Assembly: GCF_000011485.1 (NCBI RefSeq)
Contig: NC_005071.1
Coordinates: forward strand, 747,347 to 811,346
Length of the DNA stretch: 64,000 nucleotides
From: Prochlorococcus marinus str. MIT 9313
GTDB taxonomy: Bacteria > Cyanobacteriota > Cyanobacteriia > PCC-6307 > Cyanobiaceae
Direction of reading: 5' to 3'
Shown here: one piece after another, positions 1 through 64,000 of the stretch
Layout: every line of letters starts with the position of its first letter
How positions within the stretch are numbered: position 1 is the stretch's first letter
Position numbers and translations under genes: made by a program
The notes under the pieces: model-generated
The model's database searches: none
The model's input: only the letters and a program-made list of their open reading frames with translations
What the model was told of the DNA's origin: nothing

Positions 1-664
1 CAACTGGAAGTGTAAGGAGATCAGCTCGACTAATCCAGGTCAATGCGATTGGATATTCATTCCAGGAGAAGAGAAAGACCAAGATGGCAGTGCTTGCGGT
101 TGCAGGACCGATTAGGGGAATCAATACCCAGCGCAATCTCTGCCATAAGTCAAAACCTTCAAGCCTCGCGGCTTCTTCTAGTTCAGAAGGTAGATCGCGG
201 AAGGCTGATAAAAGCAACAACACAGCCAACGGCATAGATAAGCCTGCATAGGGAAAACTGAGCGCAAGCAGATTGTTTCCGAGGTTGAAACTCCTTGCAA
301 GTTCTAATAACGCCAAAAAAAGCAGAACATATGGAAATAGAGCTGCACCAAGCAGTATAAGTTTTGCCGTTCTGGCAATATTTTGCGAGACCCTTGAAAG
401 AGAATAGGCGGCTGGAATAGCAATCAGTAGGGTTAATCCTGTTGAGCTAATGCCAACGATGACACTGTTCAATAGATAACGCCAGAAGGGAGGGTTGGCT
501 GTCAATACCTGGCGATAGTTGTCAAGTGTCCAACGCTGATTATGCTCAGCCAATGGTTGTAGAAGAGCTTCATGGGTGCAAAAAGATGTATAGAGCTGCC
601 AAAGCAGAGGTGCTAAAGACCAAAGCAGGAGAACAATGATCCAAAGATTTCGCTGACGCATCAT
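1..664 (-). CDS. ggtD: Sugar/osmolyte ABC transporter permease, MalG/GgtD type (partial, runs off left edge)
   Basis: Inner-membrane permease of a carbohydrate-type ABC importer. The minus-strand frame is open from an ATG at 664 (second in-frame ATG at 661) to the window edge, about 220 codons, so the C-terminus is missing. It starts with one hydrophobic segment, has a long extracytoplasmic loop, then several membrane segments. The ATPase-contact (EAA) loop is seen as EEAARLEGFDLWQ followed by RLRWVLIPL, which is typical of MalG-type subunits. The start overlaps the stop of the upstream permease as ATGA, so the genes are translationally coupled. The binding protein-permease-permease order matches the cyanobacterial glucosylglycerol importer GgtBCD. 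The ggt name is inferred from gene order and taxon, and another sugar could be the substrate. Confidence 0.75.
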   Translation of the reverse strand, partial: MMRQRNLWIIVLLLWSLAPLLWQLYTSFCTHEALLQPLAEHNQRWTLDNYRQVLTANPPFWRYLLNSVIVGISSTGLTLLIAIPAAYSLSRVSQNIARTAKLILLGAALFPYVLLFLALLELARSFNLGNNLLALSFPYAGLSMPLAVLLLLSAFRDLPSELEEAARLEGFDLWQRLRWVLIPLIGPATASTAILVFLFSWNEYPIALTWISRADLLTLPV

Positions 665-1527
665 TTCATTGCCTCTCGCCAATGGCTGGCCTGGTTGATG
701 ATCAGCCAAACAAGCAGACAGGCAATAACAAGTAGAAGAAACCCGCTGATCATTACAGTGGAGCTATAGCCAAAATCTAGGAATCTCATTGCGTTTAAAT
801 AAGCATATAAAGCAAGGCTTTCCGTGCTTCCTGCCGGCCCCCCACCAGTCATCACCTGAATCAAGTCGAAAACGCCGAAGGCCTGCGCAAGGCGAAATAA
901 AAGACTAAGGAGTAAATAAGGTTGCAAGAGCGGCAAGGTGATCTTAAATAGTGCGGCTCGTGGATGGCCACCTTCGAGATAGAAAGCTTCGTAGAGATCA
1001 TTGGGAATAGTTTGCAAGCCAGCCAAAAGAATCAGAGCAGCAAATGGCGTGGTCTTCCATACATCACCAACAACCGTGGCCAGCCAGGTGATATATGGAT
1101 TCGAGAGGATGTTTAGAGGTTGTAGTCCAATCAGTTCTGTGAACTGCTCAATAGGTCCGTAAGGTGTATTAAAGATCCAACGCCAGCCAAGAGCCATCAC
1201 AGTCGTTGGCAGAGCCCATGGGAGCAAACTGATTGCCCTTACAACACCTCGACCCCGCCAATGCTGATCGAGTAAGAGGGCTATAGCTATAGCAAGTAAT
1301 AGTTCTAGGCTGACTGAAACTGTTGCGAAGCGGGCTGTCTGATAGGTGTCTTGCCAGAAGCGTTGGTCGTGCAGTAGACGAAGCCAATTCGCACCATGAT
1401 TAGGAATCGCAACTAAGCCTGTGAGGACTGAATCAGCATGGAAGCTCAACCAGGAATAACGCAGTAGAGGAATACCAAAGACCAAGGCAATTAATAGAGC
1501 TGCCGGCAATAGAAGCAATTGGATCAT
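661..1527 (-). CDS. ggtC: Sugar/osmolyte ABC transporter permease, MalF/GgtC type
   Basis: Second permease of the same importer, 288 residues with about six membrane segments. The EAA loop lies at about residues 179-200 (YEAFYLEGGHPRAALF), with the conserved Gly at 186-187, and the MalF-type motif MTGGGP lies at 226-231. Both place it in the binding-protein-dependent transport permease family. It overlaps the binding-protein gene upstream by 4 bp (1524-1527) and the next permease by 4 bp, so the three form a compact operon. No ATPase gene is visible; in cyanobacterial ggt systems the ATPase (GgtA) is often encoded elsewhere (family knowledge). Uptake of compatible solutes such as glucosylglycerol is the likely role; the exact substrate is not shown by the sequence. 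Confidence 0.8.
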   Translation of the reverse strand: MIQLLLLPAALLIALVFGIPLLRYSWLSFHADSVLTGLVAIPNHGANWLRLLHDQRFWQDTYQTARFATVSVSLELLLAIAIALLLDQHWRGRGVVRAISLLPWALPTTVMALGWRWIFNTPYGPIEQFTELIGLQPLNILSNPYITWLATVVGDVWKTTPFAALILLAGLQTIPNDLYEAFYLEGGHPRAALFKITLPLLQPYLLLSLLFRLAQAFGVFDLIQVMTGGGPAGSTESLALYAYLNAMRFLDFGYSSTVMISGFLLLVIACLLVWLIINQASHWREAMK

Positions 1528-2792
1528 TTAGTTTCTCTTGCCGCCATAAGAATCTTCTCGGTGTTTGCTTGGGCGTTGGCCATTGCATCGCTAACACTGG
1601 ATTGGCCTGTTAAAATCGAACTAAGATTTCGTTGTAATACATCACTAATCTGTGCATAAAGAGGAGTTGATGGACGTTCATCAGTGCTTTCTAGGGCTTT
1701 AGCAAGCTCCGGAAGAATTTGTGACTTTGAGAGCAGCTCTTGGTCTTTGAATAGTTCAACTTTGGTTGGCGTATAACTTTCGTTCAAGAACAGTGTTTTT
1801 TGTGCAGATGTTGAAGTGAGGAAGGCAATTGCCTCTGCTGCTGCTTGAGGGTTCGATGAGCCCTTGAGGATCGAGAAGCCCCAGCTGCCTAGGGTTGATG
1901 TGGATCGATTGCCAGCGGAAGCAACCATCGTGGTTACGCCAACATTGCCTCTAACATCGCTGTTAGGCTTCTGAAGTTCTCCCCAGGCATAAGGCCAGTT
2001 ACGCATTAGCGCAACATCTCCAGACTTAAACGCTTGTAGAGCTTCATTTTCTGCATAGTTGATCACTGCTTTGGGGCTTGCTCCACTGAGAATCAGTTCA
2101 CGCAACCAACTTGCAGCCTTAAGACTTGCGGAGCTGTCGAGGCCAACATTATCGGTTTCTGGTTCAAGCCATTGCCCTCCAAATCCGTCAAGAACTTCTA
2201 GAAATACACAACTTAGGCCTTCATATTGACGGCCTTGCCAGACATAGCCATTAGCAACACGACCTTCTTTTTGGAGTTTAAGACTAACTTTAATAAGTTC
2301 CTCAGGGGTACGCGGTGGTTTATTCATCAAATCAGTCCGCCAATAAAGCAATCCCATGTCCGCCACAAGCGGCCATCGATACAGTTTCCCGTCGAAATTA
2401 TTTCCAAGCATTGCCCCCGGAGCAATGGAATCAATCTTTTGTTGGTCGATCCATGGATCCAAGGGAATAAGCCATCCTGCGGCGGCGTATTTCGGCAACC
2501 AAGTTACATCAATTAAAAGTGCATCGAATGGACTTTTACCTAAAAGCAGACTGCTGATGGCTAAATCAGATACGGCTTCTGTTTCAAGTGGACCTCGAGT
2601 CACCCGTAGTTGGATCCTGCCATGATGATCTTTGTTGAATTGTTGTACCAGATCAGTTGTTGACTCAGCAAATGGAGCTGGCATCAAGATATTGATCTGA
2701 ATAGGGCGAGTACTCAGGGCCCAACTTGCAAATAGTGCGACACTGCTCAAAGAGAATAGAAGAGCTATCTTCGTAAATATCCTTCTCTTCAT
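1524..2792 (-). CDS. ggtB: Periplasmic sugar/osmolyte-binding protein, family 1 (GgtB-like)
   Basis: A 422-residue extracellular solute-binding protein. The N-terminus MKRRIFTKIALLFSLSS has basic residues followed by a hydrophobic stretch to about residue 27, consistent with a signal peptide or membrane anchor; no lipobox Cys is seen. The body shows family-1 features: an early domain beginning INILMPAP, the segment GKLYRWPLVADMGLLYWRTDL near the middle of the N-lobe, and ALMRNWPYAWGE near 260-275, which is characteristic of trehalose/maltose/glucosylglycerol binders. It is first in the operon, and its promoter should lie in the 200-bp gap before rpmB. The assignment to glucosylglycerol rather than trehalose or sucrose is inference. 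Confidence 0.78.
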   Translation of the reverse strand: MKRRIFTKIALLFSLSSVALFASWALSTRPIQINILMPAPFAESTTDLVQQFNKDHHGRIQLRVTRGPLETEAVSDLAISSLLLGKSPFDALLIDVTWLPKYAAAGWLIPLDPWIDQQKIDSIAPGAMLGNNFDGKLYRWPLVADMGLLYWRTDLMNKPPRTPEELIKVSLKLQKEGRVANGYVWQGRQYEGLSCVFLEVLDGFGGQWLEPETDNVGLDSSASLKAASWLRELILSGASPKAVINYAENEALQAFKSGDVALMRNWPYAWGELQKPNSDVRGNVGVTTMVASAGNRSTSTLGSWGFSILKGSSNPQAAAEAIAFLTSTSAQKTLFLNESYTPTKVELFKDQELLSKSQILPELAKALESTDERPSTPLYAQISDVLQRNLSSILTGQSSVSDAMANAQANTEKILMAARETK

Positions 2793-2906
2793 GGCTGCGT
2801 TGCTTCTATTTTATCAACCAAACTTTTCATTTGCTCTTCTCCACAATATTTGACTGCGTATGAGTCGACACTAGCAGTAGTTATCACATGGTTATTTTCT
2901 GGAGTT

Positions 2907-2920
2907 CTAAGCATGCTTAG
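2907..2920. repeat. 14-bp perfect palindrome upstream of the sugar-transporter operon
   Basis: The sequence CTAAGCATGCTTAG is a perfect palindrome about 115 bp upstream of the binding-protein start, inside the 200-bp spacer between rpmB and the transporter operon. It is followed on the plus strand by CATTTTTT, but no plus-strand gene ends here, so an operator is as likely as a terminator. No regulator is identified. Confidence 0.3.
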
Positions 2921-2991
2921 CATTTTTTCAGACAACTTAATGCCATGCTCCAGCATCTTGATGGTAACTAGTTTGCTAAATGATTTAGGGA

Positions 2992-3228
2992 TTAGATCTT
3001 GTTCAGGTCAATCCCTAACGATTTGGCATAGACACCGAGACCTTTTTTTTGGATGGTTTTCAGTGCACGGGTGCTTACACGAAGTTTCAACCAACGGTTC
3101 CCTTCAGCCCACCAGAGGCGCCGCTGTTGCAGGTTGGCCTGTTGCAGCTTCTTTGTGCGGATGTGGGAATGGCTCACAGCCATGCCGTTGTTGGCGCGAG
3201 TTCCAGTGAGCTGACACACCCGGGACAT
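2992..3228 (-). CDS. rpmB: 50S ribosomal protein L28
   Basis: A 78-residue basic protein of the large ribosomal subunit. The start [20 protein letters not shown] and the internal [20 protein letters not shown] segment are the conserved L28 signature (CxxTGK/R..G..vShs, then R.w....r..rlrvs...lr). Length is normal for bacterial L28. It is the last gene of a minus-strand series after htpG, with 66 bp between them. A run of eight A in the coding strand encodes part of the QKKG segment near residue 62; the frame is intact. Confidence 0.96.
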
Positions 3229-3294
3229 GTCTTGATCCTCTACAGAGCTAGGGCGCTTAACCCAAACTAATATTTTATCAAATCCACCTTTCCT

Positions 3295-5214
3295 TTAAAA
3301 AGCTCGATCCATCAGCTGTCCCATCAACACAGCACTACGGCTTTGGAATCCAGCAAGTTCATTGGGCTCCAAACCTCCTACACCGAGGCGAGCCATGTCG
3401 TATAGGTGACGGGCTAAGCCTTGTGCCAAGGATTCGGTTGGAGACACACCTGAAGTGCTGACCAGCACGGATCCAGATTTGAGTTTCAAAAGTCCTTCGA
3501 CAAGTGGATGACGACGATTGACAAGAAGGACATGATGCTCGGGAAGACCTGGCAGCCTTTGATCCATGAGGGCTCCAATGTCGTTCATACGTCGCATCTG
3601 TTCTGGCAGCAAAATCATTGCGGGAGGTGCGTTATCTCCCTTAAGTGCTTGTACTTGTATGGTGACCTTGTCGTTATTAAGTGATTGCTTCATTAGAGTT
3701 CTAAGGCTTTCAGACTTGGTCTCTCCTTCCTGGTCAGTTAGTTCAGGTTTGTCCTCTTTAAGAGTGTCATCCAATTCGGCATCAACGCGCTGGAATCGGA
3801 GATCGTCATGACGCGCTTCAAGCCATGGAAGGAATTGGCTGTCTATAAACGTTTCGGTTTTAAGAATTTCAGCCCCCTGTGAAGTCCATAAGCTGAGGGC
3901 ACTCGCTTGGGCAACTTCATCCGTGCAGTAAAGAATGCGATTGTTGGCTTCTGTACTCAGACGACTTTTGTATCCACTCAGCGTAGTGAAGGCTTTTTCC
4001 CCACAAGGAATTGGATCTGGAGTGCCCCCATCTGTTTCTTTTGAAGCCAGAGCAGTCGTACCAAATAGGATTAGATCGGCAACTTGATCAGCAAACTTTT
4101 CATCTTCCATTGATCCTATTTTGACGAATGGTGCTAACGCATCCCATGCTTCAGCATAGAAAAGAGGTTGTTCAGCCTTTAATCCTCGCAGACGATCGGC
4201 AACTTTCTTTGCAACAAAATTCCCAATAGATCTAACACGTCTGTCTGTTTGTAATGCGCTACGACTGACATTAAGTGGAATGTCAGGTGAGTCGATCACA
4301 CCTCTTAGGGGAAGAAGGTAGTGTGGTACTACTTCTTTAATTGAATCACTGACAAATACTTGATTGCAGTAGAGTTTTATCTCACCTTTTTCCCAATCTG
4401 CGCGACCACCAATTCGAGGGAAATAGAGAATACCCTGAAGGTTATAGGGGTAATCAGTATTTAGGTGCACCCAAAGAAGAGGATCACCTTGGAATGGATA
4501 TAGATAATTATAGAGTTCGATATACTCCTGATCAGTGATTTCTCTTGGGTTGCGCCTCCAAAGAGGATTTCGCTTATTGATTGACTCGCCTTCGAGTTTT
4601 ACCTCAACAGGCATAAAGTCACAGTATTTTGTGATCAGAGTACGGATTCGACTTGGCTCGATGTATTCCAACTCTTCATCCATAAGATGAAGGATGACAT
4701 CGGTTCCTGCTTCATTGCGTTCGGCTTCTTGGATGTTAAATCTTGGTGAGCCATCACAGCTCCAACGAATAGCTTTACTCTCGGAACAAGCAGACTTAGT
4801 GACTAGCTCTACATGCTTCGATACCATGAATGAAGAATAAAAACCTAGCCCAAAATGACCAATGATTCCGTCACTTTCCTGCTTGTATTTTTCAAGGAAG
4901 TCTTCTGCACTTGAGAAGGCAACCTGATTAATGTATTTCTTAACCTCATCGGTTGTCATGCCGATTCCGTTGTCAGAGATAGTGAGTGTCTTTGCTTCTC
5001 GGTCAATCTTGATATCAATAACTCCTTCTTCAGCTTCAGTGCAGTCACCTGCTATGGCTGCCATGCGTCTTTTGCTTATTGCATCGACGCCATTGCTGAC
5101 TAGCTCTCTCAAGAAAACCTCGTGGCCGGAATAAACGGCTTTCTTGATGATCGGGAAAATATTCTCGGTGTGAATCTGGATTTGACCTTCTTCCAGCACA
5201 GTCATTGGTTTCAC
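3295..5214 (-). CDS. htpG: Molecular chaperone HtpG (bacterial Hsp90)
   Basis: A 639-residue Hsp90-family ATP-dependent chaperone of the cytosol. The N-terminal GHKL ATPase motifs are present: ELVSNGVDA at 37-45 (Mg/ATP-binding Glu and Asn), DNGIGM at 81-86, and GHFGLGFYSSF at 119-129 (ATP lid). The middle domain has the NVSRSALQ-type segment (LNVSRSALQTDRRVR) that carries the catalytic Arg region. The C-terminal dimerisation part is present and there is no eukaryotic MEEVD tail. Length fits E. coli HtpG (624). It lies 81 bp downstream of a ferredoxin gene on the same strand. Cyanobacterial HtpG is known for roles in heat, cold and oxidative stress; regulation is not visible here. Confidence 0.97.
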   Translation of the reverse strand: MKPMTVLEEGQIQIHTENIFPIIKKAVYSGHEVFLRELVSNGVDAISKRRMAAIAGDCTEAEEGVIDIKIDREAKTLTISDNGIGMTTDEVKKYINQVAFSSAEDFLEKYKQESDGIIGHFGLGFYSSFMVSKHVELVTKSACSESKAIRWSCDGSPRFNIQEAERNEAGTDVILHLMDEELEYIEPSRIRTLITKYCDFMPVEVKLEGESINKRNPLWRRNPREITDQEYIELYNYLYPFQGDPLLWVHLNTDYPYNLQGILYFPRIGGRADWEKGEIKLYCNQVFVSDSIKEVVPHYLLPLRGVIDSPDIPLNVSRSALQTDRRVRSIGNFVAKKVADRLRGLKAEQPLFYAEAWDALAPFVKIGSMEDEKFADQVADLILFGTTALASKETDGGTPDPIPCGEKAFTTLSGYKSRLSTEANNRILYCTDEVAQASALSLWTSQGAEILKTETFIDSQFLPWLEARHDDLRFQRVDAELDDTLKEDKPELTDQEGETKSESLRTLMKQSLNNDKVTIQVQALKGDNAPPAMILLPEQMRRMNDIGALMDQRLPGLPEHHVLLVNRRHPLVEGLLKLKSGSVLVSTSGVSPTESLAQGLARHLYDMARLGVGGLEPNELAGFQSRSAVLMGQLMDRAF

Positions 5215-5295
5215 TGTTTAGGATTTGACCTTAGGTAGTCTTTGCCTCAGTTCTCAAGCTGGTTTTAGGTGGGGTGACCGTACCTAGTGATTAAT

Positions 5296-5520
5296 TCAGC
5301 TGCTTCGCTGTAGGTCCCGTCGCTCCTCGGGAAGGACAGCTCCTTCTACGGGGCAGACCTGGAGGCAGATACCGCAATCAATGCAGATGTCGAAATTAAT
5401 CAAATAGAAATTTCTTCCTTTGTTGTTTTTGCCTTGACCAGGCTGAATGCAGCCGACAGGGCATGCCTGAGCACAGTCAGCAACCCCTTCACATATTTCT
5501 GTCACGATGCTGTGTGGCAT
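5296..5520 (-). CDS. Small 4Fe-4S dicluster-type ferredoxin
   Basis: A 74-residue iron-sulfur protein, probably a soluble electron carrier. The second motif is canonical: C46-x2-C49-x2-C52-x3-C56-P. The first half carries C10, C16, C20-P and C24 with C-x5-C-x3-C-P-x2-C spacing, which resembles the degenerate first motif of seven-iron ferredoxins rather than a standard CxxCxxCxxxCP. The N-terminus MPHSIVTEICEGVADCAQACP is typical of this cyanobacterial group. It sits between hisZ (35-bp gap) and htpG (81-bp gap) on the same strand, so cotranscription is plausible. Which clusters (3Fe or 4Fe) it holds and its redox partner cannot be read from sequence. Confidence 0.88.
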   Translation of the reverse strand: MPHSIVTEICEGVADCAQACPVGCIQPGQGKNNKGRNFYLINFDICIDCGICLQVCPVEGAVLPEERRDLQRSS

Positions 5521-5555
5521 GGCCTTGCAGATCGGACGACGAGACTCTCGAAATC

Positions 5556-6731
5556 CTAATGATCTAACCAGTCCAGTGTGCTACAGCCCCGATCTGATAG
5601 ACGGCTGAAGGCATCTTCACGATCGCGACAGGCTTCAAGTTCAACAACAGCACGCTGGCCCTGCTTGTGCCAGTGACGCTGACGCTTGAGTGCATGTTCC
5701 AGCGTTGCTTGCTCGCCGTAGGCAACAAGGGTTGTTTCCACAGCGTCAGACGCTTTGATCTCTTTGGTCAGCAGTTCACGAATATCGTCTATGGCGAAAC
5801 TAAAGCCTACCCCTGCTGCTTGAAGCCCTTTGGCACCGCAACGAGCTACAAGGTTGTCGTAACGCCCCCCACGAGCAATCACGACAGGTGCAGCATCGCT
5901 TTGACATACCAACTGAAACACCAGCCCGGTGTAGAGCTCAAAATGGGGCTGAAAGGTTGGATCCAGTTGCAGGTCAATCCCCTGATCAGCGGCCAGTGGA
6001 CTCATCTGTTCAAATAGCCTTTGTAGGTTATTGAGTGCTTGTTGAGTTCCAAATAGGCCTGATAAGCGTTCGAGCACGTCTAGTGGTTCACCACGGCACT
6101 CCAAGTGATGGAGGAGGCGCTCGAATTGATCATTCGGCAGTTGCAGGCTTTCAAGAGCAAGGCGGTCATAGTGGATCAATGCTGTTCTTATTTTTTCGCG
6201 TAGATCGTTTTGAAATGGCAGCATGATGAGATCCATTAATGCTGTGTGGCCAACGAGTAAACGTGGCTGGTGTCGTTTACTCAGTTCGAGAGTCTCCACT
6301 GCTGAAAACAGCAGGGAAAGAAGCTCCATTTCCGCATTGATGGGCTCGACCCCGAAGAGCTCTACACCGCTTTGAAGGTTTTCTTCGATGCAAAGGCTTC
6401 CTTCATCAGCAGTACGGCTTTCAAAAATTGTTCCTGCAGCCCATAGCCTCAAGGGACGAGGTCTTTGTTTAAGCCTTGTACAAGCGGCGCGAGCGATTGA
6501 TGCTGTCATCTCTGGTCGTAGACCAAGGGGTTCATCGGCCACCAATCGCACGATGTCCTGACTGGCAATAGCACCACCAGCTTTCAAGGTTTCGAGTCGC
6601 TCGACCCTTGGAGGAGAGACTTCGTCGTAGCCCCATAGTCGATAAACCTCGGCAAGTCGCTGGCTAAGTTTTTGGTTTAGCTCGACCTGCTGGGGGTTCA
6701 GATCGCGAGCACCCGCTGCCGGTTGCAGGGC
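5556..6731 (-). CDS. hisZ: ATP phosphoribosyltransferase regulatory subunit HisZ
   Basis: A histidyl-tRNA-synthetase-like protein that pairs with a short-form HisG in the first step of histidine synthesis. The frame is open from 6806, but the ATG at 6731 ([14 protein letters not shown]) is preferred because it clears the upstream gene end (6757) and gives 391 residues, normal for HisZ. Class II synthetase-fold motifs are recognisable: [34 protein letters not shown] (motif 2 region) and ARGGRYDNL with [10 protein letters not shown] (motif 3 region). The HisRS anticodon-binding domain is absent, which separates HisZ from HisS. A short-form HisG elsewhere in the genome is expected (family knowledge). 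Confidence 0.9.
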
Positions 6732-6756
6732 CATCCCTGATTTTCTCGGAGTGACT

Positions 6757-7644
6757 TCAGGATCCCATGCTCCTGAGTTCGGGAGCGCCAAATGAATCCG
6801 CTTCAAGGGGTTTTACTTTGCTGAGTTGATCAACAAGCAGTTTCTGCATTCCAGGCGGACAGGCCAGCACCCTGCCACTATTCAGATCAAATGTGTCACC
6901 GCGGTAATCAGTCACCTTCCCTCCAGCTAGCTCCACCAGGGCTACTCCAGCAGCAAGATCCCATGGAGCAAGACCGCGTTCCCAATAACCATCGAGTCGC
7001 CCAGCAGCCACAAAAGCCATGTCCACTGCTGCTGCACCACCACGTCGCACGCCACGTGTTCGGTGTGTCATCCAGCAGAATTCGGCGTAGTTGTTGTCTA
7101 AGCGGTTTTGCCTGTCATAGGCAAAACCGGTCACAAGCAAGGAATCAACCAGGCTTTTGCATGATGAAACCTTGATCGGTTTTTGATTGCAAAATGCACC
7201 CAGGCTTGGGGCTGCCCAGTAGATCTCATCAAGGAAAGGCACAGCTATGGCGCCAAGGATTGGTGTTTGCCGCCAAGTGAGGCCAATCGAGGTAGCGAAG
7301 AACGGATAGCCATGAGCGAAATTGGTTGTTCCATCTAGTGGGTCAACACACCAACAAAGCGAACCTTGGCCAGAAAATGATCCGCTTTCTTCTGCGAGAA
7401 GGGCAATGTTAGGAGTTTCCTGCTGGAGAAATTCAAGTACACACTTCTCAGCGGCTAGATCTGCATTGGTGACAAGATCGCCAGTTCGCCCCTTGCTTTC
7501 GATGCTTTCAAGATGTCCATAGTGGTCCATCAAAATGGCACCACCACATTCAGAGGCCTTACGCGCTACAGCTGCAAGGCGCGCCAGATCTTCATTGTTC
7601 AAGCCAGCTTGCTCAGCAGCAAGGGTGCAGTTCAGAGGTTTCAA
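6757..7644 (-). CDS. Inositol monophosphatase family protein (SuhB-like)
   Basis: A 295-residue Mg-dependent, lithium-sensitive-type phosphatase. Metal-binding motifs are present: EES at 85-87, DPLDGTTNF at 101-109 (conserved DPxDGTxNF), and the C-terminal [17 protein letters not shown] (WDxAAG) motif. Likely substrates are inositol monophosphate or related sugar phosphates; some family members act on NADP, FBP or histidinol phosphate. Its place directly upstream of hisZ raises the possibility of a histidinol-phosphatase role, but the classic SuhB-type motif does not discriminate. The start [12 protein letters not shown] fits the upstream gap. It is the first gene of the hisZ-ferredoxin-htpG series. 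Confidence 0.85.
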
Positions 7645-7888
7645 GCTTCACTACCCATCAATTTGGTATGCCATCAGGAATTTATAGATTGAATGATCCT
7701 CTGAACCCCAGTCCATAGAGCGTGTCTTGTTCCTGCGTTTCCGTTTCCGTTTCCAGTGGAGTGATTGCTTTGTGCTCACAAAGTTAGGTCATCTCCTTTG
7801 TCGCTAGTGGACTGGGATTCTGTTTTTTGGTGTCATGTATGGGTCTACTGGAGAGCCCTGCTACATTCACGAGGGCCTGAAAGCCGCT

Positions 7889-7975
7889 GGAGAGGTGGCC
7901 GAGTGGTCGAAGGCGCAGCACTGGAAATGCTGTATAGGGGCAACTCTATCGAGGGTTCGAATCCCTCCCTCTCCG
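7889..7975 (+). tRNA. tRNA-Ser (anticodon GGA)
   Basis: An 87-nt class II tRNA. The acceptor GGAGAGG pairs with CCTCTCC at 7968-7974, discriminator G at 7975. The anticodon stem CAGCA/TGCTG encloses CTGGAAA, giving anticodon GGA. A long variable arm follows (around 7933-7950), as expected for serine. The T-loop GGTTCGAATCC is intact. CCA is not encoded. No other tRNA is present in the window. Confidence 0.97.
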
Positions 7976-7980
7976 TTTCA

Positions 7981-8024
7981 AAGGAAGTCTGATACCGTCT
8001 GATTCGGTATGGGCTTCCTTTTGG
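7981..8024 (+). terminator. Rho-independent terminator after tRNA-Ser
   Basis: The arms AAGGAAG (7981-7987) and CTTCCTT (8014-8020) enclose a second pairing, ATACCG with CGGTAT, giving a long bulged hairpin that ends in TTTT. It starts 6 bp after the tRNA, so it probably ends the tRNA transcript. Confidence 0.65.
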
Positions 8025-8318
8025 AACGCTTTTATAGAAGTCGTTTTCGGGCATTTTCGGGCTGTCCTCCGTCTGATGCAATCTCATTGTGTATGACTGG
8101 TTTTTTGTTTTTTATGCGAAGCGTGTCGGCACGAAGACCAAGGCGTTTATGCACGGGCCGCCAAAATTAGGTAATCGATGTCGTTCACCTTTGGTATTAA
8201 TGCCTTGTTTTAAAGGGTGCTTTAATTTTATTTGGTTCTAGAGAATAGCTAATAGCTATTAATCGCAACTACACATCTAGCTATAAACTTTGCATCTTTA
8301 ATAAATACCATCATACCT

Positions 8319-9137
8319 TCAACCAAAGCGGCCGGATATATAATTCTGAGTAGCCTCCTGAGCAGGTGAATGGAAGATTTTCTCTGTTTCATTGAACTCA
8401 ACAAGATAACCAACTTTTCCTGATCCACCTTCTTGTACCTCAGCATTGAAGAAAGCTGTGAAATCACTAACTCGAACAGCCTGTTGCATATTATGAGTGA
8501 CAATTACAATCGTAAATCTATTTTTTAACTCATGCATTGTCTCTTCAATTTTAAGTGTAGAAATAGGATCAAGGGCTGAACAGGGTTCATCCATTAGAAT
8601 CACTTCTGGTTCAATAGCGATTGTCCTAGCTATGCATAGCCTTTGTTGCTGGCCACCTGATAGAGAACATCCGCTTTCTTTAAGCTTATCCTTGCATTCA
8701 TCCCATACAGCTGCTTGACGAAGTGAGCGTTCAACAAGCTCATTCATATCACCTTTATATCCATTAATTCTTGCTCCAAATGCAATATTTTCATAGATGC
8801 TTTTAGGGAATGGATTGGGTTGCTGAAATACCATCCCGATGCGTCGGCGTACCTCAACTGGATCGATATTTGGGGAATACAAGTCGTCTCCATCAAACAT
8901 CACTCGACCTGTAAGAGAACATCCTTCTATCAAATCGTTCATACGATTTAGAGATCGCAGAATTGTTGATTTACCACATCCAGATGGTCCGATTAAAGCT
9001 GTAATTTTGCCGCGGGGTATCTCGCAGTAAACATGTCGTACTGCTTCAAATTCATTGTAACTTATAGTGACGTTCTGAAGTGATATGCAGGGATCAGTTG
9101 AAATCTGCTTTGGCCGAGGAGAGGAAGTGGCTGTCAT
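8319..9137 (-). CDS. pstB: Phosphate ABC transporter ATP-binding protein PstB
   Basis: A 272-residue cytoplasmic ATPase of the high-affinity phosphate importer. Walker A GPSGCGKS is at 50-57, the Q-loop in [12 protein letters not shown] near 103-114, the ABC signature LSGGQQQR at 159-166, Walker B VILMDEP at 179-185, and the switch His in VIVTHNM. The QQPNPFP and [19 protein letters not shown] segments are diagnostic of PstB. It follows pstA by 68 bp at the 3' end of a pstC-pstA-pstB operon. No pstS binding-protein gene is in this window. Induction by phosphate starvation through PhoB is expected for the family. Confidence 0.97.
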
Positions 9138-9205
9138 GGATCAGCGCGCGATTAATAATGAAGGCAATTCAGTCGTCAAGATAAAAACAGTCTTGTGTAA
9201 GTGAC

Positions 9206-10126
9206 TCATTTTGAGGTTAAGTGGCCAATCCAGCGTGAAAGGATATTCATCGCGAGAATAAATACTACAAGAACAAATGATGCTGCCCAAGCCAATTCAT
9301 TCTGAACTTGATAGGGTTGAGTTGAAAAATTATAAATCAAAACCGAAAGTGTCGCGATTGGATTGAAGAAAGCATCTGAACCACTAGGCCAAAAATATGA
9401 AAAGAGTGCTGTAAAAATCAATGGTGCTGTTTCACCAGCTGCCCGAGCAACTGAAAGAACGACTCCTGTAGCGATTGGAGTAAATGCCATTGGCAATGTA
9501 ATGTGGGATATGGTAACAAATTTAGAGGCGCCTACTCCAAGTGCACCTTTGCGAAGGTTATCTGGTACCAGTTTTAGGCCTTCATCAGTGGTTTTTATCA
9601 CTGTTGGCAACATCAGGATTGAGAGTGCTACTCCGCCAGCTATCGCACTGTATGAACTGCCAATAATGACCCGTGAAGAGACAATTATATCGTAGACAAA
9701 GACGCCAGTAATAATTGAAGGAACACCTGAAAGAACATTGGTTCCAAAACGTATAAATCTAGAGAATGGTCCTTCACGTGCATATTCGGCAAGGTAGATA
9801 CCTCCACCAACACCAACAGGTATAGCGATCATTCCGGCTATGGAGGTGACAATAATAGTTCCGAGGATTGCGTTGCCAATACCTCCGCCATCGAGTCCTG
9901 GGGGAGGCGGAAGCATAGTAAAAAGAGAGATACTTAATCTGGTTGCTCCTTTGAAAATTACATAGGTTAAAACAAGAATTAGTGGCAGAATGGCTACGGA
10001 TGAAAATAATCCCGATAATATTGTGCAAATTCTATTAATTCTATTACGCCTCAAGCCTGGCTTGTAGTAAAGATTGGAGGATAGATCCCCACTTGTTGAA
10101 ATCGCTTCGCTAGTCATTGATTTCAT
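9206..10126 (-). CDS. pstA: Phosphate ABC transporter permease PstA
   Basis: A 306-residue integral membrane permease with about six hydrophobic segments. The conserved loop LKLVPDNLRKGALGVGASKF, followed by ITLPMAFTPIATGV, is the EAA-type ATPase-contact region of PstA. GVPSIITGVFVY and AGETAPLIFTALF are characteristic PstA segments. It forms a heterodimer with PstC. Its start lies only 1 bp from the pstC stop, so the two are translationally coupled. An internal start at residue 4 (MTSEAIS) is also possible. Confidence 0.96.
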   Translation of the reverse strand: MKSMTSEAISTSGDLSSNLYYKPGLRRNRINRICTILSGLFSSVAILPLILVLTYVIFKGATRLSISLFTMLPPPPGLDGGGIGNAILGTIIVTSIAGMIAIPVGVGGGIYLAEYAREGPFSRFIRFGTNVLSGVPSIITGVFVYDIIVSSRVIIGSSYSAIAGGVALSILMLPTVIKTTDEGLKLVPDNLRKGALGVGASKFVTISHITLPMAFTPIATGVVLSVARAAGETAPLIFTALFSYFWPSGSDAFFNPIATLSVLIYNFSTQPYQVQNELAWAASFVLVVFILAMNILSRWIGHLTSK

Positions 10127-10127
10127 G

Positions 10128-11081
10128 TTAGTATTTAAGACTTAATCGTTTGACCATCCATTGTGAAACGATATTTACAGCAAGCGTTATCACCATAAGA
10201 ATAAATGCTGCATAATAAAGTGATGAGACCTGAGTTCCATCTGCTTCTCCAAACTGATTGGCTAACATCGCAGCGATTGTGTTGCCTGGGCCAAGCAATG
10301 ACCAGCTAAAATTATTGGAATTCCCTATAATCATTGTTACTGCCATTGTTTCACCCATGGCTCTTCCCAGAGCGAGTAGTACGCCTCCAGCAATGCCCGA
10401 AATTGCCGCTGGTAGAATGACATTAATGATAGTGCTCCAGCGTGTTGCTCCAACCCCATAAGCTGCTTGACGCAGGCTAATTGGTACTTGATTGAGTGAG
10501 TCTCTTGAAATAGCTGTAATGATAGGAAGTATCATCACAACAAGTATCAAGATCGCTGGAGTCATTCCAGGCCCCATTGGCTGAGTACTAAAAAATGGAA
10601 TCCAGCCAAAATATATATACAGGAAAGAAAGCAAAGGTCTTAGGAAGGGCTCCATTACAAAGATTGCCCATAGGCCAAGTACCACAGATGGAATGGCCGC
10701 TAGTAGTTCAATCATTACTCCTATGATGTTTTTAGCTCTTGTAGGTATAAAGCTTTCGGTTATAAAAATTGCTGTTCCAACACCTAGAGGAATCGCAATT
10801 AATAGTGAAAGCAATGAGGTTACTGCTGTTCCATAGATGGCGGTTAACACTCCGTACTCATCATCAACAGGGTTCCAATTTGATGTAACTAGAAATTTCC
10901 ACCCGTAGCGCCCCATCGATTCAAGTGACCCCCAAAAGACAACGATCAGGATCGCTACAAGTATCAGTGCAACCATGGATGCCATTGATATGGCGATAGT
11001 TCTAAAGCTGCTGTCGACGAATTTTTCATAAGCTGGACGTCTTCTGAGCACGTACAGCTCTTTCTGCACACCAGTTGGCAT
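10128..11081 (-). CDS. pstC: Phosphate ABC transporter permease PstC
   Basis: A 317-residue integral membrane permease, partner of PstA. Diagnostic segments are AAIPSVVLGLWAIFVM, LNQVPISLRQAAYGVGATRW (EAA-type loop) and LGRAMGETMAVTMIIGN. The first gene of the operon, it is divergent from dnaK across a 147-bp spacer that carries a Pho-box-like direct repeat. Together with PstA and PstB it imports phosphate delivered by a periplasmic PstS encoded elsewhere. In oligotrophic marine cyanobacteria this importer is a main response to phosphate limitation (family knowledge). Confidence 0.96.
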   Translation of the reverse strand: MPTGVQKELYVLRRRPAYEKFVDSSFRTIAISMASMVALILVAILIVVFWGSLESMGRYGWKFLVTSNWNPVDDEYGVLTAIYGTAVTSLLSLLIAIPLGVGTAIFITESFIPTRAKNIIGVMIELLAAIPSVVLGLWAIFVMEPFLRPLLSFLYIYFGWIPFFSTQPMGPGMTPAILILVVMILPIITAISRDSLNQVPISLRQAAYGVGATRWSTIINVILPAAISGIAGGVLLALGRAMGETMAVTMIIGNSNNFSWSLLGPGNTIAAMLANQFGEADGTQVSSLYYAAFILMVITLAVNIVSQWMVKRLSLKY

Positions 11082-11131
11082 ACCACTGCAATACAGACAT
11101 AAGAAACCTAATCCTGAGAGGGGTGCTTTTG

Positions 11132-11150
11132 CATTAACAGGCCATTAACA
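11132..11150 (-). promoter_or_regulatory. Candidate Pho box: 8-bp direct repeat, 11-bp period, upstream of pstC
   Basis: CATTAACA occurs at 11132-11139 and again at 11143-11150, an exact direct repeat with 11-bp spacing (8-bp unit plus 3-bp spacer). This geometry, with a TTAA core, is that of the cyanobacterial PhoB (SphR) box, though the flanking bases differ from the usual PyTTAAPyPy. It lies about 50-70 bp upstream of the pstC start and about 80-100 bp upstream of dnaK. The link to phosphate control is inferred from geometry and position. Confidence 0.45.
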
Positions 11151-11228
11151 GTCCAACATCCACATTGCTAAAAAGGCTTGGTTTAGGGTGCTTTTCGCCG
11201 TTACCTTGGAGCTTCAGTAAACGCGGCC

Positions 11229-13223
11229 ATGGGGCGGATTGTTGGCATAGACCTAGGGACAACAAACTCCGTTGTGGCGGTGCTTGAGGCTGGTCGCCCT
11301 CAAGTGATCGCTAATGCGGAGGGCAGTCGCACGACTCCCTCAGTAGTGGGTTACAGCAAAGAAGCAGAGCTACTTGTCGGTCAATTAGCACGTCGCCAGT
11401 TGGTGCTCAATCCAAGAAATACCTTTGCCAATCTCAAGCGCTTCGTGGGACGAGGCTGGGATGAAATGGATGACAGCAGTCTCTCTGTTCCATACACCGT
11501 AAGGGCCAATGAACAGGGGAACGTGCGTGTCTCCTGTCAAGTGACGGAGCGTGAATATGCACCCGAAGAACTTGTGGCCAGCATCATTCGCAAGCTTGTG
11601 GATGATGCGGCGACATATCTAGGAGAGCCTGTTGAGGCTGCTGTAGTGACAGTACCTGCCTATTTCAATGATGCCCAACGTCAGGCGACTCGTGATGCCG
11701 GCAGGCTCGCTGGAATCACAGTGGAACGGATCCTCAACGAGCCCACTGCTGCTGCACTTGCCTATGGCTTTGATCGCAGTGCCGCTCGCCGTGTTCTTGT
11801 CTTCGATCTGGGTGGCGGGACGTTTGATGTCTCACTGATGCGTGTCGCTAATGGTGTTTTTGATGTCAAGGCCACATGTGGTGATACACAACTAGGTGGC
11901 AATGATTTCGATCAGCGGATTGTTGACTGGCTCGCTGAAGCTTTTAAGACCAAGCACGGCCTCGATTTACGCCGTGATCGCCAGGCACTGCAACGCTTGA
12001 TTGAAGCAGCAGAAAAAGCCAAGCAGGAACTCTCTGGTGTGCTTAGTACTCCGATTTCTTTGCCTTTTATCGCAACGGGGCCTGATGGCCCTCTTCATAT
12101 CGAGACCAGTCTTGATCGCCCCACATTTGAAGGCCTTTGCCCCGACCTTCTCGACCGTCTTCTGAATCCAGTGCAGACAGCTCTGCGTGATTCTGGCTGG
12201 TCTGCTGATGATGTTGATGATGTTGTGCTTGTTGGAGGTGGCACCAGAATGCCGATGGTTCAGCAATTGCTGCGAACCCTCGTTGCCAGTGAACCGTGTC
12301 AATCTGTCAACCCTGACGAAGTCGTGGCTGTTGGCGGAGCTGTTCAGGCCGGAATCCTTACCGGTGAGCTTCGAGATCTGATGCTCAACGATGTCACTCC
12401 CCTTTCATTAGGGCTGGAAACCGTTGGTGGGTTGATGAAAGTGCTGATCCCACGAAATACACCAATACCAGTGCGCCAATCCGACGTGTTCAGCACCTCA
12501 GAGGCCAACCAATCGTCTGTTGAAATTCATGTCTGGCAGGGTGAACGTCAGTTGGCAGCAGATAACAAGTCTTTGGGTCGCTTTCGCCTGTCTGGCATTC
12601 CACCTGCACCAAGAGGTGTTCCCCAGGTGCAGGTGGCTTTTGATATTGATGCCAATGGTCTCTTGCAAGTGAGTGCAACTGATCGCACCACAGGCCGCAA
12701 GCAATCTGTGAATATTCAGGGAGGTTCCACCCTTAACGAAGAGGAATTGCAAGCCTTGCTCGCCGAAGCTGAAGCCAAGGCAGGAGAAGATCGTCGTCGT
12801 CGTGCATCAATTGATCGTCGTAATAGTGCACTCACACTTGTTGGTCAAGCTGAACGAAGACTTCGCGATGCAGCTTTGGAGTTGGGCCCCTATGGGGCTG
12901 AGCGGCAGCAGCGGGCTGTAGAGACAGCGATGCGCGATGTGCAAGACCTGCTTGAGCAGAACGATCTACAGGAACTTGAGCTTGCTGTTGCTTCTCTTCA
13001 GGAAGCCCTTTTTGGCTTGAATCGACGAATTTCATCAGAACGGCGTACTGACGCCAATCCACTCCAGGGCATACGTAACACTCTTGGCTCGTTGAAAGAT
13101 GAGCTCTTCTCAGATGATGACTGGGATGAAGATCCTTGGAACAGCCCTGCCCGGTCGTCCGACGGCCGACGCATCTACAGGGGACGTGAGCTAAATCCCT
13201 GGGACGATGACTTCTACCGCTAA
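11229..13223 (+). CDS. dnaK: Hsp70 chaperone DnaK
   Basis: A 664-residue Hsp70. The ATPase domain shows GIDLGTTNS at 6-14 (phosphate 1), VVTVPAYFND near 137-146, NEPTAAALAYG near 171-181, DLGGGTFDVS near 194-203 and VLVGGGTRMP near 335-344. The peptide-binding domain contains NDVTPLSLGLETVGG and the NTPIP motif. The C-terminal lid is acidic and ends WDDDFYR rather than the EVIDADF-type tail of the stress-inducible DnaK2, suggesting one of the alternative cyanobacterial DnaKs (DnaK1/DnaK3 type); this sub-type call is tentative. It overlaps its J-protein gene by 17 bp, so the pair is coexpressed. It is divergent from the pst operon. Confidence 0.95.
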   Translation: MGRIVGIDLGTTNSVVAVLEAGRPQVIANAEGSRTTPSVVGYSKEAELLVGQLARRQLVLNPRNTFANLKRFVGRGWDEMDDSSLSVPYTVRANEQGNVRVSCQVTEREYAPEELVASIIRKLVDDAATYLGEPVEAAVVTVPAYFNDAQRQATRDAGRLAGITVERILNEPTAAALAYGFDRSAARRVLVFDLGGGTFDVSLMRVANGVFDVKATCGDTQLGGNDFDQRIVDWLAEAFKTKHGLDLRRDRQALQRLIEAAEKAKQELSGVLSTPISLPFIATGPDGPLHIETSLDRPTFEGLCPDLLDRLLNPVQTALRDSGWSADDVDDVVLVGGGTRMPMVQQLLRTLVASEPCQSVNPDEVVAVGGAVQAGILTGELRDLMLNDVTPLSLGLETVGGLMKVLIPRNTPIPVRQSDVFSTSEANQSSVEIHVWQGERQLAADNKSLGRFRLSGIPPAPRGVPQVQVAFDIDANGLLQVSATDRTTGRKQSVNIQGGSTLNEEELQALLAEAEAKAGEDRRRRASIDRRNSALTLVGQAERRLRDAALELGPYGAERQQRAVETAMRDVQDLLEQNDLQELELAVASLQEALFGLNRRISSERRTDANPLQGIRNTLGSLKDELFSDDDWDEDPWNSPARSSDGRRIYRGRELNPWDDDFYR

Positions 13224-14109
13224 ACCGGATTACTGGTCTTTGCTAGGTGTCTCTCCAGACAGTGACGCCTCCCAGCTCAAAAGGGCATTTCGTCGCGAAG
13301 CACGGCGATGGCATCCAGACCTCAATGGCAATGATTACCACGCCGAAGAACGCTTCAAATTGGTTAATGAGGCCTATGCAGTTCTCAGTGATCCAAGACG
13401 TCGGGCTGCTTGGCAGGGATCGATGTCGACAGAGCAAGCCATTACTGATCCTTTCGCAGTTGGTTTTCCAACTTTCGATGAGTATCTGGAAGTGGTGCTC
13501 GGTTTGGAGCGCACAGACGAACAGCCTGTTGACGTTGCTTACCCTTTCCCCTCAGAACATGTCGACTGGCCTGCGACGTCTCCACCACCACCTCCTCCTC
13601 CCGTACAGGCCAGTGATGATCTCGAGACGTTGGTCGAGTTGACCCCTGAGCAAGCCCTCTATGGGACTTCAGTGGATCTTGAGCTCGATGACGGTACTCT
13701 TTTAGAGGTTGACACACCGCCTTTGGCTGGCGATGGCTGGCGGTTGCGTCTTGTGGGCGTAGCCCCTGGAGGAAGGGACCACTTCCTTCAGTTGCGCGTT
13801 CAAACAGAAGACAGACTGAGGATTGACGGACTTCGTGTGCTTTATCGCCTTGAGTTGTTTCCACCTGATGCAGCTCTTGGCTGTGCAGTGGATGTCCCAA
13901 CTCTGTCTGGTCCTGTCACACTCCAAGTGCCTCCAGCATCATCAAGTGGTCGTTTATTGCGCCTTCGCGGACGGGGACTTGAGCTTGATGGACGCAGAGG
14001 TGATCAATTGGTTGAAATTGTGGTGGTTATTCCTGCTGAACTTGCTGAAGCCGAACGTGCCCTCTACCGACGACTTCAAGAATTGGCTCTTGATCCGGAA
14101 AATCTATAA
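13207..14109 (+). CDS. J-domain co-chaperone (DnaJ-like, no zinc finger)
   Basis: A 300-residue Hsp40. The J-domain covers residues about 8-70 (DYWSLLGVSPDSD...) with the HPD motif at 36-38, which stimulates DnaK ATPase. After a proline-rich linker near 117-135 (PPPPPPP) comes a C-terminal substrate-binding region (VELTPEQALYGTSVDLEL and LRGRGLELDGRRGDQLVEIVV) as in CbpA/DnaJ. The CxxCxGxG zinc repeats of type I DnaJ are absent, so this is a type II J-protein. Its start lies inside the dnaK 3' end (17-bp overlap), strongly implying that it serves this DnaK. Confidence 0.93.
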   Translation: MTSTAKPDYWSLLGVSPDSDASQLKRAFRREARRWHPDLNGNDYHAEERFKLVNEAYAVLSDPRRRAAWQGSMSTEQAITDPFAVGFPTFDEYLEVVLGLERTDEQPVDVAYPFPSEHVDWPATSPPPPPPPVQASDDLETLVELTPEQALYGTSVDLELDDGTLLEVDTPPLAGDGWRLRLVGVAPGGRDHFLQLRVQTEDRLRIDGLRVLYRLELFPPDAALGCAVDVPTLSGPVTLQVPPASSSGRLLRLRGRGLELDGRRGDQLVEIVVVIPAELAEAERALYRRLQELALDPENL

Positions 14110-14160
14110 AGCCGAATTAGATAATCGAGTGAGAGATCCCATCGGTCTGGCCTGATCCAC

Positions 14161-14571
14161 ATGCGCGTGTACGTCCTTCTCTATGACGCCGGTAAAGACA
14201 ACGAGGGTATTCATTCCCTCGAACTTGCTGGCAAGACAGCTGTGCTGATGTTCGAAAACGCAGATGATGCCGAGCGTTATGCCGGTCTTCTTGAGGCTCA
14301 AGACTTTCCTTTACCGACTGTTGAAGAGATTGGCCGTGATGAGATTGAAGATTTCTGCCGCCAGGCCGGATATGAAGCTCGTTTTGTGGAGGTTGGCTTT
14401 ATGCCAAAAACTGATGAGGAGCGTCTTTTATTTGCTCCACCAGAATCAAATCGAGATGTGAGTCACTGGCAGGATGCGGATCATTCCGTTGCAGCCAGCA
14501 ATGGATTGGATCAGCAAGTTGAATCAACAGATCTTGAAGAGATTCGTAAGCGGCTTGAAGGGTTGATTTGA
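14161..14571 (+). CDS. DUF3110 family protein
   Basis: A 136-residue soluble protein of a family conserved in cyanobacteria and plants. The core is MRVYVLLYDAGKDNEGIHSL, then VLMFENADDAERYAGLLEAQDFPLPTVEEI, and ends before an acidic, poorly conserved tail (from about residue 95). It looks like a small alpha-beta domain with a conserved final segment EVGFMPKTDEERLLFAPP. Function is unknown. It lies 51 bp after the J-protein and runs into murQ with an end-to-start overlap or junction of a few bases, so the four genes from dnaK may be one unit. Confidence 0.85.
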   Translation: MRVYVLLYDAGKDNEGIHSLELAGKTAVLMFENADDAERYAGLLEAQDFPLPTVEEIGRDEIEDFCRQAGYEARFVEVGFMPKTDEERLLFAPPESNRDVSHWQDADHSVAASNGLDQQVESTDLEEIRKRLEGLI

Positions 14572-15524
14572 CAATGACCAATGTATTTGCAGATCTCAAT
14601 TTGCATCCTTCAGATAATCGAGGGCATCTGTTGACTGAAAAGGTCAATCCCAAAAGTGAATGTTTGGATCAACTAACCACAGAGTCCTTAGTGACACTTT
14701 TCTGCGAAGAGGACCGAGAGCCACAGCGCGCCGTCGCAGCGGCTATACCCGAACTTATTCAGGCAGTTGAAGCGATTACGGACCGGCTTCGAAGCGGAGG
14801 TCGCCTTTTTTATTTGGGTGCTGGCACCTCCGGACGACTAGGTGTTCTTGACGCCGCAGAGTGCCCACCAACCTTTTGCAGCGATCCTGATCTTGTTCAG
14901 GGTGTTCTTGCTGGTGGGAGCGCAGCTTTGCTGAAAAGTTCCGAGGGACTTGAAGACATTGAACAGTTAGGAAAAAAGGATCTTGAGGAGCGTGACTTTA
15001 GCCCTGCTGATTGTCTTGTCGGTATTGCGGCCGGGGGAACGACTCCTTATGTCAAAGGAGGACTTGCATACGCAAAGGAAATCAATGCTTTGGCGATTGC
15101 AATTTCATGTGTGCCTATAGAACAAGCTGAGTTGCCATGCAGTATCGATATTCGTCTTTTGACTGGCCCTGAATTACTTACAGGTTCCACGCGCTTGAAG
15201 GCCGGCACCGCAACAAAGATGGCTCTAAATATTCTTTCAACATGTGCGATGGTTCGTCTTGGCAAAGTCTTTGGTAATCGAATGGTTGATGTTGCTGCTA
15301 CCAACATCAAGCTGATGGATCGTGCCCTGCGAATCCTGCATGATTTAGCTGATGTTGATCGAGTTCGTGGAACTGAGTTGCTTCAAGCAAGCGATGGATC
15401 TGTAAAAGTGGCTCTGCTGATGCATACTTGCGGTTTAGACGCTGAGACTGCCCAGAAACTACTGATAGAGCATAATAATCAATTGCGAACAGCTTTGGCG
15501 AGGTGTAAAAATTGTATTGCTTGA
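14568..15524 (+). CDS. murQ: N-acetylmuramic acid 6-phosphate etherase MurQ
   Basis: A 318-residue enzyme that cleaves the lactyl ether of MurNAc-6-phosphate during cell-wall recycling, giving GlcNAc-6-phosphate and D-lactate. The SIS sugar-phosphate domain carries the GAGTSGRLGVLDAAECPPTF motif (positions about 83-103) and the second conserved block GTTPYVKGGL near 155-165; TRLKAGTATKMALN near 207-220 and NRMVDVAATNIKL are also diagnostic. The start is either TTG at 14568, 5 nt after GAAGGG at 14557-14562, or the in-frame ATG at 14574, 11 nt after it. A recycling kinase partner is not nearby. Confidence 0.95.
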   Translation: MTMTNVFADLNLHPSDNRGHLLTEKVNPKSECLDQLTTESLVTLFCEEDREPQRAVAAAIPELIQAVEAITDRLRSGGRLFYLGAGTSGRLGVLDAAECPPTFCSDPDLVQGVLAGGSAALLKSSEGLEDIEQLGKKDLEERDFSPADCLVGIAAGGTTPYVKGGLAYAKEINALAIAISCVPIEQAELPCSIDIRLLTGPELLTGSTRLKAGTATKMALNILSTCAMVRLGKVFGNRMVDVAATNIKLMDRALRILHDLADVDRVRGTELLQASDGSVKVALLMHTCGLDAETAQKLLIEHNNQLRTALARCKNCIA

Positions 15525-15771
15525 TTTTAATTGTGCCTTTGCAAAAAGCAAGATAGTAAAATCATTCTACTCGGTAGGTACACGATAGCAATAACAGATT
15601 CTAAACGATTTGAATATCTTGTAATGGCATACACAGCTTTCCCATGAATCGCACCATCCTTGTTGAATGCTGTTTATAAAATTGATACTATTACTTTGAT
15701 TCAATTAATATTTCTAGAGATGTCGCGAAAGTTGGCTTAACTGACTAGACTATTTTTTTGAGCATCCAACT

Positions 15772-16215
15772 GTGACCAAGGCCCTGATGGACACTGATGC
15801 TGGTTTGATTGAGTTGGACCTCTTTGATGATGATGCTCCCAACACGGTTGCCAATTTCACAAAGCTGGTTAAGGAGGGTTTTTATGACGGCCTGTCTTTC
15901 CATCGTGTGATCGATGGTTTCATGGCTCAAGGTGGCTGCCCAAATACTCGTGAGGGGGCAAAGGGCATGCCTGGAACCGGTGGGCCTGGCTATACGATTA
16001 ATTGTGAAATAAATAGCAAAAAGCATCTCGCCGGTTCTCTTTCTATGGCTCATGCAGGAAAGAACACTGGTGGAAGTCAATTCTTTCTTGTCCATGATGC
16101 TCAGCCTCATCTCGATGGTGTGCATACCGTTTTCGGTCAGGCTGCCAACATGGATGTGGTCTTAGCCTTAAAGAACGGCTCTAGGATCAATAAAGTAACC
16201 ATTCAAGAGAATTGA
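15772..16215 (+). CDS. Cyclophilin-type peptidyl-prolyl cis-trans isomerase
   Basis: A 147-residue single-domain cyclophilin. It shows [15 protein letters not shown] (catalytic Arg in FHRVI), [17 protein letters not shown] (MA.AG..tngSQFFi motif) and [10 protein letters not shown]. The start is GTG at 15772 ([18 protein letters not shown]), with no ATG giving the full N-terminal strand. There is no signal peptide, so it is cytosolic, like PpiB. It stands alone after a 247-bp spacer and converges on ribBA with 20 bp between stops. Confidence 0.95.
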
Positions 16216-16235
16216 AAATATACAGTTGGTCTCTT

Positions 16236-18140
16236 TCACGACCAAAGGATCAGATTGGGAAAGCTCGTGGCATCCCAATCTTTTAGTGGTGAAAAATCAT
16301 CTTTAAATAGTGTTGCCAACGAACGCTCTTCTCTCTTTAGATCCTGAGGAGGATGCATTGCTTGCTCAGCACGGTCAGTACGCAGAAGACCAATTCGACG
16401 GCTCCCTGACCATTGAATCAACTCTTGAAGCAGTAACTCCAGCGATGCTTTTTTAAGTGGATCTGATGAAACCTCAGAAGAGGTTTTGACTCGTGGACAT
16501 ACACGCCATACAAAAAGGGGGCGATCCCATAGAGCAAGTAGACGGGGTGAGCTTTCTGCTATGAGCTCAAGTTCATTGCTTTTGGCCCAATCATGTGCAC
16601 GGGTCCTCAGCTTAGCCAACGTCTCTCCGTTCACCTCACCGTCCCAGGCAACCACAACAAAAGGTCCAACTTCTGGAGCTTTATTCTCTGATTTGCCAGC
16701 ATCAATCAAGTGTCCAAGTTTTTCCCGCTTAACAGCTAAATAAGCGGCGTTGTGATCTCCAGGACAGATCACTAGGGGGACACGACTTTCGACTTGTAAG
16801 CCATATCCACCCAGTCCAGCAATTTTGCGTGGGTTGTTTGTAAGTAGACGTAAACGGTGGATGCCAAGGTCAGTGAGAATTTGAGCACCAACCCCATAGT
16901 TGCGCAGATCTGCAGGGAAACCCAAACTTTCATTGGCTTCCACAGTGTCTAGACCGCCATCTTGAAGGCTATAGGCCTTTAATTTGTTAATTAGTCCAAT
17001 GCCGCGACCTTCCTGGCGGAGATAAACAACCACGCCTTCACCTTCTTGTTCGATGCGAGCTAACGCTGCCTCAAGTTGGGGGCGACAATCGCAGCGCAGT
17101 GATCCAAAAGCATCTCCCGTAAGACATTCGGAGTGCATGCGCACTAAAACTGGTTCTTTCAGTTTTCGTGGATCGCCCTTGACAAGAGCAATGTGTTCCG
17201 ATCCATCCAAACCATTTAAATAGCCGATTGCCTGAAAACTGCCAAAGAGACTTGGTAAATCGGCAGTGGCTTGACGGTATACAAAGCGTTCGTTCTCAAG
17301 ACGGTAACGAATCAGATCGGCGATGTTGATGAGCTTGAGTCCCCAACGCCGCGCATAGTTTTGCAATTGCGGCAGTCTTGCCATTGATCCGTCTGAGTTT
17401 TGGATCTCGCAGATCACGCCAGCTGGAGCAAGCCCTGCCAGCTGTGACAAATCCACGGCGGATTCTGTATGTCCAGCCCTTTTGAGAACACCTCCTTGAC
17501 TCGCTCTAAGGGGGAAAATATGTCCTGGGCGGCGTAGGTCTCTTGGACGAGTCTCCGGATGTAGGGCCACTTGAATCGTGCGCGCTCGATCCTCCGCTGA
17601 AATACCGGTAGAAACCCCTTTTTCAGGCCCTGCATCGATGCTTACGGTAAAAGCCGTTTGGTTGGCATCTGTGTTGCGATCAACCATCAGCGGCAGGTCA
17701 AGTTGATCTAGGCGACTGCCTTGCATCGCAAGGCAGATCAGACCACGAGCCTCTGTGGCCATGAAATTGATTTGCTCAGGCGTAGCGAACTGAGCAGCAC
17801 AAATTAGGTCGCCCTCGTTTTCTCTGCGCTCATCATCAACAACCACAACGCATTCACCGTTTCGGATCGCGGCAAGTGCATCAGAAATTTCGTCGAAGCG
17901 GATCTCGACCGATTCAGCGGGTATAGGAGATGTCCTCAGGGCCTTAGGGATGAACGTACTGGGTTCATTATCGACACCAGTACGATCAGCCGGCGTCCGA
18001 TGAAGGCAATGGAAAGTCCCCCTCGCTCTCCAGCCTCTGACATTTCTCAGGTTCGAGGCAGCCGAGTAGCGGTTATCGGCGCTACGGGCTACGGCGGTCT
18101 TCAAACCATCAGATTGCTTGAGGACCATCCCCACCTCCAT
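16236..18140 (-). CDS. ribBA: Bifunctional riboflavin biosynthesis protein RibBA (start uncertain)
   Basis: Fusion of 3,4-dihydroxy-2-butanone-4-phosphate synthase (RibB) and GTP cyclohydrolase II (RibA). RibB begins near residue 82 ([30 protein letters not shown] holds the catalytic acidic loop). RibA follows from about 295, with the zinc-ligand segment [16 protein letters not shown] and the [17 protein letters not shown] loop. A tail of about 140 residues without a recognised domain follows and occurs in some cyanobacterial RibBA. Homology starts around residue 78, but the only in-frame ATGs (18140, 18128) lie inside divergent argC. No ATG, GTG or TTG is in frame between 18000 and the start of homology, so the true start is a far-upstream ATG/TTG or a rare codon (CTG, ATC, ATA). 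Confidence 0.9.
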
Positions 18141-19115
18141 GTGACCTACCTGGGCGGCGAACGAAGTGCCGGCAGGCGATGGAGTGAGCTTTGCCCTTTT
18201 TTACCCATCCTTGATGATCCTGAAGTTCAATCTCCCGATCCTGACAAGATCGCTGAATTCGCCGATTACGCAGTCCTCAGCCTTCCCAATGGACTTGCCT
18301 GCCAATTAGCACCGCAACTGCTGAAACGCAATGTTCGGGTTGTAGACCTCTCTGCTGACTTTCGCTATCGCTCACTGGAACAATGGAAACAAGTTTATGT
18401 CCATGAAGCTCAAAACCTCAATCGAGATGATGTTCAGCTTTGTAGAGAGGCTGTTTATGGGTTACCTGAATGGAAGGGACCTGAAATTGCAGTTGCAAAT
18501 CTTGTCGCTGCACCGGGATGCTTCCCAACCGCAAGTTTGTTGCCCTTGCTGCCTTTTCTAAAGCAGGGATTGATCGAAAACGATGGTTTGATTATCGATG
18601 CAAAAACTGGCACCTCTGGTGGAGGGAGGGTGGCCAAAGAACAATTTCTTCTGGCAGAGGCCTCGGAGTCGATCATGCCTTATGGCGTGGTAGGACATCG
18701 ACATACATCAGAAATCGAACAACTTGCTAGTGAGGTTGCCGGACAGCCGATTGAGCTTCAGTTCACACCCCATCTCGTACCGATGGTGCGTGGACTGCTA
18801 GCGACGGTTTATGGACGTTTGAGAGATCCTGGATTGACCGCTGAGGATTGCACAACTGTGCTTAAAGCGGTCTATCGACATCATCCCTGCATCGATGTTC
18901 TTCCTGTGGGAACGTATCCAGCGACTAAGTGGGTGAAGTACTCCAACAAAGCTGTTCTTTCTGTTCAGGTCGACAACCGCAACAGCCGGCTTGTCTTGAT
19001 GAGCGCTGTTGACAACCTGATTAAAGGCCAAGCTGGTCAAGGGGTTCAATGTCTAAACCTGATGGCTGGATTACCACCAACCACAGGGATGTCTTTACTG
19101 ACCTTCTACCCTTAA
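18000..19115 (+). CDS. argC: N-acetyl-gamma-glutamyl-phosphate reductase ArgC
   Basis: A 371-residue NADPH-dependent enzyme, third step of arginine synthesis. The nucleotide-binding fold begins [11 protein letters not shown] (23-33) and the catalytic Cys is C174 in [23 protein letters not shown] and [17 protein letters not shown] are conserved. The start is ATG at 18000 or 18009; either places the 5' end head-to-head inside the open frame of ribBA. It overlaps the purN stop by 4 bp at its 3' end (convergent). Confidence 0.96.
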
Positions 19116-19834
19116 TTTTGAGCTGCGTTTCTCCAATTCTGGCCTGCAAGAGCAACAGATAATGGAAGCAGTTGATGCTCCATGCGCTGGATCCTTTTGC
19201 TGAGGCTCTGATGGTCGTCTGAGCTCAAAACTGGCACTGCAGCTTGCGCAAGCACCGGACCGTCATCTACTTGAGGTGTAACCAGGTGAACGGAACAACC
19301 ACTGATAGCAACTCTCGCTTTAAGTGCTTGCCCAACCGCATCTAAACCGCGAAAGCTAGGAAGCAGAGATGGGTGAATATTAATAAGGCGATTCGGGAAA
19401 GCAGCAATCAGGATTGGGGTGACGATTCGCATCCAGCCGGCCATCACCACGCCTTCTACAGCATGGTTAGTGAATGTCTTTACCAAGGCCTTATCCAGTT
19501 CTTCTCGACTACTGAATTCGCGATGATCGTGGATGACACAAGGCACACCTAGCCGTTTGGCCCGGAGACTTGCTTCACAATTAGGGTTGTTAACCACCAA
19601 TATGGAAATATAAGCATCAAGTTGAGAATTTTGAATGGCTTTAACCAGGGCTTCAAAATTGCTGCCATTCCCTGATGCCATCACGCCAAGATTTAAGCGA
19701 GGGTTGAATTTTGGGCTGGCCTGGAGGGGTGGCCAGATCAGCGATCGCTTCGCATCCTTTTCATAGCAACTGTTCTGAAGAGGATTCGAAGCAGCACTGG
19801 TCAGACAAATCTCCTTTTTATCTAAGTTGTTCAT
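19112..19834 (-). CDS. purN: Phosphoribosylglycinamide formyltransferase PurN
   Basis: A 240-residue GAR transformylase using 10-formyl-tetrahydrofolate in purine synthesis. After about 45 poorly conserved N-terminal residues come LGVMASGNGSNF (49-60), the catalytic triad N152 and H154 in INIHPSLLPSF, and D190 or D191 in VDDGPVL. The N-terminal extension lacks a recognisable signal; a later non-ATG start cannot be excluded. It converges on argC with a 4-bp overlap. Confidence 0.95.
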   Translation of the reverse strand: MNNLDKKEICLTSAASNPLQNSCYEKDAKRSLIWPPLQASPKFNPRLNLGVMASGNGSNFEALVKAIQNSQLDAYISILVVNNPNCEASLRAKRLGVPCVIHDHREFSSREELDKALVKTFTNHAVEGVVMAGWMRIVTPILIAAFPNRLINIHPSLLPSFRGLDAVGQALKARVAISGCSVHLVTPQVDDGPVLAQAAVPVLSSDDHQSLSKRIQRMEHQLLPLSVALAGQNWRNAAQN

Positions 19835-20069
19835 CTTGTTGACGATTGAGAAGACCAGCTACATGCTCTAAGCACATCCAATTCACAACTTAATTCCTAT
19901 GTGCAGCATCCAATTGGAACCCCTGCTGTGATCCATGATCTTTTTAGACAAAGTCAAGCCTTCAGATGGCTCAAAGCCATGATCAAGAACATCTTCCGTC
20001 AAGATACCCTTTTCCAGGGCCATTACAGTTGTTGCATAACGTCTGAGCTTGTTTTTGAGGTTGAGTGAG

Positions 20070-21767
20070 GTGGTCGAGGTTGTTGAAGTCCATCTTGATC
20101 TCTGTGACAAGGCAAGTCAGACCTTTAAGGTCAGCCTGAAATGGAAGCCAAGAACACATCGTCAGAGCTGGTCTTTGCCGATATGGACCCCAGGCTCATA
20201 CACCATTAGAGACCATGTTCAGTATCTCCACAGTCTGAGCCTTTCTCAAGCCTCAAATGATTGTCAAGTGCAACGGATCGGCCCAAGTGCTTGGAAGGCT
20301 GATCTCGACACTCTTGATCTTGTCACCCTTGGCTATGTCATTGAGGCTCGACAGCTCACAGTGCGCACCTGCTACTTAGATCCGGAGTTTGCATCCCTTT
20401 GTCTTGCGGCAGCTGTGATGGAAATCGATGGTCAACGTTGGACTCCTCATTGCCTCACCTTGGCCCTGCCAGCGGGTTGGAATGCCTACGTTCCACTCGC
20501 TGGAGAGGAACCACTCTGGGCTAAGGATTTTGATCATCTTGTTGATGCTCCTATTCATGCTGGCTGTTTCGTTTCTCAGCCCTTTGTTGTCAAAAAAAAT
20601 TCTCATCAACTTCTCTGCATAGGTGATCCTCCTATGGGATGGCCAGCAAACCTTGTGAATGATGTCAGCGCTATTTGTAAAGCTACCTGTTGTCTAATGG
20701 ATGAACCTCCACCAGCAGGAGATCTCTACCAATTAGTGATTCATATGTTAGAAGCGGGTTATGGCGGTCTTGAACATGATTATGGTGCAGTTTTGCATTA
20801 TTCCTGGCGGGCATTAACTGAGCCTGATGGCTATCGGAAGCTCCTACAATTGATAGGGCATGAGTATTTGCATCAATGGAATGTGAGACGTCTTCGACCC
20901 AGGGAATATCGACCTTACGATTATTCTCAAGCTGTGATAAGTGATGGACTCTGGTTTGCCGAAGGAATCACTAGCTACCTTGACCTCACCCTGCCATTCC
21001 TTGCTGGGCTGAGCGATCGCACAACATTACTAAAAGATTTATCTCTAGAGTTTTCACCTCTATTAATCAACCCAGGTCGTCAAGTACAGAGCCTGGCAGA
21101 CAGTTCACGTGAAGCCTGGGTGAAATTGTATAAAGCAACACCGGCCAGTGCCGATTCACAGGTCAGTTACTACAGGCTTGGTGCTGCGATGGCCTTTTGC
21201 CTGGATGTTCGCCTACGCAAGCAAAACTCGTCTTTAACGCAAGTACTCCGTGACCTTTGGCGGAAGTTTGGGGGTAGTCATCGAGGTTATTCCAGGTTAG
21301 ACATCAAAGCTGCCATCGCCAAGTTCGATCCCAATACTGCTAATGAGGTTGATGCATGGCTTGATCAACCTGACTCTCTCCCGTTGACTTCGATAGTTGC
21401 AGATCTTGGACTGAGGTTTGAAGAGAGATATTCAAACAAAAGAGAAACAGGTCTTACTTTAGTTGAACGAGAGGGGCTTGTTTACGTGTCAAGAGTTGCT
21501 CTATCTAGTCCAGCCCATCATGCAGGTCTTGTAGTTGGAGATGAATTGCTTGCCGTCGGCGGATTTCGATTGCGAAAGGTCGATGATTTATACAAACTTA
21601 TCTCCAATGAAGAGCCTGTATCCATCACTTTTTCAAGGCGAGGACGACTTAGTGAAACAGCACTTTCGAGTGGTTTGCCCCAAGTCGATCACTGGGAGAT
21701 TATTGTTGATTCTGAGGCACCATCTGAGTTAAGCAATCTACGGGATCGATGGCTTCAGATTATTTAA
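20070..21767 (+). CDS. M61 family aminopeptidase-like protein with C-terminal PDZ domain
   Basis: A glycyl-aminopeptidase-type metalloprotease. An N-terminal beta domain (SLPIWTPGSYTIRDH is the conserved M61 signature) precedes the catalytic domain with GGLEHDYG (239-246 in the longest frame), the zinc site HEYLH (271-275) and the third ligand E305 in WFAEGITSYLDL. A PDZ domain follows near 465-550 (HAGLVVGDELLAVGGFRL). The longest frame starts at TTG 20049; GTG 20070, with GAGG upstream, is preferred. No signal peptide is visible. Its 3' end overlaps or abuts the downstream amidase gene, suggesting joint expression. Confidence 0.9.
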   Translation: MVEVVEVHLDLCDKASQTFKVSLKWKPRTHRQSWSLPIWTPGSYTIRDHVQYLHSLSLSQASNDCQVQRIGPSAWKADLDTLDLVTLGYVIEARQLTVRTCYLDPEFASLCLAAAVMEIDGQRWTPHCLTLALPAGWNAYVPLAGEEPLWAKDFDHLVDAPIHAGCFVSQPFVVKKNSHQLLCIGDPPMGWPANLVNDVSAICKATCCLMDEPPPAGDLYQLVIHMLEAGYGGLEHDYGAVLHYSWRALTEPDGYRKLLQLIGHEYLHQWNVRRLRPREYRPYDYSQAVISDGLWFAEGITSYLDLTLPFLAGLSDRTTLLKDLSLEFSPLLINPGRQVQSLADSSREAWVKLYKATPASADSQVSYYRLGAAMAFCLDVRLRKQNSSLTQVLRDLWRKFGGSHRGYSRLDIKAAIAKFDPNTANEVDAWLDQPDSLPLTSIVADLGLRFEERYSNKRETGLTLVEREGLVYVSRVALSSPAHHAGLVVGDELLAVGGFRLRKVDDLYKLISNEEPVSITFSRRGRLSETALSSGLPQVDHWEIIVDSEAPSELSNLRDRWLQII

Positions 21768-21778
21768 CCACTCTGATT

Positions 21779-22687
21779 ATGTCTATTAGGAGTAAAACTA
21801 AACGATTCCTAATCATAATCATATTTTCAATAAGTGGTTTGATAATATTCACCAGGTATACAAAGAATAGCATTCCTGATGATCAGTCAAAATTAAATCA
21901 AAGTCTCCAAAGCCGTCTAGAACGACTTGTGCAAGTCTCTGAAGAAGACAATCAAAAGTCAAATGACCTTCCATCAACTAGTCAACAAAAGCCGCCGCGA
22001 GCACTATCATGGTCATCTCCACTTTCTAAGCAATGCTCTGATATCGATCAAGGACTTAAGAAACGTCTTAACCACCGTCAACAGCAATTGGCAACTGAAC
22101 GCAATTATGTAGTTATTGATTCATCGAATTATGGCAAAAGATATCGCTGGGATCTTTATGGCCGTCGAGTTGATCCGACTCCTAGTGTCGTAATTCTACA
22201 TGAGACTACCGATTCGTATCAATCTGCACTCTATGCATTTAAAGATTATCATCGCAAGGATGAAGATCAAGTTAGCTACCACACATTGATTACATTGGAT
22301 GGGCAAATCATTGATGTTGTAGACCCACTTAATAGAGCATATGGAGCAGGAAATTCTGCTTTTCTTGGTGAGTGGGTTGTGACAAATCCACGCTTTAAGG
22401 GATCCGTCAATAACTTCGCTTTGCATTTGAGCCTAGAGACACCATGGGATGGTCGCAATGGCTATCTAAATCATAGTGGTTATAGCGACAAACAATATGA
22501 TTCTCTTGCTCTAGTCTTAGCAGATTGGATGGATCGCTTCAATATTCCCCCAGAAAATATCACTACTCATCAGCATGTTGATTTAGCAGGTGAGCGATCA
22601 GACCCCCGTAGTTTTGATTGGTCAAATCTACAGCGAAGACTAGCGGCGATTGGTTATCTTTGTGTAAGTAGCAATCCCTCAGATTAA
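21779..22687 (+). CDS. N-acetylmuramoyl-L-alanine amidase (Amidase_2/PGRP family), membrane anchored
   Basis: Predicted zinc amidase that cuts the MurNAc-L-Ala bond of peptidoglycan. The start at ATG 21779 puts SIRSKTKR directly before a hydrophobic anchor (LIIIIFSISGLIIF); the frame is also open from 21749, which would overlap the M61 gene by 19 bp. The amidase domain spans roughly residues 120-290: first zinc His in VVILHETTDS, SYHTLITLDGQI, the AYGAGNS segment, and the distal ligands in THQHVDLAGERSDP. It is convergent with a lysozyme-like gene (9-bp overlap), so a wall-remodelling cluster is plausible. Confidence 0.88.
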   Translation: MSIRSKTKRFLIIIIFSISGLIIFTRYTKNSIPDDQSKLNQSLQSRLERLVQVSEEDNQKSNDLPSTSQQKPPRALSWSSPLSKQCSDIDQGLKKRLNHRQQQLATERNYVVIDSSNYGKRYRWDLYGRRVDPTPSVVILHETTDSYQSALYAFKDYHRKDEDQVSYHTLITLDGQIIDVVDPLNRAYGAGNSAFLGEWVVTNPRFKGSVNNFALHLSLETPWDGRNGYLNHSGYSDKQYDSLALVLADWMDRFNIPPENITTHQHVDLAGERSDPRSFDWSNLQRRLAAIGYLCVSSNPSD

Positions 22688-23491
22688 GGGCAGCTGGGCT
22701 GAAGAACGTTGGGAATAAATCAGACCATGTAGTTCAGGGTCTTGCATATAACGAAGAATTCTTGCGGGATAGTCAAGCTTGCCATTATGAAGATAAGCCA
22801 GTGTGGCGATCGCCTTGGCATGTTTATAAGAGCGACTAGCTTGGATTAAGGCATTAGAAGGTAAGCCTAAGTCATCCTTTAGACGCGCAATCTTTCCTGC
22901 AAGTAACTCAATATTAGATTCTGGATTGAGAAGTAAATTACGAGCACTTGAAATTTGTTCTGCCGTTGGATGCTGAGGCAAACGTTTTTGATGGATGAGT
23001 TCAGAGATGCCTAGTTGGGCTGGCCCATGGGTCTTCAATAGACCGGAATGAGCCACAAAAGGGATGTTTTCGCCTGGTTTTGAATGCTGAATTTCATCAA
23101 AGAGGATCGCTGTGACCAGCATTGGGTTGACGCGGTATCGCTTGGACTCGCGCACGATCACAGGTTTTAATTCATCCAGTCGATTGACTGTCTGAGCTCG
23201 CAGTGGCTGGAGGTGATCAATTCCTTGTGTGAACAACTGAGCTAAAGGCGTCTGAGGGCCATGTACCCCGAAACGTTTTTGAAGATATCTGAGCTCTTCT
23301 GCTCTGAAATCGGTTGGATCAAGGTGATTAACGGTTGCAATATTCAGCGGTGGTGATTGACTTGTCTGGCTTGCCTGCCGGCCATAATTCTCTGTCATGA
23401 GAACCAAGAAAAGCGAAGCCAGGACTACAAAGTCGGTTAGTCGAAGACCTCTTTTGAGTGTTTGTAGGAGTCCGAAAAGAGTCTTGATCAT
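22679..23491 (-). CDS. Membrane-anchored protein, possible lysozyme/transglycosylase-like fold (unassigned)
   Basis: A 270-residue protein not matched to a named family with confidence. A hydrophobic segment at about 22-32 (FVVLASLFLVLM) after basic residues suggests a signal anchor, placing the rest outside the membrane. The helical core VRESKRYRVNPMLVTAILFDEIQ, then GPAQLGISEL and NLLLNPESNIELLAGKI, resembles the lysozyme-type arrangement in transglycosylases, with a candidate catalytic Glu in LFDEIQ; this is only a pattern judgement. It converges on the amidase gene (9-bp overlap), which supports a cell-wall context. Confidence 0.7.
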   Translation of the reverse strand: MIKTLFGLLQTLKRGLRLTDFVVLASLFLVLMTENYGRQASQTSQSPPLNIATVNHLDPTDFRAEELRYLQKRFGVHGPQTPLAQLFTQGIDHLQPLRAQTVNRLDELKPVIVRESKRYRVNPMLVTAILFDEIQHSKPGENIPFVAHSGLLKTHGPAQLGISELIHQKRLPQHPTAEQISSARNLLLNPESNIELLAGKIARLKDDLGLPSNALIQASRSYKHAKAIATLAYLHNGKLDYPARILRYMQDPELHGLIYSQRSSAQLPLI

Positions 23492-23578
23492 CGCGCGAGG
23501 TTAGCCTGAGTGTCTGAGAAAATGAGCAGGCATTTTGATCGTGGATCGTTTCGAGCTGTGAGCGACGTGCATCAGCTG

Positions 23579-25177
23579 ATGAGTTTCCCGGATTTCAGCG
23601 CCAGCGATGCCCATGTTCAGTGGCAGCGCTTTAACAATTTGCTTTGGCATCACAACGATCTTGGAATTTGGCTGGACATCAGCCGAATGCATATCAATGC
23701 AGAAGATTTTGAACGGCTAGGGCCACGCTTTGATCAGGCTTTCAAGGCCATGCAGGCTTTGGAACAGGGAGCTATCGCTAATACTGATGAACAACGGATG
23801 GTTGGCCACTACTGGCTGCGTCAGCCGCAGCTGGCGCCTGATCAAGAGGTCTGTGATCACATTGCCAAGGAAATTGACCTGATTGAGACCTTTGGCAGCA
23901 ATGTGATCAATGGCCTCATCAAAGCCCCCAATGGCAAAAAGTTCACCGATGTGCTTTGGATCGGGATTGGAGGCAGTGGCCTAGGACCTTTATTAATGAT
24001 TCGTGCTCTTCAGAATGCAGAGCAGGGATTGCGATTCCATTTTTTCGACAATGTGGATCCTGATGGCATGAGTCGCGTTCTTGGCAATCTTGGAGATGCC
24101 CTGAGCACGACTTTGGTGGTCACCGTCAGTAAATCTGGTGCAACTCCTGAACCACACCTCGGCATGGAGCAGGCTCGTCAACGCCTCGAAGCGATGGGAG
24201 GTCATTGGGCTGGACAGGCCGTTGCCGTGACGATGCTCAATAGCCAGTTAGATCAGCTTGCACAGAAGGAATCCTGGCTTAAGCGTTTTGACATGTTCGA
24301 TTGGGTTGGCGGTAGAACAAGCATCACGAGTGCTGTTGGCCTTTTGCCGGCAGCTTTGATTGGTTGTGATATCCGCGCTTTTCTTGCTGGTGCTGCCCAA
24401 ATGGATGAGGCCACACGTGTGTCTGATCTGCACAGCAACCCAGCATCTTTGATGGCCGCTGCTTGGTTTGTTGCAGGAGATGGGCTTGGGCGTCGTGACA
24501 TGGTTGTTCTTCCATATAGAGATCGCCTTGAGGTCTTTAGTCGTTACCTGCAACAGCTGGTAATGGAGTCGCTAGGCAAGCGTCTAGATCGGGATGGCAA
24601 TGTTGTTCATCAAGGCCTTGCTGTATATGGCAACAAGGGTTCAACTGATCAGCATGCTTATGTGCAGCAATTACGCGATGGTGTTGACAATTTCTTCGCC
24701 ACATTTATTGAGGTGCTTGAGGATGTTGAGAACATACCGGCGATCAACAATGAGCATCCAGGTGATTTTCTCGATGGCTTCCTGCAAGGCACTCGCGCAG
24801 CGCTCAGCCAGGGAGGTCGTCAGAGCCTCACCATTTCGATGCGTCGATTTGATCCTCGTCGACTCGGCGCATTAGTTGCTTTGTTTGAGAGGGCAGTTGG
24901 TTTATATGGTGAACTTGTCAATATTAATGCGTATCACCAGCCTGGAGTTGAATCAGGTAAGAAAGCAGCCGCTGCCATCCTTAACTTGCAGTCTAGAGTT
25001 GAAGACTTGCTTGCTGATGGTGTCGAACGTTCAGCTGGAGAGATCCATCAAGTGATTGGAGATGGGTCAGAAGAAGCCATCTTTTGGATCATGAGGCATC
25101 TAACTGCGAATAAGCGTGGTTATGTTGCTGAAGGTGATTGGGGAATTCCGACTTCACTACGTTTCAGCAAAGGCTGA
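23579..25177 (+). CDS. pgi: Glucose-6-phosphate isomerase
   Basis: Converts glucose-6-phosphate and fructose-6-phosphate in central carbon metabolism. The SIS-domain motifs WIGIGGSGLGP, VVTVSKSGATPEP and DMFDWVGGRTSITSAVG are present, as is the family block GNKGSTDQHAYVQQL. The frame opens at GTG 23510 with ATG at 23522, but ATG 23579 (MSFPDFSASDAHVQW) gives 532 residues and matches the usual start of picocyanobacterial Pgi, so it is chosen. It ends 6 bp from the convergent leuS stop. Confidence 0.96.
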   Translation: MSFPDFSASDAHVQWQRFNNLLWHHNDLGIWLDISRMHINAEDFERLGPRFDQAFKAMQALEQGAIANTDEQRMVGHYWLRQPQLAPDQEVCDHIAKEIDLIETFGSNVINGLIKAPNGKKFTDVLWIGIGGSGLGPLLMIRALQNAEQGLRFHFFDNVDPDGMSRVLGNLGDALSTTLVVTVSKSGATPEPHLGMEQARQRLEAMGGHWAGQAVAVTMLNSQLDQLAQKESWLKRFDMFDWVGGRTSITSAVGLLPAALIGCDIRAFLAGAAQMDEATRVSDLHSNPASLMAAAWFVAGDGLGRRDMVVLPYRDRLEVFSRYLQQLVMESLGKRLDRDGNVVHQGLAVYGNKGSTDQHAYVQQLRDGVDNFFATFIEVLEDVENIPAINNEHPGDFLDGFLQGTRAALSQGGRQSLTISMRRFDPRRLGALVALFERAVGLYGELVNINAYHQPGVESGKKAAAAILNLQSRVEDLLADGVERSAGEIHQVIGDGSEEAIFWIMRHLTANKRGYVAEGDWGIPTSLRFSKG

Positions 25178-25183
25178 TCATTT

Positions 25184-27820
25184 CTATGGCACTAGGTTCA
25201 CCAACTTGCCTGGCACAATGATGATCCGTCTAGGCGATTGACCTTCTAACCATTTGACGGCGATGTCACTGTTTAAGGCCAATTCTTCTAATGTCTTTTT
25301 GTCTGCGTTAGCAGGTACCTGGATTTTTCCACGTACCTTCCCTTTGACTTGAATGACGAGCTCAATCGTTTCGAGAACAAGTGCGCTTGGGTCGATTACA
25401 GGCCAGGATTGTTGATGGATGCTTCCATGCCCATGAAGCTTCAGCCAGAATTCTTCTGCAAGATGAGGAGCAAAGGGTGCCATCAATCGAACTAAAACTG
25501 AAAGAGCCTCTGCAGCCACTTCATTACGTACCTTGTCTAGTTTTCCACTCAACGAGTTGGATAGCTTCATGAGTTCGGAGATGGCTGTATTCAATTGAAT
25601 GTCACCACTTAAGTCCTCAGTTATTGCCTCTATCGCCTTGTGAGTAGCTCTTCTCATGTTGATCTCTTCTTCACTGAGATCAGCTGAATCTATGATCAAG
25701 TTTGCCGAAGAAATGGAGGCATTCTCACCATCAGTCTTAGGCCATGCAAAACTATCAATCAGACGAATAAGTCGTTGCAGAAAACGAAATTGACCTTCAA
25801 CATCTGCATCATCCCATTCCAGGTCTTTCTCTGGTGGCGCTTTAAAAAGTATGAACATTCTAGCGGTGTCGGCACCGTATCGATCGATTACAACGGCAGG
25901 ATCAACGCCATTATATTTTGATTTAGACATCTTTTCAAACAGGACCTCTAGTCTGTCTCCAGACTCTGGGTCCCTCGGATCACTATCATCACTAACAAGT
26001 TCAGGAGAAATATAACTGCCATTTTTAGCATTGCGGTAGGTAAGCCCTTGAACCATGCCTTGAGTAAGTAATCGATTAAATGGTTCTTTAAAGCCAATGA
26101 GGTTTCTATCGTGGAGTGCTTTTGTAAAAAAGCGTGCATATAGGAGATGGAGGATTGCATGTTCAATACCACCTACATACTGATCAACAGGCAACCATTC
26201 ATCAACAATATCTTTATCAAATGGACGTTGACTATTGAGTGGATCAGCAAAACGTAGGTAATACCATGAAGAACACATAAAGGTGTCCATCGTGTCTGTT
26301 TCCCTGTGAGCTTTTTCACCACAAATAGGACATTTAACCTCAACCCAAGCCTGTTCTTGCGCTATGGGGGATCCTCCTTTTCCTGAAAGATCTATGTCCC
26401 TAGGAAGGGTTACAGGTAGGTCCTCTTGCGGAACAGGAACTATTCCACAGCTTGCACAGTGAATGATTGGGATCGGGCAACCCCAGTAGCGCTGACGAGA
26501 AATGAGCCAATCGCGCAAACGGTATTGCACTTTGCTTTGAGCCCAACCCTCAGAAGCTCCATGGGTTGTAATCGCAACCTTCGCTTCCTCTGTGGAGAGA
26601 CCATCAAAGGCTCCAGAATTTACAAGAACTCCGGCCCCGGTCCAGGCTTGTCCATCATTGTGATGCTCGTCTGTATCTGGCAGCTGCACCACAATGCGTA
26701 TCGGTAGTTCGTGGCTGCGAGCAAAGATGAAATCCCGCTCATCATGAGCGGGTACTCCCATAACGGCTCCTGAGCCATAGTCAGCCAATACGTAATCGGC
26801 AATCCAAACGGGTAGTGATTCACCATTGACTGGATTGATCACCTGTGCACCGATCGGGACCCCACGTTTTGGTTGGTCCTCAGCGGTGCGATCCTTGACG
26901 CTGAGTTGGCTTATAAGGTCACAGAATGCAGTAACGGCAAGACGTTGTTCCGGACTTGTTAGGGATTCCACCAAAGGGTGCTCAGGTGCCAAAACCACAT
27001 AACTTGCACCGTGAAGTGTGTCTGGCCTTGTTGTGAAGACCGTGATGATTGAGTTGGCTACACCAGCGACTCTGAACTTGATCTCAGCACCATGAGAGCG
27101 ACCAATCCAATTGGCTTGCATCGTGCGGACACGCTCGGGCCAACCAGTCAATTCATCAAGGTCATCAATTAACGCATCGGCATAGTCGGTGATTCGCAGG
27201 AACCATTGCTTGAGTTGTCGCTGTTCCACAAGAGCGCCTGACCGCCATGAACGACCCTCGCCATCGACTTGTTCATTAGCCAGAACAGTTTTGTCGACGG
27301 GATCCCAGTTGACTGTCGCTTCCTTCTGATAAGCCAATCCACCCGCAAAAAGTTCAAGGAACAACCACTGGGTCCAGCGGTAATAGTCCTGATGGCAAGT
27401 CGCCTGTTGCCGGTCCCAGTCAATCGACAAACCCAGTCGATCAAGCTGGGCCCTCATTTGGGCAATATTTTGGTCTGTCCAATCACCTGGATCTACGTTT
27501 CTGGCGATGGCTGCATTCTCAGCTGGTAAGCCAAAGGCATCCCATCCCATTGGGTGAAGTACCGCATCACCTCGCATGCGCTGCACCCTGGCAATCACAT
27601 CGGTAATCACGTAATTGCGTACGTGGCCCATGTGAAGTTTCCCTGATGGATAAGGGAACATCGATAGGGCGTAAAAGCGTTTCTGGTTAGTTTCTGCGAC
27701 TGGCGTTCGATCTAATCCTTGTCGTAACCACTCCTTTTGCCAACGCGTTTCAAGCTCAATAGGGTCATATCGAGCTGAGGATTGGCTGGAGGCAGACGTT
27801 GAGGGGAAAGACTCCGTCAC
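25184..27820 (-). CDS. leuS: Leucyl-tRNA synthetase
   Basis: A class I aminoacyl-tRNA synthetase of about 878 residues. The HIGH motif is HMGH at 65-68 in [15 protein letters not shown] and the KMSKS motif lies in [14 protein letters not shown]. The CP1 editing domain contains [20 protein letters not shown] and the [11 protein letters not shown] block. The C-terminal domain with LIQQSWP-type and [13 protein letters not shown] segments is complete. Start choice: TTG 27826 opens the longest frame; GTG 27820, two codons later, is preferred. Confidence 0.98.
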
Positions 27821-27877
27821 GTACAAGTTTCACCAACTTTCGATCGTGCCATAACAAGATGACGCTAGGGAGTTGAG

Positions 27878-28099
27878 TTAGCCCAGTGGACGAATTATCA
27901 GTACAGCCCGACGGTTAATCAGTACAGGTTGACTCGATCCAGGCCGTTCCAGGGCAAGGAATTCCGGGTCCTGCCAAAGCAAGCGGCCTTCCAATCGGAG
28001 CCCATCAGCTAATTCAAGACTGAGAGGGATCTCGTCCCTAACCCAACTCTGAATCAGACGAATCCCTGGAAGGCTGGGATTGAGAGGGGGGGGCTCCAT
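27878..28099 (-). CDS. hfq: Cyanobacterial-type Hfq (Sm-like RNA-binding protein)
   Basis: A 73-residue Sm-fold protein. The pattern FxPSLPGxRxIQxWxRDxxPLSLELxxGxxLxGRLLWQDPEFLAL matches the divergent cyanobacterial Hfq, whose RNA-binding surface differs from that of enterobacterial Hfq and which in Synechocystis works in motility and at pilus bases (family knowledge). Here the Sm1 part is about residues 12-48 and Sm2 about 50-70. The coding strand has eight consecutive C at codons 3-5 (Pro-Pro-Pro), a slippage-prone tract right after the start. It is divergent from dapF with only 17-26 bp between start codons. Confidence 0.78.
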   Translation of the reverse strand: MEPPPLNPSLPGIRLIQSWVRDEIPLSLELADGLRLEGRLLWQDPEFLALERPGSSQPVLINRRAVLIIRPLG

Positions 28100-28125
28100 A
28101 GGATTGGGATCGTTACATGCTGGTT

Positions 28126-29028
28126 ATGTTGCAGTTCAGCAAATATCAGGGACTCGGCAACGACTTCCTCCTGATTGATGGGCGTGAGGATCAGCTGACT
28201 CAACAAGTGATCAATCCTGATCCAGCCTGGGTACGAAAAATCTGTGATCGACACTTCGGGATTGGAGCTGATGGGCTGATTCTTGCTTTACCACCTAGGG
28301 CTGATGGTGATCTGAGAATGCAAATTTTCAATGCTGATGGCAGCCTGGCCGAGATGTGTGGCAATGGCATCCGTTGCTTAACACGTTTCTTAGCTGATAT
28401 CGAAGGAGATTTGTGTGTTCAGCGGTGGAACATAGAAACCCTAGCAGGAATAATTTGTCCAGTTTTGCAGGAAGATGGACAAATTTGCGTCGATATGGGA
28501 ACTCCATTCTTAGATCCAGAATCGATACCTACCACTCTGACAATCGGTTCTGCTGGATTGCCCCAGGGCGAGTGCCACTTGGGTAGTACATCATTGCATG
28601 TTGCAGCAGTAGGAATGGGTAATCCCCACTTGATCGTGCCTGTTGAAGATCTTGAAAATATCCCCTTTGAAAATTGGGGACAAAGACTTGAAAAACATCA
28701 CGCCTTCCCAGCCAAGACAAATGTTCATTTCTTGAAGATACACAGCCCGAATCAACTTGAAATTCGCGTTTGGGAGCGTGGGTCGGGACCAACCCTGGCT
28801 TGTGGTACAGGAGCCTGTGCATCTCTTGTCGCAACTTGTTTGCTAGGTCTTTCTGATGACCATGCGGAGGTTCTTTTACCAGGTGGTGTATTACAGATCA
28901 GTTGGCCAGGACGTAGGGGTTCTGTTTTTATGACGGGGCCCGCTGAACCTATCTTTGACGGGGTTTTAACACCTCTTCTCTCACCAAGTCATGCTGAGGT
29001 CTTGCCTCAAGATGATCAGATTATTTGA
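28126..29028 (+). CDS. dapF: Diaminopimelate epimerase
   Basis: Interconverts LL- and meso-diaminopimelate for lysine and peptidoglycan synthesis. The two catalytic cysteines are in MCGNGIRC (near residue 78 of the chosen start) and ACGTGACASLVA (near 228), with FSKYQGLGNDFLLID at the N-terminus. The frame also opens at ATG 28117; ATG 28126 (MLQFSKYQGLGND) gives 300 residues and fits family starts. It is divergent from hfq with a very short spacer. Confidence 0.97.
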   Translation: MLQFSKYQGLGNDFLLIDGREDQLTQQVINPDPAWVRKICDRHFGIGADGLILALPPRADGDLRMQIFNADGSLAEMCGNGIRCLTRFLADIEGDLCVQRWNIETLAGIICPVLQEDGQICVDMGTPFLDPESIPTTLTIGSAGLPQGECHLGSTSLHVAAVGMGNPHLIVPVEDLENIPFENWGQRLEKHHAFPAKTNVHFLKIHSPNQLEIRVWERGSGPTLACGTGACASLVATCLLGLSDDHAEVLLPGGVLQISWPGRRGSVFMTGPAEPIFDGVLTPLLSPSHAEVLPQDDQII

Positions 29029-29219
29029 AGACATCAAATAGTCTACAAACATTTATAGCTCTTGAATTTATAGAGACTCCTATCTTGGATAAGATAACAA
29101 CCCTGAGGTTGATTCCCTTAAAATGGTGAATGATTGTTTAACTAGTATCTTGTTAGAGAGCTTGATCGCTCCTGCTTTTGATGCATTTGGGCATCACACT
29201 CGCATCGGTCTAGGAAAGG

Positions 29220-30419
29220 ATGGACAGTTCTAGTTCGTGCCCATCTGAAATATATCTGGATGCTTGTGCAACGACTCCGCCTCGACCAGAGGTGATTCAA
29301 CGCATCTTGGAAGTTCAGGAGAGTGCCTGGGGTAACCCCTCGAGTCTTCATGGCCCAGGTCTGATCGCTGCTGAATTACTTGAACGCAGTCGTCAGAAGA
29401 TTGCCTCATGCCTAATGGCTAGCTCAACCGAGCTGGTCTTGACCTCGGGAGCTACAGAATCTATTCATTTAGGCCTTTTGGGCATGGCTCGTTCCATGCA
29501 GTCGGGCCGTCTAGTGATTTCAGCGGTAGAACATCCTGCTGTTCTTGCTGCAGCTCAGGCCCTCAAGCGTGAGGGATGGGAGGTGTGTTACTGGCCTGTT
29601 GATCCACTAGGTCGCGTCACACTTGAGGATCTAGATCTGATGCTTGCTGCGCCAACACGATTGGTCTCAATCATCTGGGGGCAAAGTGAGGTCGGTACCA
29701 TTCAACCGATTGAGACGATTGGCTTAGCTTGTAGGGAAAGGGGCATTGTTTTTCACACTGATGCCACTCAAGTTCTTAGTCAGGGACTACTGCATTGGGC
29801 TGATCTGCCAATAGACTTACTTAGCGCATCAGCACACAAGTTTCAGGGTCCTAAGGGAATTGGTTTGCTTCTATTAAGACCTGAATTGATAGATGTTTTA
29901 CAACCTTTGCAGGGTGGTGGTGGCCAAGAACAGGGGCTTCGGGCTGGTACTGAATCTGTCGCCTTAGCAGCAGGGATGGCGATGGCCCTCGAACAATTGA
30001 AACTATCCAGGTCAGAGTGCGCTGATGTTGAGCTGGCCGATCAGGTGAAAGTTCAACGAATGCGTGACTCGTTAAGAATCAACCTGCAGAATTTTCCTGG
30101 ACTTCACTTCACCGGCGATCCAATCAATCGTTTGCCTCACCATATATCCATGCTTGTGGGATCAGGAGATGACCAGCCCATCTCTGGTAGAGCTGTTGTG
30201 CGAGAACTTTCACGACTTGGCGTGGCAACAAGTAGCGGTAGTGCCTGTATGGCAGGGCAACCTAAAAACAGTGCTGTCCTGCAGGCCATGCAGATCAAAC
30301 CAGAGTGGCTTCAGTCAGGATTACGTTTCTCTCTGGGTTCATGGTTAGACGAAACACAGTTGGATCAGATCCCTGATCTTCTGCAGCAGGCCATGATTGC
30401 AGCAGCATCGCCAGAATGA
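29220..30419 (+). CDS. Cysteine desulfurase (NifS/IscS-type)
   Basis: A 399-residue PLP-dependent enzyme that releases sulfur from cysteine for Fe-S cluster or other thio-cofactor synthesis. The N-terminal IYLDACATTPPRPEV is typical; the PLP Lys is K207 in SASAHKFQGPKG; the catalytic Cys is C343 in ATSSGSACMAG (class I type loop). An SD-like GGAAAGG (29213-29219) lies directly before the ATG. No scaffold gene (iscU/nfu) adjoins. It precedes the DUF1995 gene by 37 bp. Whether it is an Isc-type housekeeping enzyme or a paralogue cannot be settled from this window. Confidence 0.93.
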   Translation: MDSSSSCPSEIYLDACATTPPRPEVIQRILEVQESAWGNPSSLHGPGLIAAELLERSRQKIASCLMASSTELVLTSGATESIHLGLLGMARSMQSGRLVISAVEHPAVLAAAQALKREGWEVCYWPVDPLGRVTLEDLDLMLAAPTRLVSIIWGQSEVGTIQPIETIGLACRERGIVFHTDATQVLSQGLLHWADLPIDLLSASAHKFQGPKGIGLLLLRPELIDVLQPLQGGGGQEQGLRAGTESVALAAGMAMALEQLKLSRSECADVELADQVKVQRMRDSLRINLQNFPGLHFTGDPINRLPHHISMLVGSGDDQPISGRAVVRELSRLGVATSSGSACMAGQPKNSAVLQAMQIKPEWLQSGLRFSLGSWLDETQLDQIPDLLQQAMIAAASPE

Positions 30420-30456
30420 GCCTTACTTCTAATCCTTAAATCATCCACCCCAGCCT

Positions 30457-31093
30457 GTGATAAAAACTCTTCCCGCTGACCTCCTCGAAGCCGAGAACAT
30501 GGTTTTGGAGGCTCTACAAACCTCTTTAAAGGATCAACCCCTGGGGCGATGGGAGGTGAACTTGAAGTTTGAGGGCTTGAAATTGATGCCCGTGGCTCTA
30601 CGCCTGATGCAGAATCTGCAAGAAGATGGGTTTGAGATTGTTCTTGTTTGGCCTGATATGGGTGGTGCAGCACTGGCTAAACACAATGCTCCTGAACTTG
30701 CTAATCAGATCTCTTCAATCAATGATTTGCTCGGTGACCTGAATGGAAAAGATGATGATCGTATCTTTTTGGTTGTTGCACCACAACCCAGCGATTACGA
30801 TCAGTTTGAACTCCTCTGCAACAAACATTCAGGGGCTGTTGTCATGCTGAACGGCCGTTTGGAAGATAGTGCTGTAGGAATTGGAGGCGTTGCTAGACAA
30901 CGTAGACGAGGATTTTTATGCTTTATGGCGTAAGGCCTATTGGCTTGAACCATTGGAGTCTGGTGCGTTGATGCGTTCGCACCCAGGCGAATGGATCTTG
31001 TTTCGTGCTGATGTTGATGGGTATCGAGAGACGACGACCTTCGACCAGCGTCCAGATGCTGAAGCCATCGACGCTGCTCTTATTGGCACTTAG
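30457..31093 (+). pseudogene. DUF1995 family protein, split by a single-base frameshift
   Basis: A protein of a cyanobacteria/plant family (DUF1995; the plant LPA3 protein belongs here) in two frames. Frame one runs from GTG 30457 (MIKTLPADLLEAENMVLEAL) through EGLKLMPVALRLMQ, APQPSDYDQFELL and VVMLNGRLEDSAVGIGGVARQRRRGF; its stop is at 30931-30933. The C-terminal continuation (ALWRKAYWLEPLESGALM...DAEAIDAALIGT) is in the next frame and stops at 31093. Removing one T from TTTTT at 30913-30917 joins them into about 211 residues with the usual family order. It could be a real mutation, a sequencing or assembly error, or programmed frameshifting; the first two are more likely. Confidence 0.85.
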
Positions 31094-31215
31094 TAGATCA
31101 AGCGGACATGAGGCAAACAACAGTAATCAGTTCATTGTTTGCATCGCTTGAGAGACCAATGGTTGACTTGATCAATCGGATCGGTCTCCGTATGGTGCAT
31201 CTCTGAAGAGTTTTT

Positions 31216-31731
31216 ATGAGTCGCCAAACCCTTTTGAAACAATTCACCCCTATTGATGGGATTGCCGCAATCGTGGCACTCATCGCTCTGGGGGGTGTGT
31301 TGTGGAGTCCGAAGTTAAGTCATTCATTGGCCAGGGCCACAGGCGTCATGAGGCCTGTGAAGGTTTCTGTCGATGTTCGCAACGTGCCTACAGCTGAGCC
31401 AAATGCACTGATCGAAGCTGCATTGGCCCAGGGCAGCACCAGTATCGTTATTCGCAATCAGCCTGCCGGTTCACTGAAACTTAAGGGCATCGAAGACCTC
31501 AGAAGCAAGCTCGTGGCGGTCCAGCCAGACGGCTCTGTCGTCATCGCAATGGATCCCAATTTGGCTGCCAATAGTGTTCTTGATGCTCGCTTCATACTTG
31601 AAGGTGACGGCACAGTCTCCAAGACGGGAGTTGTGTTAGCTGGAACAAAACTCAAAATTGGCACACCAGTTGAGCTAGAGGGATCCAGCTATCGAATCAA
31701 CGGAACCGTGAGTGGTGTCAGTGTTCAATGA
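31216..31731 (+). CDS. DUF4330 family membrane-anchored protein
   Basis: A 171-residue cyanobacterial protein. It begins with a short cytoplasmic stretch and one hydrophobic segment (IDGIAAIVALIALGGVLW, about 13-30), then a soluble domain of beta-rich character (RPVKVSVDVRNVP, GSTSIVIRNQPAG, VLAGTKLKIGTPVELEG, YRINGTVSGV). The pattern matches DUF4330, function unknown. Its stop overlaps the dacB start by 4 bp (ATGA at 31728-31731), so both are coupled, suggesting a role at the envelope. Confidence 0.82.
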   Translation: MSRQTLLKQFTPIDGIAAIVALIALGGVLWSPKLSHSLARATGVMRPVKVSVDVRNVPTAEPNALIEAALAQGSTSIVIRNQPAGSLKLKGIEDLRSKLVAVQPDGSVVIAMDPNLAANSVLDARFILEGDGTVSKTGVVLAGTKLKIGTPVELEGSSYRINGTVSGVSVQ

Positions 31732-33047
31732 GGATTCTCCCTGCATGTTCCAAGATCGCTAAGAGAAACCATTCTCAATTGTTGATCCGAATTCTTGGAG
31801 CTGGGGGAATCCTGATCGGTTCAAATGTGAGTGCAGCACCAACTGTTCTTTCACCACCCCCTCCAGTTGCCATCCAGGGCTGGCCTTCTCTTCAATCTGG
31901 GCGACTCTGCCCTTCCTTGCAAAGGAGTTTCAAATCCTTACTCGGCCAAGGCTCATCGGCATGGAGCGTGAGCGTCTTAGATCGTCATGGTCAGCTCCTT
32001 GCAGACATCAACGGAACTATTGCCAAAGTTCCAGCCTCCAATCAGAAGTTGATTACAACTGCCTTTGCGCTCGATAAGCTCGGCCCTGATTTCAAGTTGC
32101 GCACCCAACTTTTACGACGCCCTGATGGGGTACTTGAAATCAGTGGTGAAGGAGATCCTGATCTAGGTATCACAGAGATACAACGCTTTGCGATGGCAGC
32201 TCTTGGTCAGGGTGGTTCGCGCACTTTTCGTTCCCATGACGATCTCCAATTACTGATCCGTGAGGAGCCTCAACAACGCTGGTGGCCTAGTGATTGGCAC
32301 CCAGCTGACCGCATTTATGCCTATGGAGCACCGATCACCCGTCTTGCACTAACAAGCAATGCCCTTGATGTGGCTGTGACCAATCCAATTGGTCGTTTAC
32401 AACGCTTGCTGGAGCGCGAAATACATCGGCAGGGGGGCAGCGCTCACTTAAGTCTTGTCAACCACGACCAGGTGAAGACAAGTTCTGCCCAGTCAGTTCT
32501 TCTTCATGAGGAAGATTCCGCACCAATGCATGCGTTGGTGAGTCTTGCTAATGCGGAGAGCCATAACTTCACAGCAGAGGTGCTGCTTCGACACGCCGCA
32601 AAAAGCTGGGATGTGAGGCTTGCCTCCAGGGAGGCTATGCGCTGGATGCAACGACAAAATCTTCCTCTGACAGGACTACGCATAGCCGACGGCAGCGGGC
32701 TCTCAAGGAACAACCGAATGAGCAGCCAAACTCTGGCGACTTTGTTGATGCGAATGGGTCATCACCCTCTTGCTCCCTACTATCAAGCCTCAATGGCCAT
32801 CGCCGGACAGCGTGGAACGTTGCGCAAACTGTTTAGAGGTACTTCACTAGAAGGGAAATTCTGGGGGAAAACAGGCACTCTCAATGGAGTGCGTTCTATC
32901 TCAGGAATTCTTGAGACAGAAGATGGACCACGATACGTGAGTGCAATAGCTAATGGCGCCAGCTCACCAAATAGAACAATCGGCTTGTTGTTGAAGGCTA
33001 TCCAACGCTTCAGCCCGTGTTCTTCATCGCTCTCAACTTCGAAGTAG
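31728..33047 (+). CDS. dacB: D-alanyl-D-alanine carboxypeptidase, PBP4/DacB family (peptidase S13)
   Basis: Low-molecular-weight penicillin-binding protein, 439 residues, acting on peptidoglycan cross-links in the periplasm. A hydrophobic N-terminal segment near residues 19-37 (LIRILGAGGILIGSNVSA) is a probable signal peptide. Active-site motifs are SNQK at 104-107 (nucleophile S104), the SxN-type motif in DGSGLSRNNRMS near 320-330, and KTGT in WGKTGTLNGVR near 385. Its 3' end overlaps by 38 bp the 3' end of the convergent Cdv3-like gene. Confidence 0.93.
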   Translation: MRILPACSKIAKRNHSQLLIRILGAGGILIGSNVSAAPTVLSPPPPVAIQGWPSLQSGRLCPSLQRSFKSLLGQGSSAWSVSVLDRHGQLLADINGTIAKVPASNQKLITTAFALDKLGPDFKLRTQLLRRPDGVLEISGEGDPDLGITEIQRFAMAALGQGGSRTFRSHDDLQLLIREEPQQRWWPSDWHPADRIYAYGAPITRLALTSNALDVAVTNPIGRLQRLLEREIHRQGGSAHLSLVNHDQVKTSSAQSVLLHEEDSAPMHALVSLANAESHNFTAEVLLRHAAKSWDVRLASREAMRWMQRQNLPLTGLRIADGSGLSRNNRMSSQTLATLLMRMGHHPLAPYYQASMAIAGQRGTLRKLFRGTSLEGKFWGKTGTLNGVRSISGILETEDGPRYVSAIANGASSPNRTIGLLLKAIQRFSPCSSSLSTSK

Positions 33048-33945
33048 CTCTACGCCCCCGGTTGATCGGTACGGCCTTGTCTGTGTGTTGGTCAGTTGAA
33101 CCGCGACTGTCATGACTGCTAATAGTTTGAATTTTCACCAGCTCTTGGCGACCAGCAATGATGACTTGAGCGATTTCTTTGAGGCGCTGCTCAAGTTCTC
33201 CAAGGGTCTGTTCGGCATAACGGTTTGCACCGTCCTGGACACCAGCAGCTTCTTGACGACTGCGCTGAATAAGTGACTCACATTGCTGGTGAGTTTGCTG
33301 CCTGAACTGAAGAGCATCGTTATGTAGCCGTTCAGCTTCGTTCTGAGCTTCCTTCTGGAGTCGTGAACCCTCTGATCTGATCTGATCTAGTTCTTGAATT
33401 GCTTGTTGACGGTTGCGTTCGTGCTGTTCGGTCAGCTGCCTCTTGATATCTATGGCTTCACGATCCAGCTGTTGTCGACGCTCCAGGGCCTCCTGCTCAA
33501 GTTGCTGTCGACGGCTAGAGAACTGCTGCTCAAGCTGAACAAGTTTCGACTGCATCTCATGTTCCAGCTGAACAGATTGCTGCCTGGTTGCTTGTAGCAG
33601 CTGTTCGCATTGTTGGCGGCTCTGATCACGAAGCTCGGCAACCTGTTTTTCCGCTTCTTGACGAATGGAAGCTGCATTGACCAATTGCTCGCGCTGTTGA
33701 TTGGCCTGGTGAACGATCTCTTCGGCTTGTTTTCGCGCAGTTGTGATGAAATCATCACGTTTCTGTAGCAACTGATCGGCCTGGTTCACTTGCCCAGGGA
33801 GGGTCTCTCGAACGGCGTCAAGCACTTCGATCGCTTCCTGTTCATTCACTAGGCGAGCGCCACTAAAGGGGATACGGCTGCCTTCCAGAACTATCTCTTC
33901 GAGTTGGTCGAGCTGTTCGAGAACGGTGAACCTAGGCTCGCTCAT
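33010..33945 (-). CDS. Cdv3/DivIVA-like coiled-coil protein
   Basis: A protein of about 311 residues, mostly one long coiled coil rich in Gln, Glu and Arg (repeats such as EQQFSSRRQQLEQEALERR). The conserved head MSEPRFTVLEQLDQLEEIVLEG, then SRIPFSGARLVNEQEAIEVLD resembles the N-terminus of the cyanobacterial division protein Cdv3, a DivIVA-type protein, so a role in septum placement is suggested; the identification rests on this head only. The longest frame begins at TTG 33969; ATG 33945 is chosen. It follows coaD by 20 bp on the same strand. Confidence 0.72.
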   Translation of the reverse strand: MSEPRFTVLEQLDQLEEIVLEGSRIPFSGARLVNEQEAIEVLDAVRETLPGQVNQADQLLQKRDDFITTARKQAEEIVHQANQQREQLVNAASIRQEAEKQVAELRDQSRQQCEQLLQATRQQSVQLEHEMQSKLVQLEQQFSSRRQQLEQEALERRQQLDREAIDIKRQLTEQHERNRQQAIQELDQIRSEGSRLQKEAQNEAERLHNDALQFRQQTHQQCESLIQRSRQEAAGVQDGANRYAEQTLGELEQRLKEIAQVIIAGRQELVKIQTISSHDSRGSTDQHTDKAVPINRGRRATSKLRAMKNTG

Positions 33946-33965
33946 CACAGTTTTAGTTTTAAAGC

Positions 33966-34439
33966 TCAATTAAATAACCTGTGGAGGTCTTGTGCCACCA
34001 CCTCAGGCACCATGTGATCAATATTGCCACCAAAACGGGCGACTTCCTTCACCATAGAACTACTGAGAAAGCTGTGATGAGCAGCAGTCGCAAGGAAGAT
34101 TGTCTCAAAATCAGGAGCCAGGGAGCGGTTTGTATGAGCAATTTGGAGCTCATACTCAAAATCACTCATCGCCCGAAGACCACGCAGGATCAGATCAACC
34201 TGATTGTGACGAGCACAGCTCACTGTGAGGCCTTCAAAGCAGATCACGCTTACACCCTTGCAATGTGCTGTAGCCACATGAATCTGGTTAAACCTCTGTT
34301 GCAAGGTGAATGTTGACGTTTTGGCAGGGTTGCTCAAAACCGCTACCACAACCTCTCCGAATAGTGCGCAGCCACGCTCAATCAAATCCAGATGACCAAG
34401 CGTTAAAGGGTCAAAGCTGCCTGGGTAAAGGGCCCTCAT
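33966..34439 (-). CDS. coaD: Phosphopantetheine adenylyltransferase
   Basis: Fourth step of coenzyme A synthesis: 4'-phosphopantetheine plus ATP to dephospho-CoA. [20 protein letters not shown] carries the TxGH nucleotidyltransferase motif. [23 protein letters not shown] and the C-terminal [15 protein letters not shown] are family signatures. The open frame reaches 34520, but ATG 34439 gives the normal 157 residues and leaves the gap to the divergent flavin reductase free. The upstream extension is not conserved in character. Confidence 0.97.
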
Positions 34440-34513
34440 GATCCAATCAAACCACTTCTGGATCCTATGCAGAGAGGTGCTGCTTAGAGTTGGTAAATCT
34501 GATGAGATGCTCA

Positions 34514-34996
34514 ATGACACTGGATCTAGAAGCGAAAAAGGTTTTGCTTCGCAAAATCCCCCATGGTCTTTTTATTTGTGGAGTCCGCGAAGGTGATGAA
34601 ATCAACGGCTTTACAGCAAGTTGGGTGACCCAAGGGTCGTTCGAACCTCCCCTTGTTGTTATGGCAGTTCGATCAGAGGGAAGCAGTCATGGAATCATTG
34701 AGCGAACGAAGCATTTCTCGCTCAATGTGCTTCGGGCTGATCAGAAAGAACTTGCGGCAGTTTTCTTCAAGCCACAGTCGGCGATGGGAGGGCGCTTTGA
34801 GTCAGCCCCCTTTCGTTATGGCGAATTGGGTCTACCCCTACTAGAGGATGCTATTGGAGGGGTTGAGTGTGAACTTGTGGGCCAGGTCGTCCATGGTGAT
34901 CACACTGTGTTCGTCGGAGAAGTGAAATCAGCCCATCTAAATCAGGATGGGGATGCGCTTAACCTCGCTTCAACGGGTTGGTCATACGGCGGTTGA
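34514..34996 (+). CDS. Flavin reductase domain protein (FMN-binding split barrel)
   Basis: A protein of about 160 residues resembling flavin:NAD(P)H reductases. The start [20 protein letters not shown] leads into the split-barrel core [40 protein letters not shown], and the C-terminal [10 protein letters not shown] segment. An earlier in-frame ATG at 34490 exists. The partner enzyme is unknown; some relatives are the C-terminal domain of flavodiiron proteins or stand-alone heme-independent reductases. It overlaps the uvrC 5' end by 50 bp. Confidence 0.85.
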
Positions 34997-36956
34997 AAAT
35001 AATTTGAGCAACGCTTCTCAGCGCACCATCCTTCTAAAGGATGAAAATAGACTTGAGCAAAGGCTTAAGGAGATTCCAGCTGAACCTGGTTGTTATCTCA
35101 TGCGTGATGTAGAAGACAGGTTGTTATATGTTGGAAAATCAAAATGTTTGCGAAATCGAGTCAGAAGCTATTTCCGAAGTAGCAGTGATCATGGGCCGCG
35201 TATTCGATTGATGGTGCGACAAATTGCTGAGATTGAATTTATCGTTACTGATAGCGAGGCTGAATCCTTAGTCCTGGAATCTAATCTGATCAAAAATCAA
35301 CAACCACATTTCAATGTGTTGTTAAAAGATGACAAGAAATATCCATATCTTTGCATAACATGGAGCGAGGAATATCCACGTATCTTTATCACAAGAAGGC
35401 GACGTTTCCGAAATAAGAATGATCGCTTCTATGGTCCATATGTAGATGTAGGACTATTACGTAGAACCTTATTACTAGTCAAACGTTCGTTCCCGCTGAG
35501 ACAACGACCACGGCCACTGCATCAGGATCGCACCTGCCTTAACTATTCAATTGGACGTTGCCCTGGCGTATGCCAGCAGAAGATCACACCACAGGATTAT
35601 CATCAAGTTCTTCGCAAAGTTGCGATGGTCTTTCAGGGCAGGAATCAAGAGCTTAAGGTTTTGCTTGAGAAGCAAATGGAACGCTATTCAGATCGAATGG
35701 ACTATGAGTCAGCCGCTAATATAAGGGATCAGATTAAAGGGTTAGAACAACTGACAGAAGGACAGAAGATGAGCTTGCCAGATTCAAGCGTAAGCCGAGA
35801 TGTACTAGCCATTGCAAGTGATCATAGGGTTGCTGCAGTTCAGCTTTTTCAGATGCGTGCAGGTAAACTTGTTAATCGTCTTGGCTTTACTGCTGATGCA
35901 GTCGATCAAACTCTTGGAAGTGTACTCCAGCGAGTTATCGAAGAACATTACAGTCAAGTAGATGCTGTAGAGGTGCCGCCAGAAGTTCTTGTTCAATACT
36001 CATTACCTCAGCAAGAATTGCTAGTTGATTGGCTCAGTGAGCACCGAGGTCGGCGTGTTCAAATCAGTTGTCCTCAACGCCAAGCGAAAGCAGAGTTGAT
36101 AGAACTTGTTGAACGCAATGCAGTATTTGAACTATCGCGTGCGAAGAGTGGGCAGCAGCAACAGGAATTGGCAACAGAGGATCTAGCCCAGTTGCTTGAA
36201 CTCACGACACAACCAAGAAGAATCGAAGGATATGATATTAGTCATATCCAAGGAAGTGATGCTGTTGCATCACAGGTTGTATTTATCGATGGGCTTCCCG
36301 CTAAACAGCATTACCGAAAGTATAAAATTAAAAGTAGCAGTATCAAATCTGGCCATAGCGATGACTTCATGGCGATGGCTGAGATTATGCGCCGTCGCTT
36401 TCGTCGTTGGGCAAGGGTGAAGCAAGAAGGATCCAATTTTGAAAACCTGCAGCGTTGCAGTGGCAGTGCCTTGCAGACAGATGGTCTCAATGATTGGCCT
36501 GATGTGGTGATGATTGATGGCGGTAAGGGGCAGCTTTCATCAGCCATGGAAGCTTTACGAGAGCTTGACCTTCATGAGGATCTCGTCGTTTGTTCATTGG
36601 CTAAGAAGCATGAACAGATCTTTGTACCTGGACAAAGCAAACCATTGGATTCTGATCCTGATCAGTTGGGTGTAGTCCTTTTAAGGCGGCTTCGCGATGA
36701 AGCACATCGCTTTGCAGTGAGTTATCACCGCCAACAAAGAGGGGTAAGAATGAACCGATCGCGGCTTACAGACATCCCTGGACTTGGGCCTAGGCGTGTC
36801 CGTGACCTTCTTGCCCACTTTCAATCCATTGATGCTATTCAGTTGGCTAGCGTCCAGCAAATTAGTCAGGCACCAGGGCTTGGACCAGCACTTGCCTTAC
36901 AGGTTTGGACCTATTTCCACCCTGAAGCCGATATTGCGTTGGAGGAGGTTGCCTGA
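34947..36956 (+). CDS. uvrC: Excinuclease ABC subunit UvrC
   Basis: A 669-residue endonuclease that makes both incisions in nucleotide excision repair. The GIY-YIG nuclease ([29 protein letters not shown] region, about 48-76), the UVR domain for UvrB contact ([19 protein letters not shown]), the RNase H-like C-terminal nuclease ([16 protein letters not shown] and [13 protein letters not shown]) and tandem helix-hairpin-helix motifs ([25 protein letters not shown]) are all present. The start is ATG 34947 inside the flavin-reductase gene; TTG 35004 after that gene is an alternative. Confidence 0.97.
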
Positions 36957-37022
36957 TCAAGACGGATCACTTTTTTTAACTCTCACTACTTGTTCATCTC
37001 AGCAGATTGCTAATTGTTATCC

Positions 37023-37610
37023 ATGACTTTTCCGCCCGAGGCATACCTGTGGTTTAAAACCCTCCACATTGTTGGGGTTGTGGTTTGGTTCGCCGGCCTT
37101 TTTTATCTTGTGCGCTTATTTATCTATCACGTGGAAGCCGCTGACTTGGAACCAACTGTCAAAAAAGCATTTGAAGAGCAATACACGCTGATGGAGCGTC
37201 GATTGGCAAATATAATCACCACTCCAGGGATGATTCTTGCCGTTTCCATGGCTGTTGGATTGCTAATCACCCAACCGAGTTGGCTTAATCAAGCTTGGAT
37301 GCAAGCAAAGCTTGCTTTGGTGGCTGGGCTAATCGCCTACCACATTTTCTGTTATCGGCTGATGGGTCAGTTGAATCGCGGGGAATGCAGCTGGAGCGGC
37401 CGTCAGCTTCGTGCCCTAAATGAACTTCCAACTTTATTCTTAGTGTTAGTAGTGATGCTGGTTGTCTTCAAAAACCAGTTTCCAACAGGTGCAGCTACTT
37501 GGTTGATCGTTGGCCTTGTACTGTTTATGGCCGCGTCAATTCAGTTTTATGCACGATGGAGACGATTAAGACTTAGCCGACAATTGGAAAGCCCGCTAAA
37601 TAATGGCTAA
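37023..37610 (+). CDS. hemJ: Protoporphyrinogen oxidase HemJ
   Basis: A 195-residue membrane protein of the HemJ (UPF0093) family, penultimate step of protoheme and chlorophyll precursor synthesis. Four to five hydrophobic segments are present; WFKTLHIVGVVVWFAGLFYLVRLFIYH contains the conserved early His and Arg residues, and MLVVFKNQFPTG the conserved late segment; an early His binds heme in family members. The frame extends upstream to TTG 37014, but ATG 37023 (MTFPPEAYLWF) is the usual start. The stop overlaps the PHP gene by 8 bp. Confidence 0.93.
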   Translation: MTFPPEAYLWFKTLHIVGVVVWFAGLFYLVRLFIYHVEAADLEPTVKKAFEEQYTLMERRLANIITTPGMILAVSMAVGLLITQPSWLNQAWMQAKLALVAGLIAYHIFCYRLMGQLNRGECSWSGRQLRALNELPTLFLVLVVMLVVFKNQFPTGAATWLIVGLVLFMAASIQFYARWRRLRLSRQLESPLNNG

Positions 37611-38259
37611 TGTTCCTCATCCTCTAAGTGAAATCCTCTTGGGTGTTAGTTCTGAGAGTTGTCCAAATATTATGAATTTTCACTGTCATACTATTTGCAG
37701 TGATGGCAGCCTTGAGCCTGAGCTTTTAATTGCCCAAGCAAGCCAAAGAGGTTTGCAACATATAGCAATCACAGATCACCACAGCACTCAGGCCTATCAT
37801 CCCATGACGGAATGGCTTGCTAGGCGAAGTAATCAAGGATTACCAGTTCCAAGACTTTGGAGTGGTTTAGAAATCAGTTGCTTGTTGAAAGGTTGTCTTG
37901 TCCATGTCCTTGCTCTTGGCTTTGAGGTTGGGCATCGTGCTCTTCATACCTATAACCAAAACAACTCTGCAACCGGGGGATCATTACAGGCTAAAGCTGT
38001 AAAAGAGGCGATTCATGAGGCCGGAGGATTGGCCGTGCTAGCCCATCCAGCTCGATACCGCGTGCGGCATGAACTTCTTATAGATGCAGCCGCTGAACTT
38101 GGCTTCGATGCTGGTGAGGCATGGTATGACTATGACTTTCAGACTAATTGGCATCCAACACCATTCATATGTGAAGCAATCGATGATCAGTTGAAGGGTC
38201 TTGGGCTAATGCGTACATGTGGCACTGATACTCATGGATTTGACCTCAGCGGACGCTAA
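37603..38259 (+). CDS. PHP-domain metal-dependent phosphoesterase
   Basis: A 218-residue PHP-fold hydrolase. Metal-ligand motifs are NFHCHTICSDGS near 25-36, ITDHHST near 57-63, LAHPARY near 147-153 and CGTDTHG near the C-terminus. These fit a small PHP protein of the YciV/RnaAM type (5'-3' exonuclease or nucleotidase), though the substrate is unknown. The start MANVPHPLSEIL overlaps hemJ by 8 bp, so translation is coupled. Confidence 0.87.
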   Translation: MANVPHPLSEILLGVSSESCPNIMNFHCHTICSDGSLEPELLIAQASQRGLQHIAITDHHSTQAYHPMTEWLARRSNQGLPVPRLWSGLEISCLLKGCLVHVLALGFEVGHRALHTYNQNNSATGGSLQAKAVKEAIHEAGGLAVLAHPARYRVRHELLIDAAAELGFDAGEAWYDYDFQTNWHPTPFICEAIDDQLKGLGLMRTCGTDTHGFDLSGR

Positions 38260-38816
38260 ATCCCATCTAGCTCATTAACATGACTATAGTTTTCAGATTA
38301 TGCTTGGAAATATTGATCGATCAATGGTCTTTTTGTATGCTTAGGATAAGAACTCGTAATAAATAGAATCGCTGATACGTGATTACAGATAAGGCAACAA
38401 GTAGGTTTTACTTGATGGCATTAGCTTGGCATTAATAACCCCAGCCAACATCAAAAAATAATTCAGGGCCTTTATTAAAAATAAATCTCAATAGTTAGTC
38501 GATGGCATCAAAAGATAGGCTTTCATTTTCCAATGGATACCAGGTCTTGCTTTATAAATCTTTTAGTTACATGATGAGTTTCTGAAACCTTTTCAACTGG
38601 ATGCATTACTTATCCAGAGCTTGAAATGATTACAGCCTTAGCAGTGAGCCGACTAGCGATGAAAAAATAATGCTGCAAGGTATTTACTCATCAATTTATC
38701 CCTTGATAAATTGTTCTTACTGCTATCAATGTTGACCCTTAAGGTAACTAATTGAGAGGGATTTGCATCGAATATAATGGTTAGAGAAAAAATCAGTATG
38801 GTTATTATTCAGGGGA
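38260..38816. other. 557-bp AT-rich spacer between convergent gene ends
   Basis: The PHP gene and cobN both end here, so no promoter is required. No credible ORF, tRNA or known RNA is seen. The clearest structure is a 9-bp perfect inverted repeat at 38692-38713, described separately. Confidence 0.6.
38692..38713. repeat. 9-bp perfect inverted repeat with 4-nt loop, AT-rich
   Basis: CAATTTATC (38692-38700) and GATAAATTG (38705-38713) flank CCTT. It lies about 105 bp beyond the cobN stop on the transcribed side and 433 bp beyond the PHP stop. It is AT-rich, has no clean T-run, and is at best a weak terminator. Confidence 0.35.
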
Positions 38817-41800
38817 TCATTTAGCCGGCAAAAAGTCGTCTGGCGTTGATTCAATCTGAGCCTCACTGGTATATACAAGTTGTTTGAGTATTGCTATCTT
38901 GTCGAGCGATGCTGACTCCCACATGCCACGGTTAGCGGCTTCCAATAAGCGTTCGGCCATATCTCTAAGAACCCATGGATTATTGTCATGGAGGAAACGT
39001 TGAATATCTTTTTCTTCTAGCCATTGCTCACATAGAGCGCTATAACACCAATCTGGAATACGATCAGTCGTTGCATCATAAGCGAAAAGATAATCCAAAC
39101 TTGCGCCCATTTCAAAAGCTCCCTTGTATCCATGTTGTTTCATACCATCGATCCAACGTGGATTCAACAATCGGCTACGTACAACTTTGTCGATTTCCCG
39201 TTCAAGTCGACTTAGCCTTGGACGCTCCCGTCGAGAATGATCTCCGAACCAAAGTTCAGGACGTTGACCTGAGATCACTTCCACAGCAGTTGCTAATCCA
39301 CCGTGAAATTGGTAGTAATCATCTGAATCGAGGAGATCATGCTCGCGATTGTCTTGGTTGTGAAGCACGACCTGCACATCCTGCAAGCTGCGCTCAAGAC
39401 CCTCTCGATCAAGGCTTGGATTAGATGCACCGTCATATCGCCATTGGCTCCAGCTCAAATAGGCCTCACCAAGATCGGAACGATCCTCCCAAGAGCCAGA
39501 GTCAATTAATGCTTGAAGCCCCGCGCCATATGCCCCTGGAGCAGAGCCATAGATTCTGCCTTGGGGGCCGTGCTTGCGCGTGGTTGCTGCCAAGGGATTA
39601 AATTTTTCATCTTCTTCTAGATTTGAGATGAGTTTTTGAGCCTGATGCACCCAACTCACAAGTTGGGGAAAAGCGTCACGAAAGAGACCTGAGATCCTTA
39701 GGACCACATCAACCCTTGGACGTCCAAGAAGGCTTAAAGGAATCACCTCTAGATCAATCATTCGCCTACTGGGACCATCCCAAACAGGTCGAACACCGAT
39801 CAATGCCAGCAGTTGCGCAATGTCCTCGCCGCCATTTCGCATGGTTGCTGTTCCCCATACAGAAAGAGCAAGATGAGTTAGTGGCTCACCATGCTCAAGT
39901 AGATGTAAGTCCAACAACTGTTCAGCACTTCGCTGCCCCAGGTCCCAAGCTGCTTCTGTAGGTAGTCCACGTAGATCCACTGAATAAAAATTTCGGCCAG
40001 TAGGAAGAACTTCAGGGCGGCCACGAGTTGGTGCTCCAGAAGGGCCACTTGCTATACGGCGTCCAGAAACAGCTTTGAGGAGTGCTTCATATTCTTTCCT
40101 CGGACTAGTGATAAGGCGAGGCCAGAGATCATGTTCGATTCGTGAAATTAGGGGGTCACTTTTAGCAGACTTGAGCCAATCTCGTAGTGGCATTACAAGT
40201 AAGTTTTCATCATTGCCCTTCCTCTTTTCAATCTGCTTTTTGTCTAGAAGAACATTTAAAAACATCAAAGCTTGTTCTTCTATCCAGGCCACTGCATCGC
40301 CTTTTCTTCGAGCCTTATCAAGGCCAAAGCTGATTAAAACTTTACTGTCATGGTTAGAAAGTAACTCACCTTCTTCATCACACCAGGGATCACAGTTCAA
40401 TTCGAGGCGCCTTGCGATGGCTTGTGTTAATCCTGGCTGATCCGAAGAAGGTGACCGTGCTATTGCTAGAAGAAGTTCAATAGCACTCTTATCAGATGGT
40501 GCTTGACCAAAGCGATGCAACCCTGTGCGAATTTGAGACTCCTTAAGTTCACAAAGATAGGCCTCAGCTTGTTCAAAACTTGTGATCAGTAGATCACGGC
40601 AACTTTCTGATTTATCGAAGACTTCGGGAAGCCCAGGAAAATTATTTAAGCGCAAAAGATTCAATAGTTCTTCCTCTAGTTTGTACACTCGTTTCGCACC
40701 CAGCTGTGTAGCCTCGACATATTCATCCAACAAAGACTCAAGCCTAAGTAAGTCTCCATGAAGCCCGGCTCGACCAAGTGGTGGGGTGAGGTGATCAATG
40801 ATCACAGCAGCTCCACGACGTTTAGCTTGAGATCCCTCTCCAGGGTCATTAACAATGAAAGGATAAGCATGTGGTACTGCTCCAAGAGCAAGATTTGGAT
40901 AGCAGGATTGACTAAGACCGACACCTTTACCTGGCAACCATTCGGCACTTCCATGTTTGCCAACGTGAATCAACAGATTGGTTGCATGTACCTCTCGCAT
41001 CCAAAGATATTGAGCGAGATATCGATGAGGAGGTGGTAGATCAGGTGAATGAAGGTCAGCAATTTCATTGCTGTCGTAGCCACGACTCGGCTGAATCAAT
41101 ACCACGACCTGGCCAAAAAGCATGCCATGAATAGCAAAACCATCGGCTTCGAGATCGTCAGCTTGTTCAGGTAACCCCCAACGTTTAACAATCGGCTCAC
41201 ATGCTTCTACTGGTAAGGTTTTCCACCACTTCAAATACTGTGAAAGTGAGAGATATGAGAGTGGTTGTCGGTTTTGACTTTCTGGATCATTGGTACGCGA
41301 TCTGAGTAGATATTTCATCAACTCCTTGCCATCGGCAGGAATCGGATTGCAACCGAGGTCATGTCCGCTCTCTTGTAACCACCCCAAAATGGACGCTGTG
41401 CTTGCAGGAGTATCCAGCCCTACTCCATTAGCCAGTCGCCCATCACGGACGGGGTAATTGGCCAGAACAAGGCTGATGCGTCGTTGGTTTGGCTGAGATT
41501 GTTGAAGCTTGATCCACGCCTTTACATGACTGACCGCCCATGCCAGTCCGTCATCATCAGGCTCCATGACCTGTACAGCTGTTGCGAGTGAGGCATTCGC
41601 CTGCACAGTTGAACGAAAAGCACCAGGCCGAGAAGTGATCCGCCCATCTAGTTCTGGCAGAACGACTTGCAATGAAAGATCTAGAGGGTCTAACCCTCTA
41701 CTGCTGTTGATCCATTCATTGCGGGTGCGACCGCTGCTGAGTACTTGCACAACCGGTACATCCAAGGCCTTCCATAGATCTGAACCAAGCCCAGCTTCTT

Positions 41801-42596
41801 GAAACTGCACTGATGCAAACGAGGTGGTCGTCATCACTGCAGCGACGTTCTGTTGCTTAAGCAGGTGTTTTACGCCTTGCTGAACGGCAGGATCTCTAAG
41901 GCTGCTGACCCAGAGAGCACGCGGGACTAACCCTTGTGCACGAAGTTGCGTATTAAGGGCTTTTGGAAAGGCAAGATCTCCAGCCTGAGAAAGGGCGCGA
42001 TACAGCACAACTCCCACCTTGGGCCCATCTTCATGTCGCCAATCCCAAGGTGAAGGGTCAACCATCGCCTTCAACACGATCTGATCAAGATCGATGGGAG
42101 TGCCTACGAGAAGTTGCTCAATGACTCGAAGAAACATCACCATGTTGTCCACACCACCTTCACGCATCAGCTCTGCGAGCCGATCAGCCAATGGGATGGG
42201 GTGGCTTCCGAGGGAATGAAGCTCAACATCCAAATCAGTAGTGCCAGAAAGAATCAGCAATTGACGAGGCGAGGCTCGTTCTTGCCAAATCCCAAGTTGT
42301 TCAAGCCCATAGCTCCAGTGACCCCGACCACCAAGAAGGCGAACAACGATGAGCTGGGCTTTAGATGCCGTCGTAGCGAGATAGTGATCAACCTGAGCTG
42401 GATGGGAAAGAGCGGCGAGAGGCAGCGCGCGAATACGACCCTTCCATGCCTGCTGTGATGGAAATTCAAGAACAGAGGCAAGAGTAGAAATATCTGTTCT
42501 CGCACTTGTCAGTAGAAGGATTTGTGCCTGTGGTTGTTCAACGAGGAGCACCTCCTCGGCTGGTCCTTCACCTGGCAGGCTTGCTAAACGATGCAT
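38817..42596 (-). CDS. cobN: Cobaltochelatase subunit CobN
   Basis: A 1259-residue large subunit of the aerobic-type cobaltochelatase, inserting Co into hydrogenobyrinic acid diamide or related rings in cobalamin/pseudocobalamin synthesis. The CobN/BchH signature is present: LIHVGKHGSAEWLPGKGVGLS near 530-550, then LGAVPHAYPFIVNDPGEGSQAKRRG, with APGAYGAGLQALIDSG and SYLSWSQWRYDG-type blocks in the C-terminal half. Cyanobacteria usually lack CobST, and ChlI/ChlD may power it (family knowledge). It stands alone, divergent from ilvE across 79 bp. ChlH is related, but the YLWMREVHATNLLIHVGKHG pattern and total length favour CobN. Confidence 0.93.
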   Translation of the reverse strand: MHRLASLPGEGPAEEVLLVEQPQAQILLLTSARTDISTLASVLEFPSQQAWKGRIRALPLAALSHPAQVDHYLATTASKAQLIVVRLLGGRGHWSYGLEQLGIWQERASPRQLLILSGTTDLDVELHSLGSHPIPLADRLAELMREGGVDNMVMFLRVIEQLLVGTPIDLDQIVLKAMVDPSPWDWRHEDGPKVGVVLYRALSQAGDLAFPKALNTQLRAQGLVPRALWVSSLRDPAVQQGVKHLLKQQNVAAVMTTTSFASVQFQEAGLGSDLWKALDVPVVQVLSSGRTRNEWINSSRGLDPLDLSLQVVLPELDGRITSRPGAFRSTVQANASLATAVQVMEPDDDGLAWAVSHVKAWIKLQQSQPNQRRISLVLANYPVRDGRLANGVGLDTPASTASILGWLQESGHDLGCNPIPADGKELMKYLLRSRTNDPESQNRQPLSYLSLSQYLKWWKTLPVEACEPIVKRWGLPEQADDLEADGFAIHGMLFGQVVVLIQPSRGYDSNEIADLHSPDLPPPHRYLAQYLWMREVHATNLLIHVGKHGSAEWLPGKGVGLSQSCYPNLALGAVPHAYPFIVNDPGEGSQAKRRGAAVIIDHLTPPLGRAGLHGDLLRLESLLDEYVEATQLGAKRVYKLEEELLNLLRLNNFPGLPEVFDKSESCRDLLITSFEQAEAYLCELKESQIRTGLHRFGQAPSDKSAIELLLAIARSPSSDQPGLTQAIARRLELNCDPWCDEEGELLSNHDSKVLISFGLDKARRKGDAVAWIEEQALMFLNVLLDKKQIEKRKGNDENLLVMPLRDWLKSAKSDPLISRIEHDLWPRLITSPRKEYEALLKAVSGRRIASGPSGAPTRGRPEVLPTGRNFYSVDLRGLPTEAAWDLGQRSAEQLLDLHLLEHGEPLTHLALSVWGTATMRNGGEDIAQLLALIGVRPVWDGPSRRMIDLEVIPLSLLGRPRVDVVLRISGLFRDAFPQLVSWVHQAQKLISNLEEDEKFNPLAATTRKHGPQGRIYGSAPGAYGAGLQALIDSGSWEDRSDLGEAYLSWSQWRYDGASNPSLDREGLERSLQDVQVVLHNQDNREHDLLDSDDYYQFHGGLATAVEVISGQRPELWFGDHSRRERPRLSRLEREIDKVVRSRLLNPRWIDGMKQHGYKGAFEMGASLDYLFAYDATTDRIPDWCYSALCEQWLEEKDIQRFLHDNNPWVLRDMAERLLEAANRGMWESASLDKIAILKQLVYTSEAQIESTPDDFLPAK

Positions 42597-42675
42597 TGGC
42601 TCATTCTTTGATGGGAAATGCCACGTATGAGACGAGGTAATGAGAAGATTTGGCCATTAGGGCCCTATCCAAGTA

Positions 42676-43596
42676 ATGCATCAGTTCCTGCCTTATGCCT
42701 GGTTCCAGGGAGCTTGTGTTCCATTCGAAGAGGCCAAGATTTCTGTTGCCACACATGCTTTGCACTACGGCACAGGCGCTTTCGGAGGCATGCGTGCCAT
42801 ACCTGATCCCCAAAACAGCAACACCATGTTGCTCTTTAGGGCAGACCGTCATGCCAAAAGACTCAGTCAAAGTGCTCGATTGTTGCTGACGGAACTCAGC
42901 GAGACAAGAATTCTCTCAGCGCTTGAAGCAATGTTGCAGGCGAATCGACCAACCACTCCCATTTATCTACGACCTTTCGTCTACACGAGTGATCTAGGCA
43001 TTGCGCCTCGACTCCACAATATTGAAACTGACTTCCTTATCTATGGTCTAGAACTTGGCGACTACCTATCTCCAGAAGGCGTGAGCTGCCGGATCAGTAG
43101 CTTTACGCGCCAAGAGGATCGCTCACTGCCGCTACGAGGCAAGATCAGTGGTGCTTACATCACAAGCTCTCTCGCGAAAACGGAAGCGGTCTTAAGTGGA
43201 TTCGGTGAAGCATTGTTGCTCAATAGCAGAGGCAAGATCAGTGAAGCAAGTGGCATGAACCTATTCCTGGTCAGGGATGGTCAGTTGATTACCCCCGGTG
43301 TTGATCAAGACATTTTGGAAGGGATCACGCGATCCAGTGTCCTTGAACTGGCACGGGTGATGGGCTTATCTGTGATTGAACGCCCTGTGGACAAAACGGA
43401 ACTATTTATTGCTGATGAGGTGTTCCTTACCGGAACAGCTGCAAAAATCACGCCAATACGTCAGATTGAATCAACCATATTGGCTACAGAACGACCGATT
43501 ATGAATGCTCTTCGAGACCGTCTAATCGAGATAACTCAAGGACGTGATAAGGATTATGAGCACTGGATAACACGTATTTGTATGACTAATGACTGA
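42676..43596 (+). CDS. ilvE: Branched-chain amino acid aminotransferase IlvE
   Basis: A 306-residue fold-type IV PLP aminotransferase for the last step of Val, Leu and Ile synthesis. ATHALHYGTGAFGGMRA near 25-41 and the Schiff-base Lys K156 in LRGKISGAYITSS are present, as is ISEASGMNLFLV near 193-205 (conserved SE..G.N.F). EVFLTGTAAKITPI is the cofactor-phosphate loop. Start MHQFLPYAWFQGACVP is normal. It precedes metH by 3-69 bp depending on the metH start. Confidence 0.94.
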   Translation: MHQFLPYAWFQGACVPFEEAKISVATHALHYGTGAFGGMRAIPDPQNSNTMLLFRADRHAKRLSQSARLLLTELSETRILSALEAMLQANRPTTPIYLRPFVYTSDLGIAPRLHNIETDFLIYGLELGDYLSPEGVSCRISSFTRQEDRSLPLRGKISGAYITSSLAKTEAVLSGFGEALLLNSRGKISEASGMNLFLVRDGQLITPGVDQDILEGITRSSVLELARVMGLSVIERPVDKTELFIADEVFLTGTAAKITPIRQIESTILATERPIMNALRDRLIEITQGRDKDYEHWITRICMTND

Positions 43597-43665
43597 TTCT
43601 TGAGAAGAGCAACCGATCTATCAGTAAGGGGCTATCTAGGATCGCATCAAAGCATGAGAGACAGG

Positions 43666-46600
43666 ATGACAGCAGGACCATTGGATATCACCAGACCAGA
43701 ATCAGCTTTTTTGGCACGCCTCCACTCGTCAGAACGTCCTGTTCTTGTATTTGATGGTGCCACGGGTACATCCCTGCAAAAACAGAATCTCAGTGCTGAT
43801 GATTTTGGTGGTGCATTACTAGAAGGATGTAATGAGAATCTTGTCGTTACTCGACCAGACGCAGTGAAGGAGGTGCATCGCCAATTCCTTGAATCAGGTT
43901 GCGATGTCATTGAGACAAATTCCTTTGGTGCTGCTTCCATTGTTCTTGCGGAATATGGATTAGAAGACCAGGCATTTGAACTGAATAGACAAGCTGCACA
44001 GTTAGCAAAATCAATGGCAGTTCAATACAGCACAAAAGATCAACCTCGTTTTGTCGCAGGATCCATCGGACCAACAACAAAGTTGCCAACACTTGGTCAC
44101 ATCGCATTTGACACGATGCGTGACTCCTTCCAAGAACAAGCAGAGGGACTATTAGCAGGAGATGTTGACCTTTTTATTGTTGAGACTTGCCAGGACGTCC
44201 TACAAATCAAGGCCGCATTGCAAGGAATAGAATGTGCATTCTTAAAAGCTAATGAACGTCGCCCTATCATGGTTTCAGTGACAATGGAAACCACAGGAAC
44301 GATGCTTTTGGGGTCAGATATCGCTTCTGTTGTGACAATTTTAGAACCATTCCCTATTGATATTCTTGGTCTTAATTGTGCTACTGGTCCTGAACAAATG
44401 AAGGAACATATACGCTATCTGTCAGAACACTCACCTTTTACAATTAGTTGCATCCCCAATGCAGGTCTACCAGAAAATATTGGCGGGGTTGCTCATTACA
44501 GATTAAAGCCACTGGAACTAAAAATGCAACTCATGCATTTTGTTGAGGATCTTGGTGTTCAAGTCATAGGGGGATGCTGCGGTACAACTCCAGAACACAC
44601 TTCTGCATTAGCAGAACTTGCAAAAGAGATGCGTGCTGCTCAAAGACCATGTCGACAAGGTGAAAACGAACAGCAACGCCAACTCTTCGGGTATGAACCA
44701 TCAGCTGCTTCAATTTATGGAATTACTCCCTATCACCAAGACAATTCGTTTTTGATCATTGGTGAACGTCTAAATGCAAGTGGTTCGAAGAAAGTTAGAG
44801 AGCTATTGAATAGTGAAGACTGGGATGGTCTTGTTGGTCTTGCACGAGGGCAGCTTAAAGAGAATGCACATATTCTTGATGTTAATGTCGACTACGTTGG
44901 GCGTGATGGTGAGAAAGATATGAATCAACTTGTTAGCCGTCTCGTAACTAACATTAATCTTCCATTGATGCTCGATTCAACAGAATGGCAGAAAATGGAG
45001 GCAGGGCTAAAGGTTGCTGGTGGTAAATGTATACTTAATTCCACAAACTACGAGGATGGAGAGGAACGTTTCTTCAAGGTTTTAGATCTAGCAAAAAAAT
45101 ATGGTGCTGGATTAGTCATTGGAACCATCGATGAGAATGGTATGGCAAGAACAGCGATGCAGAAAGTCGCGATTGCAAAACGGGCTTATCGTGATGCAAC
45201 TGAATATGGCATACCTGCTCATGAAATATTCTATGATCCACTTGCTCTGCCAATTTCAACTGGTATCGAAGAGGATAGGCGAAATGGCCTTGAGACAATA
45301 GAAGCAATACGAGTTATTCGTGAAGAGCTAGAGGCAGTACATGTTGTTCTAGGTGTCTCTAATGTAAGCTTCGGATTATCTCCAGCTGCCAGAATTACTC
45401 TCAACTCGGTATTTCTTCATGACTGTACAGATGCTGGAATGGATGCAGCTATAGTTTCACCTGCAAAAATTCTGCCTCTCAATAAAGTAAGTGATGAACA
45501 ACAAAAGATATGTCGTGACTTAATAAATGACCACAGACGCTTTGAAAATGAGATCTGTACCTACGATCCTTTAACAGAGCTAACTAGTCTATTTGAGGGG
45601 GTTAGCGCTAAGGAAGCACGTGCTTCAGGCCCTTCATTGGCTGATTTGCCTGTTGAAGATCGACTCAAGCAGCACATTATTGATGGAGAGAGAATTGGTC
45701 TGAATGAAGCCCTCGATGAAGGTTTGGAATCGTACAAGCCTCTACAACTTGTCAATACATTTCTTCTGGATGGAATGAAGGTTGTTGGAGAGCTTTTCGG
45801 TTCAGGAAAAATGCAACTCCCTTTTGTTCTTCAATCAGCTCAAACGATGAAGGCAGCCGTTGCTTACCTTGAACCGTATATGGAAAAATCAGCAGGAGAT
45901 AAATCATCTAAAGCAAAATTCCTAATTGCTACAGTAAAAGGCGATGTACATGATATTGGCAAGAATCTAGTTGATATTATTTTAACAAATAATGGCTATG
46001 AGGTGATTAACTTAGGGATTAAACAGGACTCGGCTTCAATTATAAATGCTCAAATGACACACCAGGCAGATTGTATTGCCATGAGTGGACTACTGGTAAA
46101 ATCAACAGCATTCATGAAGAGCAATCTTCAGGAATTTAATGATTCTGGTATTACCGTTCCAGTGATATTAGGTGGTGCAGCTCTGACCCCTAGATTTGTA
46201 AACCACGATTGCAGCGAAGTCTATAAAGGGAAGCTTATTTATGGCAAGGATGCATTTACAGATCTAAGGTTTATGGACGCCTATGTCAAGGCACTTTCTA
46301 ATGATCGTTGGGATGATTGTAGAGGGTTTCTTGACGGCACTCCTGATGGGTTGACACTAGGAGGGCAATCTACTGAATCTGATTCACCTCACTCAAGCAA
46401 TGACGAAGATCCTCAAGAGGAAAACCAAAAGAACATCCAAGATATTAATTTAGCAGTTAATACTAATCGTTCTGAAAAAGTCAGCCAAGAAGACGCAGTC
46501 ACTCCTCCATTCCTTGGTTCAAAACATCTGAAACTAGACAAAATTCCTCTTGACGAGATCATTCAATATCTAGACCGAAACGCTTTATTTTCAGGGCAAT

Positions 46601-47298
46601 GGCAAATACGCAAAAGAAAGGATCAATCTCGTGAGCAATATGATCAGTATATTAATGATGAAATAGAACCAATATTGCAACATTGGCTCCATAGAATTCG
46701 TAACGAGTCACTTTTACATCCTGGAGTCGCATATGGGTATTTCCCTTGTGGTCGGAGAGATAATGATCTTTTAGTTTTCAATAGTGAAGGCCAAAGTTTG
46801 CTTGGCAAGTTTAATCTTCCACGCCAAAAAGGTGGTAATAGATATTGTATTGCTGATTTCTATAGAGACCTTGAAGGCGGCTTGCCTAAGGATATTTTAC
46901 CTATGCAAGCTGTAACAATGGGCGAGAATGCGAGTATTTTTGCGCAGAAGTTATTTGAATCAGATGCATATACTGACTATCTCTTTTTTCATGGACTTGC
47001 AGTTCAACTGGCTGAGGCTCTCGCCGAATGGACGCATTCACTAATACGTTGTGAGTGTGGATTTAAATCAGACGAGCCTAAAACTTTGCAAGATGTACTT
47101 GCACAGCGCTACAGAGGCAGTCGCTTTTCATTCGGCTACCCTGCCTGCCCAAACGTTGGCGATTCTCGCCAACAATTGAATTGGTTAAAAGCCGACTTAA
47201 TCGGTTTGACAATGGATCCAAATGATCAGCTACACCCTGAGCAGAGCACAACGGCTCTGGTTACTCTTCACAGCAAGGCTAGATATTTCAGTGCCTAA
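43666..47298 (+). CDS. metH: Cobalamin-dependent methionine synthase MetH
   Basis: About 1210 residues. Modules in order (numbered from the TTG 43600 frame): homocysteine domain, zinc cysteines near 261 (LGLNCATGP) and 326-327 ([11 protein letters not shown]); folate (pterin-binding) domain near 380-640; B12 cap and B12-binding domains near 650-910 with the axial-His motif [12 protein letters not shown] near 780-791; and the AdoMet activation domain at the C-terminus ending near [19 protein letters not shown] low-complexity acidic linker near 913-965 separates the last two. The frame opens at TTG 43600; ATG 43666 ([13 protein letters not shown]) gives a more usual length. It needs the cofactor whose synthesis includes nearby cobN. 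Confidence 0.97.
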
Positions 47299-47393
47299 AC
47301 TGAAAGCCTTTATTCAGCAATTTGAAAAAAGAATCCTGCTTTTCAATTTCAGGACAATCATATATCCCATGAGAAGTGAGCTTTTTGCCTGGT

Positions 47394-47624
47394 CTAATCC
47401 TGGCAAAGCGCCTCCATTGTATCGATCACTTCCTGTTGAAAATCGTCTAGTGAACCTGAGTCGCTGAGGTCAAGTCCTTCGCCTGCAGCGTTTTGGGTCA
47501 GTTCATGGAAGTGAAAAGCACCTTCCCCATTAGCGAGGAACTCGATAGCCGACGATTCACCACTTTCGCGAAAGGCATCGCAAAGAGCAAGGAAGGCGGC
47601 GTCTTCTGTGAACTCCCAATCCAT
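47394..47624 (-). CDS. Small acidic conserved hypothetical protein
   Basis: A 76-residue acidic protein (MDWEFTEDAAFLALCDAF... SLDDFQQEVIDTMEALCQD) with no recognised domain, signal peptide or membrane segment. The hydrophobic/acidic periodicity suggests a compact, mostly helical fold. It is convergent with metH (95 bp apart) and precedes a long spacer. I judge it real from its coding-like composition and tidy start; function unknown. Confidence 0.6.
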   Translation of the reverse strand: MDWEFTEDAAFLALCDAFRESGESSAIEFLANGEGAFHFHELTQNAAGEGLDLSDSGSLDDFQQEVIDTMEALCQD

Positions 47625-48844
47625 TGAGGAGGCATATCTGATTGACCTTTAACGCCTGCCCCCCGTCATCCGTCAACCATCTCGAAGAAAAATGTGCCAC
47701 TACTTCGGCAGACTCCTATGCTCAAAAAGAGGAGCTGTAGCTCAATAAAGTCAGTGATAGCAATTGATCTGCAAGGCAATGCGATCTTTCTGACACTGTT
47801 TGCCAAGGAATCTTTGGTGAAGCTTGGTCACATCGGATCAAGACGCATTATTGGAATTTGTTGCATTAGCTGCGCTTGCGACCTCCCTGCAACACCTCAT
47901 AGCCATTAAGCAAGATTGGCCCTGGGAGCCTCTAGGGAGGCTATTCAAGGGCGGTTGCGGCAAATTCCCCATAGATGCCTACTGACACGCTTGTGAAGGC
48001 GTTGGCGGCGCATCGATGACCATTGGCCTCATCGTTGATCACCATGGTTCTGACCATTTGCTGAATGATTGGTTTAAGCACGTCTCACTAACCGGAAAAA
48101 TATCTGTAAATAATCAATTTCGATCTGGCTTTTGGATGCAGCATTGCCTTTCGATCAATTTAAGTGCTGTACTAAACCTTTCTAAAGGCTTTCAGAAATA
48201 AAAAGATTTACTAGGCAAGCACTGCATAAGCATAGTTTTTCTTTGTAGAGATAATTAATAAAGGCACTAACAATAGCGCAGCTTGTGAATTACTCTAAAC
48301 ATTAACCGATATCCACCAGGCATAGGCTTATCATCATGTTAGATACAAAAAATTATCTTTATTGATAAATTATAGATATATGTAATGGTCACTAATCAAA
48401 AGAGGTTGTATTACGGCTATAGTTTATTTGGCTTTAAGGAATACCAGACTAGATGCTCGTGAAAGATTTCAAACATCCGGTCTATTGTAATTATTAAGTG
48501 GATCCAACAAAGCATTCGTATAGTCAGATGCTTTTTCGAATAATAGATTCTGATCTTAACATAAAATGATCTCTAAAATAGCCAGATTCTGCTATCATTC
48601 GCATAGGCAAAGAATTGATTTGCAGTTAATCTGTAATATCATTACAATATTGGCAGATTTCTCCAATTCTAAGTTTTTATGGATTTTTTAATACAATCTT
48701 TAGGCTGTGTTCAATGCTTGATCTGCAAATCATGGAATCAAACTGTTAAAAGGATTGACAGTTGCGCATTCAACTGCAAAAGTAATCTTATTAATTTATT
48801 TTTAATTTACCAATCAGGGCAAATTCTAGGATTATAAATTTTCC
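47625..48844. other. 1.2-kb spacer without a confident gene
   Basis: The 47.6-48.0 kb part has coding-like base composition but only short fragments (a 53-residue frame from TTG 47824 to stop at 47983-47985, and a 61-residue frame at 48016-48201). The 48.2-48.8 kb part is strongly AT-rich. A small hairpin, AGCCTC TAGG GAGGCT, is at 47927-47942. No tRNA or familiar small RNA is recognised. It may hold decayed genes plus the promoter region of the SpoIID-domain gene that starts at 48845. Confidence 0.55.
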
Positions 48845-49804
48845 GTGAAAAATCAAGGTCATAATCTTCTCAATTTTTCAAAAGTAATACTATCTTGTGG
48901 TCTCATCGTGGCTGTCATTAATATCCTTCTAATCTCAATTCATAGTTTCCATCAAAGAACAGCAAGAAATCAACTTATGAACCTATTTCTGGAGGGTATG
49001 CAAGCCATAAAAGAAGACAAATCACTCTCAAAAAATTCGAAGAACGTTTCTTCGCAAACACCAACCTATTCTGCACTTCTCTCTTCTAAGGATGATGATT
49101 CCTTGTCTTTAGAGTTAAAAGTTGGTCTGATTAGCCAAAATCCACCAATACAAATAAAAATAAAGGATTTAGGGTTTTGTAAACTTCCCTCTGGGAGGCT
49201 TATTAACGAGCATACTCTAAATAATATGTTGAAGATAAAGAATACTCAGATTGCTGATATCAAATGTTTTGCCACAACCAGTAGCGGCATCCTAGTCAAC
49301 AATCAGCCTTATAGATCTAAAGTTTATTTAGTTAACCGGAGCAATGGCTGGATTGCGGTTAACCAACTCTCGCTTGAGGATTATGTCGCTTCTGTTGTTG
49401 GTGCTGAAATGCCCAGTCTTTGGAATATGGAGGCTCTTAAAGCTCAGGCGGTTGCTGCACGTTCTTATGCGCTTGCCCATATCGCAAGACCTGTGAACAA
49501 GGATTTCCATCTCGGTGACACCACCCGTTGGCAGGCATACCGAGGGATAGCAAGCCAAACATCACGCTCTACGCAAGCAACTCAAGCCACCAAGGGAATT
49601 GTTCTTCGCTACAAGGGAGGAATTGTTGAAAGCCTTTATGCGTCAACGGCAGACATCAGTTTGCAAGCTCATGGCCACCTAGGAGCGAGCATGAGCCAGC
49701 ATGGGGCCCAGAAATTGGCACGGAGTGGTTTGAAGTTCAATGAAATTCTTGCTAGGTATTACACAGGTGCTTCCCTAGCCAAACTACAAAGCCGTGGCAA
49801 TTGA
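48845..49804 (+). CDS. SpoIID/LytB-domain protein, membrane anchored
   Basis: A 319-residue protein starting at GTG 48845. An N-terminal hydrophobic segment (about 14-30, VILSCGLIVAVINILLI) anchors it; a low-complexity Ser/Lys stretch follows. The SpoIID domain spans about 175-315: VNQLSLEDYVASVVGAEMPS, then WNMEALKAQAVAARSYAL (conserved E and R of the lytic transglycosylase SpoIID), and the C-terminal AHGHLGASMSQHGAQKLARSG, where HxGxSQxGA is typical. The catalytic Glu of the EMP motif is present. It overlaps the next gene by 11 bp. A peptidoglycan-cutting role is expected; sporulation is not involved. Confidence 0.9.
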   Translation: MKNQGHNLLNFSKVILSCGLIVAVINILLISIHSFHQRTARNQLMNLFLEGMQAIKEDKSLSKNSKNVSSQTPTYSALLSSKDDDSLSLELKVGLISQNPPIQIKIKDLGFCKLPSGRLINEHTLNNMLKIKNTQIADIKCFATTSSGILVNNQPYRSKVYLVNRSNGWIAVNQLSLEDYVASVVGAEMPSLWNMEALKAQAVAARSYALAHIARPVNKDFHLGDTTRWQAYRGIASQTSRSTQATQATKGIVLRYKGGIVESLYASTADISLQAHGHLGASMSQHGAQKLARSGLKFNEILARYYTGASLAKLQSRGN

Positions 49805-50639
49805 GCATTACTGGGATCAGGCGCTTGAACGCAGCACTGCAGCACAACTCAATGGTGCACTGGTACCTCTCAGCACCGAGCTCACAAGAATTCGAGCACG
49901 ACAAGGAGAACCCTTTGAACTGCGCAAGCTAAAAGGCCACCCGCCATCTCATCTCCTAGCCAGAGGTCCAAAACCTAACCCGTTTTTACCTTGGGATCCA
50001 AGCTTGGAGGTTAGTGAAATTGGCATGAGACATGTGCTAATTCTCAACAAATATCCGGTTCAAAAGGGACACATGTTGTTGATCACACGTGAATGGGCCC
50101 CTCAGCATGGTTGGCTTAGTTATGATGACTGGGAGGCACTGCTAAGTGTTGATCAGGACACCAAGGGGCTTTGGTTTTTTAATAGTTCTCCAACGGCTGG
50201 AGCTAGTCAACCTCACAGACACTTGCAATTGCTAAGACGATGCGACGACGATCGCAGTTGTCCTCGACAGGAATGGTTTCAATCATTGGTAAACTCCTCA
50301 CCCAGGGAAAGCTGTCAACTTACTCAATGCTGTGCTGCAACAGCTAGAGCACAGAATCATGATGCTCAAATTCATTATCAAGCTTATCTAACCCTTTGCG
50401 AAAAGATTGGACTTGGTAATCCGGCAGAGAATCAACATCCAAGACAACCATACAATTTGCTGCTCACGAAGGAATGGATGGCACTGATACTTCGAAGCCG
50501 AGAGGGAATTGCAGGCTTCAGCATTAATGCACTTGGATTTGCCGGTTACCTTCTAGCCACAGAAACATCTGATCTGGACTGGCTTAATCATCATGGGCCT
50601 GAGGCCTTGCTAGAAGGCGTGGTCAAGACGATTCAGTGA
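49794..50639 (+). CDS. Ap4A phosphorylase / ATP adenylyltransferase (APA1/2-type)
   Basis: A 281-residue HIT-superfamily enzyme that splits diadenosine tetraphosphate. GMRHVLILNKYPVQKGHMLLITRE near 78-100 and the HxHxQ-type nucleotide site QPHRHLQLL (H141, H143, Q145) with SSPTAGASQP are characteristic of ATP adenylyltransferases. The C-terminal YNLLLTKEWMALI is conserved. The start is GTG 49794 inside the end of the SpoIID gene. It may adjust Ap4A levels in stress. Confidence 0.93.
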   Translation: MAIEHYWDQALERSTAAQLNGALVPLSTELTRIRARQGEPFELRKLKGHPPSHLLARGPKPNPFLPWDPSLEVSEIGMRHVLILNKYPVQKGHMLLITREWAPQHGWLSYDDWEALLSVDQDTKGLWFFNSSPTAGASQPHRHLQLLRRCDDDRSCPRQEWFQSLVNSSPRESCQLTQCCAATARAQNHDAQIHYQAYLTLCEKIGLGNPAENQHPRQPYNLLLTKEWMALILRSREGIAGFSINALGFAGYLLATETSDLDWLNHHGPEALLEGVVKTIQ

Positions 50640-50724
50640 TTTTACGGTTGTGCTGCAGGGCAATTACATGGATCTCTAGAGGGACAGGCGATCGCTAAGA
50701 GACCGCTTTTCACTTCCGGTTCAA

Positions 50725-51440
50725 ATGATGAATGCCAAACTCAAACGTCGAAATAAGCAGATCGAAGAACATCTGCAACTCGTTAGGCCAATAGCACTCC
50801 ACTACGCTTTTCGTACTGGACAGGACAAAGAGGACCTCACTCAGGTCGGAATGCTAGGCCTTATCCGAGCAGCACATTCTTTCAAACCAGTAAATCAGTA
50901 CCATTTTCCGCCTTTGCAAAACCGCATATACGTGGTGCCATCCTTCACTACCTCAGGGATAGTGTAGGACCAGTTAAATTACCTAGACGAGTTGAGGAGC
51001 GAGCTCAGGCACTTCTCAGAGATTCAACCTTGATCGACAGAGCCAGTTTTTTTGAAAAGCTCAGTGCAGTCGATAGAACACTCATAGAGAGCTACAAGCA
51101 GAAAGGACGCTGGTACCCTCTCGATCATCAATTCCTAACAGCTGATAAAGATCAGTGGAGTGAACTGGTCAACAGGGAACGTAAACGAATGCTTATGAAT
51201 GCTCTAGAGAAGCTCGATTGCCAAGAGTCTGCGGTGGTTGATCACGTAGTACTAAGAGGAGAAAGCCTTCGCAGTACAGCCAGTTACCTGGGGATCAGCT
51301 GCATGACCGTACAAAGACGTGTGAAGCGAGCGCTTCGGCGACTGGCTGTTGATTGCTCTGAGTTGTCTCCTGACGCTGATTCCCCTCTCAGGAAGCAGGA
51401 TGTTGATCCCTCTGGATCTGTTGCTCCAAGGTCTCTATAG
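50725..51440 (+). pseudogene. Alternative sigma-70-family factor, split by a -1 frameshift
   Basis: A group 3-like sigma factor of about 239 residues when joined. Frame one (50725-50967) gives region 2: EEHLQLVRPIALHYAFRTGQ, DLTQVGMLGLIRAAHSFKPVN. Its continuation lies in the -1 frame from about 50895: SVPFSAFAKPHIRGAILHYLRDSV followed by GPVKLPRRVEERAQALL, and it reaches region 4 near residues 185-230 (LEKLDCQESAVVDHVVLRGE, then SLRSTASYLGISCMTVQRRV). One base added near AAA at 50892-50894 would restore the reading frame. As given, frame one ends in out-of-frame residues and stops at 50965-50967. It may be a broken gene or a sequencing error; a programmed shift is possible but unsupported. 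Confidence 0.85.
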
Positions 51441-51573
51441 CTGCTTTCACTGCAGACAGGCGACGCTCTAGACCATCACGCAGGAAAAGAAGCATTTCAA
51501 GCTTCCTGTTCTGATAGTGACGACGACGGTCTGCCGAGTCAACATTTGAGCTGAGGCAAAAGGGAGAGAACAT
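51388..51573 (-). CDS. Small hypothetical protein with a helical, coiled-coil-like core
   Basis: A 61-residue frame starting ATG 51573. After a short variable head comes RRRHYQNRKLEMLLFLRDGL, then ERRLSAVKAAIETLEQQIQR, with the even charge pattern of a single amphipathic or coiled-coil helix. Similar small helical proteins are frequent in marine picocyanobacteria. Its 3' end overlaps that of the sigma factor (convergent, 53 bp). Function unknown, and coding status is moderately certain. Confidence 0.55.
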   Translation of the reverse strand: MFSPFCLSSNVDSADRRRHYQNRKLEMLLFLRDGLERRLSAVKAAIETLEQQIQRDQHPAS

Positions 51574-51723
51574 GCCGTTCCTACAGTTGGGTGAATCTTC
51601 GCGAAATTCTGCTAAGAGTGCGAAATTTCTTTCTTTGCGGTGTTGGCTGGTGTGACTAGGTTTGAATTGACGAGTTGCTCTAGGCTCTCGCCGCTCAACG
51701 TAACAAATCCATCCGGCTTAAAG

Positions 51724-53385
51724 GTGTCACAGAAGATCTCATTACTAGTCTCATTAAGTCTCTCGACTCTTGCCTGTGAGAGTGGTTTCGCAAAACCATC
51801 ATGGTCATACGTGCCCTTAATGGCTGGACAGTCAGCACGTCCACTCAATGGAAGCTTTAATAAAGTTCCCGTTCTCCACTCCAACCAGCCGGAGACAGTT
51901 GTTGGTTCAGGAATACTTGTTAATACAGCTCCGGGCTCAGCAGTAGTCGTCCGTACAGGGCAACAATTAAGAAATGCAGAATTTACCTTTGACGGCAAGT
52001 TCGGGATTCACATTCATCATAAGTATTATCCTCGCGACAGACGTAAACTTGGCAACAGCCGAAAACGTGGATTGCTTACTGTTGCAGCAATAGCAAACAA
52101 TCCAACAGATTCATCAATTGAACTTAAATTTGATCGAGGTTCAGTTAAAAATAGTTTTGAGGCTCCTTATCATTCGAATAAACTTATGGGTGTGAAGCCC
52201 CTGGGACCTCGTCCCTGGAATACAGGTCCGGGGGATGCAACAGCTGTACAGATGCTGCGAGGTAAATTGGACAGAAAGTTAGCAGATAATATTGTCATTC
52301 CACCTCATACTAAAAAAATTGTATTCACAACACAAATACCTGCAAGAGGGATTGCCAACGGACTGCTTAGTGGAACTAGCAACGGACCTTTTCAATTAGC
52401 TGTGGTTGCAGCAGAAGGGGCCACATCAGAAAAGAATCTGATCGCTATTCTTAATTCAAGGCGATTGGCGCCTGGACGTACTTATCTCAGTAGAATCGGT
52501 GAAATTGAAACGGGCAAGGTTTTTTCGCGTGTAGCAGGAGTAGCAATTGGTGATCACTATACCGCTAAACTAAATCATGACCTTAAACATGGTGCTCTTC
52601 ATGTACCTCTTACCAGTACTCGTAAACATCATTTTGGCACAAGAGAGATCCAGGTCAACCGACTGGAAACTCGCATGATTGATTCTGCCGTCAATAATGT
52701 AGGGACTTACGGGGTACGTTTTGATATCACCCTTAATCTAAAAGGCTCAGGCACTCATCAATTAGTTCTAAGCCACCCTGCAGCAACAGAAAAAAAGAAA
52801 CCATTCACGGCATTTCGTGGTTCAATCGGAATCAAGACTGAGAATAAATACAAAGAAGTTCATGTAGGACTACGCTCAGGACAAAGTCTTCCTATATCTG
52901 ACCTAGAGTTGACAGAAAAAAAGGATAATCCTGTTACTATTAGTTTAGTCTATCCTGCAGACAATACACCGGGGCATCTGCTAAGTGTTGTTCCAGTTGA
53001 ACAGTATACTCAGGCTATGCAGAAAGAAGGAAAGGCAAAGAAAGTAAAGCTGCCTGTGACAGCAAGTAATAATTATAATGCCCAACCATTAGCTCCAAAG
53101 CGTATAGCGAAAACAAAGGTTGTTGAGATGAACAGGAATTCGATGAAACAAAGACATCAAGACAATTACAAATTGAGCACAAACAAAAAGCAACTATTAA
53201 CGAATGAATCCATTGGTCACAATTCTCCGGTCAACATGCCACCAATACTCATTTCCAATCCTAGTACAAATAATACTATGCCATCAGCAATTATCAATCC
53301 GCAAAGAGTCAATTCGAGCCTTAGAAAACACTACAACGAAGCCATAAAGGCACAACAGCAATGGTTGCATCAACTGCAAAACTAA
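51724..53385 (+). CDS. DUF3370 family exported protein with a long C-terminal extension
   Basis: About 553 residues. The frame opens at 51640, but GTG 51724 starts a good signal peptide (SQKISLLVSLSLSTLACESGFA). The DUF3370 region follows: YVPLMAGQSARPLNGSFNKV, VVGSGILVNTAPGS, FDGKFGIHIHHKYYP, PYHSNKLMGVKPLGPRPWN, then beta-rich repeats to about residue 425. The last 120 or so residues are rich in Asn, Lys, Gln and Ser (TASNNYNAQPLAPKRIA, NNTMPSAIINPQRVN) and look disordered. Function unknown; a periplasmic or surface location is likely. The CDS is followed by a 28-bp gap to the RHH-J gene. Confidence 0.83.
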   Translation: MSQKISLLVSLSLSTLACESGFAKPSWSYVPLMAGQSARPLNGSFNKVPVLHSNQPETVVGSGILVNTAPGSAVVVRTGQQLRNAEFTFDGKFGIHIHHKYYPRDRRKLGNSRKRGLLTVAAIANNPTDSSIELKFDRGSVKNSFEAPYHSNKLMGVKPLGPRPWNTGPGDATAVQMLRGKLDRKLADNIVIPPHTKKIVFTTQIPARGIANGLLSGTSNGPFQLAVVAAEGATSEKNLIAILNSRRLAPGRTYLSRIGEIETGKVFSRVAGVAIGDHYTAKLNHDLKHGALHVPLTSTRKHHFGTREIQVNRLETRMIDSAVNNVGTYGVRFDITLNLKGSGTHQLVLSHPAATEKKKPFTAFRGSIGIKTENKYKEVHVGLRSGQSLPISDLELTEKKDNPVTISLVYPADNTPGHLLSVVPVEQYTQAMQKEGKAKKVKLPVTASNNYNAQPLAPKRIAKTKVVEMNRNSMKQRHQDNYKLSTNKKQLLTNESIGHNSPVNMPPILISNPSTNNTMPSAIINPQRVNSSLRKHYNEAIKAQQQWLHQLQN

Positions 53386-53413
53386 TAGGCTACCAACAGC
53401 TGATCGGGTTCAA

Positions 53414-54481
53414 GTGAAAGCGTCCGAAGACAATTCGAGGCGACGGATTACCGTTGAACTACCAAATCATCTAATCGCAAGACTTGATGAACTTAAAAGG
53501 GAATGGGGGTTAAGAGCTAGAGGGGATCTATTAGTACGTTTACTTGAAGAACTTTTTACCCCTCAAGAGAATGATCAAGATGATCAAAAGTTTGGAGAAC
53601 TATATCAAATAAATGAGCAAGCTCCACTCGAAAATGATGATAATGGGTCATTGTCTAGATCTTTACCTAGCGAATACGATGAGACAAAAGCACTGGTTTT
53701 AATAGGGCGGGGGGCGAATGATAGAGGTAGACCTGGCGTTAAGCCAGAGGGAAACAAAGTAGAAAGTAGTTATGAAGTTAAGACAACACATCCAGTTGGG
53801 ATTGATTTACCAGGCTTTGTGCGTAAACAAACGGATAATCTTAGAGAAAGTCTTGGCAAAAACAAATCAGGTGAGAATTCGAGGGACTTGCCCTTAGTTA
53901 CAACAGTTGCTGATACTGATGTGATTGAAAGTCTTAATGCCGCAAATCGACACTGGATATCACTTTATGGAAATCCCCCAGGGGAGACAGTTGTTGAAGC
54001 TGCAATGATCTGGTTAGCAAGGGACATATGGCTTCATGTCGATGGCACTGATGGAAGGCCGTTCACATGGAGTGCAGCAAATCGTCTGATGACAGAACTC
54101 TGTTCAAGTTGGCAGGTTAAACCGGCGACCTTTGAGCTTGTGATGGTGGTTGCTGGGATTTTGGAGGATCCGTTTGCCTGCAAAAGCCTTTCAGAGAGAA
54201 TGCCCACACTAATCCGCAGATTTGTCAATCGCTTTAAACGAAGTCGTCAGGTCACCTCGTTCCAAACACTTGAATCAACAATGACACTTCATGGAGCACT
54301 CAAACTACTCAAGCTGCCATCGCATGCTGGTGCACCAATGACACTTTCTACCATTCGAGAGGCCTACAAATTTCAGGCGATAACCATCCATCCGGACGCT
54401 GGAGGTTCAACAGAGGCAATGAGAAGGCTAAATGAAGCATATCAATTGCTTAAAGAGCTCTACCGTGAGAAACCCAATTAG
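53414..54481 (+). CDS. Ribbon-helix-helix plus C-terminal J-domain fusion protein
   Basis: A 355-residue soluble protein. Residues 9-48 (RRRITVELPNHLIARLDELK, REWGLRARGDLLVRLLEELF) form a beta-helix-helix pattern like CopG/Arc DNA-binding domains. A low-complexity acidic linker (about 50-145) and a folded helical middle region (about 180-285; ANRHWISLYGNPPGETVVEA) follow. The C-terminus (about 296-350; LKLLKLPSHAGAPMTLSTIRE, AYKFQAITIHPDAGGSTEAM) is a J-domain with HPD at 326-328. The HPD implies DnaK binding, and the RHH implies a DNA target. This order, DNA-binding head with J-domain tail, is unusual. The start is GTG 53414; function unknown. Confidence 0.82.
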   Translation: MKASEDNSRRRITVELPNHLIARLDELKREWGLRARGDLLVRLLEELFTPQENDQDDQKFGELYQINEQAPLENDDNGSLSRSLPSEYDETKALVLIGRGANDRGRPGVKPEGNKVESSYEVKTTHPVGIDLPGFVRKQTDNLRESLGKNKSGENSRDLPLVTTVADTDVIESLNAANRHWISLYGNPPGETVVEAAMIWLARDIWLHVDGTDGRPFTWSAANRLMTELCSSWQVKPATFELVMVVAGILEDPFACKSLSERMPTLIRRFVNRFKRSRQVTSFQTLESTMTLHGALKLLKLPSHAGAPMTLSTIREAYKFQAITIHPDAGGSTEAMRRLNEAYQLLKELYREKPN

Positions 54482-54510
54482 TCTCAAAAGTCTGCTCTAT
54501 GACTCAGTAT

Positions 54511-54529
54511 TAGTCTAATAGCGAGACTA
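54511..54529. repeat. Inverted repeat TAGTCT-N7-AGACTA
   Basis: TAGTCT (54511-54516) and AGACTA (54524-54529) flank AATAGCG. A matching element AAGACT-N7-AGTCTT with loop ATAAGCG lies at 55201-55219, and a weaker GACT-N7-AGTC near 55125-55140; 54691-54708 carries a related, non-palindromic form ending GCGAGACTA. Confidence 0.45.
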
Positions 54530-54937
54530 TGTATATATATAGTAGATAGACGTGGAGAATCTTTTGTGGTTAAGCCAACATCAAACAACGAAAACAAAAA
54601 TTGGGCTGAACAATCTCTATAGGGAAAAGTTCCATCTGCCAATGAGCTGCGGTAAAGCCATAAGCAAGCAACTCTCATATGTTTATTTAAAGACTTACGG
54701 CGAGACTACTAATAAGACTCATACAAGATAAAGTAGAGAAGGGATGGGTTATTGCTGTTGTTATCAGTGAAAAAAAATAATATTCTCAGATTCAATATTC
54801 GCTAATAACTCGAAGGGTGCGACGAGTTTATTGGAAAAACCCGGTTTACTTGTGCTCAAGGTGACCTTGTTCATCGGTCCACGCAGCGTCCAAGGACAGT
54901 ACTACTCTTCAGAAAAGCTTGCTATCAAAGACTTTGT

Positions 54938-54976
54938 AAGCCTGCGTAACTGCATTTTACACAGGTACGCAGGCTT
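54938..54976. repeat. 11-bp perfect inverted repeat with 17-nt loop
   Basis: AAGCCTGCGTA (54938-54948) pairs perfectly with TACGCAGGCTT (54966-54976). Inside, GTAA and TTAC can extend pairing around a CTGCAT loop. No long T-run follows (TCCTGT). It may be a transcript 3' structure or part of a small RNA. Confidence 0.55.
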
Positions 54977-55066
54977 TCCTGTATTGCACTCCTGCCCATT
55001 GGGGTATGTGTAGTGGGGCGGAGTGGGGAAGGAGGCTAACCATTCAACGGTCGCGCAATAGCGCGC

Positions 55067-55083
55067 GGGGGGGGGGGGGGGGG
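55067..55083. repeat. Homopolymer run of 17 G
   Basis: Seventeen consecutive G follow GCGCGC (55061-55066). This is far outside the local base composition and the longest homopolymer in the window. It could be a slippage-prone regulatory tract or an assembly artefact. Confidence 0.8.
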
Positions 55084-55200
55084 TACGACACTACGCCTCT
55101 TTCTGTTCACATTGGGCTTATAATGAGACTAAGAAAGAGTCGCAGAATATACACCTAAGACACTGCGAATGGATCATCTTTCGTTTTGTGGACTTATTGT

Positions 55201-55219
55201 AAGACTATAAGCGAGTCTT
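55201..55219. repeat. Inverted repeat AAGACT-N7-AGTCTT
   Basis: Perfect 6-bp arms with loop ATAAGCG, the best match to the element at 54511-54529 (same arm length and 7-nt loop ending GCG). Both lie outside genes on either side of the long spacer. Confidence 0.45.
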
Positions 55220-55740
55220 ATCTAAGACTTTAGAGTCCATGTTCGTAGTGTAAATTGTCAGATCGATGCAGCGCGTCATCAGGCTTGCTTGCCCTATTGA
55301 GTGGGATGCCAGGCCCGATCCACAATGTTTTGCCCCAATTATCCAGCAAGTAGCGATATGCTCAAAAAGCAAAATCTCAACTGAAATCGTGAACAATGCT
55401 TGTGAAATCCATTATTTCAATGCCGTAGTCCTGGCTAAACAAAACTCTTCGTTGTGAAGTGTCAGTTTTTTGCAATTGATTATCAAAAATAAGACTTGAG
55501 GGTCTTCTCCTGAATATTCCACCTTCGTTTCGGTTGAATTTATTGATTGGTGTTCAGACTCATAATCATGGAGCTCACTCTAAGCAATCTATAATGAATT
55601 TACATCCGAGCACTTGAAAGGCTCCTGGATCTGTCTAGGATTATATTTAACAAACCCAGCACCACATATTTGGATACTTATGATTTATTTATAGACAGCA
55701 TTTACTTTATTGTTATGCCTAATAAATAGGAAGACTTGCT

Positions 55741-57138
55741 ATGACTAGCTCTACAGACTCAAATTTGACATTAATACCTTCCCCAGGGGATAAGGTTGAG
55801 ATCACATGCTTAGATTTAGATCGTCATGGTAATGGTCTGGCTCGATGGAACAATTGGGTTGTGATAGTCAATGACCTTCTGCCTGGTGAAAGTGCACAAA
55901 TAGAGTTTGTAAGGCGCCATCGAAACCAGTTTTTGGCCCGCAAGGTTCAAACAATTGAGACAGTTGCAAGTCGCAGACCGCCCCCATGCAAAATCGCTAA
56001 GGAATGTGGAGGTTGCTCCATACAACATCTTAGTGATCATGGACAAACCTTATTAAAGCAAGGTCATCTGCGGCAAATACTTCTACGTTTAGGTCAATTA
56101 GATCATAAGATAGAACCAATCATGACGGATTATAATAGAGCTCTGGGGTATCGAAATAGAGCATTAATTCCTCTATATCGCAATAGTGAAGGACAGTTAC
56201 ATATGGGTTATTACCGACGCGGCAGTCACCAAATTATTGATCTCAATCGATGTCCGGTTTTGGATCGAGGAATCGATCAATATCTGGCCTCGATTAAGGA
56301 TGATCTTCAACAGCAGAATTGGCCTGCAGATTCTGACCTATCTTCTGGTGAAGGACTCCGGCATCTAGGCATTCGTATTGGCCAAAAAACAAAACAAGTG
56401 CTGATCACACTGGTAAGTAGTACCACTCAACTCTCTGGCCTCCATCAACAAGCCAAGGAATGGTATAGTCGGTGGCCGGAAGTAAGAGGAATAACTTTAA
56501 ACATCCAACGACAGAGGAACAATCTTGTTCTTGGTCAAGAAACTATATTGCTTGCTGGTGATCTTGAAATTGAGGAGCATTTTTACAATCTCTCCTTATT
56601 GCTGTCCACCACAACATTTTTTCAAGTAAACACTCTTCAGGCAGAACGCATTGTCTCAAAATTAATTGAATGGCTATCCACTGCTTCGCTCGACATTAAT
56701 ATAATTGACGCATATTGTGGAATTGGCACAATTTCTCTCCCCATTGCAGCAACTGGCTATCATGTAATAGGTCTTGAACTTCATGCAGAAGCTATTACTC
56801 AAGCAAATAAAAATGCCTTACGAAATAGTCTTGATAATGTTTCGTTTTTATGCGGTGATGTTTCCTTATTATTGGCCAAAAAACTTCAACGTAATGATGT
56901 GTTGGTGCTAGATCCACCGCGTAAAGGTTTAGATCAAATGGTGATTAAAACAATCCTTTCAATTCAACCTGAAAGAGTGGCATATCTTAGTTGTGATCCT
57001 GCCACATTAGCTCGTGACCTCAAGCAATTGATCGTACCAAATGGACCCTATCAGATTGATGAATTACAACCCATTGATTTCTTTCCACAAACAATGCATA
57101 TCGAATGTCTGGCACTGTTAACTCGTATTAGCTCCTAA
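55741..57138 (+). CDS. 23S rRNA (uracil-5-)-methyltransferase, RlmD/TrmA-family
   Basis: A 465-residue SAM-dependent enzyme. An N-terminal TRAM-like domain (about 15-70; [21 protein letters not shown]) is followed by a 4Fe-4S site with C83, C89, C92 ([16 protein letters not shown]) and a later Cys. The SAM domain has [14 protein letters not shown] and GLELHAEAI; the catalytic region has [11 protein letters not shown] and C418 in [13 protein letters not shown]. This matches RlmD/RumA (m5U1939), but some cyanobacterial homologues have RlmCD specificity. It overlaps pheT by 11 bp (convergent). Confidence 0.93.
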
Positions 57139-59575
57139 GCTCTGCAGAAAACTGCTTGACAAGTGCTTGACGTACCTTCTCGTGAATCGGGTTGACCTTG
57201 TCTTCACTAAGAGTCCTGTCTTTACTCCGATAGCGCAACCTGAACGCTTGACTGCAAGAGTAAGGATCAAGCTGTCCACCCTCAAAACGATCAATCAGCT
57301 CTACATGCTCTAGAAGCGGTTTACCAGCTTTTCTGATGGCCTGGATCAAATCTGAACAACTACATTCCTTTGAAACGATCACAGCTAAATCAAGTTCCAT
57401 TGCTGGAACTGTCGGGAATGGTCGGAAGGTAGGGTTCCATCGATTAGATCGTGTCGCAGCTTGGATGATGCACTGCAAGTCCAAAGCGAATAGATAGGTT
57501 GCTTCAGGTAGATCAAGACGTTCCGATAGTGCTGGATGAAGCTGCCCAAAATCCCCGAGCAGTTTGCCTTCGACAAATAACTCTGCAGACCGCCCAGGAT
57601 GAAGTGAATGATTGTCCTTGAGTGGACGGTCGTTAATGTCCAACTTCAACCCTTGAAAGACTTGGGAAAGCTGACCGCGTGCCTGGTGATATGTCATTGA
57701 CTTGATCTTGCCGCTTGTACTCCATCGTTCAAAGCTTCGCTCTGCACAGATCACGCCACCAAGAACAGCGCGTTGGTTGATGAGCTCGTCAGTGACTGTA
57801 TAGACATTGCCTATTTCATATAACCAACAACCAGGCTGCGATGACTGGAGGTTGCGTTGGCAAATACGTAGATGCTCCTCCCAAAGATTGGTACGCAGGT
57901 GGCTGGTCTCAGCCAATAAAGGGTTGCTAATTGCAATTCGTTGTGGTTCATCACTATCAGCACCCACTAACGACAAGGTCGTGACTTCCTGCAATCCTGC
58001 TCCGCACAACATCTGCCTCAATAGGCGTTCAGCTGTCTGAGCAGTCGTTAGCCCACCAGGTTCAAGTGGATCTGGCAGGTTGGCCTCAAAACGATCAAAG
58101 CCAACAAGGCGAGATACCTCTTCGATCAAATCAACCTCTCGCGAGAGATCTCTACGTCGTGATGGTGGAACTATGACCAACCACCCTTCGTTATAAGGAG
58201 ACAACTCGCATCCGAGAGCGAGCAGCGAAGTCTCGATAATGTCGTCTTCTAGGTATCTGTTGTCATTCTCAACACCTATTGGTCCGAGTAAGCGATGGAT
58301 AGCTTCGCGGCGAAGTTTTACAGGCTCAGCTGATTTTGGGGACTCACCATATACCCAACATCCATTTGATTTAATACCTAAATGTTCCTCCATTAGTGTC
58401 ACAGCTCGACGGGCTGATGCCAAAGTCATTTCAACAGGCAACCCTTTCTCAAAGCGACTGCTTGCATCGGTCCTTAAGCCAACAGCTCGGCACGTAGTTC
58501 TCACGGCCGTTGGGGTAAACATTGCGGATTCCAGCCATACTCGCCTTGTCTTGGCAGACACACCGCTTTCAGCACTACCCATAACACCCGCAAGCGCTAT
58601 AGGAATGTCATGGCAGGTGACGATCTGGCAATTTTCGTTAAGTTGAAGTTGATGTCCATCTAGTCCATTAAAAAGTTCATTATTTCTTGCTTGTCGAAGG
58701 CCAAAAGATTCTGCGGAAACTGTTTGACCTGTGATCATTTCAAGAGCATCAATATCAAAAGCATGCAATGGCTGACCTTGCTCCAACATCACGAGATTTG
58801 TAATATCGACGACACCATTCACTGATTTGCATCCTGAACGCTCCAAGCGTTGCTTTAACCAGGCTGGCGAAGTTAATTCACCATCCACATTCTCTAAGGC
58901 GGTTAAGCCATAAAGACCACCCTTCAGCATGGACGCAGAGCTGGTGGAATCAGGCTCAAAAGACTTATGGATTGGTGCCATATCAAGTTGCGGAAGCTGC
59001 AGGCTTGCGCCTGTTAAAGCAGCAACTTCTCTTGCGATACCAACCATCGACATTCCATCGGGGCGATTGGCTGTGATTGCCAACTCAAGCACTGTGTCAT
59101 CGAGTCCGAGCAGAGGGCCTACAGGCTGGCCGAGGTCTGGAACGTTTTCAGCGATCTCTTCAAGGATGGCGATTCCATTACCATTTGATTCCAGCCCTAA
59201 TTCCGCGAGTGAGCAGATCATTCCTTGACTTGGAACCCCCCGAAGCTCACTGGCCTTGATCTTGATTCCGACAGCAGGGAGGGTTGCTCCAACCATGGCA
59301 ACAGGTACGTGTATACCAATCCGAACATTTGGAGCCCCACAGACGATCTGAAGACCTTCGCCCGACCCGACATCCACCTGACAGACACTGAGTTTGTCGG
59401 CATTGGGGTGGGGTTGATGGTCTTTCACCAACCCAACGACCACGCCTTGTGCATGACTAGCTAAATCATCAATAGCCTCAACCTCAAATCCAGCCATCGA
59501 TAAGCCTTCGGCGAGGATCTCGACGGTCTCATTCAGCTGTACTAGATCCTGCAGCCAGGAGAGAGGAACCCGCAT
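57128..59575 (-). CDS. pheT: Phenylalanyl-tRNA synthetase beta subunit
   Basis: An 815-residue beta subunit of the heterotetrameric PheRS. Domains in order: tRNA-binding OB-fold near 40-150 ([20 protein letters not shown]), editing B3/4 region near 200-390 ([22 protein letters not shown]), B5 near 400-490, the synthetase-like core, and the C-terminal FDX-ACB anticodon domain (from about 720; [16 protein letters not shown]). Complete and of normal length. The alpha subunit gene is not in this window. Confidence 0.98.
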
Positions 59576-59698
59576 GGATCAGCTAGATGCAGCCAAAGAT
59601 CTTACGAAGCAAGAGAACGACGGCGTCATGTCATGTGAGGCTGCCCTGTAGGATCTTAGTTCTTCACTACGCTTCGCATCTGCGGCGCAACGTCCTTT

Positions 59699-59893
59699 AT
59701 GGCCAAAAACAAGGGCGTCCGGATCGTGATCACTCTTGAGTGCAACGAATGCCGGTCCAATCCCGCCAAGAGGTCTCCAGGGGTGTCTCGCTACACCACT
59801 GAAAAGAACCGTCGAAACACCACCGAACGGCTGGAAATCAAGAAGTTCTGTCCTCACTGCAATAAGTCAACTCCTCACAAGGAGATCAAGTGA
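59699..59893 (+). CDS. rpmG: 50S ribosomal protein L33
   Basis: A 64-residue large-subunit protein. [13 protein letters not shown] and [15 protein letters not shown] hold the two CxxC pairs of the zinc-binding (C+) form of L33. It precedes rpsR by 38 bp, a standard rpmG-rpsR unit. Confidence 0.97.
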
Positions 59894-59931
59894 CTCAGCA
59901 GTTTCAACACACATTCCAGCCCTGTTAAATC

Positions 59932-60153
59932 ATGTCAAGTTCCTTTTTTAAAAAGCGGCTATCGCCAATTAAGCCTGGCGATCCCATTGACTACAAGGAT
60001 GTTGATCTTCTCAAGAAGTTCATTACTGACCGTGGCAAGATCCTGCCTAGACGCCTTACAGGTCTAACGTCTAAGCAACAACGTGACCTTACTAATGCAG
60101 TAAAACGTGCACGTATTATTGCACTTTTACCATTTGTCAATCCAGAAGGCTGA
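59932..60153 (+). CDS. rpsR: 30S ribosomal protein S18
   Basis: A 73-residue small-subunit protein. [26 protein letters not shown] and [20 protein letters not shown] are the S18 signature. It is followed after 11 bp by the RNase gene, which may be cotranscribed. Confidence 0.97.
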
Positions 60154-60164
60154 CTGCAACAGCT

Positions 60165-62216
60165 TTGACGCCTTCTCTAAAGCAAGGTGATTTAGTTGGC
60201 TTTGTTTTAAAAGGTCAACCACAAATTGGACTGCTAACTTCACTGAAGGGAAGCCGAGCAATCCTAAGAGTTGCAGGAACACGGCGAGAACAACAGCTAG
60301 CCAGTCGAGAACTATCCATTCTAAAGCAAAATCACAACATGTTAGAGATGGAGACATCTCTACCCACCATCAGTGAAGTTCGCAAACTTAGTCTTAATTC
60401 ACGCGATTTAATTGCTGGTTGGCGATTGCTCGAAGGCGAAAGGCGTAAAAGCAAGACTTCACCAACAGCACTCAAAATCACAGAACTAGCTGGTTTACTA
60501 CTTAATAATGATGATCCTATCCATCTCGCAGCATTGTGGTTTTGGCTTAATAGCGACCAACCTTTATTTCGAGTTCGACGTGACCACATGGTTGAAGCAC
60601 GTCAACTTATTGACCTACGCCGCATCCGCCAGCTGCGCCGTAAGCAACAATCTCGAGCGCAGCAACGCCTAGATGCTCTTGCATTGCTTATAGCAGATTC
60701 ACCTCTGAGCAAAGATCAGTGGCAGGATTTACCCTCGGATCTTCAGTTCACTATCAACCGTTTAATCGAGCTGGCTGACGGTCCAGAGGATGCTTTTTTG
60801 GCAGATGAACAAGCTCTTCAGTTGATTAAAGATTTAAAGTTGGGTAGATCGCTGAGCGACCTCCGTTATTGGTTGATCAAGAAAGGCTGGCGCGATCCAC
60901 ACGATCTAACAACTCTCAAAGGCAGTATCTGGACAAAATCATTTGAAGGGAGTGTACAAGCTCAAGCGGACCAATTACTCAATAAGTTTGAGCAACTATC
61001 TTTCGGTGGCGATGATAATCGTCTTGATTTGAGTGATTTAAGAACCTACACCCTCGACGATCATCAAACTCAGGAAATTGATGATGCAATCTCTTTGCAG
61101 TGTGTTGATCAAGACAACTGGATTTGGATCCATATCGCCGATCCGGCAAGACTTATTCCTGTGGACAGTCCCTTAGATCTTGAGGCTCGTGCAAGAGCAA
61201 CCAGCCTCTACTTGGCTGATGGCCTAAGAACAATGCTGCCATTGAGTGTTGCAGTAGAAGTTCTCAGTCTTAGAGCTGGCCGTCGCTGTGCAGCGTTGAG
61301 TGTTGCTGTGGTTCTAGACGAATCAGGGTGTATTGCCGGCACTCGTGTTTGTCGTACTTGGATTCGCCCATGCTATCGGCTCACTTATGAAGATGGGGAT
61401 GAATTGATAGAGCTTGCGCCTCCTGGTGATGAAGATCTTTCAACACTCGCAAGCCTACTCACAACACGCCAATTATGGCGTGAGCGACAAGGTGCACTGC
61501 TGCTTGAACAATCTGAAGGGCGATTCAAAGTCAAGGATGATCAGCCTGAACTTCATATTGTTGAGTCAAGTCCAGCCAGACGGCTAGTCAGCGAAGCCAT
61601 GATTTTGATGGGTACTGTTATTGCTGAATTTGGAAAGCGTCAAAACATTGCTCTGCCCTATCGCAGCCAACCTCCGACTCAACTACCCAGTGCAACTGAA
61701 TTATCACAGTTGATTGAAGGACCTGTAAGACATGCTGCGATCAAGCGTTGCCTTAGCCGAGGTGTCCTTGGTACTCGTCCGATGGCCCATTTCAGTCTTG
61801 GCCTCTCTGCCTACGTACAAGCCAGTTCGCCGATCCGTCGCTATGCAGATTTACTTGCCCATCGACAAGTGGTGGCTCACTTAGGAGGCTCAGTTCCATT
61901 AAGCGAGCACGCTCTCATGGAGCAGTTGGATGTACTTGAAGACCCTCTTCGCCAAGCACAGCAAATTCAACGCGAAGACCAGCGACACTGGCAAAAGGTG
62001 TGGTTTTTAAAACATCGCCATGAACAATGGCCTGCCCTATTTCTGCGATGGTTGAAGCCTCAAGATCAGATTGCACTTGTGCATGTGGAATGCCTGGCTA
62101 TGGATCTTGCCTGCAAGATCCATGGTTTGATCGACCCTAGTCCAGGTCTTGCATTGATAATGAGAGTTCTTGTTATTGATCCATTGACTGATCAGATTGA
62201 GCTGGTCGCCAAGTAG
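60165..62216 (+). CDS. rnb: RNase II-family (RNB) exoribonuclease
   Basis: A 683-residue 3'-5' exoribonuclease. The RNB catalytic domain has the metal-binding Asp cluster TLDDHQTQEIDDAISL near 297-313, then ADPARLIP, TMLPLSVAVEVLSLRAG, YRLTYEDGD and the late block GVLGTRPMAHFSLGLSAYVQASSPIRRYADLLAHRQ. An N-terminal region (MTPSLKQGDLVGFVLKGQPQ) resembles a small beta domain; a full C-terminal S1 domain is not evident. Start is TTG 60165. It may equally be called Zam or RNase II in cyanobacterial annotation. It follows rpsR, linking RNA turnover to ribosomal genes. Confidence 0.92.
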   Translation: MTPSLKQGDLVGFVLKGQPQIGLLTSLKGSRAILRVAGTRREQQLASRELSILKQNHNMLEMETSLPTISEVRKLSLNSRDLIAGWRLLEGERRKSKTSPTALKITELAGLLLNNDDPIHLAALWFWLNSDQPLFRVRRDHMVEARQLIDLRRIRQLRRKQQSRAQQRLDALALLIADSPLSKDQWQDLPSDLQFTINRLIELADGPEDAFLADEQALQLIKDLKLGRSLSDLRYWLIKKGWRDPHDLTTLKGSIWTKSFEGSVQAQADQLLNKFEQLSFGGDDNRLDLSDLRTYTLDDHQTQEIDDAISLQCVDQDNWIWIHIADPARLIPVDSPLDLEARARATSLYLADGLRTMLPLSVAVEVLSLRAGRRCAALSVAVVLDESGCIAGTRVCRTWIRPCYRLTYEDGDELIELAPPGDEDLSTLASLLTTRQLWRERQGALLLEQSEGRFKVKDDQPELHIVESSPARRLVSEAMILMGTVIAEFGKRQNIALPYRSQPPTQLPSATELSQLIEGPVRHAAIKRCLSRGVLGTRPMAHFSLGLSAYVQASSPIRRYADLLAHRQVVAHLGGSVPLSEHALMEQLDVLEDPLRQAQQIQREDQRHWQKVWFLKHRHEQWPALFLRWLKPQDQIALVHVECLAMDLACKIHGLIDPSPGLALIMRVLVIDPLTDQIELVAK

Positions 62217-62258
62217 CTTCTCAAATCATAGAAACAAACAAACTACCAAAAGCTGTTA

Positions 62259-64000
62259 TTAATCTAAAACGCGAATCAACCTCAGCCATGGTCCCCATGG
62301 ATTAGCAACTGCTAGAAGGTGTACATTCTGCTGGTCTTCACATGATTCTAGCCACCGGTTTAATGCCGGCTCCAGTGTTATTAATCGCCATGATTTAGAC
62401 TTGGTGTCTAGAGAGAATGTCTGATCAGAATGAACACGAAGGCAACCTGAAAACTTTTTCACATGTTTATTGAGTGGTGTTTGATCTGGCAGTGGCATTT
62501 CTCCTACATTTGCTTTAAGATTAAAGCCTTCAATCAAACTATGGTTGCTGAGGCAGTCTGGTTGCGCCAAAACAAATTTCTGAGCATTACGCCAGTGAGG
62601 ATGCCATGCCGGCCAATCCCAAATCGGAACAATAGCTGCTGGGGCATAAATATCATGCAATAGTTCATGCTGTAGTTCTGAAATATCAACTTCTGCTGGT
62701 TGAATCCTCTTTTTCAAGGCTATAGCTGCTGCCATTCCAGCAGCCTGACCAAGATTGAAAATCATTGGCTGTAATCGAGTTGCACCATTAGCTATATGAC
62801 TCACACTAAAGGCCTTATCAGCCATCAGAATATTCTCCACTTCGCTACTAAGTAGAGCCCCGTAAGGAATGCAGAATGGAGTACCTGTCCATCTCCCACC
62901 CCATCTACAACTTTTTGAGGCTAACGGCCAATCCTTACCAGGATAATGATGATCATTAGCGTAAGTCCCTACAGCAATACTGGTGCAACGTCCCTGTTTA
63001 TCTAAAGGGATTGGTCCTCTGGCTGCTCCAGAGGCTAATGGCAGAAGATCTCCTTCCACTAATGTGTATTGACCTTTAAGGCGTCGCCCTTCACGCCAGT
63101 AGGGCATCAATGCCAGGCTTTGATTGATCCCTGGAAACACCTTGCCAGGATTAAGCCAACCCTCACTAACTGTTTGAAGAGCCTGTAGGAATGACAAGCT
63201 ATAAAGCTGCATTTCAACAGCAAGCTGGTTTTTAATTTTGACGTCTGAGCTGCGAATACGCTCCAAGCCTTTATGCCAGTCGTTTCCATGAAGGGGCCAG
63301 TTGAGCATTACTAAACCGCCTGGAAGGCGGCCATAGGTAACGGTGCGCTCAAAACCAAACGCCTTAGTTGCAGCTTCGAATGGTCGAGGCAAGCACCCTG
63401 GTGATGAAGGTGATTGTGCATGTTGATCGAGTTGACCCATCACAACCCAAGTAGGGGATTGAACAGGCTGGCTGGCAAAGAATGGATCGGAATTCAATTG
63501 TTTTGCCGAAGGGGCGCTTGGCTCATTCCAGAGTTCTTGTGATTCCCAACCCCAACGGTGAGAAATGTCTGCGAGGGAAAAGCTGTCGCCTAAATCACTT
63601 CCATCAATGAATAAGTCGAAGCGCAGTTGATGCTGTCGCCCTTCAAGCTCCAGCTCAAGCAAGACAAGGCGATCTCCCTCACGAAAAATTGATTTAAGCT
63701 GAACGTCAGACCACCATTCGAGATTGGGGAGATCTACAACCCAGCTCCGCAAAACCACTTCTGCGCGAGCGGGATTAAAACCAAAGCAACTCACCCAGTT
63801 CTGATCCAGGCCATCCTGTTCAACTTTGGCGATGTCTTGAAGGAAGGCCCCCCACAAGCCTGTCTGCCAGCAACTGAGTTCATGGCCGTCTGGAGCCGAA
63901 ACGCCAGCTGCACTGATCATTCCACCAAGCCACGCGCCTGGTGTTAACAGCAGAGTTCTAATTCCATGTCGAGCAGCTTGCACGGCTGAGGCGACGCCTC
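62259..64000 (-). CDS. FAD-dependent oxidoreductase (partial, N-terminus beyond right edge)
   Basis: At least 580 residues. The frame stays open to the window edge, where GVASAVQAARHGIRTLLL is the tail of a Rossmann FAD-binding motif, so the start lies outside and the apparent GTG at 63983 is internal. Other FAD_oxidored (PF12831)-like blocks are LTPGAWLGGMISAAGVSAPDG, LFIDGSDLGDSFSLADI, LPYGALLSSEVENILMADKAFSV and the C-terminal ARLQPMIFNLGQAAGMAAAIA segment. The family includes xanthan-lyase-associated and other dehydrogenases; substrate unknown. It converges on the RNase gene (42 bp between stops). Confidence 0.85.
   Translation of the reverse strand, partial: GVASAVQAARHGIRTLLLTPGAWLGGMISAAGVSAPDGHELSCWQTGLWGAFLQDIAKVEQDGLDQNWVSCFGFNPARAEVVLRSWVVDLPNLEWWSDVQLKSIFREGDRLVLLELELEGRQHQLRFDLFIDGSDLGDSFSLADISHRWGWESQELWNEPSAPSAKQLNSDPFFASQPVQSPTWVVMGQLDQHAQSPSSPGCLPRPFEAATKAFGFERTVTYGRLPGGLVMLNWPLHGNDWHKGLERIRSSDVKIKNQLAVEMQLYSLSFLQALQTVSEGWLNPGKVFPGINQSLALMPYWREGRRLKGQYTLVEGDLLPLASGAARGPIPLDKQGRCTSIAVGTYANDHHYPGKDWPLASKSCRWGGRWTGTPFCIPYGALLSSEVENILMADKAFSVSHIANGATRLQPMIFNLGQAAGMAAAIALKKRIQPAEVDISELQHELLHDIYAPAAIVPIWDWPAWHPHWRNAQKFVLAQPDCLSNHSLIEGFNLKANVGEMPLPDQTPLNKHVKKFSGCLRVHSDQTFSLDTKSKSWRLITLEPALNRWLESCEDQQNVHLLAVANPWGPWLRLIRVLD

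Follow-up and report, generated by a model that had tools for sequence, protein, structure and literature searches.

A SigF-like group 3 sigma factor gene split by a frameshift in Prochlorococcus marinus MIT9313, with apparent repeated loss in marine picocyanobacteria

The divided sigma factor gene of MIT9313

The window analysed here is a stretch of 64,000 nucleotides (positions 747,347–811,346) from the genome of Prochlorococcus marinus MIT9313, which is a single contig of 2,410,873 bases. On its forward strand, a gene resembling those for Ap4A phosphorylases and ATP adenylyltransferases (49794–50639; Pfam PF19327, 113 bits; PF09830, 66.4 bits) is followed by two overlapping open frames that carry the parts of one sigma-70 protein; in relatives, too, this neighbour precedes the sigma gene. 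The first of these, frame A (50725–50967, 80 aa), contains regions 2.1–2.2 (Sigma70_r2, 36.4 bits, profile positions 2–43 of 71) followed by about 30 out-of-frame residues. The rest of region 2 (2.3–2.4), a linker and the region 4 helix-turn-helix (Sigma70_r4_2, 31.3 bits) lie in the −1 frame of the same strand (50877–51440), which ends with a stop codon at 51438–51440 and for which the first listed start is a TTG at 51030. These boundaries come from the list of open reading frames, from Pfam and from alignment to the orthologue in the sister genome, Prochlorococcus sp. MIT 0701, and they bear out the original prediction that regions 2 and 4 are in different frames.

In MIT 0701 the orthologue is one intact frame of 222 aa at the same locus. 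In a DNA alignment the window is one base shorter than MIT 0701 within 50874–50880 on the forward strand, and this is the sole one-base gap in the gene. A frame-aware protein alignment puts the gap at the same place, at residue 50 of 222, with frame A aligning with residues 1–49. The join had been predicted to follow FKPVN, near 50892, but the actual gap lies about 16 bases further 5′: the MIT 0701 orthologue reads RAAQYFQSSKSVPF where the −1 frame of the window already reads FFQTSKSVPF, so that FKPVN is itself out of frame. An extra base had been offered as the alternative, and this has the wrong sign; because the window lacks a base that the intact gene has, an extra-base error could not explain the split. 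The two halves are 81.7% and 82.9% identical to this single protein, which excludes the possibility that they are chance matches. The split in the given sequence is confirmed, and, as in a pseudogene, the reading frame is interrupted where the orthologue occupying this locus in MIT 0701 is intact.

A further difference is located at the 3′ end, where the TAG stop of MIT 0701 corresponds to AAG in the window (51393–51395, forward strand), as seen in the same alignment. The −1 frame extends by 15 codons as a result, across a small antisense open reading frame (51388–51573, reverse strand, 61 aa) that overlaps the 3′ end of the sigma frame. The antisense frame is conserved (dN/dS 0.113 against MIT 0701) and has no Pfam match.

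Pfam matches to sigma regions 2 and 4_2 are over cut-off in the two window pieces and in the MIT 0701 orthologue, and region 1.1 is lacking, the composition of a group 3 sigma factor. Among NCBIfam families the intact orthologue scores highest against SigF (PRK07408), although its 125.8 bits, like the 117.8 bits of an orthologue from a second genus (g34, see below), are well under the curated cut-off of 261 bits. On these profile scores the gene encodes a SigF-like group 3 sigma factor, but not SigF as delimited by NCBIfam. SigF of Synechocystis 6803 is described as a cyanobacterial group 3 sigma factor required for pilA1 transcription and for pili (PMC2758279, PMC7690835). The MIT 0701 orthologue resembles it in its best-matching family, and the state of the orthologue in another genus (g5) goes with the state of type IV pilus genes. 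It differs in reaching only half the SigF cut-off, in that the intact orthologues listed are about 197–222 aa with no Pfam region 3 match listed, and in that no exact SigF core promoter (TAGGC/GGTAA) was seen at the MIT9313 pilin cluster.

Besides this gene, the MIT9313 genome encodes seven sigma factors whose region 2 and region 4 matches exceed the cut-off, and a further SigF-like gene of 296 aa is located at 859 kb. A group 3 sigma factor has been noted in Prochlorococcus MIT9313 and MIT9303, the only Prochlorococcus strains of those then sequenced that are described as having group 3 sigma genes (PMC2784084). This is probably either the split gene or the second SigF-like gene, and the relevant passages of that paper make no mention of a frameshift; nor is it reported in the literature listings consulted. 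A phage origin was considered and rejected. A tblastn search of 50,697 phage records with the MIT 0701 protein gave 65 matching records, all below 60% identity (15 of the 65 listed), and counts of organism names among the matching records show no Prochlorococcus or Synechococcus phage.

The orthologous gene in related genomes

Genera are labelled g1, g3, g5 and g34 in this analysis, and g5 and g34 appear to be marine Synechococcus-like. The sigma gene evolves fast, and its usual place is just downstream of the Ap4A-phosphorylase-like gene; this neighbour was found in 33 of the 34 g5 genomes, and where the two genes share a contig it directly precedes the sigma gene. All 34 g5 genomes were searched. 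Of these, 19 have an intact sigma gene (18 by an automatic rule and G131 by frame-aware alignment), ten have a copy broken by mostly different lesions (G161, G215, G173, G224, G278, G284, G248, G113, G233 and G206, of which G278 and G284 are incomplete genomes), and one has an eroded copy. The state of the gene could not be assigned in four, where the locus runs into contig ends (G301, G296 and G255) or where there was no orthologous match and the locus was not retrieved (G308). The expectation that all relatives would have one intact frame fails against these ten broken copies, two of which (G161 and G113) are split at a place similar to that in the window.

In the genome with the eroded copy, G266, only a chance-level match is left between the two neighbours. 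There is no recognisable open reading frame in the eroded stretch, and the small antisense gene beyond it is retained. Within g34 the gene is intact in 28 of 31 genomes; G315 has a stop, G314 has a truncated copy and G317 (63% complete) has none. The G314 gene is cut after GAILH and an excisionase-like reading frame follows, possibly through an insertion or a chimeric contig. In the window's own genus the gene is absent from G002, G003 and G004, where the neighbouring gene is missing too, so that loss is indistinguishable from incompleteness.

The broken copies fall at several points of a tree of 38 read-through proteins, and the lesions differ between sister genomes (G215 and G248; G206 and G233). 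These observations point to about nine or ten independent inactivations, with the possibility that the lesion in G161 and G113 is one shared event. As judged from the sampled genomes, the gene appears to have been lost repeatedly in marine picocyanobacteria, and it is not conserved everywhere. A frameshift hot spot in the loop before the VPF motif was also considered and rejected: 5 of 15 frameshifts fall within 10 codons (P = 0.033), and P rises to 0.20 when G161 and G113 are treated as a single case.

An alternative explanation is that a sigma factor with region 2 split over two frames is kept under selection in MIT9313 and in G161 and G113, and is made full-length or in two parts through recoding or restart; we consider this most improbable in general, and each of its two forms can be set against specific observations. 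Programmed or tolerated −1 frameshifting could still yield a full-length protein, and the two halves do look selected. The −1 shifts of G161 and G113 are in the same codon, with dN/dS of 0.126 between these copies compared to 0.114–0.142 in similarly diverged intact pairs, and the RNA downstream of the shift folds slightly better than shuffled sequences (z −1.71; 13 of 200 shuffles as good). However, there is no in-frame slippery heptamer of the form X XXY YYZ at the shift site, and the sequence of the site is not conserved between the window, G161 and G113. A TAA is present at the G113 site and a second stop at position 193 in G161; MIT 0701 needs no shift, and the intact g34 copies (28 of 31 genomes) use one frame. 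Coincidences within one codon are expected by chance among 15 frameshifts; the clustering probabilities are those noted above. We think it very doubtful that recoding sustains the gene.

In the second form, the −1 frame would be translated alone as a region 4 protein. SigO–RsoA of B. subtilis is a two-part sigma factor whose regions 2 and 4 are encoded by different reading frames, as they are in the window. A 136-aa open reading frame starting from the TTG at 51030 does hold region 4, and both G161 and G113 have a GTG at the equivalent of the VPF motif. The split is nonetheless inside the conserved region 2 domain, with no start codon ahead of region 2.3; no start is listed before 51030 in the window, and regions 2.3–2.4 would thus be lost. 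It is hard to credit two separate proteins on this evidence.

Association with type IV pilus genes

The state of the pilus locus was scored from PilC (PF00482) and PilB/PilT (PF00437). With G302, G304, G305 and G309 left out as incomplete, together with the four unassigned genomes and G278 (which has both a decayed and an intact pilus locus), an intact pilus locus is present in 13 of the 15 assessable g5 genomes with an intact sigma gene, compared to two of ten with a broken or eroded one (Fisher P = 0.0024); for genomes at least 90% complete the counts are 7 of 9 and 2 of 9 respectively (P = 0.057), and both P values ignore shared ancestry. There are exceptions in each direction: G241 and G131 have an intact sigma gene and no intact pilus locus, and G161 and G224 show the reverse. 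In g34, all 24 near-complete genomes combine an intact sigma gene with a PilC match. In many g5 genomes, chiefly ones whose sigma gene is broken, pilB/pilT/pilC are absent or carry frameshifts, and in several the pilus locus is near 20 kb of its contig.

In MIT9313, pilB, pilT and pilC are open despite the split sigma gene, and PilA1 is reported from the exoproteome of this strain in one medium (PMC7994388). It follows that the sigma factor is not strictly needed for PilA1, or that it was intact in that culture, or that the link is indirect. In the 60 kb surrounding the pilin cluster the SigF core promoter has a single exact match, as searched in one genome and with a motif that may not be the one used by this sigma factor, and none of the six sites with at most one mismatch lies at the pilin cluster itself (303.4 kb). 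The association with pilus-gene decay in g5 suggests that the regulon of this sigma factor is linked to type IV pili.

Age of the lesion and its standing in the living strain

Between the window and MIT 0701, dN/dS is 0.284 for the sigma gene (0.139 before the shift and 0.303 after it) and 0.217 for the upstream neighbour. Amino-acid changes that could be polarised number six on the window side and five on the MIT 0701 side (11 in total, 18 of the 29 differences not being polarisable), and the window residues fit the family columns no worse than those of MIT 0701 (P = 0.50). By none of these three measures do we see relaxed selection on the window copy. Several broken g5 copies have clearly drifted by the polarised count, from which G224 was left out (22:8 for G173, 22:4 for G206, 42:9 for G284 and 35:14 for G278). 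As the window copy has no such drift, unlike these older broken copies, its lesion is either very recent or not real. The predicted recent loss is consistent with a single-base split and an intact nearest genome, but no relaxation of selection is apparent, the pilus operon is intact, and a sequencing error is a less probable alternative. Like ordinary recent bacterial pseudogenes, the locus has a single lesion, an intact sister copy and repeated independent losses in relatives; it departs from them in that the window copy has not yet drifted, and in this respect is not separable from an error.

The main rival is that the reference contains a sequencing or assembly error and that living MIT9313 has an intact sigma factor. 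A comparison was made between 414 kb from MIT 0701 and 424 kb from the MIT9313 genome. Open reading frames could be aligned for 328 of 338 in MIT 0701 and 335 of 358 in MIT9313, and 17 were flagged in each direction; most of these we judged to be over-extended starts or doubtful frames, with the lesion near an end or the frame short. Four besides the sigma gene were looked at closely (a dapF extension, a DUF1995 gene, an upstream part of clpP and a 122-aa frame), and the others were judged on position and length only. Two clear genes are frameshifted, those for the sigma factor and DUF1995, both on the MIT9313 side, and MIT 0701 showed no lesion of this kind in the comparison.

The DUF1995 gene (PF09353; 30457–31093, forward strand), used as a control, has one base more than MIT 0701 near 30919, as shown by alignment and Pfam, and its frameshift is 20 kb from that of the sigma gene. 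A sample of 61 genomes has this core gene in 50 overall and in 33 of its 34 near-complete members, and among the genomes listed only MIT9313 has it split over two open frames. This split is either an error or a surprising loss, and it hints at errors in the MIT9313 assembly.

The further single-base frameshift that a core gene of the same window carries, the absence of relaxed selection in either half, and an intact pilus operon with PilA1 protein reported in the strain all favour an error and speak against inactivation. However, two lesions in 414 kb represent a low error density, and for one of them to hit this 0.67-kb gene by error is improbable, whereas loss of the gene is frequent, with about a third of the assessable g5 genomes carrying a broken copy. 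The stop codon found in MIT 0701 is lost in the window as well, and the six-to-five division of polarised changes is expected for a fresh lesion. Weighing these points is a matter of judgement; we regard a reference error as rather unlikely, and a recent, real inactivation of the sigma factor in MIT9313 as the probable explanation.

Under a real inactivation, the loss of one base inside region 2 would end the protein after region 2.2, removing the part that recognises the −10 element together with region 4 and leaving no working sigma factor. Such an event would be recent, as the evolution of both halves is still that of an intact gene, and would count as one of some ten independent inactivations among the relatives sampled. 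The ease of loss probably reflects a regulon that is dispensable in some ocean niches. The living strain would then lack a functional product, and the loss of a regulatory branch that was originally proposed for MIT9313 would follow.

These observations correct one gene in an ocean model strain that is in wide use, and they matter for its annotation even if the lesion should be a sequencing error. They indicate that a little-studied group 3 sigma factor has been lost again and again in marine picocyanobacteria, and its decay alongside the type IV pilus operon provides a testable guess at its regulon. As pili are described as influencing the sinking and grazing of these cells (PMC7994388), a sigma factor linked to pili would be of ecological interest.

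Follow-up and report, generated by a model that had tools for sequence, protein, structure and literature searches.

Could a protein of marine picocyanobacteria place the DnaK chaperone machine on DNA? The question is raised by a gene in a window of 64,000 nucleotides from Prochlorococcus marinus MIT 9313 (NC_005071.1, positions 747,347 to 811,346; the genome is a single contig of 2,410,873 bases). From the letters of the window, an initial annotation had read its product as a ribbon-helix-helix (RHH) head fused, through an acidic linker and a helical domain, to a C-terminal J-domain, and had suggested that it brings DnaK to a DNA-bound complex. On re-reading the sequence, we found the plus-strand frame with its GTG start and the position of the HPD motif to be correct (Table 1). 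The literature searched contained no description of this protein, here called RHH–J, and no report combining DnaJ, CopG and Prochlorococcus; stress papers on WH7803 mention seven DnaJ proteins, in a passage where RHH–J is not described.

Table 1. Coordinates of RHH–J, its parts and its neighbors in the window
Feature	Residues	Position	Strand	Remarks
Whole RHH–J gene		53414..54481	+	355 aa, GTG start; RHH, linker, middle domain, J-domain
RHH head	9–48	53438..53557	+	Strand R11-I-S/T13-V-D/E15-L; helices 18–31 and 36–48; invariant R34, R36, G37
Acidic disordered linker	51–128	53564..53797	+	pLDDT under 50; dN/dS 0.94
Linker motif 1, Y-D-E-x-x-A-L-V-L-I-G	88–98	53675..53707	+	Conserved
Motif 2, G-I-D-L-P-G-F-V-R-x-x-T-x-x-L-R-x-S-L	129–147	53798..53854	+	I130, L132, P133, F135 invariant
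Five-helix middle domain	165–281	53906..54256	+	Closes with strongly basic helix; no Pfam or convincing PDB match
C-terminal J-domain	289–352 of 355	54278..54469	+	Pfam, AlphaFold2, structural match
HPD motif	326–328	54389..54397	+	Invariant, 39/39 homologues; between helices II and III
DUF3370 gene		51640..53385	+	Ends 28 bases 5' of RHH–J; absent beside RHH–J in most Prochlorococcus
SigF-like sigma factor, frameshifted		50725..51440 (fragments 50725–50967, 51030–51440)	+	Intact in MIT 0701 (222 aa)
Downstream spacer		54482–55740		1.26 kb; 15-nt inverted repeat (54938–54976) and long G run (about 55068–55084)

RHH–J is an orthologous family with conserved domains

Conservation and the Pfam scans of the family were assessed on 39 aligned homologues, and AlphaFold2 was run on their alignment. 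Scanned alone, the protein encoded in the window fell short of the Pfam cut-offs for DnaJ (E = 4.6e-5) as well as for RHH_1 (E = 0.1). Across the family, DnaJ matched all 39 members (best 1e-7) and RHH_1 matched 32 of them (best 4.4e-7), while no other domain was found in more than two. Compared with the nearest named relative, Prochlorococcus MIT 0701 (86–87% identity), dN/dS was 0.027 in the RHH head, the lowest value in the protein, 0.038 in the middle domain and 0.092 in the J-domain; the linker evolves near-neutrally, with purifying selection absent. RHH–J is an orthologous family in which all three domains are under purifying selection. The proposed architecture would be contradicted by a structural model in which either fold is missing, or by homologues that have lost HPD, and neither was encountered; the domain reading is stronger than was claimed at the outset.

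The J-domain is complete, as had been proposed. AlphaFold2 places its helices at residues 311–325 and 333–351 with a pLDDT of 85–96, and the modelled fold superimposes with VIA-align on the solved J-domains of 2guz_B (Z 10.1, 64 residues, 1.8 Å) and 1faf (Z 7.9). H326, P327, D328, R315, Y318, A322, G330, G331, M336, R337, N340, Y343 and L346 are invariant in all homologues, and only K or R occurs at position 319. In a gapless alignment to E. coli DnaJ, the HPD motif, R315, Y318, K319 and A322 correspond to H33-P34-D35, R22, Y25, K26 and A29; R22 and K26 of DnaJ contact DnaK in the DnaK–DnaJ complex. The accompanying remark that J-domains are usually N-terminal is right for DnaJ itself, but C-terminal J-domains are also found in other cyanobacterial proteins. 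The J-domain is likewise C-terminal in auxilin and Tim14. Two such cyanobacterial proteins, at L119 7063–8349 (428 aa) and L123 6878–8395 (505 aa), carry C-terminal J-domains with HPD on unrelated long N-terminal regions.

The RHH head carries a partial DNA-binding signature

The claim of a CopG/Arc-type N-terminus was borne out by the RHH_1 matches and by the AlphaFold2 model, in which both helices appear with a pLDDT of about 87; the model is a monomer, and the paired strand, which requires a dimer, is absent from it. The signature R34-x-R36-G37 was retained in 39 of 39 homologues, as was HPD. This R-x-R-G site, where the second helix begins, is where RHH proteins touch the DNA backbone. Along the strand, residues alternate, and the outward positions are occupied at 11 by R, K or Q (mostly R) and at 13 mostly by S or T. 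The third outward residue (position 15), with which RHH proteins often contact DNA, is acidic (D or E) in 29 of the 39, and the head as a whole is near neutral (mean net charge +1.3 across the family). The residue pattern fits DNA binding only partly: the low net charge and the acidic residue at the third strand position count against it. Alignments of the upstream region in three Prochlorococcus groups, judged by eye, contained conserved blocks and no clear operator-like palindrome.

RHH–J can also be compared with the CopG, Arc and NikR regulators. The strand-helix-helix head, the outward R and S residues of the strand and the arginine-rich turn ahead of the second helix are shared, whereas the acidic third strand residue, and fusion to a J-domain in place of a ligand- or toxin-binding part, set RHH–J apart. 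Profile matches between its head and NikR or CopG chains were weak.

A neutral linker with two conserved motifs leads to a middle domain without known relatives

The linker is as acidic as had been supposed, with a family mean net charge of −10. Its two motifs stand out from it, with mean entropies of 1.73 and 1.25 bits vs 3.1–3.4 bits in the rest of the linker. Taken with the dN/dS pattern, this conservation indicates that selection keeps the folded parts (RHH, middle and J), and that the linker is a spacer carrying two docking-like motifs.

The helical domain predicted between the linker and the J-domain proved to consist, in the AlphaFold2 model, of five helices with a pLDDT of about 93–98. 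Although conserved, this domain has no known relative: Pfam gave no match, the best VIA-align Z among the candidates of Foldseek was 2.8, Foldseek probabilities reached at most about 0.07, and no PDB profile match was better than 0.27, a lack of matches that is not proof of a new fold. Its closing helix (residues 259–281) is strongly basic, with a mean net charge of +6.8 in the family, and its binding partner could be nucleic acid or the acidic linker.

RHH–J is a core gene of one family

How widely is this protein distributed? At E ≤ 0.001, matches were found in 348 of 400 genomes of the picocyanobacterial family and in 234 of its 251 good genomes, or about 232 (about 92%) when two genomes are discounted in which the J-domain or a head fragment alone was matched. 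Nearly all members of both groups, Prochlorococcus and the small marine and freshwater Synechococcus, are carriers. Strong selection keeps the protein in almost every member of a family responsible for much of marine photosynthesis, including those with genomes under 2 Mb.

No full-length relative was detected outside the family in the phylum sample, where a profile search matched families elsewhere in the class and phylum by the J-domain only; the best of these matches, a 428-aa protein of G817, aligns only in the J region and a short stretch before it. Beyond the cyanobacteria, the same fusion was sought by a close-relative scan of GTDB contigs. A phage or mobile origin was considered and rejected, as 50,697 phage records and viral contigs yielded only J-domain matches and nothing full-length. 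Mobility is also disfavored by the synteny, which is fixed across the family. In a PheT tree with outgroups, two genomes without the gene (G012 and G067) form the earliest sampled branch and gene-bearing lineages come next; therefore, the gene seems to have arisen within the family after that branch had separated.

Within the family, the gene was lost at least three times. The complete genome of G234, a Prochlorococcus of the high-light type, retains no more than a frameshifted remnant, covering residues 1–122, between the Ap4A phosphorylase gene and pheT; in G044, the gene is missing from the same interval; and in G281, the flanking genes have moved apart and no copy is present. Because of these losses, RHH–J can be regarded as core yet not strictly essential, despite its near-universal presence. 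The decaying pseudogene of G234 (L143 8126–8479) is readable in three frames.

RHH–J among known J-proteins

By its architecture, RHH–J is a class C (type III) J-protein. With Tim14/Pam18, auxilin and the polyomavirus T antigens it shares an HPD-bearing J-domain, the absence of a G/F or zinc-finger region and a J-domain placed as the host protein needs, and the closest solved J folds belong to this class (2guz, Tim14–Tim16; 1faf, polyomavirus T antigen). It differs from them in its RHH head, in its middle domain and in its restriction to picocyanobacteria; to our knowledge, no other class C member has an RHH-type head. On the other hand, class A and B proteins (DnaJ, CbpA) are defined by an N-terminal J-domain, which RHH–J does not have, and the C-terminal or zinc-finger domains of DnaJ were not among the Pfam matches of the 39 family members.

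The nearest functional parallel is CbpA of E. coli and H. pylori, which, as predicted for RHH–J, combines a J-domain and DNA binding in one polypeptide. In H. pylori, CbpA binds DNA in dimeric form, stimulates DnaK and interacts with the HspR repressor (PMC7074700). The two differ in build, the J-domain of CbpA being N-terminal and followed by DnaJ-like C-terminal domains, whereas RHH–J would bind DNA through its RHH head.

A proposed DNA-tethered J-protein and its alternatives

What, then, might RHH–J do? From its sequence, it is a fair inference that the protein brings DnaK to a DNA-bound complex, and we lean, if only slightly, towards a dimeric J-protein tethered to DNA that recruits DnaK to a client there. 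By pairing as a dimer, the RHH heads would keep the protein on DNA; the conserved middle domain, perhaps with the two linker motifs, would hold a specific client; and the J-domain, reaching across the long flexible acidic linker, would recruit a DnaK and trigger its ATPase, such that the client, either a DNA-bound protein or one brought to DNA, would be remodelled or released. The middle domain is probably the part that holds the client. The analysis establishes the domain order, the conservation of the catalytic and DnaK-contact residues of the J-domain and of the RHH signature, the pattern of selection, the predicted J fold and the confinement of the protein to a single family. In favor of this reading count the family-wide Pfam matches, the conserved residues, the selection and the J fold, as do the gene's core status in the family and its persistence in streamlined genomes, and CbpA of H. 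pylori provides a precedent for one J-protein that both binds DNA and stimulates DnaK (PMC7074700). Against it count the acidic position 15, the low charge of the head, the lack of a palindrome and the sub-cut-off Pfam scores of the window protein. RHH–J is a candidate for a direct connection between DnaK and DNA in picocyanobacteria, and one that can be put to the test. A bolder version, which we hold only tentatively and with more doubt than belief, is that the family invented a transcriptional regulator that carries its own J-domain and positions DnaK at promoters, whereby the protein-folding state directly controls expression or a DNA-bound complex is cleared. If true, this would take place in the most abundant of photosynthetic cells, some of whose lineages have few other regulators.

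The acid at the third strand position and the nearly neutral head would suit a J-protein serving a specific client that has no connection with DNA, with the RHH head as a mere dimerization or protein-docking module and the middle domain as the client binder. The good conservation of the middle domain and J-domain agrees with this, as does the resemblance of motif 2 and the basic helix to docking sites, but the conserved R11, S/T13 and R34-x-R36-G37 and the dN/dS of the head, the lowest in the protein, do not, and we consider it unlikely. The two short hydrophobic motifs, strongly conserved in an otherwise neutral disordered linker, could instead be targets of DnaK in cis. RHH–J would then be a transcriptional regulator whose J-domain aims DnaK at its own ALVLIG and IDLPGFV segments, and free DnaK, hence folding stress, would set the operator occupancy of the RHH dimer. 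Several streamlined Prochlorococcus with the RHH–J gene (G007, G014 and G021) yielded no HrcA, which is the usual heat-shock repressor, and this suits such a regulator; however, HrcA coexists with RHH–J in MIT 9313, in its close relative G003 and in most other family genomes searched, no operator was found upstream, and there is no tie to heat-shock genes, so that we rate this account as distinctly improbable. As HrcA is absent only in some streamlined Prochlorococcus, RHH–J was also rejected as its replacement. Finally, RHH–J might be an abundant, CbpA-like J-protein of the nucleoid, one that binds DNA with low specificity and protects the nucleoid during stress or in stationary phase. Such DNA-binding J-proteins are known from E. 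coli and H. pylori (PMC7074700), and the strongly basic helix 259–281 could add non-specific binding, but RHH–J has no sequence relation to CbpA beyond the J-domain and shares neither its N-terminal J-domain nor its DnaJ-type C-terminal region, which makes this account very improbable.

The neighborhood of the gene

The gene order shared by Synechococcus, Cyanobium-like genomes and MIT9313/0701 runs SpoIID-like, Ap4A phosphorylase, SigF-like sigma factor, DUF3370, RHH–J, an apcD-type phycobilisome gene (missing in MIT9313/0701), a RumA/TrmA-type methyltransferase, pheT and rpsR; the names apcD, RumA, pheT and rpsR are those that we take these neighbors to bear. In most Prochlorococcus sampled, the sigma factor and the DUF3370 gene are gone from here, and RHH–J follows the Ap4A phosphorylase gene. 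Where both are present, DUF3370 and RHH–J are probably cotranscribed, given the 28-base gap in this strain, and in Synechococcus and this strain the DUF3370 gene is probably the operon partner of RHH–J.

Could the sigma factor be a partner as well? In the window it is indeed broken, as first noted, through the lack, near 50876, of a single base that the intact gene of MIT 0701 has. The SigF-like gene is present in Synechococcus and lost from this place in most Prochlorococcus, and it was rejected as a partner, as most sampled Prochlorococcus lineages, having lost the sigma factor and DUF3370 genes here, still keep RHH–J. Because RHH–J outlives it, the two are neighbors and do not form a system.

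The long, repeat-rich spacers that had been described around the gene were not confirmed in the spacer tested, that downstream, which has one direct and two inverted short repeats. In Synechococcus, its position is occupied by the apcD-type gene, of which no remnant was detected in the spacer. Rfam gave no structured RNA close to the RHH–J gene.

Two small frames were also observed in the region. A 61-aa ORF on the minus strand (51388–51573), between the sigma factor and DUF3370, has the motif R.HHQ.RKLEML.FWRDGLERQLAA..AAI.TLE.QI.RD and is conserved in most loci, including those of Prochlorococcus without its neighbors; it is probably a real small protein gene. Furthermore, a short, acidic and conserved protein (MDWEFTEDAAFIALCDAFRESGESSAIE..., about 76 aa) is encoded on the 5' side of the block in almost every locus (L080 15848–16078, with a matching minus-strand ORF in other loci).
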